This document shows, in pieces, positions 1 through 64,000 of a stretch of DNA of 64,000 nt. The number at the start of each line of letters is the position of its first letter. Position 1 is the stretch's first letter. This stretch comes from an uncultured Pelagibacteraceae bacterium. Its GTDB lineage: Bacteria; Pseudomonadota; Alphaproteobacteria; Pelagibacterales; Pelagibacteraceae. The stretch is taken from positions 46,896-110,895 of the forward strand of contig CABZJA010000001.1 of NCBI GenBank assembly GCA_902525935.1, in the 5' to 3' direction. The translations under genes and the position numbers were made by a program. The notes under the pieces were generated by a model, which searched no databases, was not told the DNA's origin, and saw only the letters and a list, made by a program, of their open reading frames with translations.

Positions 1-481
1 CATCACAAATTCTGAGATGAAATATTTTTTGGATCATTTTTATAGTCCAATTTGCAGATCCAGCTGATGCAAATGGTCCAAAATAAAATCCTTCTTTGCC
101 TTTTTTCCCTCTGTGCCTTTTGATTTGTGGCCATTTATCTTTGTCGCCTATAAAAATAAAAGGAAAGGATTTGTCGTCTCTTAGTAAAATATTAAATTTT
201 GGTTTAAACTTTTTAATTAAATTTGCCTCTAAAAGTAAAGCCTCACTTTCATTTGAAGTAGTAGTAATTTCGAGTCTTTTTGTTTGAGAGAGCATTCTCT
301 CAGTCCTAATGATATGACTTTTCTCTGATACATAACTTTTAAGTCTGTTTGGAAGATTTTTTGCTTTACCTACATAAAGAATTTCTCCTTTTGAATTTAA
401 CATCCTATAAACACCCGGCAACTTAGGAACCAAGGGTAATTCTTTTTTAATTACTTCTTTACCTATATCAGAGCTGATCAT
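1..481 (-). CDS. uvrC: Excinuclease ABC subunit C, N-terminal part (truncated by window edge)
   Basis: Reverse-strand translation begins [50 protein letters not shown]..., the GIY-YIG N-terminus of UvrC; open to the window edge. Confidence 0.9.
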
Positions 482-893
482 GGCTTCTTTTTTTAGAAAT
501 TTGGATCCCAACTGAGCTGCAATCCTTCATTATTTCTAATTTTTCGATTTGAAGAGTAATTTTATCTATTCTTTTATCTTTGAATAGCTCATCAAAAACA
601 TCTTCTGCCAATGATTCAAGAAAATTGTAATGTTTATTTTTTACTAGTTTTTTTATTAATTTTACTATTTTAGCGTAATTAACTATCGATTTAATATCTT
701 TATCGTTAGACGGTTGTTTATCTTGATAATTCACCTCTAAATTAAATTTTACTTTTTGAGGCTTTTCTTTTTCAAAATCAAAATAACCAAGTTTTAAATC
801 TAACACTAATTCTTTTATTAGGACCTTCTTTTCGTAATTAAATAGGCTTTTATTTTTATCTATTTTTACAACTTTGAGATTATTTTTTTTCAT
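468..893 (-). CDS. folB: Dihydroneopterin aldolase-like protein (FolB family)
   Basis: 141 aa ORF with FolB-like pattern ([31 protein letters not shown]...); overlaps the uvrC start. Confidence 0.7.
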
Positions 894-2026
894 TACAACA
901 AATTCTCTTTAAAAAAATTTATAAATTGAGGCATATATTCATCCATGTGATCACCACCGATCATTACTCCTCTATCAAGACATTTTTCTTTTTTTAAAAC
1001 CTTAAATGAATTTTTCCAGGCTTTTTTTGGCTCCTCTTGAGCTGCTTTGTAAAATTCATCAAGTGAAGAATATAATTTATATTTTTTTAATACTAAATCT
1101 GGCCATTCACTTCCAACAACAAATCCATCATTATCAACAAAAAATGCTGGACACTTACTAACTGTCATTGCTTTATATTTTTTAGGTTTTTGGCCATAAT
1201 GAAAACCATGATACCAACCATCTTTCATATCAATCTCAATCTGTCCAGGCTCAGATTTAATCTTATTTACATAATCCTCACAAGGTTTTGGCAATGTATA
1301 GTCATCAGCAGCCCCATGAACATAAAGTAATTTAGTATTTGATGTTAGTTCTGGTTTATTAAAGAAACCTGCAAGCTTACATTCTGCTGCTTCAGGTAAT
1401 ATTGCATCAAAACCACTAGTCCCATCTAAAAATTTAGATGTGAACTTTACATCTGCCAAATAAAGACTGTTATTCCCACCCCTTGAATGACCTGTTGTTC
1501 CAAACTTTCCGTTAGACCTCGGATGAGATTGTAACAACTTGTAAGCCATAATAGCGTCTATTGCTCCATTGATTAGTGGGACTTTAGATTGATCTCTCCA
1601 TGTATCTTTCGCACCTCTATGACAGAAATTGTCAACATACATTACACCTATACCAGCATCTATTAGATTTCTAGTTCCATGGTAAACAAAATCATTCCAC
1701 GCATATTCGCCTGGACCTCCACTACTATGTGTCCATATAACTATAGGAACTTTACTTGAACCCTCAGGCAATTGTAGATAACCAGTAATTTCTATTGGAT
1801 TTTTTTTATGACCATCATTCAAAACAGTTCTTTGATCAAAACCAGAAAAAGATTTAAATTTTATTAACTCACCACCTTTTGATAATTTATTTTTTGAGAC
1901 CCAGTTTAAAACTGATTTTGATTTTTTACATTCTGCTCTAATATCAATATTTATATTTTTTGTAGAATGAGCCAAAACACTTGTTCCAAAAACAAAGAAA
2001 AAACAAATTGTTAGTATTTTTTTCAT
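893..2026 (-). CDS. Secreted alpha/beta hydrolase (dienelactone hydrolase-like)
   Basis: N-terminal signal peptide; GHSRGG nucleophile elbow; VPIVIWTHSSGGPGEY oxyanion region. Confidence 0.75.
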   Translation of the reverse strand: MKKILTICFFFVFGTSVLAHSTKNINIDIRAECKKSKSVLNWVSKNKLSKGGELIKFKSFSGFDQRTVLNDGHKKNPIEITGYLQLPEGSSKVPIVIWTHSSGGPGEYAWNDFVYHGTRNLIDAGIGVMYVDNFCHRGAKDTWRDQSKVPLINGAIDAIMAYKLLQSHPRSNGKFGTTGHSRGGNNSLYLADVKFTSKFLDGTSGFDAILPEAAECKLAGFFNKPELTSNTKLLYVHGAADDYTLPKPCEDYVNKIKSEPGQIEIDMKDGWYHGFHYGQKPKKYKAMTVSKCPAFFVDNDGFVVGSEWPDLVLKKYKLYSSLDEFYKAAQEEPKKAWKNSFKVLKKEKCLDRGVMIGGDHMDEYMPQFINFFKENLL

Positions 2027-2778
2027 TCCTTACCACCCATTATGTCTGGAGTTTGCCAGTTTAAGTTTTGGCCACTATCAATTGCTAAAACTTGACCGGT
2101 AATAGATCTATTTTTAATAAAAAAGTCAACAGCATTGCAGATTTCTTGAACATTTGTCTGTTTTTTAAGAGGTGTTGCCATGTATTGTTTTTTAAAATGT
2201 TTATCAGACTGTCTTTTATTTTTAATAGTTGGACCTGGTGCAATTCCATTCACTCTAATATTTGGGGCAAGACTCATAGCGCAAGTTTTGGTTAAGGTGT
2301 AAAGACCAGTTTTGCTCAATGTATATGAAAAAAAATATGGTGTTAATTTGAATACTCTTTGATCAATTATATTAATAATATTATTGTTTTTGCCTCTAAT
2401 ATTTTTCGCAAATCCTTGTGATAACAATGCTGGCGCTTTAAGATTTGCTTTTAAATGGCTATCCCAACTTTTTGATGTAAAATTTTCAAGCTTGTCATTT
2501 TCAAATAACGAAGCATTATTTATTAAACAATCAAAATATTTCAATTTTGTTTTTGAAAACTTTAACATTTTCTCAATCTCGTTTTCTTTAGTCAAATCTG
2601 CTTTTATCAAATAAATTTTTGTACCACTTTTATTTAAATCTTTTTTAAGAATCTCTGCCTTGGATTTAGATTTGTTATAATGGATAACAATTTCAATATT
2701 AGGCCCAGATAATTTTTTAGCTATCGCAGCTCCCATTCGAGTTGCTGCTCCAGTAATTATTATCTTCCGTGCTTCCAT
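2023..2778 (-). CDS. SDR-family oxidoreductase (FolM / pteridine reductase-like)
   Basis: [12 protein letters not shown] nucleotide-binding motif, NNAS, YTLSK catalytic motif; [19 protein letters not shown] resembles pteridine reductase-like SDRs. Confidence 0.75.
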
Positions 2779-4935
2779 TTTTTATCTCTTTTTTTTGTAA
2801 CTCTTGTTCCTGGCATACCTAGTGTTGATCTACCTTTAGGATAAATTTTATTATTAACATCGTACTGTCTAATTTTGGGGTTTAAAGTAATTTCTAATTC
2901 AGTACTTTGAAGTTTTCTCATCTCATCTCTAATTTTAGCCGCTTCCTCAAATTCTAGATTAGATGCAGCTTCTTTCATCTTTTTGTCTAATCCTTTTAAA
3001 TGTTTTTTAAGGTTACCACCAATATTGGAACCTTCACTTATTTTGACGTAATCTTTCTCGTAAACACTTTCTAAAATATCACTTATTTCTTTTTTTACAG
3101 ATTTAGCATCAATTTTATTTTTCTTATTGTACTCTAATTGAATCTTTCTTCTTCTCTCAGTTTCTTTAATTGCTTTCTTTATACTTTTTGTTTCCTTATC
3201 GGCATAAAGAATAACTTTTCCATCTACGTTTCTTGCGGCTCTTCCTATTGTTTGAATTAATGAAGTTTCTGATCGCAAAAATCCTTCTTTATCAGCATCT
3301 AGTATTCCAACTAAAGCACATTCTGGAATATCTAAACCTTCTCTTAATAAATTTATTCCAACTAAAACATCAAATACACCCATTCTGAGATCTCTCATAA
3401 TCTCTATTCTCTCAAGTGTATCTATATCAGAATGAAGGTATCTTACTTTTATCCCATTTTCATGAAGATACTCGGTTAAATCCTCTGCCATTTTTTTTGT
3501 TAGTGTTGTAACCAAAACTCTATAATTATTTTCAACTACTTTTTTACATTCATGCATAAGGTCATCAACTTGATTTTTAGCTGGTCTAATCTCAACTGGT
3601 GGATCAATTAAGCCTGTGGGTCTTATGACTTGATCAATAAACTTACCTTTAGTCTGTTCCAATTCCCATGGGCCAGGAGTTGCTGAAACAAAAACAGTTT
3701 GTGTTCTCATCAAATCCCACTCTTCAAATTTTAAAGGTCTATTGTCCATGCAAGAAGGCAATCTAAAACCATACTCAGCCAACGTGCTTTTTCGAGATCT
3801 ATCTCCTTTAAACATCCCGTTAAGTTGAGGAACTGTAACATGAGATTCATCTACAAAAACTAATGTGTTATCAGGAAAATATTCAAAAAGTGTAGGTGGG
3901 GGCTCTCCTGGTTTTCTACCAGATAAAAATCTTGAATAATTTTCAATTCCTGCACAAGATCCAGTTGCTTCAATCATTTCTAAATCAAATTTAGTTCTCT
4001 CCTCTAATCGTTGCGCCTCTAATAACTTGTTTTCATCTTTGTGTTTTTTTAAAGTTATCTCTAATTCTTTTCTTATTTTTATAATTGCTTGTTCTACAGT
4101 TGGTTTAGGAGTGATGTAATGAGAATTAGCATAAACTTTTACTAGACTAAGATCTCTAACCTGATCTCCTGTCAAAGGATCAAATTCCTCAATCTTCTCA
4201 AGTTTATCACCAAATAAACTTAGTCTCCATGCTCTATCCTCTAGATGAGATGGAAATATTTCTAAATATTCTCCCCTTGCCCTAAATGTTCCTCTAAAAA
4301 AATTTTGATCATTTCTCTTGTACTGAAGAGCAACAAGAGATTTTATTATTTGTTCTCTATTATATTCATAGTTTTTTTGAAGAGTTAAAGTCATTTTGCT
4401 GTAAGCTTCAACTGATCCCAAACCGTAAATACAGGAAACACTTGCAACGATTAAAACATCGTCTCTTTCAAGAAGAGATCTTGTTGCCGAGTGTCTCATT
4501 CTATCAATCTGCTCGTTTATAGATGCTTCTTTCTCTATATACGTATCTGATCTTGGCACGTAAGCTTCTGGAGTGTAATAATCATAGTAAGATACAAAAT
4601 ACTCAACAGCATTATCTGGAAAAAAAGTTTTCATCTCACCGTAAAGTTGAGCTGCCAAAGTTTTATTTGGTGCCAATATTAATGCTGGTCTATTTGTAGC
4701 TTCTATAACTTTTGCCATTGTAAACGTTTTTCCAGATCCAGTTACTCCTAATAATACTTGATTAAACTCATTTTTTTTTAGCTCCTTGGACAAGCCTTTT
4801 AATTGCATCTGGCTGGTCACCAGCTGGGGTAAAATCTGACTTTATTTTGAATTTTTTTCCACCTTCGAGTTTTCCACCGATTTTTGGGTTTTTACTCTGA
4901 ATGTCAGTAATTAGGTCTTGATATGTATTCTCCAT
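2760..4935 (-). CDS. uvrB: Excinuclease ABC subunit B; reading frame interrupted by an apparent +1 frameshift in an A9 run (4771-4779)
   Basis: Downstream frame carries [43 protein letters not shown] etc. The canonical N-terminus [21 protein letters not shown]...[26 protein letters not shown] is in another frame from ATG at 4935; the frames join if one A of the A9 run is removed. Confidence 0.93.
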
Positions 4936-4971
4936 ATATTAAACAACGTAATTGAATAATTTCATAATTCA

Positions 4972-6159
4972 ATGAGCATAATATCTAATAATTTAAAAAG
5001 AATTAAACCATCTCCAACTATTGCAGTTACTCAAAAGGCAAGAGAATTAAGAGCTGCAGGAAAAGATGTAGTTGGACTTGGGGCAGGGGAACCAGATTTT
5101 GATACTCCTATCAATGTTAAAAATGCAGCCATTAAAGCAATAAGAAACGGAGACACAAAGTACACTGCAGTTGATGGAACTCCAACATTAAAAAAAGCAA
5201 TTTTAAAAAAATTTAAAAGAGAAAATAAACTAAATTATAAACTAGACGAAATCACAGTTGGAACTGGAGGAAAACAAGTTCTTTACAACACTTTTATGGC
5301 AACTTTAAATAAAGGAGATGAAGTTATTATACCTGCGCCATTCTGGGTTTCATATCCAGATATGGTTCTCCTAGCAGGTGGAAAACCAAAAATAGTAAAA
5401 TGTGATGAAAAAGATGGATTTAAAATTACACCAGCAAAATTAAAAGCTGCTATTTCAAAAAGAACAAAGTGGATAATCCTTAATTCACCATCTAATCCAA
5501 CTGGATCAGGATACAGCAAATCAGAAATTCAAAAATTAGCTAAAGTTTTAATAAAAAACAAAAAAGTTCACATTTTGAGCGATGATATTTATGAGCATGT
5601 TAAATATGACAATTTTAAATTTTTTACTATTGCTCAAATTTCAAAATTAAAATCTCGAACACTAACAATGAACGGAGTGAGTAAATCTTATGCAATGACT
5701 GGTTGGAGGATTGGTTATGCAGCTGGACCAAAAGAAATAATTTCTGCAATTAGAAAAATTCAATCTCAGTCTACTTCGAATCCCTCATCAATTAGTCAAG
5801 CAGCAGCTGTTGAAGCTTTGAATGGCAAACAAGATTTTATTAAAAAAAGAGCAAAATCATTTAAAGAAAGAAGAGATTTTGTTGTCAAAAGTTTAAATAA
5901 TATTGATGGTATTAGCTGTTTAAAACCTAACGGAGCATTTTATGTATTTCCTAATTGTAAAAAACTTCTAAATAAAAGAACTAAACTTAAAAAAGATACT
6001 GATTTTGTCCAGAAACTTTTAGAAAAACAAAATGTTGCTGCAGTTCAAGGCTCAGCATTTGGTTTAGATGGATATTTTAGAATTTCATATGCTACTTCAA
6101 TGGCAAAACTTAAAATAGCAATGGCTAGAATTAAAAGGTTTTGTGAAGATTTAGGATAA
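4972..6159 (+). CDS. aatA: Aspartate aminotransferase (class I PLP aminotransferase)
   Basis: GLGAGEPDFDTP, NSPSNPTG, SKSYAMTGWRIGY motifs. Confidence 0.9.
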   Translation: MSIISNNLKRIKPSPTIAVTQKARELRAAGKDVVGLGAGEPDFDTPINVKNAAIKAIRNGDTKYTAVDGTPTLKKAILKKFKRENKLNYKLDEITVGTGGKQVLYNTFMATLNKGDEVIIPAPFWVSYPDMVLLAGGKPKIVKCDEKDGFKITPAKLKAAISKRTKWIILNSPSNPTGSGYSKSEIQKLAKVLIKNKKVHILSDDIYEHVKYDNFKFFTIAQISKLKSRTLTMNGVSKSYAMTGWRIGYAAGPKEIISAIRKIQSQSTSNPSSISQAAAVEALNGKQDFIKKRAKSFKERRDFVVKSLNNIDGISCLKPNGAFYVFPNCKKLLNKRTKLKKDTDFVQKLLEKQNVAAVQGSAFGLDGYFRISYATSMAKLKIAMARIKRFCEDLG

Positions 6160-6161
6160 AT

Positions 6162-6536
6162 CTATTTTTTTTTATTTAGTCCAATTAAAGAGGAATTTCT
6201 AAATCTTAAAATTATGATTGCTAAAGCAATTAAAACAATCGCACCAGCTTCATAAAATAATATCTCTGGGTTCAGAGATTTACCCTGTAAAATAATAAAT
6301 CTAGCAAGCGCTGTAATAGCAATAAATAATGGTAAAGTAATTTGAATTGATTGACTCTCCCAAAATACTCTTACCATCGCAAGAACTTCAAGATAAAGAA
6401 AAAGTAAAAGTAAATCAGCTAAAGTAACTCTCTGCACAAGTATCATCTGGTACATTTCTTGCCCAAAAGCAATGACTGTACTAACTAAAATTATTACCAA
6501 TGCTACAAGCTGGATTTGCTTTACAATGTTTTCCAT
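6162..6536 (-). CDS. PsiE-like (phosphate-starvation-inducible family) membrane protein
   Basis: 124 aa, 4 predicted TM segments, LLLFLYLEVLAMVRVFWES resembles the PsiE domain. Confidence 0.6.
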   Translation of the reverse strand: MENIVKQIQLVALVIILVSTVIAFGQEMYQMILVQRVTLADLLLLFLYLEVLAMVRVFWESQSIQITLPLFIAITALARFIILQGKSLNPEILFYEAGAIVLIALAIIILRFRNSSLIGLNKKK

Positions 6537-6546
6537 TAATAATCTC

Positions 6547-6966
6547 TTATAATTTAAAATAACTTTTTATTCTAGACTGAAATAACAAATAAATCGCCGA
6601 TATATGAATTATTGAGTTAAGAGTAAGCACAGATTTCACACCAAAATCATTTAAACCTAATTCTGGAATTGGTTCATAAGGAACTAAAATACTAGTTGTA
6701 ATGGCCTCGTATAAATCAAATAAACCAACAAAGTTCCAGGCTAATAAAATACCCCAAAGTACTGCAGATGGTTTTTTATAAATAAAGTAAACTAAAAACA
6801 AAGCAGTTATCCCAATTATAAAATCACCAGTCAAAGATACAATCCACTCGTATGGTGCCGCTCTCTCATTTTCTGTGATTGTCCAAAATAAAATTAAACT
6901 TGACCCAATAGCCCTGAATGACATCCAGCCAGTTGCAAACATAATCCACTTTACTCCTTTTGTCAT
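6547..6966 (-). CDS. Uncharacterised 4-TM membrane protein
   Basis: Hydrophobic ORF 139 aa, tightly packed between flanking genes. Confidence 0.6.
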   Translation of the reverse strand: MTKGVKWIMFATGWMSFRAIGSSLILFWTITENERAAPYEWIVSLTGDFIIGITALFLVYFIYKKPSAVLWGILLAWNFVGLFDLYEAITTSILVPYEPIPELGLNDFGVKSVLTLNSIIHISAIYLLFQSRIKSYFKL

Positions 6967-6967
6967 A

Positions 6968-7987
6968 TTACACTAATCCAAGTCTAACTACTGATTTTGC
7001 TGCATCCTCAATACATCCTCTAGCCGGCTGAAATTTAAATCCTAGTAAATCTTCAGCATACGAAGCATCAGTTTGCATTTGTATCCCTAAATCTGGAACC
7101 ATCATTTTTGCACTTGTATCCAGATGACTAATTATTCTCACTAAAAAGTTTGGCAATACTTTTTTTGGAAGTTTTTTTGAATATTTAGGTAATGCTTCAG
7201 CCATAATATTAGAAAAATCTATCATTCTTTTGACCTCAGAGCCAATTATTAGTCGTCTTCCACCAACATCTGGTCTTGTTAAAGAATTGATGTGAGCTTT
7301 TACTACGTCTTTCATATCTGAGACTAAAATACTAAAATCTGGAGCACCTGGATATTTACCTTCTAGAAATAATTTAACATAACTTATCGAAGTTTTTTCT
7401 TTAGTATCTAAAGCGTCTCCAAAGACACCTCCAGGACATATACATACCAACTTATTCTTTAAACCATTATTCTCCATAAATTCCCAAGCTGCTTTCTCAG
7501 CTTTTATTTTTGAAACAAAGTAATCATTACAACCTTTCCAATTAGCATCACTCCAATCATTTTCACCAAATGTATATGGATTTGTCCTATTAGGTTTTCT
7601 AAACATTGTTGCAATTGAAGATGTTTTAATAATACGTTCAACTCCCGCATTAACAGCAGCTTTTAAAACTCTTAATGTCCCATCTTTAGCAGTTGGAACA
7701 AGACTTTCACGATCTCTAGAGGTTTTTAAAGGGAAAGGAGAAGCTACATGCATTACATATTTACAGTTTTTTAATGCTTCGTCCCAACCTTCGTTTTTTA
7801 AAAGATCTAATTCGACAAATGATAATTTATCAATTGATACATATTCATTTATGGTTTTTTTTGTTTGTTCTATTAAACCGGAGTCTCTAACAGTGCCTAA
7901 AACTTTATATCCCGATTTTAATAATTCAATTGCGGTGTGTTTAGCGATCCATCCACTTATACCCGTTAACAATACTGTTTCATTCAT
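6968..7987 (-). CDS. NAD(P)-dependent epimerase / dihydroflavonol-4-reductase-like
   Basis: VLLTGISGWIAKHTA Rossmann motif, HVASPFP, YFVSKIKAE active site. Confidence 0.85.
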   Translation of the reverse strand: MNETVLLTGISGWIAKHTAIELLKSGYKVLGTVRDSGLIEQTKKTINEYVSIDKLSFVELDLLKNEGWDEALKNCKYVMHVASPFPLKTSRDRESLVPTAKDGTLRVLKAAVNAGVERIIKTSSIATMFRKPNRTNPYTFGENDWSDANWKGCNDYFVSKIKAEKAAWEFMENNGLKNKLVCICPGGVFGDALDTKEKTSISYVKLFLEGKYPGAPDFSILVSDMKDVVKAHINSLTRPDVGGRRLIIGSEVKRMIDFSNIMAEALPKYSKKLPKKVLPNFLVRIISHLDTSAKMMVPDLGIQMQTDASYAEDLLGFKFQPARGCIEDAAKSVVRLGLV

Positions 7988-8932
7988 TTATTCGGATAAA
8001 TGTTTTTCAGCCTCTAATGCTGCCATACATCCCATTCCAGCTGCTGTAACGGCCTGTCTAAATATTTTATCTTTTACATCACCAGCAGCAAAAATTCCTG
8101 GTATATTTGTTTCCGTAGACTCCGGTTTTGTAATTAAATAACCCTCATTATCCATTTCTAGTTGATCTTTAAATAATGACGTTGCTGGATCATGCCCTAT
8201 GGCTATAAACAATCCATCAATTTTTAGTTCATCTATTTTATTTGTTTTAACGTTTTTAATTTTTAATCCAGTCACATTTTTAGGATCTTTTTCTCCAATA
8301 ACTTCATCAACAACAGAGTCCCAAATTATTTCAATTTTTTTATTTTCCATTAATTTCTTTTGAAGTAATTTTTCTGCTCTTAGATTATCTCTTCTGTGTA
8401 TAAGCTGAACCTTTGAGGCAAATTTTGTTAAAAACATAGCTTCTTCAACTGCCGCATTTCCTCCCCCAACAACAGCAACATTTTTGTCTTTAAAGAAAAA
8501 TCCATCACATGTTGCACATGCGGACACACCAAAACCTCTGAAATTTTGTTCAGAGTCAATATTTAACCATCTAGCTTGAGCTCCAGTTGAAATAATAATT
8601 GAGTCTGCCTCATAAATTTGACCACTATCTCCAACAGCTTTAAATGGCTTAGATTTTAAGTTAACTGATGTAATATGATCTTGTATCATTTCAGTTCCAA
8701 CAACTTCTGCCTGACCTTTCATTTGATCCATAAGCCATGGCCCTTGTACTACGTCCTTGAAACCAGGGAAATTTTCAACATCAGTTGTTGTTGTTAATTG
8801 GCCACCAGGTTCCATACCATGAACTAATATTGGTTTTAACATTGCTCTTGCAGCATATATTGCTGCTGTATATCCAGCGGGACCTGACCCAATTATTAAC
8901 ACTTTTGTGTGTTTAGTTGGATTTTCACTCAT
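7988..8932 (-). CDS. trxB: Thioredoxin-disulfide reductase
   Basis: IIGSGPAGYTAAIYAARA, CATCDG redox motif, GGGNAAVEEA, FAAGDV. Confidence 0.95.
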   Translation of the reverse strand: MSENPTKHTKVLIIGSGPAGYTAAIYAARAMLKPILVHGMEPGGQLTTTTDVENFPGFKDVVQGPWLMDQMKGQAEVVGTEMIQDHITSVNLKSKPFKAVGDSGQIYEADSIIISTGAQARWLNIDSEQNFRGFGVSACATCDGFFFKDKNVAVVGGGNAAVEEAMFLTKFASKVQLIHRRDNLRAEKLLQKKLMENKKIEIIWDSVVDEVIGEKDPKNVTGLKIKNVKTNKIDELKIDGLFIAIGHDPATSLFKDQLEMDNEGYLITKPESTETNIPGIFAAGDVKDKIFRQAVTAAGMGCMAALEAEKHLSE

Positions 8933-8953
8933 ATGAAAGCTATATAATGATTA

Positions 8954-9895
8954 ATGACTAAATTGAAAGGTATATTATTGACAGAAGGTATGCACGGTAT
9001 GGTTAGCCAAGTAGAAGGTTTGGCTAAAGCTTTAGATATAAATTTTTCTCACCACACAGTTGAAACAAAAGGTTTCTGGAAAGTTATACCACCAAAAATC
9101 ACTCCAATATCCGACTCAGTTTTTAAAAAAATTGAATGCGAAGATGTCGATTTAATAATTTCATGTGGGAGAAAAAGTGTTATCCCATCGATATTTTTAA
9201 AGAAAAATTCAAAGAAAAAAATATTTACTATTCATATTCAAAACCCAAAAGTAAAATTAGGAAATTTTGATTTAATTGTGGTGCCTGAGCACGATAATCT
9301 TGATGGAGATAACGTAGTAAAAACAAAAGGTGCTATACATTATTTAACAAGTGAAGAAATTGAAAAAGAAAAAGAATATTTGTTTAGTATTTCAAGCAAA
9401 TTGAAGGATAAAAATATAATATCATTAATAATTGGTGGTCCTACTCAGTATTATGATTATTCAGATAGAAATATCCAAGAAATTTTTTCAAAAGTAAATA
9501 ATTTAGTAAAAGAAAATAATCTTAGTTTAGTAGTCATCCCCTCCATGAGAACGCCAAAGGGAACAATAGAACATGCAAAAATATATTTTGGAAATGATCA
9601 TTTGGTTTTAGATGGTGTTGATAAAAAGGCCTATTTAAGTGCGCTTGCAATATCAAAACATATGGTTATTACTTGCGATTCAAGCTCTATGATTTCAGAG
9701 GCAGCTTTAACAGAAAAGCCAATTTATATTGCCACTATTCCACCTAAAAAAAGCGATAAAAGATTTAAAAACTTTAGAAAATTATTTCAAGAAATGAAAA
9801 TTGTTAGAGAATTAGGAGAAAAATTAGAAAATTGGAACTATGAAAAATTAGACGAAACGAATAGAGTAGCAAATATCATTAAAGATAAAATTTAA
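8954..9895 (+). CDS. ELM1 (mitochondrial fission ELM1-like) family protein
   Basis: Pattern GMVSQVEGLAKAL...ISCGRKSVIPSIFLKK...HIQNPKVKLGNFDLIVVPEHD...IIGGPTQYY, characteristic of the ELM1-like family. Confidence 0.75.
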   Translation: MTKLKGILLTEGMHGMVSQVEGLAKALDINFSHHTVETKGFWKVIPPKITPISDSVFKKIECEDVDLIISCGRKSVIPSIFLKKNSKKKIFTIHIQNPKVKLGNFDLIVVPEHDNLDGDNVVKTKGAIHYLTSEEIEKEKEYLFSISSKLKDKNIISLIIGGPTQYYDYSDRNIQEIFSKVNNLVKENNLSLVVIPSMRTPKGTIEHAKIYFGNDHLVLDGVDKKAYLSALAISKHMVITCDSSSMISEAALTEKPIYIATIPPKKSDKRFKNFRKLFQEMKIVRELGEKLENWNYEKLDETNRVANIIKDKI

Positions 9896-9900
9896 TTATA

Positions 9901-10563
9901 ATGGCATTTTTAAATTCAATACTAAAAAATTCGTCAAATCATAAATCCCCTTTTGAACATTGGGAATTAAATCAACCACTAACTGACGGCCAAGTTCAGG
10001 AAATCGTAAATGCTGATATAGCTAACCCAATAGAGCATGATCTAAATTATGATGGTACTAGAGCAATTGATGGTGGTGAAGGTAATTTTAGAGAAGGTAT
10101 ATCAGACGGAGGCAAGGCATTAAAATTTAGATGTTTTGTGACCAAAGAAAATTCAAATCAATTTCCTAATCTTGTTGAATTTATTAAAGAACTTCAAAAT
10201 CCATCGACCTACAAAAAAATTTCTGAAATGATAAATAAAGATCTTTCTAATTCATATGTAAGAGTTGAAGTTATTTGTGATAGAAAAGGATTTTGGTTAA
10301 AACCACATTGTGATATTAAAGAGAAACTGATGTCGTGTTTATTATTCGTAAACAAACATAATGAAAAAGAAGATTTAGGCACAGATTTTTATGATGAATA
10401 TCTAAAATTAGCAAAAACTGTTCCTTATAAGGATAATTATGGCTATTTTTTTTCAAGCGGCCCTAACACTTGGCACGGTATGGAAAAAAAAGAAATAGTA
10501 AAAGAGAGAAGATGTCTTCAAGTAAATTATGTTACATTCGAGACAGATTGGAAAGTCAATTAA
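9901..10563 (+). CDS. 2OG-Fe(II) oxygenase-like protein
   Basis: WLKPHCDIKEKLMSCLLFVN...NTWHGMEKK...RRCLQVNYV resembles the HxD...H...R double-stranded beta-helix pattern. Confidence 0.55.
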   Translation: MAFLNSILKNSSNHKSPFEHWELNQPLTDGQVQEIVNADIANPIEHDLNYDGTRAIDGGEGNFREGISDGGKALKFRCFVTKENSNQFPNLVEFIKELQNPSTYKKISEMINKDLSNSYVRVEVICDRKGFWLKPHCDIKEKLMSCLLFVNKHNEKEDLGTDFYDEYLKLAKTVPYKDNYGYFFSSGPNTWHGMEKKEIVKERRCLQVNYVTFETDWKVN

Positions 10564-10565
10564 AA

Positions 10566-13500
10566 TTAATTATCTTGCAGAGATTTAACTTTTAATTTTG
10601 TTGTTTTTAAAGATTTTATTGCTTCCAAGAATGAATAGGCTGTAGACATATTTGTACAATATGGAATTTTGTTTGCAAGAGTTCCTCTTCTTAATGCTCT
10701 TGCATCACTAATCCTGTGTTCAGAATTTCCACCTCCAGTATTTATCACCAAAGATATTTTTTTGGAATTTAAAACATCTACTATATGTGGTCTACCACTG
10801 CTCACTTTATTAATTTTTCTACATTTCATTCCATTTTGTTTTAAAATCTCTGAAGTTCCTTTGGTTGCAGAAAGTGTGAAACCAAGTTTTATTAGTCTTT
10901 GTGCAACACCGATTATTTCTTGTTTATGAGAGTCTTTTACTGATAAGAATGCCATGCCCTTAGTTGGCAATGAATTTGAGGCAGCAATTTGACTTTTTGC
11001 AATAGCCATTCCAAAATCATCATCAAACCCCATTACCTCACCAGTAGACTTCATCTCAGGGCCAAGTAATAAATCACTATCTGGAAATTTATTGAATGGA
11101 AATACTGCTTCCTTAACAGCAAATTTTTTATTGGTTTTATATTTTAATTTATATTTACTTAACTTTTCTCCAGACATTATTCTTGATGCAATTTTTGCAA
11201 GTGGAATACCATTTGCTTTTGAAACAAAAGGAACTGTCCTGCTTGCTCTTGGATTTACTTCTATTACAAAAATTTCATCATTTTTAATTGCGAATTGAAT
11301 ATTTAAAAATCCTATAACTTTTAGAGATAAAGCCAATTTTCTTGTTTGTATTTTAATTTCTCTTAAAAGTTTTGACTTTATTGAGACAGGCGGTAAGCAA
11401 CAAGCCGAGTCACCAGAATGAATTCCTGCTTCTTCGATGTGTTGCATTATTCCAGCAACATAAACATCTTTTCCATCAGAAATAGCATCCACATCTACTT
11501 CCATAGCATTGTCGATAAATTTATCAATTAAGATTGGATTTTGTTCTGATACTTTGAAGGCTTCATTTATAAATTGTTTCAACTGACTTTTGTCATGAAC
11601 AATTTCCATAGCTCTTCCACCCAAAACATAAGAAGGTCTCACAACTACTGGTAATCCAATTTTTTCTGCAACATTTATAGCTTGATTGAACTTGTATGCT
11701 ATTCCACTTTCCGCTTGCTTTAATTTAAGTTTTATAAGCAACTCTCTAAATCTGTCTCTGTCTTCTGCAAGATCAATCGATTTATATTGTGTCCCTAAAA
11801 TAGGTAATTTATTTTCATCTAAAAATTTAGCTAATTTGATAGGAGTTTGGCCTCCAAATTGTGCGATAATGCCAATTAGGTTTCCTTTTGATTTTTCTTT
11901 TAAAATTATATTCTCAACATATTCTTCAATTAAAGGTTCAAAGTACAATCTATCACTTGTATCATAATCTGTAGAAACAGTTTCTGGGTTACAATTTATC
12001 ATTATTGTTTCAAAACCTGCTTCTTTTAAAGAAAAGCTCGCCTGACAACAGCAATAATCAAACTCTATACCTTGGCCAATTCTGTTTGGACCTCCACCTA
12101 AAATTATTATTTTCTTTTTATTACTTGGCTCAGCTTCGCATTCAGTTTTAATAGAAAAATTTCTTTGATATGTAGAATACATATAAGGTGTGAAAGATTT
12201 GAATTCAGCGGCACAGGTATCAACTTTTTTAAAAACAGGCATAACTTTTAAACCTTTTCTTCTTGATTTTACGATAGTTTCTTTTTGATCAGTTAAAAGT
12301 GATATCTTTTTGTCAGAAAAACCTATTGATTTTATTCTATTAAATTCCTCAAAAGTTTTGGGCAGTCCTTTTGAATTTAGTATTTTTTCTTCATCAACTA
12401 ATTCCTTAATTTGATTTAAAAACCAAGGATCTACCTTTGATAATTTATATATAATATCTAATGAAATTTTTTTTCTAAAAGCCTCAGCAATCAGAAGTAA
12501 TTTGTTTGGTATATTGATTTTTAAATTTTTTAGGATTTCTTTTTTTGAATAGTTAAAAATATTATCTAATCCTGACAAACCAGTTTCGAGTGAAACCAGA
12601 GCTTTTTGAAAAGACTCTTTGAAATTTCTCCCAATTGCCATTGCTTCACCAACTGATCTCATGGATGTTCCTAAAATTGCTTCTGTGTCAGAAAATTTTT
12701 CAAATGTAAATCTTGGAATTTTCGTTACAACGTAATCGATTGTTGGTTCAAAAGAGGCTGGTGTTACTTTTGTTATTTCATTTTGTAGTTCATCAAGAGT
12801 ATAACCAACTGCTAATTTTGCTGCTACTTTTGCTATTGGAAAGCCCGTTGCTTTTGAAGCTAATGCAGATGATCTTGATACTCTGGGGTTCATTTCAATA
12901 ATTACCATTCTTCCATTTTTTGGATTTATGGCGAATTGAACATTCGAACCTCCTGTTTCAACACCAATTTTTCTTAAGCAAGCAATAGATGCATTTCTCA
13001 TTACTTGATATTCTTTATCTGTAAGTGTTAATGCTGGAGCTATTGTAACAGAATCACCAGTATGAGTTCCCATGGGATCAACATTTTCTATTGAGCAAAT
13101 AATTATACAATTATCATTTCTATCTCTGACAACCTCCATCTCAAACTCTTTCCATCCATCCAAACATTCTTCAACCAAAACCTGATTTTGAGGAGACTCA
13201 TTCATTCCCTCTTTAACAATTTTAAAAAAATCTTTTGTTGTTCTCGCAATACCTCCACCCAATCCTCCCAAAGTAAATGAAGGTCTAACAATTGCAGGAA
13301 GACCAATTTTATTTAAGCATTTTTCCGCGTTTGAAAGTTTATTTAGAACTTCTGATTTTGGTAAATCAATACCAATATCAGACATATTCTTTCTAAATTT
13401 TTTTCTGTCCTCTGCATTTGCTATTGCTTTTGAGTTTGCTCCAATAAGTTCAATTTTATATTTTTTAAGCAATCCTTTTTTTTTTGCATTAATTGCGAGG

Positions 13501-13790
13501 TTTAATGCTGTCTGTCCACCCATTGTAGGCAGAATAGCATCTGGCCTCTCTTTTTTGATAACCTCTTCTAGTACTTCTAGTGATATTGGTTCAATATAAG
13601 TCTTATCAGCAACACCAGGATCAGTCATTATAGTTGCTGGATTTGAGTTAATCAATATTACTCTATAACCTTCATCTTTTAATGCTTTGCATGCCTGCGT
13701 TCCTGAATAATCAAATTCACAAGCTTGACCAATAATAATTGGACCAGCTCCAATAACTAAGATTTTTTTAATGTCTTTTCTTTTTGGCAT
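10566..13790 (-). CDS. carB: Carbamoyl-phosphate synthase large subunit
   Basis: 1074 aa; [37 protein letters not shown]; duplicated ATP-grasp halves. Confidence 0.97.
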
Positions 13791-14961
13791 ATTTTTTTAT
13801 GTCTTTAATAAAATTACTAAATAAATATTTACTATCTTGTGGTCCAGGATTAGCTTCAGGATGATATTGAACTGAGAAAACTGGTTTATTTTTTAATCTT
13901 ATTCCTTCAATAGAATTATCAAATAATGATAGATGCGTTATTTCCGTATTTTTTTTTAAGCTTTGCTTAACAACTTCAAATCCATGATTTTGACTGGTAA
14001 TTTCTACTTTCTTAGTATTTAAATTTTTTACTGGATGATTTGCACCCCTATGTCCTAATTTCATCTTTTTGGTTTTTGCATCTAAGGCTAAAGCTAATAT
14101 TTGATGACCCAAACATATCCCAAATAATGGAATATTTTTTTTTATTAAATTTTTTACAACTTTAATTGCATACTTTCCTGTTGCAGCTGGATCCCCAGGA
14201 CCGTTTGACAAAAAAATTCCATGAGGTTTTAGATTAAGTATATTATTTGCATTTTCCTTGCAGGAAACAACTTTAACTTCGCAATCAAAATCAGAAAAAA
14301 ACCTAAGTATATTTTTTTTAATTCCATAATCTATCGCCACAACCCTAAATTTCTTCTTATTATTTTTTTCATAGCCCTTATTTTTTTTCCAAGTTTTAAA
14401 TCCTTTCCAAATGTAAGTTTTATTAGTTGTGACCTCTTGAGCAAGATCCATTCCATTTAAACCAGGCCATTTTATTGATTTATTTATTAGTTTATTAATA
14501 TTAAATTTACCATTTTTATTGTTTGATATTGTTCCTTTTGGAGCCCCTTTATCTCTTATAAAATTTGTTAAACTTCTGGTATCTAGACCAGTTATGCCTA
14601 CTATTTTATTTTTTTTAAGCCATTTATCTAAATTTTGCAGAGATCTATAATTAGAAGGACTTGTTATCTCTGAATTGAAAATAACTCCCCTTGTCCATAT
14701 TTTATCAGACTCTATATCTTCTTTATTAGCCCCAACGTTTCCAATGTGTGGAAATGTAAAATTTATTATCTGTCCTGCATACGATGGATCAGATATAATT
14801 TCTTGATAACCAGTTAATGAGGTATTAAAGCATACCTCTCCGGTTGCTTCTCCTTTATGTCCCAGTCCAATCCCTTTAAAGACTGATTTATTTTCTAGAG
14901 CTAAAATAGCTGTGTTAAAATTAGAGAGATGTGAAGTTTTGTTTTTTCGTTTTAAAGTCAA
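13768..14961 (-). CDS. carA: Carbamoyl-phosphate synthase small subunit
   Basis: [13 protein letters not shown] glutaminase motif, [19 protein letters not shown]. Confidence 0.95.
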
Positions 14962-15083
14962 TTACAACTCATGAGTTAAAGGTTAATACAATAAAACGTA
15001 TTTATCCGCAACAGATCTATAATAATTTTTTAAAAATACAATTTTTTCTTTTGAACAATTTTGTCTATGAAGTACATTCTAAT

Positions 15084-15545
15084 ATGTCCTTAAGAGATAA
15101 AATAGATAACGATTACAAAAATGCTTTAAAATCAAAAGATAAAAATAAGATATCAACTTATAGGTTAATTTTATCTGGAGTTAAGGATATAGATATTAAT
15201 AACAGATCTGGCCCAAATAAAAAGGAGACAGACGATGAGGATATAAAAAAACTCTTAAAAAAAATGATTAAACAAAGATCCGAATCAATTGAAATATATA
15301 AAAAAAATGACAGGTCAGATTTATTAGAAATTGAACAAGTGGAGCTTGATGTTTTATCTGAATATTTACCTAAGCAATTATCTGAGGCAGATACAAAAAA
15401 GATATGTGAAGAAATTATAAAAAGTTCTGGAGCCTCTTCAATTAAGGATATGGGTAAAGTTATGGGTGAATTGAAAAAAAACCATGCTGACACAATTGAT
15501 TTCTCGAAGGCAGGTCAGATTATTAAAAATTTACTTAATAGCTAA
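15084..15545 (+). CDS. yqeY: GatB/YqeY domain protein (trimmed start)
   Basis: MSLRDKIDNDYKNALKSKDKNKISTYRLILSGVKDIDIN; the longer ORF from 14931 overlaps carA and its extension is not YqeY-like. Confidence 0.85.
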   Translation: MSLRDKIDNDYKNALKSKDKNKISTYRLILSGVKDIDINNRSGPNKKETDDEDIKKLLKKMIKQRSESIEIYKKNDRSDLLEIEQVELDVLSEYLPKQLSEADTKKICEEIIKSSGASSIKDMGKVMGELKKNHADTIDFSKAGQIIKNLLNS

Positions 15546-17320
15546 TGAAATATCCAAAAGAATATTTAGACGAAATTAAAACTAGATTAAAAGTTTCAAC
15601 AGTTGTGTCTAAAACTGTCAAACTTAAAAAAAGAGGTAAGGAGTTTGTTGGTTTGTCACCTTTTAAAACAGAGAAAACCCCATCATTTACAGTTAATGAT
15701 GAAAAAGAATTTTACCATTGTTTTAGCACAAGTGAGCACGGAAATATTTTTGATTTTGTAATGAAAACCCAAAACCTTAGATTTGGTGAGGCAGTCAAAA
15801 TGCTTTCAAATCTCGCAGGTATGCAACCTTATACGTTTTCAAAACAAGATGAGGAAAGAGAGAATAAATGGAAATTATATAAATCTATATGTAGTAATTT
15901 TTCTGAATTTTATAAAAATGAATTATTTAAAAATGAGAATTCAATTAAAGCAAAAAATTATCTTAAATCAAGAGGACTGTCTGGTGTTGAGGTTAAAAAT
16001 TTTAACCTTGGTTTTGTAACAGAAGATTTAGATTATTATGAAATCCTAAAAAAGAATTTTGATGAAAAAATTATTAAAGATACAGGCCTGTTTTATTTTG
16101 ATGAAAAGAAAAAAAAATATATTTCAAGATTTAGAAACAGAATAATTTTTCCAATAAATAATATATCAGGAAATATAATAGGTTTTGGAGGAAGAATAGT
16201 AGACGATAATAAAAATTTAGCTAAATATATTAATTCACCTGAGACACCTTTTTTCAAAAAGGGATCAAACTTATATAATCTTGATAAAGCAAGAAAGTTA
16301 TCAAATAAATTAGAGGATGTTTATTTGGTTGAGGGGTATATGGATGTTATTGGTTTATCAAAAAATGGAATAGAAAATACTGTTGCAAATCTAGGAACTG
16401 CTTTAACAAGTAAACAAATACAAATTTTAAATCAATTCTATAATCATATAATTATATGCTTCGATGGCGACCAAAGCGGTTATAAAGCTGCATTGAGAGC
16501 AGCAGAGAATATTATCGATGAATTAAAACCTGATAAAAAAATTTCATTCTTACTTTTAGAAGATAATTTAGATCCAGATAATTACATAAATAAATTTGGT
16601 AAAGATAAATTTTTAGAAATTTCAAATCAAAAATCTATACCTATACATAAATTTATTTTTGAACATTATATTGGTCAAACAACGGAAAGTCCTAGCTCGC
16701 GAGCAATCTTTGAAAAAAAACTAAGAGAAATTGCATCAAATATTAAAGACAGTCTTGTGAAAAAATATACATTAGAGTATTTTCTTGAAAAAGTTTCAGA
16801 GTTAACTCCAAATATTAATTCAAAATTCAATAAAAATTATAAAATATTTCCAAAATCTCTTGCTAAAACAAAAAGTTATTATAATGAGACGAAATCATTA
16901 AAATCTTTTGAAATTAAAGAATTTTCATTTTTATATATATTACTCGCTAAACCAAAATTAATTCATGAAAACTTTCATATAATAGATAACGTCAAATTAT
17001 ATAGTGATGAGAATAAACAATTATTTGCTGAAATTTTAAACCAATCGAAAAATTTATTAAACCTAGACTTACAAAAATTAAATGTAGATAAAATTCTAGT
17101 TAGTAGAGTTATGAATTATGCTTCAATTAAACATATTATTTCAAAGAACTTAAATGATGATGAAAAAATTTTAGAAATTCTGACTGAGATTATTCAAGAT
17201 CTTAAAAATTATGAATTAGAGCAAAGAATATCTGTATTAGAATCGAAGTTTTCAAAAGATATGAGCGAAAGCACATTTAATGAGATAAAAGAGTTAAAAA
17301 AACAACAAAAAATCAACTAA
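15545..17320 (+). CDS. dnaG: DNA primase
   Basis: LSPFKTEKTPSFTV, FYHCFSTSEHGNIFDFVM, Toprim VEGYMDVIGL ... FDGDQSGYKAALRA. Confidence 0.93.
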   Translation: MKYPKEYLDEIKTRLKVSTVVSKTVKLKKRGKEFVGLSPFKTEKTPSFTVNDEKEFYHCFSTSEHGNIFDFVMKTQNLRFGEAVKMLSNLAGMQPYTFSKQDEERENKWKLYKSICSNFSEFYKNELFKNENSIKAKNYLKSRGLSGVEVKNFNLGFVTEDLDYYEILKKNFDEKIIKDTGLFYFDEKKKKYISRFRNRIIFPINNISGNIIGFGGRIVDDNKNLAKYINSPETPFFKKGSNLYNLDKARKLSNKLEDVYLVEGYMDVIGLSKNGIENTVANLGTALTSKQIQILNQFYNHIIICFDGDQSGYKAALRAAENIIDELKPDKKISFLLLEDNLDPDNYINKFGKDKFLEISNQKSIPIHKFIFEHYIGQTTESPSSRAIFEKKLREIASNIKDSLVKKYTLEYFLEKVSELTPNINSKFNKNYKIFPKSLAKTKSYYNETKSLKSFEIKEFSFLYILLAKPKLIHENFHIIDNVKLYSDENKQLFAEILNQSKNLLNLDLQKLNVDKILVSRVMNYASIKHIISKNLNDDEKILEILTEIIQDLKNYELEQRISVLESKFSKDMSESTFNEIKELKKQQKIN

Positions 17321-17386
17321 ATTTAAAAAAAATCACATAGATTTTTTTGTATTAGACATTATATAACATTATCATACTTTTAAACT

Positions 17387-19210
17387 GTGGAAAGAATTAT
17401 TACAAAATCATTTGCAAGATTAATGGGTCGGGGAATCCACAGAGGATTTATTACTCATGAGGAATTAAATAAATCATTAGGGAAAAGAAATTTATCTAGT
17501 GATAACCTAGCACAAGCATTTATGCATATTCTTGACGAGAATATAGTGCTCGTTGAAAAAAAGTCTGATTATAAAATATTAAGAAAAAAAGATGCTTCTT
17601 CAAAAGAGGAGGGAAAAACTTTAGAAAAAAGTGATGATCCCATAAGAATGTATCTTAGAGAGATGGGTGGAGTTGAGCTGTTATCTAGAGAAGGTGAAAT
17701 AGCTATAGCAAAAAGAATAGAAGCTGGAAAAGATGTAATGCTTAATGCACTGTCCCAAAGTCCTATAACTGCACAACAATTTTTTGAATGGGATACTAAA
17801 CTTCAAAATGACGAAATACTAGTTAGAGAAATAATAGATATTGATACTAATTACATGGATGATGACGATAATAACAATAGTTCGAAACAAAAAAAAACAG
17901 ACGATGAACAGTCTACTGATGAAGCAAATAGTTCAGATGATGAATTTAATCCAACTTTGGCGGCAATGGAGACAGAAATTAAACCAAAAGTTCTGGAAAC
18001 TGCGCATATATTAACGAAAGAATACAATAAACTTATAAAATATCAAAAAGAGAAACTTTATTGTGTATTAAATTCTAAAAAATTTTCATCTTCAAAAGAA
18101 AAGAACTATAAAAAAATTGTAGACGACATTCTTGAGAATATTAAATCGCTACAATTATCTCCGTCAGTATTAGAGGAATTAGTTCAGAAACACTATTCTG
18201 AAAATAAAAAAATTATTTCGCTTGAAGGCAATCTTCTTAGACTTGCTATCGAGTCAAAAATATCTAGAGATGAATTTATAAAATTCTACATCGGCAATGA
18301 GATCAATCCAAATTTAAAAGAATTTTTAGATACAAATGATGTTTGGAAAAAATTTTTTCAAAGAAATAAAAATGAATTTAAAAATATCAGAGATAGATTA
18401 GTTGAGATAAGTAATAAACTTGGAATTTCAGTTACAGAGTACAAGAAGCTTGTAAGTCGTGTGCAAAAAGGCGAAAAGGAATCTAGGATTGCAAAAAAAG
18501 AGATGGTTGAAGCTAATTTAAGATTAGTAATTTCTATAGCAAAAAAATATACTAATAGAGGTCTTCAGTTTTTAGATTTAATACAAGAAGGAAATATCGG
18601 TTTGATGAAAGCTGTTGATAAATTTGAGTACAGAAGAGGATATAAGTTTTCAACTTATGCTACTTGGTGGATAAGACAAGCAATAACCAGATCTATAGCA
18701 GATCAAGCAAGAACTATCAGAATTCCAGTTCATATGATTGAAACTATAAACAAAATTGTTAGAACCCAAAGATTAATACTCAGTGAATTTGGTAGAGAAG
18801 CGACACCAGAAGAGCTGGCTAATAAATTACGTATGCCTTTAGAGAAGGTTAGAAAAGTTTTAAAAATTTCAAAAGAGCCTGTGTCTCTAGAGAAACCAGT
18901 TGGAGACGAAGAGGATAGTAGTTTAGGAGATTTTATCGAGGATACAAAAGCATTGGCTCCACTAGAACAAGCAATTAAATCTAATTTAAGTGAGGCAACT
19001 ACTAAGATATTATCTACTCTTACTCCAAGAGAAGAAAGAGTTTTAAGAATGAGGTTTGGGGTTGGCATGAATACCGATCATACATTAGAAGAAGTTGGGC
19101 TGCAGTTTTCAGTAACAAGAGAAAGAATTAGACAAATAGAGGCAAAAGCTCTAAGAAAATTAAAACATCCAAGTAGATCCAAACAATTAAAAAGTTTTCT
19201 AGAAAGTTAG
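17387..19210 (+). CDS. rpoD: RNA polymerase sigma factor RpoD (sigma-70), GTG start
   Basis: [29 protein letters not shown]; regions 2-4 [41 protein letters not shown]. Confidence 0.95.
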
Positions 19211-19284
19211 GGCCGTTAGCTCAATAGTAGAGTACTGCATTGACATTGCAGGGGTAGTTGGAGCGTAACCAACACGGCCCACCA
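19210..19284 (+). tRNA. tRNA-Val (GAC), structurally atypical elbow
   Basis: Manual cloverleaf: acceptor GGGCCGT/ACGGCCC, D-stem GCTC/GAGT, anticodon arm CTGCA-TTGACAT-TGCAG, T-stem GTTGG/CCAAC, discriminator A and encoded CCA. Confidence 0.82.
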
Positions 19285-19302
19285 TTGCAAGATTATCTTT
19301 AA

Positions 19303-19329
19303 TTGATAACACAAAAAAAATGGTATAAT
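19303..19329 (+). promoter_or_regulatory. Putative sigma-70 promoter (TTGATA -15 bp- TATAAT with extended -10 TGG) for tRNA-Met
   Basis: TTGATA at 19303-19308, TATAAT at 19324-19329 preceded by TGG; tRNA begins 15 nt downstream. Confidence 0.55.
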
Positions 19330-19344
19330 TAAGTGTTCAATTTT

Positions 19345-19421
19345 GGGCCTGTAGCTCAGTTGGTTAGAGCAGTACACTCATAATGTATTGGTCCCAGGTT
19401 CGAGTCCTGGCGGGCCCACCA
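19345..19421 (+). tRNA. tRNA-Met (CAT), elongator most likely
   Basis: GGGCCTGTAGCTCAGTTGGTTAGAGCAGTACACTCATAATGTATTGGTCCCAGGTTCGAGTCCTGGCGGGCCCACCA folds as a canonical cloverleaf; anticodon loop CTCATAA. Confidence 0.93.
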
Positions 19422-19497
19422 AATCAAGTAAAATCAATGATTATAAATTATAGTTTTTCAACAATTAATTAAAAACTGTATTATCATTATAAATAAA

Positions 19498-19953
19498 ATG
19501 AAGCTTAAAATAAAAATTAAACCTAAAATATCATACTATGTTTCAATATTTGTTTCTTTTACTATCCTTCTTTACTTTGCTTATAAAGGTGTTGTTGCAT
19601 ATCTAATTCATCGAGAGTTATATGGAGGTGGACTAGATACATTGGTATTGTTGCGTGTATCTATCTCGGGAATAATGCTTCTTTTAATACTTTTATTTAT
19701 ACAGTTTATAAAAATTCCTGATCTAAAAAGTCATCGTACAATTTTAAGAGGAATATTTATTGGGTGGACAAGTGTTTTTATAATACTTGTAATTGTTAAT
19801 TTGAGCTCAATTTATTTTATTTTATTAACTGGTTTAGTGTCTTTTTTTTCGTTAATTACTTTGTTTAGTTTAGAGGACCAAATTAAAGAGGAAAAAAATA
19901 CCCTTACAGAAAAAGAAATTTATCTTCTTCAACAACTTGCAAAAAAAAAGTAG
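19498..19953 (+). CDS. Uncharacterised membrane protein
   Basis: 151 aa with 4 predicted TM segments. Confidence 0.55.
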   Translation: MKLKIKIKPKISYYVSIFVSFTILLYFAYKGVVAYLIHRELYGGGLDTLVLLRVSISGIMLLLILLFIQFIKIPDLKSHRTILRGIFIGWTSVFIILVIVNLSSIYFILLTGLVSFFSLITLFSLEDQIKEEKNTLTEKEIYLLQQLAKKK

Positions 19954-20521
19954 CTCAATTTTGAAAAAAATAATATTTTTAATTTTATTTTTATTATGCC
20001 AAAGCAATACTTTTTCTAATGATATGATTTTAGATAAATTAAAAAAACCCAAAATAACAAATCAATCCCAAAAGTGGAATTTTATTACAGATCAAGTCAT
20101 GGGAGGTGTATCAACAGGAAAATTTATAGTTGAGAAAGTTGATGGAGTACCGTGCTATAGAATGACAGGAGATGTATCCACTAAAAATAATGGTGGATTT
20201 ATACAAATGAGAACAAAATTAAGTCCTGAAATTAATAGTAAAGACTATGATGGAGTGTATGTAAAAGTTTATGGTAATGAAAAAAAATATAACCTTCATT
20301 TAAGAACTGGATTAACATTAGCTCCATGGCAATATTATAGCTATACTTTTACTACAACAAAAAATTGGATTGAAATTCGTGCTCCATTTGAACAATTTAA
20401 AAAATCTAATTTCTATCAACCTAAAAGTATATTGGGTCAAAGTATAAAATCAGTTGGGTTAGTTGCGGGTTTTGATGATTTTAAATCAGATATTTGCTTA
20501 AGTGAAATTGGATTTTACTAA
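19937..20521 (+). CDS. CIA30-family (complex I intermediate-associated protein 30-like) protein with signal peptide
   Basis: WNFITDQVMGGVSTGKF...GDVSTKNNGGFIQMRTKL...GVYVKVYGNEKKYNLHLRT matches the CIA30 domain pattern. Confidence 0.8.
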   Translation: MQKKSSSILKKIIFLILFLLCQSNTFSNDMILDKLKKPKITNQSQKWNFITDQVMGGVSTGKFIVEKVDGVPCYRMTGDVSTKNNGGFIQMRTKLSPEINSKDYDGVYVKVYGNEKKYNLHLRTGLTLAPWQYYSYTFTTTKNWIEIRAPFEQFKKSNFYQPKSILGQSIKSVGLVAGFDDFKSDICLSEIGFY

Positions 20522-21112
20522 TTATTTAATTAAAAATTCCTCAAGTGTTTTAAATAATGCATTTATATCACCATCATTATTTTGGATTATAGAATTAAAC
20601 TCTTCTTTTTGAGTTCTTGCTAAACTTAATCCTTCAACAATTAAATCTCTTATTAAAGGTCTCTCAGGATTTTTTGTATAAATTCTCCAATCTATTTTTA
20701 CCTGAGGTCTTTTTGATGTGGCTTCCAATATGCTATTAACAATAGTATATTTATCATTGATTTTTTTCTGCGAAACTACATTAATTCTTGGATTTGTATA
20801 ATCAACTAATCTGCTTGAGAAACTTTTTAAAAAATAACTTTTAAATAATTTTTGATATTTAGTTTTTTGATCTTCATTAACAGATTTTCTATATTTTCCT
20901 AAAGTGTACATACCTATTCCATTTATATCTACACTTCTCTCTGCAATAGCATTTAATTTAATTATTTTTGACTCAACTGGATCTTCGCTTGATAATACAG
21001 ATGCAGCTTCATCAACTATTTCATTGATTAAAGCGCTAGGATCTTTTGAAAAAGAAACATTAGAGAAATTCGTAAAAAATAAAAATATAATTAAATATTT
21101 AAGGAATTTCAT
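20522..21112 (-). CDS. mlaC: MlaC/Ttg2D-family phospholipid-binding protein
   Basis: Signal peptide; LGKYRKSVNEDQKTKYQKLFKSYFLKSFSSRL...VKIDWRIY...IRDLIVEGLSLARTQKEEF. Confidence 0.8.
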   Translation of the reverse strand: MKFLKYLIIFLFFTNFSNVSFSKDPSALINEIVDEAASVLSSEDPVESKIIKLNAIAERSVDINGIGMYTLGKYRKSVNEDQKTKYQKLFKSYFLKSFSSRLVDYTNPRINVVSQKKINDKYTIVNSILEATSKRPQVKIDWRIYTKNPERPLIRDLIVEGLSLARTQKEEFNSIIQNNDGDINALFKTLEEFLIK

Positions 21113-21122
21113 CTGATGAAAA

Positions 21123-21923
21123 TTATTGAGTATCTAGTTCTTCCCAGTCGTCGTCGCTTAGTGTATCAGTAGTTTTATCTATATTTCTAACTTTTCTATA
21201 TCTGTCTTGTAAATAAAGACTTCTTACTGATGCATATAAATCAACAGAACTAGTTTCAAGACTATCAAATGACTCTAAATTTTTTGCTCTAAAATCAACT
21301 CCACTTAACAATCTTGATGCATAATAATCTGCTTCAGAAAAATATTTCGTGTCATTAACTACGGTAACATTATACCACGCGTCTCCACCTATAATATTAA
21401 TTATTGATCCAACGGAGTCTCTCACAGTAGTTGGGCCTAAAACTGGCAAGACAAAATAACAACCTGGTTTGGCACCCCAAACACCTAATGTTTGTCCATA
21501 GTCTTCTTTATCACTTTTTTTTATACCGTAATATGAAGCAACATCAAATATTCCTACAATTCCAAGAGTTGAGTTAATAACAAATCTGGCAGAATTTAAT
21601 CCCGCATCTTTAAATTGTCCTTGAAGTACATTGTTAGGTATAGTTACAACGTTACCAAGATTGCTTAAAGCATTACTTGTGCCCGATCTAATAGGTTGTG
21701 GAAACATTCTGTACCCTTTTGCTAGTGGTTTAAAAATCACTTTATCTAATGCTTGGTTGAATGCAAAAATTCCTCTATTAACTTTTTCGAAACAATCTTT
21801 AACTTCTACATACCCATTATCTTTTTTTCCATTTAACTTGATTTTTCCATCATCCCCCGAATATGCTGGATTGCTGATCGATGAAATTAACAGAAATAAG
21901 AAAACTGAAAGAAATTTGTTCAT
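21123..21923 (-). CDS. mlaA: MlaA/VacJ-family protein (likely start 21923, MNKFLSVFLF...)
   Basis: VNRGIFAFNQALDKVIFKPLAKGYR...PIRSGTSNALSNLGNVVTIPNNVLQGQFKDAG...FVINSTLGIVGIFDVA...YGQTLGVWG...GCYFVLPVLGPTTVRDSVG. Confidence 0.88.
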   Translation of the reverse strand: MNKFLSVFLFLLISSISNPAYSGDDGKIKLNGKKDNGYVEVKDCFEKVNRGIFAFNQALDKVIFKPLAKGYRMFPQPIRSGTSNALSNLGNVVTIPNNVLQGQFKDAGLNSARFVINSTLGIVGIFDVASYYGIKKSDKEDYGQTLGVWGAKPGCYFVLPVLGPTTVRDSVGSIINIIGGDAWYNVTVVNDTKYFSEADYYASRLLSGVDFRAKNLESFDSLETSSVDLYASVRSLYLQDRYRKVRNIDKTTDTLSDDDWEELDTQ

Positions 21924-21976
21924 AAAAATACTTATAGTATAATCAGTATTAATATAAAGATAAATTGTTTTAATTA

Positions 21977-22696
21977 ATGCAGAAAAATGTTGGAAAAATG
22001 TCGATAAATTACTCCCCAAATTTTAATTTAAGAAAAAGAAGTTTTTCAAAAGTAAAGTACCTAATATTTCATTACACAGGAATGAAATCTGAAAAAGGAG
22101 CTATAAAAAGGCTAACAAATAATAATACTGAAGTAAGCTGTCATTATTTTATCAAGAGAAATGGTAAAATAATTAAAATTGTTCCTGATTTATACATTGC
22201 TTGGCATGCTGGAATTTCATCATGGAAAAAAGATAAGTTCCTAAATTCAAATTCAATAGGTATAGAGATATCTAATCCGGGACATGAATATGGATATAAA
22301 GATTTTAGTCCAAGTCAAATTAAATCAGTTATCAGTTTATCAAAAAAGTTAAAAAAAAAATATAAAATAAAAAAAAAAAATATTTTAGGGCATTCTGATA
22401 TTGCACCTTTAAGAAAAAAAGATCCTGGAGAAAAATTCCCTTGGAAAATACTTTATAAAAATAAAATATGCTTGTGGCATAGTTTAAGTGAGCAACATTG
22501 CAAGAAATTAAGGAAGATTAAATTAAATGACAACAAAAAATTTTATAAATTATTATTTAAGTTTGGTTATAAATCAACAAATAAATCATACGAGAAGATT
22601 AAGATATATAAAAATTTTCAAAGAAGATTTAGACCACAAATAATTAGTAGTACCGTCGATCAAGAATCATACGCGATTATAAAATCCTTGATTTAA
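21977..22696 (+). CDS. N-acetylmuramoyl-L-alanine amidase (AmpD-like, amidase_2)
   Basis: YLIFHYTGMKS, CHYFIKRNGKIIKIV, AWHAGISSW, GIEISNPGH, ILGHSDIAPLRKKDPGEKFPW. Confidence 0.9.
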   Translation: MQKNVGKMSINYSPNFNLRKRSFSKVKYLIFHYTGMKSEKGAIKRLTNNNTEVSCHYFIKRNGKIIKIVPDLYIAWHAGISSWKKDKFLNSNSIGIEISNPGHEYGYKDFSPSQIKSVISLSKKLKKKYKIKKKNILGHSDIAPLRKKDPGEKFPWKILYKNKICLWHSLSEQHCKKLRKIKLNDNKKFYKLLFKFGYKSTNKSYEKIKIYKNFQRRFRPQIISSTVDQESYAIIKSLI

Positions 22697-22744
22697 TTGA
22701 TCTAAAAATAGTTGAAATTTATTGAAAAAAGAATATTTCTTTAT

Positions 22745-23104
22745 ATGCCAGATAAATGACTTATCGCTTTAATTTATTAAAGAGGAAAGTCCGGGCTCTA
22801 CAAAGACACAGTGCCAGTTAATTGCTGGCGGGGGAAACCCTAGGGATAGTGCCACAGAAAATAAACCGCCTTATCAAGGCAAGGGTGAAAAGGTGTGGTA
22901 AGAGCACACCGGCTAAGTTGGTAACAACTAGCGCATGGAAAACCCCACTGGGAGCAAGACTGAGTAGAGATGACATTGTTAGAAATAACTAAAAGCAGTC
23001 TTTGGCTAGTCATCAGGGTTAGTTGCTTGAGCTTTAAAGTAATTTAAAGCCTAGATAAATGATAAGTTTAAATGACAGAACCCGGCTTATAGTTTATCTG
23101 GCAT
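22745..23104 (+). ncRNA. rnpB: RNase P RNA (bacterial class A)
   Basis: P1 pairing ATGCCAGATAAA/TTTATCTGGCAT at the ends; GAGGAAAGTCCGGGCTC, CAGTGCCAG...GGGGGAAACCCTAGGGATAGTGCCACAGAAA, GCAAGACTGAGTAGAGATG, GACAGAACCCGGCTTATAG signatures. Confidence 0.95.
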
Positions 23105-23161
23105 TAAAAAATTATCTTAAATATTCAATAAATCTTGAAAAATGACAACATAATATTTGCT

Positions 23162-23205
23162 ATTGACGCTTACTTATAAAACCCATAATATCCCATAAAA
23201 ACCCA
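23162..23205 (+). promoter_or_regulatory. mraZ promoter with predicted MraZ operator (three TGGGN repeats on minus strand, 10-bp period)
   Basis: -35-like TTGACG (23162) and -10-like CATAAT (23184); ACCCA-taata-TCCCA-taaaa-ACCCA at 23181-23205 = TGGGT-N5-TGGGA-N5-TGGGT. Confidence 0.75.
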
Positions 23206-23225
23206 AATTTAGGATTATATGTTTT

Positions 23226-23681
23226 ATGTTTTTATCAACTTACGAAAACAAATTGGACAAAAAGGGAAGGGTTTCAGTGCCTGCATCATATAGATCTTAT
23301 TTATCAAATATTGGCTATAATGGTATAATTTGTTATCCATCTTTTAATAATCAGTGTATTGAGGCATGGCCTCAAGATCGAATAGAAAAAATTTCAAATG
23401 CAATTGACTCTCTCAACCCTTTTGAAGAAAAAAAAGATTATTTTGCAACTTCTATATTATCTGAAAGTATAAACTTACAATTTGACAGTGAAGGAAGAGT
23501 ACAAATAACTCCAAAACTATTAAAACATGCAAAAATTAAGAATAGCATGTTATTTGTTGGTCAAGGTAAAACATTTCAAATCTGGGAACCAACACTTTTT
23601 GAAAAATTTAGGGCAAACGCTAGAAAAAAATCAAACATTAATAGAGCAGGTCTTAAATGGGAAAAACAATTTAATAACTAA
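23226..23681 (+). CDS. mraZ: Transcriptional regulator MraZ
   Basis: [23 protein letters not shown]...[21 protein letters not shown]. Confidence 0.95.
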
Positions 23682-23692
23682 AAGGGGAGAAA

Positions 23693-25138
23693 ATGACAAT
23701 AAACTTTAAAACACCAGATATAAAAGAACTTAAACCACGAATTCTAGTATTAGGCGTGGGAGGAGCTGGAGGAAATGCAATAAATGGAATGATTGATGCT
23801 GGTCTTCAGGGTGTAGAGTTTATTGCAGTTAATACAGATGCTCAAGATTTAAGATTAAGTAAGGCACAAACTAAAATACAAATGGGTTTAAATTTAACAA
23901 AAGGTTTAGGCGCTGGAGCAAAATTAGATATTGGTCAAGCTGCTGCAGATGAGTCATTAAATGAAATAGTTAACGTTCTTCAAGGTGCAAATATGGTTTT
24001 CATAACAGCAGGAATGGGAGGCGGAACTGGCACAGGATCTGCTCATGTTATCGCTAGAGCAGCAAAAGAATTAAATATTTTAACAGTTGGGGTTATAACA
24101 CTTCCATTTTTATACGAAGGTCCATCTAGAATGAGAAAAGCTCAACAAGGACTAGAGGAACTTAGAAAACATGTAGACACTATTATTGTTGTTCCAAATC
24201 AAAATTTATTCAAAATAGCCAGTGAACAGACAACTTTTGAAGAATCTTTTGAATTATCAAATGATGTTTTGCTGCATGGAGTCCAAAGTATTACAGATTT
24301 GATGGTCAGACCAGGTCTTATCAATTTAGATTTTGCTGATGTTGAAACTGTTATGAGCTCAATGGGTAAAGCAATGATGGGAACAGGTCAAGCAGAGGGT
24401 GAAGGGAGAGCTGTTAAAGCAGCAGAATCTGCAATAAACAATCCTTTAATTGATGATTATTCGTTAAAAGGGGCTAAAGGACTTCTAGTTAATATAACTG
24501 GAGGTAAGGATTTAAAATTATTTGAAGTTGATGAGGCAGTTAATAAAGTTAGAGCAGAGGTTGACCCAGAAGCTGAGTTAATTATCGGAGCTATTACAGA
24601 TGAAAGTTTAGACGGATTAATGAGAGTTTCGATTGTTGCAACAGCATTAGATGGTCAGCAACCCGAGCCAAAGTCTGTGATAAATATGGTTCATAGAATT
24701 CAAAATAGAAATCCAGGCTACTCCGAATTCTCAAATTCTGGATCTACACAATCATTTCAATTTACAAATAATAGTAATTCGATAATTACTAATGGAGCAA
24801 ATGCACTTAAAATAGAGGAAGAAGTTCAAAAAGAAGAATTAGCTTCCAACGGTTTAGATAGCAGTGATTTAAATGAAATATCAAGCACTTTAAAAAGCGA
24901 GACTTTAGAGCAACCGGAAGTTCCTTCAGTAAATGCAGATAATGTTGATATTGACAGTAAGGCTGAAGAACAAATTTCAGAGAACAATGGCCTAGAAAAT
25001 TTTGAATTAAGTGACGATGATACACCTGAACTATTTAATTCAGATACTAATGAGGAATTATTAAATAATTCAGAAGATATAAATTCAGAAGAAGAAGATT
25101 TAGAAATCCCAGCATTTTTGAGAAGACAAAAAAATTAA
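23693..25138 (+). CDS. ftsZ: Cell division protein FtsZ
   Basis: [29 protein letters not shown] tubulin signature, C-terminal [11 protein letters not shown] peptide. Confidence 0.97.
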
Positions 25139-25156
25139 TGGTCTTCAAAAAAATAA

Positions 25157-26149
25157 ATGAATGCCACCATAAATCTGGAAAAACATTTTCCAGTATTACT
25201 AAATGAACTAGTTAGTATTATTTCCCCTCTTTATGGTGGCACATTTATAGATTGTACTTTTGGAGCTGGGGGCTACTCAAAGAAAATATTAGAAGAAACT
25301 TCAAATAATGTTATAGCATTTGATAGAGATAAATCTGTAAAAAGTATTGCCAATGAACTTCTTTCAAAAAATAAAAAAAGATTTAAATTTTATAACTCAA
25401 AATTTTCAAGTATAGACCAAATTAAAAATGAAAATATTAAAGGTGTCATTTTTGATCTAGGATATTCATTAAATCAAATATCTGACTTAAATCGAGGACT
25501 ATCATTTAGGAGTAAGGGTAAATTAGATATGAGAATGGGATTAAATGATTTTTCTTGTAACGATGTAATTACACACATGAGTCAAACAAATCTTTATAAA
25601 ATTTTTAAATACTTTAGTGACGAAAAATACGCAAAACCAATATCAAAAAAAATAGTGCAACTAAGAGAAAATAGAAAAATCGAGACAGAAAATCTTGTAG
25701 AAATCGTTGAAAGTATAAAGAAAAACAGAAGTGGAAAAAATAAATCTACGAAAATTTTTCAAGCTCTTAGAATTTTTGTAAATAAAGAGATTAGTGAACT
25801 TATGAATGGGTTGATAAAAGCATATAATATTCTACCTATTGGAGGAGTAATAGCTGTTGTAACTTTTCATTCAATTGAAGATAAAATAGTAAAATTTTTT
25901 TTTAAAGAATATTCAGAAACAAAAAATTTTTCTAGGTATTTACCAAAATCTATTACAGAAAAAACATATTTTAAATTAACGAAAAAAAAACCAATAATTC
26001 CATCACCTTTTGAAATTAAAATTAATCCACCATCAAGATCTGCGAAACTTAGATTTGCTTATAAAGTAGATAATGGATGTAATTTTAAAAATTTTGTTAA
26101 TCAATTTAAATATTTGAAAGATATTGAAAACTTAAGCTTTGATGTTTAA
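25157..26149 (+). CDS. rsmH: 16S rRNA (cytosine1402-N4)-methyltransferase
   Basis: HFPVLLNELVSIISPLYGGTFIDCTFGAGGYSKKIL; FDLGYSLNQI; FHSIEDKIVKFFFKE. Confidence 0.95.
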   Translation: MNATINLEKHFPVLLNELVSIISPLYGGTFIDCTFGAGGYSKKILEETSNNVIAFDRDKSVKSIANELLSKNKKRFKFYNSKFSSIDQIKNENIKGVIFDLGYSLNQISDLNRGLSFRSKGKLDMRMGLNDFSCNDVITHMSQTNLYKIFKYFSDEKYAKPISKKIVQLRENRKIETENLVEIVESIKKNRSGKNKSTKIFQALRIFVNKEISELMNGLIKAYNILPIGGVIAVVTFHSIEDKIVKFFFKEYSETKNFSRYLPKSITEKTYFKLTKKKPIIPSPFEIKINPPSRSAKLRFAYKVDNGCNFKNFVNQFKYLKDIENLSFDV

Positions 26150-26414
26150 AAAAATTCTTATATTTATTCCGATAATCTTATTAATTATTTCAACAACTTT
26201 TACAAAAAATTCCACAAAACAACTTGATAAAAAAATATTTGAAATACAGGAAAATATTAGAGCCTTAGAGAATAAATATGAACTTGTTTTATTAGATTAC
26301 AATTATCTTACATCTCCTAATAAATTAATGGAATATTCTCAAAAGTATTTTGATGAAGAATTAAAAAAAAAAGAAATTAAAGATTTAAAAAATTATATAT
26401 TTAAAAATGAATAA
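26139..26414 (+). CDS. ftsL: FtsL-like small membrane protein
   Basis: Single N-terminal TM plus coiled coil, located between rsmH and ftsI. Confidence 0.65.
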   Translation: MMFKKILIFIPIILLIISTTFTKNSTKQLDKKIFEIQENIRALENKYELVLLDYNYLTSPNKLMEYSQKYFDEELKKKEIKDLKNYIFKNE

Positions 26415-28041
26415 TATTGATGAGAATTTCAAATTTCAGGAAAATAAATCAAATTTAAAGATATCTTTTGAGCGAATTTCATTTATTTTCTTTGTTTTTT
26501 TTATAATTACAGCAATTTTCTTATCTAAAACTGTTTATTTAGGTTTTAAAAAAACAACACAAACAAAAATAATAAAAGAAAAAGAAAAATATAGAGCATC
26601 TATTATGGATAGAGATGGAAATATTATTGCTAAAACTGTCCGCGTAACAAACTTAGGCATTAATCCAAGTCAACTAATTGATAAAGAAAAATTATTAATT
26701 TCTTTAAGATTAATTTTTCCTGAAAAGAACTTTAATAAAGAAATATATGGAAATAAGTTTTTTTATGTAAAAAAAAAAATATCTCCAGAAAAACTTGAAA
26801 AAATTAAATTATTGGGTGAAAAGTCATTTAAAGAAGAAGAAAATATTGCACGTGTTTATCCTAATGGTAGTCTTTTCAGTCATATATTGGGACAGATTGA
26901 TATAGACAATAATGGTGTATCAGGCATAGAAAAATCATTTGATTATGAATTAACCACCTCTAACAAGCCTTTAAAATTAACTTTAGACACTGAAATACAA
27001 TATTTGGCTCGGCAGGAACTATTAAAATTTCAAGACATTTTTAATAGTTTTGGAAGTGCAGCTATTTTAATGAATATAAATAATGGAGAAATTCTTTCAA
27101 TGGTTTCTCTTCCAGATTTTGATTTAAATAAAAGAAAAAATATCTCAGATAAAAAATTTATAAATAGATCAACAAAAGGTGTATATGAGCTCGGTTCTGT
27201 ATTTAAAACATTTACATTAGCTGCTGGATTTCAGCAAGGCGTTGTAGGAAAAGATACATTATTCGAAAATCTACCAAAAAAAATAAAATGTGCTGGGAGA
27301 TCAATTTCTGAATATGACATGGATATTCCATCAAGCCTTACAGCAGAAGAAATATTGATTAGATCAGGTAACATTGGTTCAATTAAAATTGCACAGAAAG
27401 TTGGATTAGAAAATTTTAGAAAGTTTTTAGAAGATTTAGATTTAATAAATAAAACACAATTCGATATTGAAGAAGTTGGAAATCCAATTCCATTTAAATG
27501 GGGTAAATGTAAACTCGCCACTTCTGCTTATGGTCATGGAATAACAACAACCCCTCTTCAACTTGCAAAAGGCTACGCAATAATCGCAAATGGTGGATAT
27601 AAAATAAAACCAACTTTAATTAAAAAAGAGCTTAATATAAAAAAAGGTGAACAAATAATAAGTAAAGAAAATTCAAGTAAAATTAATAAGATTTTAAGAA
27701 AAATTGTAACATTAGAGCAGGGTACCGCTAATCTAGCCAACATCATTGGTTATGAAATTGCAGGAAAAACAGGTACGGCACAAAAGTCAATCAAGGGAAA
27801 ATATTCCAAAAAAAAAGTAAATACTTTTGCATCAATTTTTCCAGTGTCTGATCCAAAATATGTATTAATTGTTTTATTGGATGAACCAAAATTAAGCAAA
27901 ACGTATGTTTATGAATATAATATTGATGGAAAAAAAATGAAAATAGTTGGAACTCCTTTTAATACAGCTGGCTGGACTTCAGTTGAAGTTGCAAAAAATA
28001 TAATTGAAAAAATTGGGCCTATTTTAGCCATAAAATATTAA
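26407..28041 (+). CDS. ftsI: Penicillin-binding protein 3 (FtsI)
   Basis: RASIMDRDGNIIAKTV, GVYELGSVFKTFT (SxxK), RSGNIG (SxN), AGKTGTAQKS (KTG). Confidence 0.95.
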   Translation: MNNIDENFKFQENKSNLKISFERISFIFFVFFIITAIFLSKTVYLGFKKTTQTKIIKEKEKYRASIMDRDGNIIAKTVRVTNLGINPSQLIDKEKLLISLRLIFPEKNFNKEIYGNKFFYVKKKISPEKLEKIKLLGEKSFKEEENIARVYPNGSLFSHILGQIDIDNNGVSGIEKSFDYELTTSNKPLKLTLDTEIQYLARQELLKFQDIFNSFGSAAILMNINNGEILSMVSLPDFDLNKRKNISDKKFINRSTKGVYELGSVFKTFTLAAGFQQGVVGKDTLFENLPKKIKCAGRSISEYDMDIPSSLTAEEILIRSGNIGSIKIAQKVGLENFRKFLEDLDLINKTQFDIEEVGNPIPFKWGKCKLATSAYGHGITTTPLQLAKGYAIIANGGYKIKPTLIKKELNIKKGEQIISKENSSKINKILRKIVTLEQGTANLANIIGYEIAGKTGTAQKSIKGKYSKKKVNTFASIFPVSDPKYVLIVLLDEPKLSKTYVYEYNIDGKKMKIVGTPFNTAGWTSVEVAKNIIEKIGPILAIKY

Positions 28042-28049
28042 GAAATTTC

Positions 28050-30881
28050 ATGATGAATTTAATAAATTTTTTTAAAAATTTAAAAAAAGAAATAAATTAT
28101 AAAAGTATCAAAGGATTTGAATTTAACTCAAAAAAAATAAAAAAAAATTACATATTTTTTGCCATTAAAGGAAATAAAATTAATGGTAATAATTATATAA
28201 CAGAAGCTATAAAAAATGGAGCTAAAGTAATAGTATCAAATAAGTTTAAAAATGGTGTCAACAAAGGTATAGTTTATATTAAAGTAAGTGATCCTAGATT
28301 AGCTTTATCAAATTTTGCAACAAGATATTATTCTCAAAAACCAAAAAATATAATTGCTGTGACAGGCACAAATGGCAAATCATCTATAGCAAATTTTTAC
28401 TACCAGATATTAAAACTTAATAAAAAAAAAGTAGCTTCAATTGGAACACTTGGTGTTAAATCAGATAAAATTAATTTAAAACTTGATAATACTACTGTTG
28501 ATTCAATCATAATAAATAAATTACTTTCAAATTTGAAGCGTAAAAAAATTGAAAATATAATATTAGAAGCCTCTAGCCACGGACTCCACCAAAAAAGATT
28601 ACATGGTATAAAATTTAACACTTCTATATTTACAAACCTAAGTAGGGATCATTTAGATTATCATAAAAATTATAAAAATTATTTTAATTCAAAGTTAATT
28701 TTATTTAATGAATTAACAAAAAAAAATGGTAATTTGGTATACGATAGTGACACAAAACTCTCTAACATTTTTAAAAAAATTGCCAAAAGAAAGAAATTGA
28801 ATTCATTAAGTATCGGAAAATACAATAGCAATTTAAAAATTATTTCGATAAAAATTTTAAACAATAATCAGCATGTAAAATTTTCTTACCAAAATAAACA
28901 ATATCAATTTAAAACTAGCTTAATTGGAAAAATACAAATTAAAAATTTGATTATGGCGGTTGCTGCAGCACTTAGAAGTGGTTTAAAAATTGATAATATT
29001 ATTAAAAATCTTGAATATGTTAAACCAACAAACGGAAGAATGGAGTTAGTTGGTAAAACTAAAGATAATTCTATAGTAATTTTAGATTATGCTCATACTC
29101 CTGAAGCACTTAAAACTTGTATAGAAAATGTCAAAGAACAGTTTGGTCTAAGAAAAATTAACATTTTATTTGGATGTGGTGGTGAAAGAGATAAAGAAAA
29201 AAGACCAATCATGGGCAAAATTGTAAATAAATTGTGTAATTTCATTTATCTTACAGATGATAACCCCAGAAATGAGAGTCCAAAAGAAATAAGAGATAAT
29301 ATTAAAAAGTCAATCCTACCATCCAAAATGATTGAAATACCCTCAAGAAAATTAGCCATAAGAAAAGCAATTTTAAATAGCAAGTCTGACGAAGTTCTTA
29401 TTATTGCAGGGAAAGGACACGAAAGTACTCAAGAATATAAATTTAAAAAAAAATTTTCAGATAAAGATAATATAAGAAAATCTATAATTTTTAAAAATAG
29501 ACATTTATCAAATGATTGGAAATTAAATATTCTTAAAGAAATAATAAAAAATAAGAAATTAGACAAATTAAAAAATTTTAAAATAAGCACCAACTCAAAA
29601 GTATCAAATAAAGATAAAATTTTCTTTGGAATTAAGGGCAAATCTTTAAATGGTAATGATTTTGCTGATGAGGCCATTAAAAATGGAGCAAAACTTGCAA
29701 TCCTTCAAAATACTAAAAATCTTAATCAAAAAAAAATTAATGTTAAAAATACTTTAAAATTACTAGTTAAGTTATCTCATAAGATAAGAGTTTCTTCAAG
29801 TGCATCTCAAGTTGCAATAACAGGATCTTCTGGCAAGACATCACTAAAAGAATTATTAGGTCAATGCCTACAAAAAAGCTATTCTACAACTTTTTCAAAA
29901 AATTCATTCAACAATAAATTTGGTTTACCTATATCTTTAATAAATTTGAGTAAGAATACAATTTATGGAATATTTGAAATTGGTATGGATAAAAAAGGAG
30001 AGATAGATTTTTTATCACAAATAATTAAACCAGACATTGGAATTATTACAAATATCAGTTATGCACATGCTAAAAATTTTAGAACTTTATTTGACATTGC
30101 TAAAGCTAAATCAGAGATTATTTTCAATATAAGAAAAAACGGAACAATTATATTAAATAAAGATGATAAATTTTTTGATTTTTTTTCAAAATTAGCGAAA
30201 AAAAATAATTTAAATGTTATTTCTTTTGGAAAACATAAAAATTCTAATATTAGATTATTTAAAATAAAAAAAACTAAAAAAAACTGTATTATATATGTTA
30301 GTGTAGATAATAGAATTTATAATTTTAAAATTCATAACAATTTATTACCTTACGTAGAAAATATATTAGCTTCTGTCGCAGTTTGTAAAAGTCTGAGTAT
30401 TATTGATAAAATAAAAAATAACTTTTATTATAATTACCAAATACCTATCGGTAGAGGAAACATTAAGAAAATTAGTCTTGGTTCTAAAAAAATAAACATA
30501 ATAGATGAAAGTTACAATTCAAATCCATTATCACTAAATTTTTCAATTAAAAAATTTGATAATTTAAAGATAAATCCAGATAAAAAATTTATACTACTAG
30601 GTGATATGTTGGAATTAGGAAAATTTTCAAAAAAACTTCATATTGAGGCAGCAAAAGAAATCAATAAGGCAAAATTCAAAAAATTGTTTGTTTATGGGAA
30701 TAATATCATTGATACTTTTAACAAAATTAGAACACAAAAAAAAGGAAAAGTACTTAAATCAACAAGTGATATTCTAGATATAATAAAAAATGATTTAAAA
30801 AATAATGATTTTCTAATGATCAAAGGTTCAAATTCAACAGGTCTTAACCAAATAACAAAAAATATTGGAACAAAATCTTAA
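28050..30881 (+). CDS. murE-murF: Bifunctional MurE-MurF fusion (UDP-MurNAc-tripeptide synthetase / D-Ala-D-Ala-adding ligase)
   Basis: 943 aa single ORF: MurE half with VTGTNGKSSIANFY, DNPRNESP; MurF half starting ~aa 490 with ITGSSGKTSLKE, FEIGMDKKGEI, DESYNSNPLS, LGDMLELG. Confidence 0.95.
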   Translation: MMNLINFFKNLKKEINYKSIKGFEFNSKKIKKNYIFFAIKGNKINGNNYITEAIKNGAKVIVSNKFKNGVNKGIVYIKVSDPRLALSNFATRYYSQKPKNIIAVTGTNGKSSIANFYYQILKLNKKKVASIGTLGVKSDKINLKLDNTTVDSIIINKLLSNLKRKKIENIILEASSHGLHQKRLHGIKFNTSIFTNLSRDHLDYHKNYKNYFNSKLILFNELTKKNGNLVYDSDTKLSNIFKKIAKRKKLNSLSIGKYNSNLKIISIKILNNNQHVKFSYQNKQYQFKTSLIGKIQIKNLIMAVAAALRSGLKIDNIIKNLEYVKPTNGRMELVGKTKDNSIVILDYAHTPEALKTCIENVKEQFGLRKINILFGCGGERDKEKRPIMGKIVNKLCNFIYLTDDNPRNESPKEIRDNIKKSILPSKMIEIPSRKLAIRKAILNSKSDEVLIIAGKGHESTQEYKFKKKFSDKDNIRKSIIFKNRHLSNDWKLNILKEIIKNKKLDKLKNFKISTNSKVSNKDKIFFGIKGKSLNGNDFADEAIKNGAKLAILQNTKNLNQKKINVKNTLKLLVKLSHKIRVSSSASQVAITGSSGKTSLKELLGQCLQKSYSTTFSKNSFNNKFGLPISLINLSKNTIYGIFEIGMDKKGEIDFLSQIIKPDIGIITNISYAHAKNFRTLFDIAKAKSEIIFNIRKNGTIILNKDDKFFDFFSKLAKKNNLNVISFGKHKNSNIRLFKIKKTKKNCIIYVSVDNRIYNFKIHNNLLPYVENILASVAVCKSLSIIDKIKNNFYYNYQIPIGRGNIKKISLGSKKINIIDESYNSNPLSLNFSIKKFDNLKINPDKKFILLGDMLELGKFSKKLHIEAAKEINKAKFKKLFVYGNNIIDTFNKIRTQKKGKVLKSTSDILDIIKNDLKNNDFLMIKGSNSTGLNQITKNIGTKS

Positions 30882-31966
30882 TGTTATTCGAGCTTTTTTC
30901 AATCCTGGTTGATCAATTCAGTTTTCTAAATGTTTTTAAATATCTAACAGTTAGAACTGGACTTTCTATGTTTACAGCTATGGCCGTTGTTTTTTTATTT
31001 GGAAACCCATTAATAAAGTTTTTTTCATCAAAACAAATTCATAACCCAATCAGAGAAGATGGTCCAAGCGACCATATTATCAGAAAAATTGGAACTCCTA
31101 CTATGGGAGGTTTGATAATATTATCAGGTGTTTTCTCAGGAGTTTTATTATGGGGTGATTTATCAAATCCATATAATTGGTTTTTAATTTATATCGCAGT
31201 ATCTTTTGGAATGTTGGGAGCTTACGATGATTATAAAAAAATAAAGTTTAAAAGTTCTCAAGGAATTTCCTCTAAACTTAAGTTTTCTATTCAAATTATT
31301 TTAGCTTTGATTGGTATATTTATACTTTACTCCACAAGCAATTCCGAACATATAAATAATTTATATTTTCCTTTTTTCAAAAATTTAGTAATCAACCTTG
31401 GATGGTTCTTTATACCTTTTTATATGTTCATTTTAGTTGGAGCTTCAAATGCTGTTAATTTAACCGATGGTTTAGATGGATTGGCAACAGTTCCTGTTAT
31501 GTTAGTTGCCGCCTGTTTTGCATTTATAAGTTACGTATCAGGTAATATAATTTTTTCAGACTATCTTCAGATTGCATATATAGAGGGTGTTGGAGAAGCC
31601 TCTATATTTTGTGGATCAATAATTGGAGCATGCTTAGGCTTCTTATGGTTCAATGCACCACCAGCAAAAATTTTTATGGGAGATACTGGATCATTATCTT
31701 TAGGAGGTTCATTAGGAGCAGTTGGTATAATAACTAAGCATGAAATAGTTTTAGCAATAACAGGAGGGCTTTTTGTACTAGAAGCTGTTTCTGTGATAGT
31801 TCAAGTAGTTTCTTATAAATTCACAGGTAAACGAATATTCAGAATGGCGCCAATTCACCACCATTTTGAAAAAAAAGGATGGCCCGAGTCAACTGTTGTA
31901 ATTAGGTTCTGGATAATATCAATTATTTTAGCGATGATTGGATTGGCAACTTTGAAACTTAGATAA
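30881..31966 (+). CDS. mraY: Phospho-N-acetylmuramoyl-pentapeptide-transferase
   Basis: GTPTMGGLIIL, NAVNLTDGLDGLA, FMGDTGSLSLGG, APIHHHFEKKGW. Confidence 0.97.
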   Translation: MLFELFSILVDQFSFLNVFKYLTVRTGLSMFTAMAVVFLFGNPLIKFFSSKQIHNPIREDGPSDHIIRKIGTPTMGGLIILSGVFSGVLLWGDLSNPYNWFLIYIAVSFGMLGAYDDYKKIKFKSSQGISSKLKFSIQIILALIGIFILYSTSNSEHINNLYFPFFKNLVINLGWFFIPFYMFILVGASNAVNLTDGLDGLATVPVMLVAACFAFISYVSGNIIFSDYLQIAYIEGVGEASIFCGSIIGACLGFLWFNAPPAKIFMGDTGSLSLGGSLGAVGIITKHEIVLAITGGLFVLEAVSVIVQVVSYKFTGKRIFRMAPIHHHFEKKGWPESTVVIRFWIISIILAMIGLATLKLR

Positions 31967-33255
31967 TGAAATTAAAAAATGAAATTTTAAATAAAAAATT
32001 TTTAATTTATGGTTTTGGAAAATCTGGCATATCATCTTTTAAATATCTAAATAAAAAAAATCAATGTTTTATTTTTGATGATGAAAAGAAAAAATTATCA
32101 AATAAATTTAAGAAATTTTTTATTTCTAAATCAAAAATACTAAATAATAATTTCGATAATATAATTATAAGTCCTGGGATTAATATACATAGGTGTCAAT
32201 TATCCAATTTTTTGAAAAAAAATCAAAAAAAAATTATTACAGATTTGGATATCTTTTATAAATTTAACCCTGAAATTTTAACAATTACTATCACTGGTAC
32301 TAATGGAAAATCAACAACTAGCAAGTTACTTTATGATATTTTGAAAAATCACAATTATGACGCAAGGTTAACAGGAAATATTGGCAACCCAATTTTAGAA
32401 GAAAAAAAAATTAATAAAAAAACTATTTTTGTTGTTGAGGCTTCATCGTATCAATTAGCTTATAGTAAATATTTTAAATCAAAATTTTCTGTAATTATAA
32501 ATATTTCTCCAGATCATTTAGAAAGGCATAATACAATGAAAAATTATACATTAGCAAAATTAAAATGTGTAACTAAACAAAATAAAAATGATATTGCCAT
32601 TACAGCAAATGACAGTTTATTAAAAAATTATCTAAGAACTAAAAATATAAAATCTAAAATAATATTTGTAAGTAAAAATAAGTATTCATATTTAAGAAAT
32701 AAATTGAAAAATTATAACTTTATAAATTCTACAAATTTTCAAAATATAAATTTCTTGTTTGAGTTATCAAAATATATGAAGCTTAATTTAAAAATTGTTT
32801 TAAAAGCTATTAATAATTTTAAACCCTTAAAATTTAGACAAGAAGTAATTTTTGATTCAAAAAATTTAAAAATTGTAAATGACTCTAAGTCAACAACTTT
32901 ATCTTCGACTACTCCTTTTTTAGAAACAAATGAAAAAATTTATTGGATTTTGGGAGGATTGTTTAAGAAGGGTGATAAATTTAATTTAAATAAAAGATAT
33001 TATAAAAATCTTGAAGCATATATTTATGGAAAAGATAGATATGTTTTTTTCAAACTATTTAAAAATAAGTTTAAAGTTACTCTATCAAAAGATTTAAAAA
33101 ATACTCTTAAATTAATTCCCAAGTTTAAGAATTTAAAAAGAAAAGTAATAATTTTATTTAGCCCTTCTGCCGCATCTTTTGACCAATATAAAAATTTTGA
33201 AGATAGAGGTAGACAATTCAATATATTAATTAAAAAATATTTGCCAAGTAAATGA
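31966..33255 (+). CDS. murD: UDP-N-acetylmuramoylalanine-D-glutamate ligase
   Basis: ITGTNGKSTTSKL, EASSYQL, NISPDHLERH, NDSKSTT. Confidence 0.93.
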   Translation: MKLKNEILNKKFLIYGFGKSGISSFKYLNKKNQCFIFDDEKKKLSNKFKKFFISKSKILNNNFDNIIISPGINIHRCQLSNFLKKNQKKIITDLDIFYKFNPEILTITITGTNGKSTTSKLLYDILKNHNYDARLTGNIGNPILEEKKINKKTIFVVEASSYQLAYSKYFKSKFSVIINISPDHLERHNTMKNYTLAKLKCVTKQNKNDIAITANDSLLKNYLRTKNIKSKIIFVSKNKYSYLRNKLKNYNFINSTNFQNINFLFELSKYMKLNLKIVLKAINNFKPLKFRQEVIFDSKNLKIVNDSKSTTLSSTTPFLETNEKIYWILGGLFKKGDKFNLNKRYYKNLEAYIYGKDRYVFFKLFKNKFKVTLSKDLKNTLKLIPKFKNLKRKVIILFSPSAASFDQYKNFEDRGRQFNILIKKYLPSK

Positions 33256-34361
33256 ATAAATATTTTGACACATTTTATGATTGGTGGAAAAATATCGACA
33301 AAACAATTTTTCTAATAATTAGTTTATTATTTTCTTTAGGTCTATTTTTTTCTTTAGCATCAACTTCAATAATTGCATCAGACAAACTTAACACAAATTC
33401 TTACTATTTTTTTTTAAAACATTTAATTTTTGTAAGTGTGGGAACACTTTTAATTTTAATTTTTTCTCTACTTAATCAAAAAATTCTAATTAGGATTTCA
33501 GTTATATTCTTTTTGCTTACTTTTATTAGTTTATTGTTAGTTCCTCTAATTGGAATAGAGGTTAAGGGATCAAAAAGATGGTTAGATATTGGATCATTGC
33601 CCAGATTTCAACCAATTGAAACTTTGAAACCTTTTTTTGTAATTGTTATTTCGTTAATAATATCTTTGGAAAAAAAAAACTTATATCTAAAGTATTTTTT
33701 AAGCACGGTCGTTTTAATACCTATAATTATTTTACTTTTATCTCAACCAGACTTAGGACAAACATTACTTATAATTTCTGTATGGCTTGCGATTATTTTT
33801 GTTTCAGGGATAAATTTATTTCTTTTTGCAATCTCATTATTGGCAGTTTGTTCATCAACTCTCTTTTTGGTATTTTTAGTACCTAAATTTGAATACATCA
33901 GAATAAGACTAATGTCGTTTTTAGATACCTCTAGTGGAAATAATTATCAGGCCGACAAAGCAAGCGATGCTATATCTGGTGGAGGTTTTTTTGGCAAAGG
34001 AATAGGTGAAGGCACGTTAAATTCAAAAATACCAGAAGCACATACAGATTATATTATTTCTGTAATTGCTGAAGAATTTGGAGTAGTAATATTAATTGCT
34101 ATAATATTACTTTATTTAGTTTTTTCTTATAGAGTTTTAAAAAAAATAAATTTTATAAAAAATAACAATTTTAAACTTATACTGGTTGGAAGTATTTCAA
34201 TAATACTTTTACAAACTTTCATTCATATTGGTGTCAATATTAGAGTGCTTCCTACCACGGGCATGACTATGCCTTTTATTAGTTATGGTGGTTCCTCTAT
34301 AGTTGGAACATCAATTTTAACGGGAATAATATTAAATTTGACTAAGAGAAAATTAGATTAA
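33252..34361 (+). CDS. ftsW: SEDS-family lipid II polymerase FtsW
   Basis: Multi-TM, KGSKRWLDIGSLPRFQPIETLKPFFV, LSQPDLGQTLL, HTDYIISVIAEEFG, MPFISYGGSSIVGT. Confidence 0.95.
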   Translation: MNKYFDTFYDWWKNIDKTIFLIISLLFSLGLFFSLASTSIIASDKLNTNSYYFFLKHLIFVSVGTLLILIFSLLNQKILIRISVIFFLLTFISLLLVPLIGIEVKGSKRWLDIGSLPRFQPIETLKPFFVIVISLIISLEKKNLYLKYFLSTVVLIPIIILLLSQPDLGQTLLIISVWLAIIFVSGINLFLFAISLLAVCSSTLFLVFLVPKFEYIRIRLMSFLDTSSGNNYQADKASDAISGGGFFGKGIGEGTLNSKIPEAHTDYIISVIAEEFGVVILIAIILLYLVFSYRVLKKINFIKNNNFKLILVGSISIILLQTFIHIGVNIRVLPTTGMTMPFISYGGSSIVGTSILTGIILNLTKRKLD

Positions 34362-34362
34362 T

Positions 34363-35439
34363 ATGAAAAATATACTTATAGTCACAGGTGGATCTGGTGG
34401 CCACGTCGTGCCATCAACATCTTTTTTTGAGCATTTGAAATATAAATTTTCTGTAAATATAGTATCTGATTTAAGAGGAAGTAAATTTATAGATAGAAAC
34501 AAGTTCAAATATGAATTAATAGATGTACCTAATTTATTTTTAAAACCTTATTTACTCCCAATAAATATTTTCAAATATTTTTTAAATATTCTTCAATCTA
34601 TTAGTTTTATAAAAAAAAATAAAACAAATATTTTAATTAGTACAGGTGGATATATGACATTTCCGTTTTGTTTAGCTGCATTCATATTAAAAAAAAAAAT
34701 TTTTTTGTTTGAGCCCAATAGTGTTTTAGGCAGATCTAACCTATTTGCTTTAAAATTTTCAACAAAAATAATTTGTTATAATGAAAATTTAAAAAATTTC
34801 CCAACAAAATATAACTCTAAAAAAGTTGTAGTTGAACCTATTTTAAAAAAAGAGATTTACAATCTAGAAAAAAATTCAATTATCCAAAAAAAAGAAACAA
34901 AAAAAATTCTTATTATTGGTGGAAGTCAAGGAGCATCATTTTTTGACAAAAATATCACAGATTTAATTGTTGAAATTTCAAAAAAACAAAAATTAGAAGT
35001 TATTCAACAAATATCGAATGAGAATAATTTATTTTTAATAAAAGAAAAATACAACAAATCAAATATAAATTGCAAATTTATTAACTTTACTGATAATAGC
35101 AAAGAACTTTACAAAGATGTTGATTTAGCTATCACTAGGGGAGGAGCGAGTACTCTCAGCGAACTCTCATTCTTAAATATACCATTTATTTCAATTCCTC
35201 TTCCATCAGCAAAAGACAATCATCAATTTTTTAATTCAGAATATTATTATAAAAAAAATTGCTGTTGGTTAATAAACCAAGATGAATTTAAAATTGAAAA
35301 ATTTTCTAAAATGATTTTTGATATATTTAACAACTACCAAAATTACAGTGAAAAAATTACAAATCTTGAAAAAATTACTAAAAAAAATAATTGGAATAAT
35401 ATAAACAATAAGATTATAGAAATTATAAATGAAAATTAA
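34363..35439 (+). CDS. murG: UDP-GlcNAc:lipid I GlcNAc transferase
   Basis: VTGGSGGHVVPS, GGYMTFP, IIGGSQGASFFD, ITRGGASTLSEL. Confidence 0.93.
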   Translation: MKNILIVTGGSGGHVVPSTSFFEHLKYKFSVNIVSDLRGSKFIDRNKFKYELIDVPNLFLKPYLLPINIFKYFLNILQSISFIKKNKTNILISTGGYMTFPFCLAAFILKKKIFLFEPNSVLGRSNLFALKFSTKIICYNENLKNFPTKYNSKKVVVEPILKKEIYNLEKNSIIQKKETKKILIIGGSQGASFFDKNITDLIVEISKKQKLEVIQQISNENNLFLIKEKYNKSNINCKFINFTDNSKELYKDVDLAITRGGASTLSELSFLNIPFISIPLPSAKDNHQFFNSEYYYKKNCCWLINQDEFKIEKFSKMIFDIFNNYQNYSEKITNLEKITKKNNWNNINNKIIEIINEN

Positions 35440-36811
35440 TATAGGGAAAACTGAACTAATTCATTTTGTTGGAATTGGTGGCATTGGAATGAGTGGTTTA
35501 GCTCTAATAATGAATAGCCTAGGGTTCAAAATACAAGGAAGTGATGTATCTGATAATAAATATATGAATTCACTCAGAAAAAGAAAAATCCCAATTATTT
35601 TAAAACATAGTAAACAAAATATTAAAAATTGTACTGTTCTGGTCGTTTCGTCAGCTATAAAAAAATCAAATCCAGAATATAAGTATGCAAAAAAATTAAA
35701 TTTACCAATCTATAAAAGAGGAGAATTATTAGGTCACCTAGTATCTTTGATGAAAAACATTGTTGTTACGGGGTCACATGGTAAGACAACAACAACTTCA
35801 ATTTTGTCTAACATTTTAAATTGTGCAAAATTAGATCCAACAATAATTAATGGGGGTGTCATAAATTCAATTGGGAGTTCTGCAAAATTAGGTAAAAGTG
35901 ATTGGAGTGTAGTTGAATCAGACGAGTCAGATGGAAGTTTCCTACATATACCTTTTAACTATTCAATAATAACTAATATTGATAATGAACACTTAGATTA
36001 TTACAAAACTTTAAAAAATTTAAAAAATAAGTTCATAGAGTTTATTGATAAAACACCATCATTTGGAAAGGCATTTTTATGTTCTGACGATAAAAACATA
36101 AAAAAAATTTTACCAAAACTTAAAAATAATAATTATTATACATTTGGATTAAATAAAAATTCAAATTTTCATATTTTTAATATTATTCAAACTAAAAATT
36201 ACTCAAAATTTTGTATTAAAATTAAAATACCTGGAAAAACAAAAATTATAAATGGTATTTTTATACCCTTACTAGGTTTACATAATATTAAAAATGCAGC
36301 ATCTGCTCTAGCAGTAGCATTTTCAATTGGTGTATCTGACAAAATAATTAAAAAAGGTTTAAAAAATTTTAAAGGTGTTCAGAGAAGATTTAATTATTTA
36401 TTTGAAATTAACAAAGTACCATTTTTTGATGATTATGCTCATCATCCAACTGAAATCGAATCGGTATTAGAGGGTGTGAGAAAAGTATATAGTAAAGAGG
36501 AAATAGTATGTATTTTTCAACCTCATAGAATTTCAAGAGTAAAAAATTTGAAAAACGAATTTTCTAAATGTTTTAAAAAAGCAAATACTATTTTGCTATG
36601 TCCGATTTATAAAGCAGGTGAAAATATGAAATTAGGTTTTTCTTTTAATTCATTTGCCAAATTGATTGCAAAAAACTCGAATGTAAATTTGATAATACTT
36701 AAAAATGAGATGGATTTAAAAAAATTAGTAAAAAATATTGCATTTGGTAATAAAATTTTTATTTCTATGGGTGCAGGGTCTATAACTAATTGGGTAAGAG
36801 AACTTAATTAA
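35429..36811 (+). CDS. murC: UDP-N-acetylmuramate-L-alanine ligase
   Basis: HFVGIGGIGMSGLA, VTGSHGKTTTTS, ESDESDGSFL, DDYAHHPTEI. Confidence 0.96.
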   Translation: MKINIGKTELIHFVGIGGIGMSGLALIMNSLGFKIQGSDVSDNKYMNSLRKRKIPIILKHSKQNIKNCTVLVVSSAIKKSNPEYKYAKKLNLPIYKRGELLGHLVSLMKNIVVTGSHGKTTTTSILSNILNCAKLDPTIINGGVINSIGSSAKLGKSDWSVVESDESDGSFLHIPFNYSIITNIDNEHLDYYKTLKNLKNKFIEFIDKTPSFGKAFLCSDDKNIKKILPKLKNNNYYTFGLNKNSNFHIFNIIQTKNYSKFCIKIKIPGKTKIINGIFIPLLGLHNIKNAASALAVAFSIGVSDKIIKKGLKNFKGVQRRFNYLFEINKVPFFDDYAHHPTEIESVLEGVRKVYSKEEIVCIFQPHRISRVKNLKNEFSKCFKKANTILLCPIYKAGENMKLGFSFNSFAKLIAKNSNVNLIILKNEMDLKKLVKNIAFGNKIFISMGAGSITNWVRELN

Positions 36812-36812
36812 A

Positions 36813-37721
36813 ATGGAATTGAAAGATATTGAAAACTTTAAAAATCAATTTAAAACAGACCTTTTTTTTGATGCTGATATTAAAAAGCTTAATTGGTTTA
36901 ACATAGGTGGCAAAACAAAAATTTTTTTCAAACCAAAAAATCTTAAAGAATTAAAGGAATTCCTAAAACTGTATAATAATAGAGGAAAAATTTTCATACT
37001 AGGAATGGGTTCTAATGTATTATTTAAAGATAATATCTACAAGGGTGTTATTATTAAATTAAGCAAAAACTTTAGAGCTATATCAAAATTAAAAAAAGAT
37101 ACAATAATAGCAGGTTCTGCATGCACTCAAAAAAACCTTGCAGAATATGCATTAGAGAATGAAATAAGCGGTTTTGAATTCATGTATTGCATACCAGGTT
37201 CGGTTGGAGGTGGTCTTAAAATGAATTCTGGTTGTTTTGGAACAGAATTTAAAGATAAGCTAATTTCGTTACAATGCATAGATACAAAAGGAAATATAAA
37301 AATAATACCTTCTAATAAAATTAAATTTAAATATAGAAAGATTGAACTAGATGAAAATTTAATATTTTTAAGTGCTACATTTCGAGGTGTTGCATCAAAT
37401 AAAAATAAAATTAAAGATTTAATGGATAATCTAACTAAAAGAAAAAATAATTCACAGCCATCCAAAATTAAAACTGGAGGAAGCACTTTTAAAAATCCTA
37501 TCGATCAAACAACAAAAAAGGCATGGGAACTAATTAAAGAGTCAGTACCAGAAAATGTTAATTTTGGAGATGCTTGTATATCGGAGAAACATTCTAATTT
37601 TTTTGTTAATAGAAATAATGCATCATTTGATGAAATGAATTCATTAATTAATTTTGTTAAAAAAAATGTAAAAGAAAAAACTGGTATAAGTATTAATTTG
37701 GAAATAAAGATAATAGATTAG
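36813..37721 (+). CDS. murB: UDP-N-acetylenolpyruvoylglucosamine reductase
   Basis: NWFNIGG, ILGMGSNVLF, IPGSVGGGLKMNSGCFG, GGSTFKNP. Confidence 0.95.
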   Translation: MELKDIENFKNQFKTDLFFDADIKKLNWFNIGGKTKIFFKPKNLKELKEFLKLYNNRGKIFILGMGSNVLFKDNIYKGVIIKLSKNFRAISKLKKDTIIAGSACTQKNLAEYALENEISGFEFMYCIPGSVGGGLKMNSGCFGTEFKDKLISLQCIDTKGNIKIIPSNKIKFKYRKIELDENLIFLSATFRGVASNKNKIKDLMDNLTKRKNNSQPSKIKTGGSTFKNPIDQTTKKAWELIKESVPENVNFGDACISEKHSNFFVNRNNASFDEMNSLINFVKKNVKEKTGISINLEIKIID

Positions 37722-38641
37722 TGAAAAAAATATTTATACTTGCAGGAGGTTACTCAAAAGAAAGAGAAATTAGTTTACAAACTGCAAAAAGTGTCCATAA
37801 AGAATTAAGGAAAGATAAAGACTATAATATTAAAATACAAGAACCTAATGGAGAATTTATAAAACAATTAAGAAAGTTCAAACCAGATGTAGTTTTAAAT
37901 TTGTTGCATGGAAGATATGGCGAAGATGGATATGTACAATCAATATTAGAAATAGAGAAAGTAAATTATACCCATTCTGGTGTCTTGTCTTCTTCTTTAG
38001 CAATGGATAAAGATTTATCAAAGAAAATATTTATTAAAAATAAAATTCTAACTCCAAAATATTTAAAGTTTCCATATAATAAAATATTAAAAAAAAATAG
38101 TTTTCTAAAATTAATAAATTCAAAATTTAGCTTTCCTGTAATAATTAAACCTATAAATGAAGGTTCAAGTGTTAATGTTTTTATTTGTTCTAGAAAAAAC
38201 ATTTTTTCAAATATCCAAAAACTTAAAGAATATGGGGAAATACTTATAGAGAAATATATCCCCGGAAGAGAAATACAAGTAGCTATACTATCGGAAAAAG
38301 TTTTAGGGGCAATAGAATTAAAACCAAGACGAAGGTTTTACGATTTTCAAGCTAAATACAATCCAAAAGCTAAAACCCAACATATAATTCCTGTAGATAT
38401 TAAAAAAAAACAAATGAGAAAAGTAAGCAATATAGCTTTAAAAGCCCACAAATTATTGAAGTGCAGAGGTGTTTCAAGGTCAGACTTTAGATTTTATAAA
38501 AACAAGTTTTATTTGTTAGAAACAAATACACAACCTGGTATGACCTCATTATCACTTGTTCCAGAGATTGCACGATATAAAGATATTACTTTCAAAAATT
38601 TGATAAAAAAAATTATGGAAGATGCTTCAATCAATAAATAA
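37721..38641 (+). CDS. ddl: D-alanine-D-alanine ligase
   Basis: GGYSKEREISLQTA, LHGRYGEDGYVQ, KPINEGSSV, RSDFRF, LLETNTQPGMT. Confidence 0.95.
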   Translation: MKKIFILAGGYSKEREISLQTAKSVHKELRKDKDYNIKIQEPNGEFIKQLRKFKPDVVLNLLHGRYGEDGYVQSILEIEKVNYTHSGVLSSSLAMDKDLSKKIFIKNKILTPKYLKFPYNKILKKNSFLKLINSKFSFPVIIKPINEGSSVNVFICSRKNIFSNIQKLKEYGEILIEKYIPGREIQVAILSEKVLGAIELKPRRRFYDFQAKYNPKAKTQHIIPVDIKKKQMRKVSNIALKAHKLLKCRGVSRSDFRFYKNKFYLLETNTQPGMTSLSLVPEIARYKDITFKNLIKKIMEDASINK

Positions 38642-39314
38642 ATATAAAATATATTTTTATATAATTTCTTTTCTTTTTATTTCTACAATAATAAATCAAA
38701 ACTTTTTAAATACTTTTGATAAATTTTTTTTAATAAATAAAATACAAATTTATACTAATTTTCCGAAAATTAACAAAAAAATATTAAATCAAATTAATTA
38801 TTTGGATGACCAAAATATATTTTTTATAAATAAGAAAAATGCTTTAAAAAATTTGAAAAATTTAAATTTTTTAGAAAAAATTGAAATTAAAAAATATTAT
38901 CCCTCAACCATATTAATAAAAGCATACAAGACAGAAGTTATTGGAATAACTTACTTAAAGCAAAAGAAATATTATGTAGGACTGAACGAACGCTTTATAC
39001 TATCAAAAAACTTATCGACGAATAAAAAATTGCCGTTAATATTCGGTAGTTTTAAAATTTCAGAATATATAGATTTGTTATCACTTTTAAAAAATCAAAA
39101 TATAAATACTGAATCAATATTAAAGTTTTATTTTCATAAAAATAGAAGATGGGATCTATATTTTGAAAATAATATTATCATAAAATTACCTAACAAAAAT
39201 ATTGAAGAAGCGATCATAAAATATAAAAATTTAAAAAACTTTAAAAAAGAAATAAAACCAAACACAACAATAGACTTGAGAATAGCAAATAGGATAATAA
39301 TTAAAAATGACTAA
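38622..39314 (+). CDS. ftsQ: Cell division protein FtsQ (POTRA-containing)
   Basis: N-terminal TM, POTRA-like region (FLEKIEIKKYYPSTILIKAYKTEVIGI), position between ddl and ftsA. Confidence 0.8.
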   Translation: MLQSINKYKIYFYIISFLFISTIINQNFLNTFDKFFLINKIQIYTNFPKINKKILNQINYLDDQNIFFINKKNALKNLKNLNFLEKIEIKKYYPSTILIKAYKTEVIGITYLKQKKYYVGLNERFILSKNLSTNKKLPLIFGSFKISEYIDLLSLLKNQNINTESILKFYFHKNRRWDLYFENNIIIKLPNKNIEEAIIKYKNLKNFKKEIKPNTTIDLRIANRIIIKND

Positions 39315-40461
39315 ATCTAACTTTTTTAATATTATAGACTACGGATTATCAAAAATAAGAATTGCTATATTTGATAGCAACTTAAACATTTGTTATTCAG
39401 AAAGTATATTAAAAAAATCAATTGATAAGAGTGAAAATAATTTTGATAATTTAAAAGATATAATTAGAAAAGCTGAAAAAAAAATTTCATCTCATATTGA
39501 AGATATAATTTTAATTTTAGATAGTAAGAAAACATTAGTCATTGATGTTTCATTGCAAAAAAAACTTGATGGTAACATGGACTTTACAAAAGCTTATGAG
39601 TTTCTCACACAAGAAATTTATCAAATTATTAGTGATAATTATAATGAATATGAAATAATTCATACAATATTTAATAATGGAATCGTTGATGAAAAAATAT
39701 TCGATAGTTTACCCAAAAATGTAAAAGATGTTAAACAAATTAAGATTGATTACAAAGTAATCTTGTTTCCAAAAAAAAATATACAAAATATAAATAATTA
39801 TTTTAATAAAAATAATTTAAGTATTTCAAAAATTTTTTGTACAAGTTATTTAAAATCTCAATCTTATCTAAGCAAATTAAATTTGGACAAAGTAAGTTTT
39901 TTAGATATTGGGTATGAGAGATCATCACTGGTGACATATGAGAATAAAAAGTTAAAATATGTTAATTCTATTAACGTCGGTAGCCACAATATTACTAAAG
40001 ATATTTCCAAAATATTTAAAATTGAAGTAGATCATGCAGAAAAAATAAAGAAATTATTTAATAAATCGGAAACTGAGTTTTCTTATAATAATAATAGAGA
40101 TACTAATTTATCACTAAAAGAAATTATTAAAAAAAATATTTCAATTGATTTATTAAAACAAGTCGTTTTGTATAGAGTGCAAGAAATTTTTGATTTAACT
40201 TTTAATAAATCTTCGATTAGTAATTTTAATTTTGAGGAAACTAATTTATTTTTAATAGGGGATGGATCAATTATGTTCAATAATAATTCTTTTTATTTAA
40301 ATGATAAATTTGGTTTTAAATCGATCAATTACTTCGAAGAATCCGATATCCAAATATGTAACTCTGGTGCATCCTATTATGTTAAAAATTTTGGTACATC
40401 CAAGATAACCTATAAAAAACGTGGTTTATTTGAGAGATTTTTTAATTTGTTTGACATATAA
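39307..40461 (+). CDS. ftsA: Cell division protein FtsA
   Basis: IIDYGLSKIRIAIF, FLDIGYERSSLVTY, INVGSHNITKDISKIFKI, LFLIGDGSIM; amphipathic C-terminus. Confidence 0.88.
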   Translation: MTKSNFFNIIDYGLSKIRIAIFDSNLNICYSESILKKSIDKSENNFDNLKDIIRKAEKKISSHIEDIILILDSKKTLVIDVSLQKKLDGNMDFTKAYEFLTQEIYQIISDNYNEYEIIHTIFNNGIVDEKIFDSLPKNVKDVKQIKIDYKVILFPKKNIQNINNYFNKNNLSISKIFCTSYLKSQSYLSKLNLDKVSFLDIGYERSSLVTYENKKLKYVNSINVGSHNITKDISKIFKIEVDHAEKIKKLFNKSETEFSYNNNRDTNLSLKEIIKKNISIDLLKQVVLYRVQEIFDLTFNKSSISNFNFEETNLFLIGDGSIMFNNNSFYLNDKFGFKSINYFEESDIQICNSGASYYVKNFGTSKITYKKRGLFERFFNLFDI

Positions 40462-40523
40462 TCGTATTTTCTTGAAATATTTATTGAGTACTTAATACAT
40501 CCATTATTTTATATTATCGTCCT

Positions 40524-41444
40524 GTGTCTATATTAACTCAAAAAACAATATCAAAAAAAATATCATTTTCAGGAGTAGGAATTCATACAGGTAATGCTGT
40601 TAATATGAATATTCTGCCAGCTTCTCCTAATACTGGAATTGTTTTTAAAAGACTGGATATACAAAAGAATAATATTGTTTACCCGCTTTATAACAATGTA
40701 ACAGACACAACACTTTGTACAACAATATCAAATAATCACGGTGTACAAATATCCACAATAGAGCATCTAATGGGTGCATTTTATGGAATTGGTATAGACA
40801 ATGCGATTGTTGAATTAGATTCTAAAGAGGTGCCTATAATGGATGGTTCAGCAAAATTATTTTTAGATGGTATTAATAATGCTGGTATTAAGTTTAGTGA
40901 TCAGCCTATCAAAATAATAAAAATAAACAAAGAAATAAGTGTTAAAGATAGTGAAAAAATTATTTCAATAAATAAATCAAACGTCACTAGTGATATTCAG
41001 TTTGAAATTAAATATGATAATTCATTAATTAATTCTCAAACAAATAAAGTAAACATTTTTGAGGATAATTTATTAGATATATTTTGCTCTAGAACTTTTT
41101 GTTTATTTGAAGATATTGAAAAGCTAAAAAAATTAAATCTGGGCAAAGGTGGCAGCTTAGAGAATGCAGTTGTTGTGAAAGATAGTAAAATATTAAATAA
41201 AAGTGGTTTGAGAAATGACTTAGAATTTGTAAATCATAAAATATTAGATTGTATGGGTGACTTATTTTTATCTGGTTACAAAATTATAGGTTCAGTTAAA
41301 TGTTCACAGGGAGGTCATTATCTTACAAACAAGCTATTGAAAGAAGTCTTCAGAGATCCAGAGAATTACTCATTAATTGAAATAAAAGGTAAACAGTTGC
41401 CACATACATTTACCAACTATCAAAATTTAAAGTCTATCGCTTAA
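40524..41444 (+). CDS. lpxC: UDP-3-O-acyl-N-acetylglucosamine deacetylase
   Basis: TQKTISKKISFSGVGIHTG, STIEHLMGAFYGIGIDNA, FVNHKILDCMGDLFLSG. Confidence 0.95.
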   Translation: MSILTQKTISKKISFSGVGIHTGNAVNMNILPASPNTGIVFKRLDIQKNNIVYPLYNNVTDTTLCTTISNNHGVQISTIEHLMGAFYGIGIDNAIVELDSKEVPIMDGSAKLFLDGINNAGIKFSDQPIKIIKINKEISVKDSEKIISINKSNVTSDIQFEIKYDNSLINSQTNKVNIFEDNLLDIFCSRTFCLFEDIEKLKKLNLGKGGSLENAVVVKDSKILNKSGLRNDLEFVNHKILDCMGDLFLSGYKIIGSVKCSQGGHYLTNKLLKEVFRDPENYSLIEIKGKQLPHTFTNYQNLKSIA

Positions 41445-41482
41445 AAGTTAGAGTTTTTATTTTTATCTGATAAAAGTATCAG

Positions 41483-46015
<4,533 letters not shown>

Positions 46016-46019
<4 letters not shown>

Positions 46020-48040
46020 TTTATTTTTTTCTGATATCTTATCCAGCCTGGACTTCTGATTTCATTTTCGAATTCTATATCTTGATTAAATTCAAAATCA
46101 CTTTCCTCTTCATCATTAAAACTATTATTTTTTTTAATAAATTCGTCGGGCAGTTCATCAACAAACCTAGATGCAATGCTGTCAATCCAATCACCTTGGT
46201 AAAATCTATTCATTGAAAATGATATTTTTGCAATCTCTTTTGCTCTAGTAATTCCTACATAAGCAAGTCTTCTTTCTTCCTCAAGACCAGCTTCTCCTTT
46301 TTCTTCAATACTTTTTTGATGTGGAAATAGTCCTTCTTCCCATCCAGGCAAATAAACAATATCAAATTCCAAACCTTTCGATGCGTGCAAAGTCATTAAA
46401 TTTACTTTTTCACTCTCCCAATCTTGGTCTAAAGATGTAGCTAGAGCGACGTGTTCTAAAAAACTCTCTAAATTATCAAATTCCTTCATTGCAGTTAATA
46501 ATTCTTTTATATTTTCTAGTCTATTTTCATTTTCTAAGTCTTTTTTATTCTTTAACATTTCACTATAACCAGACTCATCAAGAACAATCTGCAAAAGTTT
46601 ATTGTGATTAGTTTTATTCTTATATTCATACCTCCACTTATCCAATAAGTTTAATAAACTAATTAATCCAATTTTAGTTTTTGGTTTTATTTGATTTATT
46701 TCAATCAATTTTTTTGACGCAACTTCTAAAGATATTTTATTTTTTTTTGCAAATTCTGAGATGTTTTTGATTGTTGTTTCACCAATTGATCTTTTTGGCA
46801 CATTAATTATTCTCTCAAATGACAAGTCGTCCATTCGTTGATGAATACATCTTAGATAAGCAATACAATCTTTTATTTCTGCTCTTTCATAAAATTTTGT
46901 ACCTCCAATAATTCTGTAAGGGATACCAACTTTTAAAAATCTTTCTTCAAATTCTCTGGTTTGAAATATCGCTCTCACTAATATTGCAATTTCGTTTAAT
47001 GAAACTTTATTTTTGAAATTTTCAATAGTTGAGCTTATTTCTGTGGCTTCATCTTTTACATTTCTAAAGCAATCCAATGAAATGAGCTCACCTTTTTTTT
47101 CATTAGTATATAAAGTTTTTCCAACTCTATTTTGATTATTTTCAATTAATTTGGAAGCAACACTTAATATATTTTGCGTCGATCTATAATTTTTTTCTAA
47201 TCTGATGATTTTAGTATTTTTATAAATTTTATCAAAATCCAAAAAGTTTTTTATTTCTGCTCCTCTCCAACTGTAAATTGACTGGTCATCGTCTCCCACG
47301 CAACATATATTTAAATTTGATTTTGCGAGGTATTTTAGCCATTCACTTTGTATAAAATTAGTATCTTGATACTCATCAACCAAAATATATTTAAACTTTT
47401 TTGAATATATTGAAGTAATATCAGGATAATTTCTAAAAATTTTTACAGTATGTAAAATTAAATCACTAAAATCTGCAGAATTTAAATCTAATAATTTCTG
47501 TTGGTATATCGAGTAAATTTTAAGAAAATTTTTTTCTAAAGTCTCTTTTTTTTTTAAAACAACATCGTCTGGATACAAACCTTTATTTTTCCATTTATCT
47601 ATAATAGCTAATATATATTTTGGTGAGATTTTTTTAATATCAACATTTTCTGCTTTACATATATTTTTAATTAATCTTGTTTGATCATCTTGATCTATGA
47701 TTGTAAAGGTAGACTTAAGACCTGCTGCCTCAGCATGTTTTCTCAGAATTTTTGCACTGATTGAATGAAAGGTCCCAAGCCATGGCAATCCTGTAGCCTC
47801 TTTTTTAAGTAATTTTGAAACTCTAATTTGCATTTCTTTTGCAGCTTTATTAGTAAATGTAACAGCCAATATCTGGCTAGAAAAAGCTTTGTGAGTTTTT
47901 ATTATGTGAGCTATTCTTGACGTTAATACCTTTGTTTTACCTGATCCTGCGCCAGCAACAATTAGCAGCGGCCCATTTAAATGCATCACTGCTTCTTGTT
48001 GCTTTTCATTTAAATTTGTCAAATAATCTGATCTTAACAT
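46016..48040 (-). CDS. uvrD: ATP-dependent DNA helicase UvrD/PcrA
   Basis: LNEKQQEAVMHLNGPLLIVAGAGSGKTKVL, VDEYQDTN, GDDDQSIYSWRGA, VNLMTLHASKGLEFD, LAYVGITRA. Confidence 0.96.
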
Positions 48041-48071
48041 TTTTTTTATTGTATAAGTTTATTTTCTTTTT

Positions 48072-49439
48072 ATGAATAAAATTAAGCAAAATAAAATAAC
48101 TTTCTCATTAATTTTAGTCGCAATCTTTGTAACTTTTTCTTCATTAACTTTTTTATCTTTACCAGTCTTATTTAAATATAAAAGTAAAGCCCCAGAGATA
48201 GAAAAAAATTTTTATAATAATTTTAAAATTTATCTTAACATATTTGGAAAGATTTCATACAAACCTTTTCCAAAGCCACACCTGCTAGTAGAAAAAGCTA
48301 GTCTTAATTTAAAAGAAAATAATTTACAAAATGATTTAATAAAAACAAATAATTTTAAAATTTACATATCTTTGAAAGATTTATATCTGAGATCATTTAA
48401 AAATCTAATTTCCGCCGAGATTACAAATTCAAACTTTAATTTTAATATCTCAGATTTAGAAGAAATTAGAAAACACTTATATGAAAAAATTAATAATCCC
48501 ATTAAATTCAAAAAGATTAAACTTTTTCTAAAAAATAAAAATAACGAAGTAATACTAATTTCTCCAATCGAAAGTATTTCATATAAAATAAACAATAAAA
48601 GTAAAGATAAGCTTTTTACAATAAATGGAAAAATTTTTGGTATAAAATTTAAGTCAGATTGGAAACGAAATTATAGAAGTCCTAAAACATCTTTTCATAA
48701 AATCAAGCTTGTAAATCCAAATATAGAAATTAATAATATACTAAAATTTGAAAATGTAAAAAATTTTACAAATCAAATATTAATTTTAAGTTCTCAGGAA
48801 AAGATTGAATATACAGTTAAATTTAATAATAATAAAATCAAAATTAGTTCACCCGACAATCCAAATATTAATTTTAAAGTAAACAGCAATATTCAAATAA
48901 ATCCTTTTTATTTTACTGGTTCATTACTTATAAAAAATAAAAAAGTTGAAAATATCATAGATTATATTCTTTTAAAATTATTGTCTTATGATGAAAATTA
49001 TTTAGGAAATTTAAATGGAAGTTTCAAAATTAAGTTTGATGAATTAAACAATAAGCTAATAAAAAGTGGGGAAATTTTAATAGATATTAAAGAAAAAAAA
49101 ATTAATTTAAAAGACGCTAGATTTAATTTAGGCAAAATAGGAAACCTAAAAACAAAAATTAAATCTATTGAAAATGAAGGTGAAATTATATTTTTTTCAA
49201 ATAATACGCTTGATATTACAAATCATATTGAATTTGCAAAGGCATTTCAGATTGGGTCAAACAAAGTTAGAAATATAAATCGCATTTACTTTGATTTAAA
49301 AAAAAATATAGGAGATAATCAAATTACAATTTCAAATGTAAGGATTAATAGCTTAAATAATAATGTTGATGCAGATAATTTTTTCATTATTAAAAATATC
49401 CAAAATCTTAGAGCATCAATTAGAAAAATTATTAATTAG
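48072..49439 (+). CDS. AsmA-like inner membrane/periplasmic protein
   Basis: N-terminal TM followed by FGKISYKPFPKPHLLVEKASLNL, typical of AsmA N-terminus; low complexity. Confidence 0.6.
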   Translation: MNKIKQNKITFSLILVAIFVTFSSLTFLSLPVLFKYKSKAPEIEKNFYNNFKIYLNIFGKISYKPFPKPHLLVEKASLNLKENNLQNDLIKTNNFKIYISLKDLYLRSFKNLISAEITNSNFNFNISDLEEIRKHLYEKINNPIKFKKIKLFLKNKNNEVILISPIESISYKINNKSKDKLFTINGKIFGIKFKSDWKRNYRSPKTSFHKIKLVNPNIEINNILKFENVKNFTNQILILSSQEKIEYTVKFNNNKIKISSPDNPNINFKVNSNIQINPFYFTGSLLIKNKKVENIIDYILLKLLSYDENYLGNLNGSFKIKFDELNNKLIKSGEILIDIKEKKINLKDARFNLGKIGNLKTKIKSIENEGEIIFFSNNTLDITNHIEFAKAFQIGSNKVRNINRIYFDLKKNIGDNQITISNVRINSLNNNVDADNFFIIKNIQNLRASIRKIIN

Positions 49440-50824
49440 CTTGGCATAATCATTTTAAGAGGATTAATTATTATATCATAATCTTTTTCTTTTATAAGTC
49501 CTGATTTAATGGCCTCTTCTTTTAACCTAGTATTATTTTTTAAAGCTCTTTTTGCAATTTTAGCTGCATTATCATATCCGATTTTAGGAGCTAATGCAGT
49601 CACAAGCATTAAAGAGTTATCCAAATGTTCTTTAATTTTTTTTCTGTTTGGTTTTATGCCTTTAACACAAAATAAACTAAAATTTTTTACACTATCTGCC
49701 AAAATATCAATTGATTGTAAAATATTATAAGCAATTAATGGTTTAAATACATTTAATTCAAAGTGCCCATGACTTCCGGCTACAGTTATGCCCGTGTGAT
49801 TGCCTATAACTTTTGCACAAACCATTGTAACAGCCTCACATTGTGTTGGATTTACTTTACCAGGCATAATTGAAGATCCAGGTTCATTTTCTGGCAATAA
49901 AAGTTCTCCATACCCTGCTCTTGGACCTGAGCCTAAAAATCTTATATCATTTGAAATCTTCATTAAAGCTACAGCACATGAATTTAATGATCCAGAAAAA
50001 CTTACTATAGCATCATGTGCTGCTAATTCAGAAAATTTATTTGGGGCTGGTTTAAATTTAATTTTACAAAATTTTTTAATTTCACTGACAATTTTCTTAT
50101 CAAAGTTTTTCTTAGAATTTATTCCAGTGCCCACAGCAGTACCACCTTGAGCTAAATAATATATATCCTCCAAGCAATACTTTATTCTATTAATACTTTT
50201 TTTTACTTGCTCATAATATCCAGAAAATTCTTGACCAAGAGACAATGGAGTAGCATCTTGAAGATGTGTTCTTCCAATTTTAATTATTTTTTTAAATTCT
50301 TTACTTTTTTGTTTTAAAGAAATTTCAAGTAATTTTAAGCTAGGTAAAAGTTTTTTAGTAGTTTCATTTGCTACCGATATATGCATTGCAGTTGGAAAAA
50401 CATCATTTGTAGATTGAGATTTATTGACATGGTCATTTGGATGAACAGGTTTTTTTGATCCTTTTCTTCCTTTTAGAATTTCTATTGCTCTATTTGCTAT
50501 TACTTCATTAACATTCATATTAGTTTGAGTGCCTGAGCCCGTTTGCCAAACTTTTAAGGGAAAATTGTTTATCATTTTTCCATTAATAACATCATTAGAT
50601 GCTTTTATGATCGCTCTAGCAATTTTAGGGGATATTAACCTATCTTTTTGATGAACAATTGCTGCACTTCTTTTAATTACCGCAATTGATCTTATTATTG
50701 AAAATGGAACCAATATTTTGCCAATATTAAAGAATTTTTTTGATCTTTGAGTAGATGCGCCCCAATACTTATCATTTGGCACATTAATACCTCCAATGCT
50801 ATCAAATTCTTTTCTTGTTTTCAT
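49436..50824 (-). CDS. fumC: Class II fumarate hydratase
   Basis: WGASTQRS, GSGTQTNMNVNEVIANRA, GRTHLQDATPLSLGQEFSGY, GSSIMPGKVNPTQCEA. Confidence 0.97.
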   Translation of the reverse strand: MKTRKEFDSIGGINVPNDKYWGASTQRSKKFFNIGKILVPFSIIRSIAVIKRSAAIVHQKDRLISPKIARAIIKASNDVINGKMINNFPLKVWQTGSGTQTNMNVNEVIANRAIEILKGRKGSKKPVHPNDHVNKSQSTNDVFPTAMHISVANETTKKLLPSLKLLEISLKQKSKEFKKIIKIGRTHLQDATPLSLGQEFSGYYEQVKKSINRIKYCLEDIYYLAQGGTAVGTGINSKKNFDKKIVSEIKKFCKIKFKPAPNKFSELAAHDAIVSFSGSLNSCAVALMKISNDIRFLGSGPRAGYGELLLPENEPGSSIMPGKVNPTQCEAVTMVCAKVIGNHTGITVAGSHGHFELNVFKPLIAYNILQSIDILADSVKNFSLFCVKGIKPNRKKIKEHLDNSLMLVTALAPKIGYDNAAKIAKRALKNNTRLKEEAIKSGLIKEKDYDIIINPLKMIMPS

Positions 50825-50885
50825 TTATTTGAACGAATAACTAAATAATTTATATACTAGTTTTTATAAATCTTACAGGAGTAAA

Positions 50886-51257
50886 ATGACAAATTTTCAA
50901 AAAGTAAAAAAATTTATGGAGACATTTGGTCAAGAAGTTAAATCAAGACCATCTTTTAGCTCTGAAAAAATCAACGAGCTAAGATATAATTTAATAAAAG
51001 AGGAATTAGATGAGTTTAAACAAGCTTTGGACAACAATGATCTTCTAGAAGCTGCTGATGCTTTAACAGATATATTGTATGTTACATACGGAGCAGGACA
51101 TGCTTTTGGAATTGATTTAGACGGTTGTTTTCAAGAAGTTCAAAACTCTAATATGAGCAAGTTAGGAAATGATGGAAAACCTATTTATAATGATCAGGGC
51201 AAAGTAATGAAAGGTCCAAACTATTATAAACCAGATTTATCAAAATTTATTAAGTAA
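50886..51257 (+). CDS. MazG/HisE-like nucleotide pyrophosphohydrolase
   Basis: LIKEELDEFKQALDNNDLLEAADALTDILYVTYG (EExxE...ExxD helical metal site), GKVMKGPNYYKPDL C-terminus. Confidence 0.8.
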   Translation: MTNFQKVKKFMETFGQEVKSRPSFSSEKINELRYNLIKEELDEFKQALDNNDLLEAADALTDILYVTYGAGHAFGIDLDGCFQEVQNSNMSKLGNDGKPIYNDQGKVMKGPNYYKPDLSKFIK

Positions 51258-52140
51258 TTTGTAGCCAATCAGGCTTATTGATTTTAACTTTTGCGGAACC
51301 ACAATTAAAAGTTTTTCCAAAATCTAATTTTTCATTCTTAACTTTGATAAGAGCATAGGGATAATCATCATTTATTAATACTTTTCCAATTTCGTCATTC
51401 TCAACTGATATAATTCCGTTATTTAAATTACCTTCTATTACTTCAATTGGTAGAAGACGTTTATTTAATTTATCTTTTAACTTGATTCTTGCAGTATTTT
51501 CTTGGCCTACGTAACAACCCTTTTTAAAATCTATTGCATTTAATTCATCAAAGTTACATTCAATACCAAAAAGTTTATTTTGAAGTTTATCAGTATTTTT
51601 TTGCGGAATACCAATTTCATGACTCAATTTGTAATATTCATTTTTATCTGCACTTTGAAGCCCAAGTTTTTTTAATGATAAATATAATTTTTCTAAGTTA
51701 GTCACTATTCTCGCTCCAAGCTTTATATTTCTAGGATCTAAAAAAATAATATCCTCTCTAAATTTAATTGTACAACCAGCATTAGAAATTGAATTTTCCA
51801 TGTCCAAAAATCTTTCTTTACTAATTACTGCAATAACAAATTCATTGCTTAAATTTAAAATTTCTACTTTTGATCTAAGTTTATATAAATTTAATTGATT
51901 AAATAAATTATCAATATTTTTTTTCTCACAATCTAAAAAATATCCAGACTTGTGTTTTAATATATTGAAGTCATACAAATATTTTCCTTGCGGAGTAAGT
52001 AAAGCAGAATAACATGAATTTTTTTCATCTACTTTGTTAATATTATTTGTAACTATATTTTGTAGAAATTCTTTACAGTCTTCACCCGAAACATACAAAA
52101 GTCCTCTGTCCTCTAAGATGTAAACATCATTTTTTTTCAT
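51250..52140 (-). CDS. ygfZ: YgfZ/GcvT-domain (Fe-S cluster-associated folate-binding) protein
   Basis: KGCYVGQENTARI signature (K-G-C-[FY]-x-G-Q-E). Confidence 0.88.
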   Translation of the reverse strand: MKKNDVYILEDRGLLYVSGEDCKEFLQNIVTNNINKVDEKNSCYSALLTPQGKYLYDFNILKHKSGYFLDCEKKNIDNLFNQLNLYKLRSKVEILNLSNEFVIAVISKERFLDMENSISNAGCTIKFREDIIFLDPRNIKLGARIVTNLEKLYLSLKKLGLQSADKNEYYKLSHEIGIPQKNTDKLQNKLFGIECNFDELNAIDFKKGCYVGQENTARIKLKDKLNKRLLPIEVIEGNLNNGIISVENDEIGKVLINDDYPYALIKVKNEKLDFGKTFNCGSAKVKINKPDWLQIT

Positions 52141-52183
52141 GATTGATTGATATCAAAGAATAATATAATAACAATTTTTTAAA

Positions 52184-53494
52184 ATGTTAGATCTTATTAT
52201 AAAAAACGGTCAATGTTATATAGATGCAAAGTTAATTAAGACTAATATTGGTGTCCAAAATGGAAAAATCTCTATAATAGGTGATTTAAATAACGAGCAG
52301 AGCAAACAAACTATTGATGTAATCAATTTACTAGTTTTACCTGGCTGCATGGATACCCAGGTTCACTTTAGAGAACCTGGATCAACAAATGCAGAAGACT
52401 TATATACTGGAAGTAAAGCAGCTATTGCTGGTGGTATTACGAGTGTTTTTGAGATGCCAAATACAAACCCCCCAACAGCAAATATGAAAGAATTTAATAA
52501 TAAGCTAAATCTTGCAAAAAATAGGATGTATTCAAATTATGCTTTTTACTTTGGAGCTACTCCAGATAATTCCTCTGATTTATCAAAACTCAAAGGATTA
52601 GATGGATGTTGTGGCGTAAAACTTTTTGCAGGTTCCTCAACTGGAAATTTATTAGTGGATAAAGAAGAAGATATTGAAAAAGTCTTTCAGAATACCTCAA
52701 AAATAGTTGCAGTTCATTCTGAAGATGAAGAAATAATTAACTTAAGAAAAAAATTAATTGAAAAAGGGAATGTTCATACCCATCCTGTATGGAGGAATGA
52801 AGAATGTGCAATGTCTTCTACAAGAAGGATAGTTAGGATTGCAAAAAGACTTAATAAAAAAGCACATATATTGCACGTTACAACAAAAGAAGAGGTAGAT
52901 TTCCTCTCTCAAAATAAAGGGAACATAACTTTTGAAATTACTCCACAACATCTAACAATATATGCACCAGATTGTTATGACAAACTTGGAACCTTTGCGC
53001 AGATGAATCCTCCTTTGAGAGACAAGTCTCATTATGATAGATTGTGGTACGCTATTCGAAATAATTATAATGATACTATTGGTTCAGACCATGCACCACA
53101 TTTAAAAGAAAATAAATTAAAAGAGTATCCTCAGTCACCATCTGGTATGCCTGGAGTACAAACATTATTACCCGTTATGCTAAATCATGTGAATGACAAA
53201 AAAATTACATTAGATCAGTTAATTAAACTTCTTTGTGAAAATCCAGTTTCTGTATTTGGTATTAAAAATAAAGGTTTTATCAAAAAAGATTATGATGCTG
53301 ATTTTACAATAATAGATATGAACAGAACTATAGAAATTAAAAATAAAAATATTCATAGTAAGTGTGGATGGAGCCCATTTGATGGCTATAAATTTAAAGG
53401 TTCACCAGTTTATACAATTATTAACGGGGATATTAAAATGAAAGAAGATGAAATTTTAGGAAATCCAACTGGTAAACCAATTCTTTTTAATTGA
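52184..53494 (+). CDS. pyrC: Dihydroorotase
   Basis: LPGCMDTQVHFREPG, MPNTNPPT, HILHVTTKEE, GSDHAPH. Confidence 0.9.
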   Translation: MLDLIIKNGQCYIDAKLIKTNIGVQNGKISIIGDLNNEQSKQTIDVINLLVLPGCMDTQVHFREPGSTNAEDLYTGSKAAIAGGITSVFEMPNTNPPTANMKEFNNKLNLAKNRMYSNYAFYFGATPDNSSDLSKLKGLDGCCGVKLFAGSSTGNLLVDKEEDIEKVFQNTSKIVAVHSEDEEIINLRKKLIEKGNVHTHPVWRNEECAMSSTRRIVRIAKRLNKKAHILHVTTKEEVDFLSQNKGNITFEITPQHLTIYAPDCYDKLGTFAQMNPPLRDKSHYDRLWYAIRNNYNDTIGSDHAPHLKENKLKEYPQSPSGMPGVQTLLPVMLNHVNDKKITLDQLIKLLCENPVSVFGIKNKGFIKKDYDADFTIIDMNRTIEIKNKNIHSKCGWSPFDGYKFKGSPVYTIINGDIKMKEDEILGNPTGKPILFN

Positions 53495-53495
53495 G

Positions 53496-53828
53496 TTATA
53501 TTGTTTTACTTGAATACATGTTTACAAGTGTTACTCCAACAACGATTAGAAACATACCCAATATAGCCTGCCAACTTAAAGATTGTTTAAAAAATATATA
53601 GCCCAATATTGCGATAGTAAAAATACCAAGTCCGCTCCATGTTCCATAAACAATCGCAATAGGTAGTTTATCAACAACAAATGTAAGTAAATAAAAAGCA
53701 GATAAATAAAATACTGCTAAAAACACTGTTGGTGTTACTTTTGTGAAGTTTTGTGTAACAGGAAGAAGCATTGTTCCACAAACTTCACAGATAATTGCTC
53801 CTACTAAAAAAAGATATGTCTTAAGCAT
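53496..53828 (-). CDS. Small multidrug resistance (EmrE/SMR-like) transporter
   Basis: 110 aa, 4 TM, GAIICEVCGTMLLP (conserved Glu), PIAIVYGTWSGLGI. Confidence 0.9.
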   Translation of the reverse strand: MLKTYLFLVGAIICEVCGTMLLPVTQNFTKVTPTVFLAVFYLSAFYLLTFVVDKLPIAIVYGTWSGLGIFTIAILGYIFFKQSLSWQAILGMFLIVVGVTLVNMYSSKTI

Positions 53829-55723
53829 TATTTTAAAATATTGCTATTTATTAAGTCTTCTTTTATCTCATCAAGGATTGCAGGATCATCAATCGTTGCA
53901 GGCATTTTATAGTCTTCTTTGTCAGCAATTTTTCTAATTGTTCCTCTTAAAACTTTTCCAGATCTAGTTTTTGGTAATCTTTTAACAACAATTGCTATTT
54001 TAAAAGCTGCAACAGGCCCAACTTTATCTCTAACCATTTGCACACACTCTTTTGAAATAGTCTCATTATCCTTTGAAACACCAGCTTTTAGAGCAATTAA
54101 ACCAATTGGTAATTGTCCTTTCAGTTGATCTTTTATTCCTATTACAGCACATTCAGCAACAGACTGATGTTCAGACAAAACTTCTTCTATTGCACCAGTT
54201 GAAAGTCTATGACCTGCAACATTTATTATGTCATCTGTTCTAGACATAATCCAAATATATCCATCATCATCAATATGCCCTGCATCATAAGTTTGATAGT
54301 AGCCATTATAATTTGACATATAATTTTCTTTATATCTTTCGTCTGCATTCCATAAAGTTGGGAAAGTTCCTGGAGGTAATGGAAGTTTAACTACAATATC
54401 TCCCATCTCATTTGGTTTTGCTATTGTTTGATCAGATTTAATTATTTTTACATCATAACCTGGGACTGCTTTACAAGCAGATCCATATTTTGTTTCTTGC
54501 ATTTCAATTCCAGTACAATTTGAACTTATTGCCCAACTCGTTTCAGTCTGCCACCAATGATCAATTACAGGAACCTTAAGTAAATTTTCAGCCCATTTAA
54601 TTGTATCTGGATCTGCTCTTTCACCTGCTAAAAATAATGACTCAAATGAACTTAAATCATATTTAGAAAAAAACTTGCCCTCTGGATCTTCTTTCTTTAT
54701 TGCCCTAAATGCTGTTGGAGCTGTAAACAAAGATTTGATTTTATATTCTGATATTATTCTCCAAAATACTCCAGCATCAGGTGTACCAACAGGTTTGCCC
54801 TCAAATAAAAGAGTTGTACAGCCTTTAAATAATGGAGCATAGACAATATAGGAATGTCCAACTATCCAACCAATATCACTTGCTGACCACCATACATCAT
54901 TTTGATCAATGTTATAAATATTTTTCATTGTCCATTTAAGAGCAACTATGTGACCACCAATATCTCTAACTATTCCTTTCGGAATACCTGTGGTCCCTGA
55001 AGTATAAAGGATGTAAGCATAGTCATTTGCACTCATCTCAACACAATCTTTATCATTTGCTTCATATAGCGCTTCATCCCAACTTATCTCTAATGGCTTA
55101 TTTAATTTTACCTCGTGGTCTTTTCTTTGAAACAATATTACTTTTTCAACTTGGTGTTTTGCTAATTTTAAAGCACCATCTACAAGTGGTCTATACTCAA
55201 CTGTTCTTCCAGGCTCAAATCCACATGATGCTGTGATTAAAATTTTAGCTTTACTGTCATCAATTCTACTAGCCAATTCGTTTGAAGCAAAACCACCAAA
55301 TACAACAGAGTGAATTGCTCCAATTCTCCCACATGCTAGCATAGCAACCACCGCCTCTGGTATCATCGGCATATAAATTATTACACGATCTCCTTTATTA
55401 ACTCCTTGCTTATCTAGAGCTCCTGCAAATTTTGAAACTTTTTCTTTTAATTTTTTAAAAGTAAACTTTGTTTTACTTCCTGTAATAGGACTGTCATAGA
55501 TTAAAGCTGTTTTATCACCCCTTCCTTGATCAATGTGAAGGTCTAAAGCGTTGTAACATGTATTTGTTACACCATCTTCAAACCATTTATAAAACGGGGG
55601 GTTGTCTTTTTTTAAAATCTTAGTAGGTTTTTTGAACCAAAATACATCTTCAGAAATTTCCTGCCAAAATTCCTCAGGATTTTTTAGAGATTTGTTATAA
55701 ATTTCTTTGTAATTTCTATTCAT
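53828..55723 (-). CDS. prpE: Acyl-CoA synthetase (propionyl-/acetyl-CoA synthetase family)
   Basis: YILYTSGTTGIPKGIVRD, WWQTETSWAI, RTDDIINVAGHRLSTGAIEE, LPKTRSGKVLRGT. Confidence 0.88.
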   Translation of the reverse strand: MNRNYKEIYNKSLKNPEEFWQEISEDVFWFKKPTKILKKDNPPFYKWFEDGVTNTCYNALDLHIDQGRGDKTALIYDSPITGSKTKFTFKKLKEKVSKFAGALDKQGVNKGDRVIIYMPMIPEAVVAMLACGRIGAIHSVVFGGFASNELASRIDDSKAKILITASCGFEPGRTVEYRPLVDGALKLAKHQVEKVILFQRKDHEVKLNKPLEISWDEALYEANDKDCVEMSANDYAYILYTSGTTGIPKGIVRDIGGHIVALKWTMKNIYNIDQNDVWWSASDIGWIVGHSYIVYAPLFKGCTTLLFEGKPVGTPDAGVFWRIISEYKIKSLFTAPTAFRAIKKEDPEGKFFSKYDLSSFESLFLAGERADPDTIKWAENLLKVPVIDHWWQTETSWAISSNCTGIEMQETKYGSACKAVPGYDVKIIKSDQTIAKPNEMGDIVVKLPLPPGTFPTLWNADERYKENYMSNYNGYYQTYDAGHIDDDGYIWIMSRTDDIINVAGHRLSTGAIEEVLSEHQSVAECAVIGIKDQLKGQLPIGLIALKAGVSKDNETISKECVQMVRDKVGPVAAFKIAIVVKRLPKTRSGKVLRGTIRKIADKEDYKMPATIDDPAILDEIKEDLINSNILK

Positions 55724-55892
55724 TTTGATTTGCTATTTGATGTCATTTTTCTATTGAATTTATGCAACAGGTTGTATTTAATTTTAAAAAGTAAGTAAAA
55801 TCAACACTTATAACGCGGCAAAAAGCCTTCAACAAACTAATTTAATTTGATATTAAGCCCCTAACTTTGGAAAAACCTATATGGTTTGTCCG

Positions 55893-55910
55893 TAGTTTAA
55901 ATTTAAACTA
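55893..55910. repeat. 18-bp perfect palindrome TAGTTTAAATTTAAACTA in proteorhodopsin leader
   Basis: Read directly; self-reverse-complementary. Confidence 0.9.
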
Positions 55911-55938
55911 AAAAAAAACTAACGAGAGGGAGTTTTTT

Positions 55939-56712
55939 ATGAAAAAACTTAAAATGTTTGCACTAGCAGCAGTGGCTTTATTTGGTCTTACTGGTGCAGC
56001 AAACGCAGCAACTGCTATGTTAGCTTCTGACGACTTCGTTGGGATTTCCTTTTGGGTAATCGCAATGGGTATGGCAGCAGCTACAGTATTCTTCTTTATG
56101 GAAAGAAATACTGTTGCAGCAGGCTGGAAAACTTCAGTAACAGTAGCTGGTCTTGTAACTGGTGTTGCATTCATTCACTACATGTACATGAGAGATGTAT
56201 GGGTAATGACTGGAGATTCACCAACAGTATATAGATATATTGATTGGTTAATCACTGTACCATTACAGATGATCGAGTTTTACTTAATTCTAGCAGCAGT
56301 TAAGAAAATCCCAGGAGCAATCTTCTGGAGATTATTAATTGGTTCGCTTGTGATGTTAATTGGTGGATACTTAGGAGAAGCAGGTTACATCAATGCTATG
56401 CTTGGTTTCATAGTCGGTATGGCTGGATGGATCTACATCTTATATGAAATATTCTCTGGTGAAGCTGGAAAAATTGCAGCTAAAACTGGAAACAAGCCAT
56501 TAGCAACTGCATGGGGTGCTATGAGAATGATCGTAACAATCGGTTGGGCTATTTACCCATTAGGTTACATTTTTGGTTACCTAGTAGGTGGAGTAGACGC
56601 TAACTCATTGAACGTGATTTACAACTTAGCAGACTTCATCAACAAAATTGCTTTTGGTCTAGTAATCTGGTCAGCAGCAGTTTCACAAGGTGGAGCGAGA
56701 GCTAGAGGCTAA
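55939..56712 (+). CDS. Proteorhodopsin (light-driven proton pump, predicted blue-absorbing)
   Basis: Signal peptide; IHYMYMR; GDSPTVYRYIDWLITVPLQMIEFYLILAA (Asp97/Gln105/Glu108 equivalents); FINKIAFGLVIWSAAV retinal Lys. Confidence 0.98.
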   Translation: MKKLKMFALAAVALFGLTGAANAATAMLASDDFVGISFWVIAMGMAAATVFFFMERNTVAAGWKTSVTVAGLVTGVAFIHYMYMRDVWVMTGDSPTVYRYIDWLITVPLQMIEFYLILAAVKKIPGAIFWRLLIGSLVMLIGGYLGEAGYINAMLGFIVGMAGWIYILYEIFSGEAGKIAAKTGNKPLATAWGAMRMIVTIGWAIYPLGYIFGYLVGGVDANSLNVIYNLADFINKIAFGLVIWSAAVSQGGARARG

Positions 56713-56733
56713 ATAATTAGCTTTTAATATTTA

Positions 56734-56773
56734 AAAAGGCGGGTATGCTAAAACGTACCTGCCTTTTTTTTTG
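56734..56773 (+). terminator. Rho-independent terminator downstream of proteorhodopsin
   Basis: AAAGGCGGGTA-tgctaaaacg-TACCTGCCTTT stem followed by T-run. Confidence 0.85.
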
Positions 56774-56850
56774 GTCCAAAAAATAGAAAATGCAAAATTT
56801 CAAAAATTTGCCGCAGTCGTAAATTAGTTTATAAGAATTATTTATTTAAT

Positions 56851-57174
56851 ATGGCAAAAATCAAATATATAGAATTCAGTGGCAAAGAACACGAGGCTGA
56901 TGTTGCCAACGGCCTAAGCGTGATGGAAGGTGCTATTCAAAATGATATACCAGGCATAGATGGAGATTGCGGAGGTGGAATGTCGTGTGCAACATGTCAT
57001 GTGTATATAAATAATGATGAATGGTACAAAAAGTTACCAGAAAAAGAAATGGGCGAAGATGATATGTTAGATCAAGCTTATGAACCAAAATCTAATAGTA
57101 GATTAAGTTGTCAATTAATTGTGTCAGATGATTTAGATGGCTTAACTGTCCATATGCCGGAGAAACAAGCGTAA
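56851..57174 (+). CDS. [2Fe-2S] ferredoxin (adrenodoxin/putidaredoxin type)
   Basis: CGGGMSCATCH cluster motif; LSCQLIVSDDLDGLTVHMP. Confidence 0.93.
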   Translation: MAKIKYIEFSGKEHEADVANGLSVMEGAIQNDIPGIDGDCGGGMSCATCHVYINNDEWYKKLPEKEMGEDDMLDQAYEPKSNSRLSCQLIVSDDLDGLTVHMPEKQA

Positions 57175-58190
57175 TGATTAAAACTGATGTAGTCATAGTA
57201 GGAGCAGGACCTACAGGTTTATTTTGTGCCCATCAATTGGGAATAATTGGATTAAAGTGTGAGATAGTTGATAATTTAAGTAAAATTGGAGGACAATGTA
57301 TCGAGCTATATCCAGATAAACCAATTTATGATATTCCTGCAGTTCCAGAATGTACTGGCGAAGAACTTACAAATAATTTAATTGAACAAATCAAACCTTT
57401 TAACTTTAACTTTCATTTAAGTGATAGAGTTCAAGAGTTGAAAAGTGAAAATGGTAAATGGACCGTTAAAACATTAAATGGAAAAAGATTTGAAACACCA
57501 AATGTAGTTATTGCAGGAGGTGTTGGTTCTTTTGAGCCAAGAAAATTTCCAACAAAAAGTGCAGAAAAGTATGATGGAAAATCAGTATTATACTCAATAA
57601 AAGATAAAACTATTTTTAAAGATAAATCAGTAGTTATATTTGGCGGTGGAGATAGTGCACTTGATTGGGCTATAGAATTATCTAATTCATCTAAAGTAAC
57701 ACTTGTCCACAGAAGAGATGAGTTCAGAGGAGCGCCTGCGAGTGTTCAAAAAATAAAAGAATTAAGCGAAAATAAAACTATTGATTTAATTACTAAATAT
57801 TCAATTAAAGATGTCAAAGGAAATGGCTCATTAGAAAGTGTAGAAATAAAAGGTGAGTCAGGTGAAAGTAAAGTTATAAAAGCTGATTATGTTTTAGGTT
57901 TTTTTGGATTAATAATGCAACTAGGGCCAATTTCAGAGTGGGGTCTAAATTTAGATAAAAAAGCTATTCCGGTAAACACAGAAAATTTTGAAACAAATAA
58001 AAAAGGAATATTTGCAATTGGTGATATTTGTACTTATCCAGGCAAATTAAAATTAATACTTTCAGGCTTTCATGAAGGAGCTTTAGCCGCAAGAGGCTGT
58101 TTTAAATATGCAAGACCTGATGAAAAATATAGATTTGAATTTACAACTGCATCCAGCACTATCAAAGATAGATTGGGTGTTAAAGAATGA
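57174..58190 (+). CDS. TrxR-like ferredoxin-NADP+ reductase
   Basis: IVGAGPTGLFCAHQLGI, GGQCIELYPDKPIYDIPA, GGGDSALDWAIEL, FAIGDICTYPGKLKLILSGFHEGALAA. Confidence 0.93.
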   Translation: MIKTDVVIVGAGPTGLFCAHQLGIIGLKCEIVDNLSKIGGQCIELYPDKPIYDIPAVPECTGEELTNNLIEQIKPFNFNFHLSDRVQELKSENGKWTVKTLNGKRFETPNVVIAGGVGSFEPRKFPTKSAEKYDGKSVLYSIKDKTIFKDKSVVIFGGGDSALDWAIELSNSSKVTLVHRRDEFRGAPASVQKIKELSENKTIDLITKYSIKDVKGNGSLESVEIKGESGESKVIKADYVLGFFGLIMQLGPISEWGLNLDKKAIPVNTENFETNKKGIFAIGDICTYPGKLKLILSGFHEGALAARGCFKYARPDEKYRFEFTTASSTIKDRLGVKE

Positions 58191-58810
58191 TAGAACTTTT
58201 TACTGCGGATACTCCCAATGGATGGAAAATTAGCATAATGCTAGAGGAAATTGATTTTAAATACAAACTTACAAAAGTTAATTTAAGTGGAGATCAATTT
58301 AAACCAGAATTTAAAAAAATAAGTCCCTTCAATAAAATTCCAGTAATTATAGATCATGAGAATAATAAGACTGTATTTGAGTCTGGGGTTATCCTTATGT
58401 ATTTAGGTGAGAAAAGCAAGAAACTCTATCCTGAAGCAGATAGGCTAGATATAAATCAGTGGTTGATGGCTCAAATGGCCATTGTTGGTCCAATGATCGG
58501 CCAACATCATCAGTTTCATTATTACCATCAAGGAAAAAGTGAGTGGGGTGAAGAAAGATACTTCAAAATCACCAGAAAGATTTACGAAGATCTTGAGGTT
58601 AGATTGGCTCAAAGTAAGTTTTTAGCAAATGATAAATACTCTATTGCTGATATTGCTACATGGTCGTGGATTGCAAGACATAAAAGACACGATATTGGAT
58701 TAAATAATTTTGAAAACCTATCTAAATGGTTTGTTGAAATTGCTGAACGTCCAGCTGTAGTAAAAGGGTTCAAAGCATTAAACAAAGATGCAGAAATAGA
58801 TTTTCCTTAG
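58187..58810 (+). CDS. Glutathione S-transferase family protein
   Basis: TADTPNGWKISIMLEEIDFKYKL, ISPFNKIPVIID, ESGVILMYLGEKS, SIADIATWSWI. Confidence 0.92.
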   Translation: MIELFTADTPNGWKISIMLEEIDFKYKLTKVNLSGDQFKPEFKKISPFNKIPVIIDHENNKTVFESGVILMYLGEKSKKLYPEADRLDINQWLMAQMAIVGPMIGQHHQFHYYHQGKSEWGEERYFKITRKIYEDLEVRLAQSKFLANDKYSIADIATWSWIARHKRHDIGLNNFENLSKWFVEIAERPAVVKGFKALNKDAEIDFP

Positions 58811-59223
58811 TCGTCAGCGTAAACTTTTTCGTCTTTTTCGTGTTTTTCTTGAGCTGCAATGCAAAGAGTTGCAACTGGTCTTGCCATTAGTCTTTTTAAA
58901 CCAATAGGCTCACCAGTTTCTTCACAAAAACCGTAAGTTCCATCTTGAATTTTCTTTAATGCACCATCTATTTTTGAGATTAATTTAATTTGCCTATTGA
59001 TAGCTCTCATCTCTACATTCTTTTCAGTGTATGAACTTGCTTGATCAACTATGTCAGCTGATGCACTATTATCATCCATGGACGCTTGAAAAATCGCCTC
59101 GTTATTAGATCTCTTTAAATCCTTTTTCCACTCCATTAATTTCATCTTAAAATAGGCTAAATGTTTAGCACACATGTATTTCTCTTTTTCTTTTGGAGTA
59201 TAAGTTTTTGAAATTCTTACCAT
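58807..59223 (-). CDS. dksA: DksA/TraR-family RNA polymerase-binding regulator
   Basis: YGFCEETGEPIGLKRLMARPVATLCIAAQEKHEKDE. Confidence 0.92.
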   Translation of the reverse strand: MVRISKTYTPKEKEKYMCAKHLAYFKMKLMEWKKDLKRSNNEAIFQASMDDNSASADIVDQASSYTEKNVEMRAINRQIKLISKIDGALKKIQDGTYGFCEETGEPIGLKRLMARPVATLCIAAQEKHEKDEKVYADD

Positions 59224-59296
59224 AGCAAGCTATTTTGAGTTGGTGAATATATTCATGAATAAATGAGTGTCAAGAACGGTTTATTCATATAGATTG

Positions 59297-60622
59297 ATGA
59301 AAATGGCCTTAAACAAAAGAAATATAGATAATATTTTTTATATTTTCTTAACGACTCACTTAATTCTATGGACAGCAGTTCCAACTATCACAAACCTAAA
59401 TTTACCTTTAGATACAATTGAAGCTTTGGCATGGGGAAGCAATTTAGATTGGGGATTTAATAAACATCCACCACTAAGTGCCTTTTTCCCAGAAGTTTTT
59501 TTTCAAATATTTGGACCACAAGATTGGGCTTATTATTTTTTAAGTCAAATTTTTGTAGTGATATCTTTTTTCATTATTTTTAAACTTTCACAGGAAATTC
59601 TAAATGATGTTACTTTGAGTTTGTTATCAGTTTTTCTTATTGAAGGGATATACTTCTATAATTTTACAACCCCAGAATTTAATGTAAATGTTTGTCAATT
59701 ACCTTTTTGGTGTTTAACTGTTTATTACACTTGGAAAATATATAATAGTAAAAAAGTCGAACTCTATGATTGTATCTTGTTAGGAGCTGCAGCAGCGTTT
59801 GGAATTCTATCTAAGTATCTTTTTATTTATTTATTAGTAGCAATAGATTTATTGTTTGCATATTTAATATTTTTTAAAAAATCAAAAAAGTTTGATTTTA
59901 AATATTTAGTTTCTTTAGAAGTATTTTTTGTAATTTTAATTCCACATATAATTTGGTTATTCAATAACGATTATATTACTATTAAATATGGTTTTGCTCG
60001 TGCAGGTTTGGATGAAGGGCAGATGATAAATCATCTTAAATATCCATTGATATTCACATTAAAACAAATTGGTATTTTAATACCATTTTTAATTTTAGTC
60101 TGGCTAACAGTAAAAAAAATTCCTAAAAAATTAAATTTAAAAGATGAAAAACTTTTATTTTTAATATTTATTAATTTAGTCCCAATTGTTCTGGTTTTTA
60201 TGACAGCGCTAATAACTGGATCAAAAATTAGAACTATGTGGATGACCCCTTTTTACTTATTCTTTGGAACTTTATTTATTTACCTCTTGAAAGATCAAAT
60301 AAACATTAAAAAACTAAATTACTTTTTTATAGGATTTATATTTTTATTTTTATTATCTCCAATTTTGTATGGTTATGTCTCCATTTCTAAGACTGATAAA
60401 AGAACTGATTATCCTGGAAAAGATATAGCTATAAAAGTTCAAATGGTATGGCATGAACAACATGATGAACCTATTAAATATGTGCTTGGTGATGAATGGG
60501 CAGCTGGAAATTTATCATACCATATTAATTCAAGGCCTATTTGGAAAGGCCTTGTTACAAAACAAAAATTGAATTCATTTGAAAAATATATGTGTATTGA
60601 TAAGATTTGTGTTGGATCGTAG
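59297..60622 (+). CDS. GT39/ArnT-like glycosyltransferase (PMT-like membrane protein); ATG at 59297 preferred over GTG at 59267
   Basis: Multi-TM; LPLDTIEALAWGSNLDWGFNKHPPLSAF luminal acidic/HPP motif typical of GT39/GT83. Confidence 0.85.
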   Translation: MKMALNKRNIDNIFYIFLTTHLILWTAVPTITNLNLPLDTIEALAWGSNLDWGFNKHPPLSAFFPEVFFQIFGPQDWAYYFLSQIFVVISFFIIFKLSQEILNDVTLSLLSVFLIEGIYFYNFTTPEFNVNVCQLPFWCLTVYYTWKIYNSKKVELYDCILLGAAAAFGILSKYLFIYLLVAIDLLFAYLIFFKKSKKFDFKYLVSLEVFFVILIPHIIWLFNNDYITIKYGFARAGLDEGQMINHLKYPLIFTLKQIGILIPFLILVWLTVKKIPKKLNLKDEKLLFLIFINLVPIVLVFMTALITGSKIRTMWMTPFYLFFGTLFIYLLKDQINIKKLNYFFIGFIFLFLLSPILYGYVSISKTDKRTDYPGKDIAIKVQMVWHEQHDEPIKYVLGDEWAAGNLSYHINSRPIWKGLVTKQKLNSFEKYMCIDKICVGS

Positions 60623-60624
60623 AT

Positions 60625-60729
60625 ATGAAATTCAATAAAAACATACTTTTCATCGTCTTTATTGTCGTAATAATAGAGTTGTCCGGACATGGAATTGTAG
60701 CTTCTTTATTGAGGTTGCTTGCAAGTTAA
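60625..60729 (+). CDS. Putative 34-aa single-TM small protein
   Basis: MKFNKNILFIVFIVVIIELSGHGIVASLLRLLAS*; fills the gap between the two glycosyltransferase genes. Confidence 0.45.
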   Translation: MKFNKNILFIVFIVVIIELSGHGIVASLLRLLAS

Positions 60730-60733
60730 ATAA

Positions 60734-61603
60734 ATGAAAATTACTATTTTAACACCAGTTTTCAATGACTGGAAATCAGCTTCAAAATTAATTGAGGAAA
60801 TAAATACAATTGTAAAAGACTTAGATGCTGAATTTTCTCTTGTAATAGTTAATGATGCATCAACTGAGGAAAAACCAACTTCTATTTCCAATACAGAAAA
60901 TTTACTATCTGTTGAAATTTTAAACATTAAAAATAACCAAGGCCATGGCAGATGTATTGCAACTGGTCTTAAACATATATTTCAAAATAAAGAATTTGAT
61001 TATGTAATTCCAATGGACTCAGATGGTGAAGATAGACCTGAAGAAATTAAAAGTTTTCTTGAGTATATTAATTATGATGAAGGAAAACCAATTGTAGGAG
61101 AAAGAGTAAAAAGATCAGAAAATATTATTTTTAAAATTTGTTATCATTTACATAAAATAATTACTTACGTATTTACAGGTCAATCAATTAAATTTGGAAA
61201 TTATACCTGTCTTCCTAAATCAACTGTTGAGAAATTAATAAATGACAAATCTACCTGGTGCAGTTTCTCTGGAGCTTTGGCAAAACTAGAAAAAGATAGA
61301 TCGTCATCTCCATCCATAAGGGGCACAAGATATTTTGGTCCATCCAAAATGAGCTTTATAAATTTAATAAAACATTCCTTAGCAATCATCGCTATATTTA
61401 AATCTACAGTTATAATTCGGTCCATTCTTTTTTATGCTATTTATTTAATTCTTATTGCTGATTACATTAGTATTATAACTGCAATTCCCTTAGCATCAGT
61501 AGTCATTTTTGCTCTCTATATAATATATATTTCAAGAAGAGAAAACTTAGAAGAGCTCAATAATTCTCTAAATAATATAGATAATGTTGATACGATCAAA
61601 TAA
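60734..61603 (+). CDS. GT2-family glycosyltransferase (polyprenol-phosphate sugar transferase-like) with C-terminal TMs
   Basis: ILTPVFNDWKSASKLIEEIN, VNDAST, NNQGHGRCIATGLKH, VIPMDSDGEDRPEEI. Confidence 0.9.
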   Translation: MKITILTPVFNDWKSASKLIEEINTIVKDLDAEFSLVIVNDASTEEKPTSISNTENLLSVEILNIKNNQGHGRCIATGLKHIFQNKEFDYVIPMDSDGEDRPEEIKSFLEYINYDEGKPIVGERVKRSENIIFKICYHLHKIITYVFTGQSIKFGNYTCLPKSTVEKLINDKSTWCSFSGALAKLEKDRSSSPSIRGTRYFGPSKMSFINLIKHSLAIIAIFKSTVIIRSILFYAIYLILIADYISIITAIPLASVVIFALYIIYISRRENLEELNNSLNNIDNVDTIK

Positions 61604-61669
61604 TTCTATTGAAAATTTTCACCAAAATAATACTATTCATTAACAAAGCGATACATAACTCGTCGTTTA

Positions 61670-61717
61670 TTAAAATTTACGAAAGTGGGATCGGTCGTCT
61701 TTAAAAGTAAATTTTAA
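61670..61717 (+). promoter_or_regulatory. Leader inverted repeat/hairpin (TTAAAATTTAC ... GTAAATTTTAA) overlapping the SD region of the LLM oxidoreductase gene
   Basis: 11-bp perfect inverted repeat, 26-nt loop with inner AAAG/CTTT; AAAGGAGG SD overlaps the 3' arm. Confidence 0.6.
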
Positions 61718-61727
61718 AGGAGGCTTT

Positions 61728-62894
61728 ATGAAATTTGGATACTTTTGTAACACCACTAATTGGAAACACAAACCGTACGAAACTTTATTAGAAGAAACTA
61801 GGCAAATCACAAATTATTGTGATGAAAATAATTGGAATTCAATTTGGTACACCGAACATCATTTTAACCATGAAGGAATGGAGTCTTGCACAAACCCTTT
61901 GATGATGGGAGTTGATGCTGCCGCAAGAACAAAACAAATTAGGATTGGACAAGCATGTAATGTAATAACATTTCATAATCCAATCAGACTAGCTGAAGAT
62001 ATTGCATTACTGGATCAACTTTCAAATGGAAGAGTAGAAGTAGGAATAGGAAGAGGTGTATATGGTAGAGAAGCTTTAAATATGAATAAAGAGGCAGACC
62101 TTAAAGACCAAGCAAAAAATTTTAGATTATTTGAAGAAACTCTAACTATTATGAAAAAAGCTTGGACCGAAGAATTTTTCAGTCATGAAGGTGAATTCTA
62201 CACTTACCCAGCACCTAATTTTGTTTGGCAACATGATATGAGTCCGCCAAATAAAAAATTTGTTGATACTGAAACAAACGAGATAAAAAAATTGAGTGTT
62301 GTTCCCAAACCTAAACAAGCTCCTCACCCTCCGATTTGGCAAGTTGTGGATGGAGCCAGATCAATTGAATGGGCAGCTCGAAATGGATTAAATACTATTA
62401 TGTGGATACCAACAGTAAAAGCTCTAAAAAAAAGATTTGAAATTTACCAACAAGCAAAATCTGAAGCTGAGAATAGACATGTTGCTCTTGGCGAAGGTGT
62501 TTCACTAGTAAGAGACATGTTTGTTGCAGAAACTATGCAAGAAGCTGAAAAATTAGCAGGTGAACACATTATCAATTATATGAAATGGGTTTGTCACTGG
62601 AGAGGTCTTGGTAATCATATGGATCCAGGAGAAGAACTGCCTGAAACTAAAAATAAACTAGATTTATTAGACTACAATTTTTTACATAAAAGAAATTTAT
62701 TATTTGGCACACCTGAATATGTTGTAAATAAAATAAATGAATTAAAATCTGAATTAAATTTACAAAACCTTCAAGTTTGGTCAAACTTTCCTGGAATGAA
62801 CCATGAAGATTGCATGAGAAGTATTAAGTTATTTAATGATGAAGTAATACCAAAAATTAATTTAAATTCGTCAGACCTAGAAAAAGCTAGTTAA
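61728..62894 (+). CDS. LLM-class flavin-dependent oxidoreductase (luciferase-like)
   Basis: WNSIWYTEHHFNHEG, RIGQACNVITFHNPIRLAEDIALLDQLSNGRVEVGIGRG. Confidence 0.93.
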   Translation: MKFGYFCNTTNWKHKPYETLLEETRQITNYCDENNWNSIWYTEHHFNHEGMESCTNPLMMGVDAAARTKQIRIGQACNVITFHNPIRLAEDIALLDQLSNGRVEVGIGRGVYGREALNMNKEADLKDQAKNFRLFEETLTIMKKAWTEEFFSHEGEFYTYPAPNFVWQHDMSPPNKKFVDTETNEIKKLSVVPKPKQAPHPPIWQVVDGARSIEWAARNGLNTIMWIPTVKALKKRFEIYQQAKSEAENRHVALGEGVSLVRDMFVAETMQEAEKLAGEHIINYMKWVCHWRGLGNHMDPGEELPETKNKLDLLDYNFLHKRNLLFGTPEYVVNKINELKSELNLQNLQVWSNFPGMNHEDCMRSIKLFNDEVIPKINLNSSDLEKAS

Positions 62895-63481
62895 TGAAAC
62901 TAGAACTTAGAAAATTTGCAAAATTTGTTGATAAATCATTTATTGAAGGTGGAAAAAAAGCAAAAGATCCAGTCTTATTAGTTTCAGTTGCAGTAGTAAT
63001 TAAAAATCCATGGGATGGACATGGTTTTGTTGAAGATTTGAAACCTATAATTTTAGATTTAGCACCTACACTAGGAGATTTATTAGTTCCAGAATTGATA
63101 AAAGAAATAGGAGCGCCTGAAAAAATTTTAGCTTATGGCAAGGCAGGTGTTGTAGGACTAAAGGGTGAAATAGAACATGCATCTGCTTTTATACATACTT
63201 TAAGATTTGGTAATAAATTTAGAGACGCGGTAGGTGGTACATCCTATTTAAGCTTTACAAATACAAGAGGACCAGCAGGATCAAAAATTTCAATACCCAT
63301 GATGCATAAAACTGATGCAGGATTAAGACCTTATTACTTAACACATGAATTTACTATTCATGATGCACCATTTGATGATGAAATAGTTATTGCTATTGGA
63401 GGTGCTTCATCTGGAAGAGCACATGCAAGAACAGGTGATAGATATCAGGATATGAAAGAGATGGGTATTGAGCCAAAATAA
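62894..63481 (+). CDS. Amino acid synthesis family protein (DUF1185-like)
   Basis: VAVVIKNPWDGHGFVEDLKPII...LAYGKAGVVGLKGEIEHASAFIHTLRFGNKFRDAVGGTSYLSFTNTRGPAG. Confidence 0.8.
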   Translation: MKLELRKFAKFVDKSFIEGGKKAKDPVLLVSVAVVIKNPWDGHGFVEDLKPIILDLAPTLGDLLVPELIKEIGAPEKILAYGKAGVVGLKGEIEHASAFIHTLRFGNKFRDAVGGTSYLSFTNTRGPAGSKISIPMMHKTDAGLRPYYLTHEFTIHDAPFDDEIVIAIGGASSGRAHARTGDRYQDMKEMGIEPK

Positions 63482-63484
63482 AAA

Positions 63485-64000
63485 ATGGAAAGTGGTTTTG
63501 ATTCCAACGGTACTTTTTATCTAATTAACAAAAAAAAAGATGTACCAATTGTTTTTATACATGGTGTTGGTTTAAATCATTCTATTTGGGATAATCAAAT
63601 AAGAGAATTCGAAAATACAGTTCTCGTTTATGATATTCTCGGACACGGAAAAACACCTTTAAATTTAAATATTATTTCATTTGATGATTTTACCAACCAA
63701 TTAATAAATTTATTAAATCATTTAGAGATAGATAAAATTCATCTAGTTGGTTTTTCTATTGGATCTTTAATTGCAAGAAATTTTGCAACGAAGTATTGCG
63801 ACAGACTTAAAAGTTTAACATTATTTGGATCAATTTTTAATAGAAGTAACGAACAACAAAAATTAGTCAATGATAGATTTGAAAATATGAAAAAGGAAAA
63901 AAAAATACCACATTCATCTCTTAAAAGATGGTTATCAGATGATTTTTTAGAAAACCATATATCTGAGAAAAACAAAATAATAAAAATTTTGGATGAAAAC
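63485..64000 (+). CDS. Alpha/beta hydrolase (truncated by window edge)
   Basis: Translation MESGFDSNGTFYLINKKKDVPIVFIHGVGLNHSIWDNQI...YDILGHGKT...LVGFSIGSLIARNFA. Confidence 0.85.
   Translation, partial: MESGFDSNGTFYLINKKKDVPIVFIHGVGLNHSIWDNQIREFENTVLVYDILGHGKTPLNLNIISFDDFTNQLINLLNHLEIDKIHLVGFSIGSLIARNFATKYCDRLKSLTLFGSIFNRSNEQQKLVNDRFENMKKEKKIPHSSLKRWLSDDFLENHISEKNKIIKILDEN

Follow-up and report, generated by a model that had tools for sequence, protein, structure and literature searches.

A predicted MraZ operator at the mraZ promoter of the Pelagibacterales (SAR11) dcw cluster, with ftsZ as the next gene

Eraso et al. reportedly described, in 2014, the E. coli MraZ boxes as TGGGN repeats (cited in PMC8475190). 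In the K-12 sequence itself, from which the E. coli orientation was taken in the present study, TGGG stands on the coding strand at positions 292, 302 and 312 of locus L112, and mraZ starts at 335. MraZ boxes and the repression of mraZ and the dcw cluster by MraZ have been reported from both E. coli and M. genitalium (PMC8475190); the boxes of the Mollicutes, as found in M. genitalium, are direct repeats of AAAGTG[T/G], and loss of MraZ in this bacterium raises MraW, FtsZ and MG_223 (PMC8475190). In the window (the whole stretch of DNA analysed, 64,000 nucleotides, from an uncultured Pelagibacteraceae bacterium), a site with three TGGG repeats precedes mraZ. Judged from its sequence, it is very probably a genuine MraZ operator of the Pelagibacterales (SAR11) dcw cluster, i.e., an element of a known kind, and a division regulator that is among the most conserved would thus keep its predicted binding site in small-genome bacteria that abound in the ocean. 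The features of the locus are as follows.

22748..23105, plus strand: rnpB, the RNase P RNA gene, directly upstream of mraZ (Rfam RF00010, 291.6 bits)
23163..23168, plus strand: -35 hexamer TTGACG (103 Pelagibacterales loci have TTGAC starting 19 nt upstream of the first CCCA)
23181..23205, minus strand: predicted MraZ operator, three TGGG repeats with a 10-bp period, assigned from sequence, chance tests and conservation (repeats on the plus strand at 23181-23185, 23191-23195 and 23201-23205)
23186..23191, plus strand: -10 hexamer TAATAT, which takes up the first spacer of the repeats and lies 17 nt past the -35 hexamer
23226..23681, plus strand: mraZ, 151 aa, presumed repressor (Pfam MraZ, E 5.6e-23; NCBIfam NF001477 above the cut-off)
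23693..25138, plus strand: ftsZ, 481 aa, present in single copy and moved to the place next after mraZ
25157..26149, plus strand: mraW/rsmH, start of the remaining dcw cluster

The repeats and the promoter of mraZ

The plus strand of the site, read directly from the window, is ACCCATAATATCCCATAAAAACCCA; the minus strand reads TGGGT-TTTTA-TGGGA-TATTA-TGGGT, so that three TGGGN direct repeats are separated by 5-nt gaps and TGGG recurs with an exact period of 10 bp, just as the sequence-only reading had described. A scan of both strands for TGGG-N6-TGGG-N6-TGGG revealed this single instance in 64 kb, and the source genome assembly (1,063,673 bases, 77% complete) contains the same triple and no other. 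No such triple occurred in 100 dinucleotide shuffles of the window or in 20 Mb of simulated sequence (first-order Markov), where 127 TGGG pairs were counted. Other repeat periods were tried, from 6 to 15, and rejected; triples were found at 10 bp only.

The site lies in the mraZ promoter, 20 nt upstream of the gene, and overlaps the -10 region, as had been proposed; the hexamers themselves required correction. The -35 hexamer starts at 23163 rather than 23162, and the -10 hexamer suggested earlier, CATAAT at 23184, would stand 15 nt past it, whereas TAATAT gives a 17-nt spacer, at a position kept in relatives. All 103 Pelagibacterales loci with TTGAC have TANNNT 17 nt past the -35 hexamer (TAATAT in 81), so that the -10 hexamer fills the gap from the first repeat to the second. 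In an alignment of 61 distinct promoters, where the CCCA columns were fixed by the alignment rule, the flanks vary around an invariant TTGAC, an invariant -10 hexamer and the CCCA series in 10-bp steps. Transcription would start at about 23198. A terminator was looked for between rnpB and mraZ and none was found, so read-through from rnpB could partly bypass the control of the promoter. Of 12 loci of relatives searched with Rfam, 11 also have rnpB next to mraZ.

The product of mraZ belongs to the MraZ family: the Pfam PF02381 domain is present in two stretches, and the protein is intact, with both DxxxR motifs (D11/R15 and D87/R91) conserved. The closest matches all belong to Pelagibacteraceae (top identity 99%), and solved structures are available for relatives of the protein (1n0e, 9qlr, 9qlg and 9sx6).

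Conservation and orientation of the site

The gene mraZ was found in 50 of 61 genomes (the source genome and 60 relatives). The exact pattern ACCCA-N6-CCCA-N6-CCCA is present, in one copy each, in 44 of these 50, and in none of the 11 genomes without mraZ, many of which are incomplete assemblies. By inspection, five of the other six mraZ-bearing genomes contain a triple with a different first letter (G003, G012, G039 and G050, corresponding to loci L013, L006, L016 and L024, and G042); the mraZ frame of the sixth, G060, is short. In total, the operator is present in at least 49 of 50. Among the named Pelagibacteraceae loci, the triple was found in 79 of 80; in the remaining one, the contig ends within the site. 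In the other family of Pelagibacterales, the in-phase repeats number as many as five (L016, L024 and L029), and a second genus of Pelagibacteraceae (G148) has two exact repeats and a degenerate one. Motif conservation at orthologous mraZ promoters had been named beforehand as the test on which the operator assignment could fail, and the assignment passed it.

The direction of the repeats was compared in the 300 nt upstream of mraZ, in loci that were taken from each survey as its top mraZ hits by score and not as a random sample. In every one of the 110 Pelagibacterales loci, TGGG runs against mraZ. The 30 loci of other Alphaproteobacteria show this direction in 26 cases (four undecided, none opposite), whereas TGGG runs with mraZ in 23 of 30 loci of non-alphaproteobacterial Pseudomonadota (seven undecided, none opposite). 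A class survey, in which operator positions were matched to mraZ positions, found at least 66 genomes with the exact triple upstream of mraZ, always on the opposite strand and never on the same one. Template-strand TGGG is thus general in Alphaproteobacteria, and the direction of the site splits cleanly between this class and the other Pseudomonadota sampled. The base before TGG also differs: outside the class, including E. coli, it is G (89%), whereas Pelagibacterales have A or T and the other Alphaproteobacteria A (86%). The non-alphaproteobacterial repeats start mostly 33–43 nt past TTGAC, i.e., beyond the -10 hexamer.

The position of ftsZ and the remaining dcw cluster

In the window, mraW is followed by a small membrane protein at the ftsL position and then by ftsI; further downstream lie a MurE-MurF fusion, mraY, murD, ftsW, murG, murC, murB, ddl, ftsQ-like and ftsA-like genes and lpxC, where the dcw genes without a family search were named from their order and sequence. 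The fused murE-murF forms one 943-aa frame (28050-30881), which matches the bifunctional model NF008896 over nearly its full length, below the cut-off. The ftsA-like protein (39307-40461) gives a weak match to the FtsA model (83 bits, the cut-off being 176), which suggests a strongly diverged FtsA.

The usual ftsZ slot is empty in the window, since the ftsA-like gene ends at 40461 and lpxC starts at 40524. The gene next after mraZ is ftsZ in 108 of 110 Pelagibacterales loci; no gene was matched behind mraZ in the remaining two, one of which (L016) is at a contig end. Throughout the Pelagibacterales examined, a single ftsZ lies between mraZ and mraW and not between ftsA and lpxC, and of the 61 genomes, 49 encode one FtsZ C-terminal domain and none encodes two. 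In contrast, mraW is next after mraZ in 28 of 30 other alphaproteobacterial loci, in all 30 non-alphaproteobacterial loci and in E. coli.

Given this relocation of ftsZ directly behind mraZ, the two genes would be co-transcribed, and MraZ probably controls ftsZ, the key division gene, directly in SAR11; with ftsZ as the next gene, it becomes testable whether MraZ directly sets the FtsZ level in this group.

The order mraZ-ftsZ-mraW, with rnpB and an amidase gene upstream, was also observed in family f9 of the same class and another order, which has small genomes (L173 and L174, i.e., G187 and G067) and is possibly, as a guess, related to the disputed HIMB59 lineage. Two other alphaproteobacterial families (L175 and L176, i.e., G231 and G222) have the order mraZ-mraW-ftsZ, and a shift of ftsZ towards mraZ therefore seems to have happened on more than one occasion. 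Adjacency of mraZ and ftsZ was considered as a lineage marker and set aside, as f9 shares it and these two families have mraZ-mraW-ftsZ.

A broader scenario, which we put forward tentatively and rate at a little below even odds, is that across Alphaproteobacteria the MraZ operator was reversed and shifted to the core promoter, with another preferred base before TGG, and that ftsZ was then brought directly behind mraZ in SAR11. If so, the alphaproteobacterial and gammaproteobacterial operators either originated separately or were separately rebuilt, with the regulator retained, and MraZ would exert direct feedback on the dosage of FtsZ in a lineage that has few regulators. No literature was found on MraZ boxes in SAR11, on their orientation in Alphaproteobacteria or on ftsZ directly after mraZ in SAR11; the search was thin on subscription journals, and priority is not claimed.

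Predicted action of MraZ and comparison with known systems

It is highly likely, from the sequence comparisons, that 23181-23205 is the autoregulatory mraZ operator of SAR11, through which MraZ would repress mraZ and the genes that follow. MraZ, probably as a multimer, would bind one face of the DNA, where the three direct repeats are in phase, and, lying across the site, would cover the -10 hexamer in the first spacer and the likely start point, so that RNA polymerase could not open the promoter. Transcription would be limited for mraZ, then first for the single ftsZ and then for mraW and the peptidoglycan genes; a fall in the MraZ level would release mraZ, ftsZ and the later genes.

Repression rather than activation is proposed by analogy, since the orientation and position of the operator differ from those of the experimentally studied E. 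coli case. The same difference could be taken to mean that MraZ binds here as an activator or an architectural protein, which we consider improbable, as the repeats lie on the -10 hexamer itself, where a bound protein normally blocks polymerase, and as the cluster is repressed by MraZ in E. coli and M. genitalium (PMC8475190). Another transcription factor might occupy the repeats, e.g., a PdhR-like regulator, given that weak enrichment of PdhR was seen at the mraZ operator of E. coli (PMC3265435). This appears very unlikely, as the 10-bp direct repeat of TGGG agrees with the repeats before E. coli mraZ, is present at a single site per genome, that of mraZ, and goes along with this gene from one family to another. 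Chance repeats from an A+T-rich promoter, which the A/T-only spacers might suggest, would be expected about 6e-4 times per window (assuming independence of the observed TGGG counts) and are refuted by conservation, the spacing being identical in over 100 loci whose flanks have diverged.

The repressor operator of SAR11 favoured here shares with that of E. coli K-12 three TGGG repeats, an exact 10-bp period, a place about 20 nt before mraZ and a location behind a sigma-70-like promoter. In K-12, TGGG stands on the coding strand, the repeats are downstream of the -10 hexamer, G precedes TGG and mraW is the next gene, whereas in SAR11 TGGG is on the template strand, the -10 hexamer is inside the repeats, A or T precedes TGG and ftsZ is next; the E. 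coli type of arrangement is thus not that of this locus. The E. coli architecture claimed in the sequence-only reading therefore holds for the repeat unit and period only, as TGGG faces against mraZ and encloses the -10 hexamer, and the base before TGG differs. Its claim that dcw autoregulation is retained in a streamlined genome stands as regards a conserved operator-promoter of mraZ in a small-genome lineage, and repression would follow the known cases; that reading had missed ftsZ, rather than mraW, as the next gene and the reversed orientation across the class.

The Mollicutes system resembles that of SAR11 in having direct repeats at the mraZ promoter, one site per genome and a small genome, and differs in its repeat unit and in the reported order mraZ-mraW-MG_223-ftsZ (PMC8475190). 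The mraZ promoters of other Alphaproteobacteria have the same inverted orientation and 10-bp period, but the number of repeats and their offset to the -35 hexamer vary, and mraW normally follows mraZ.
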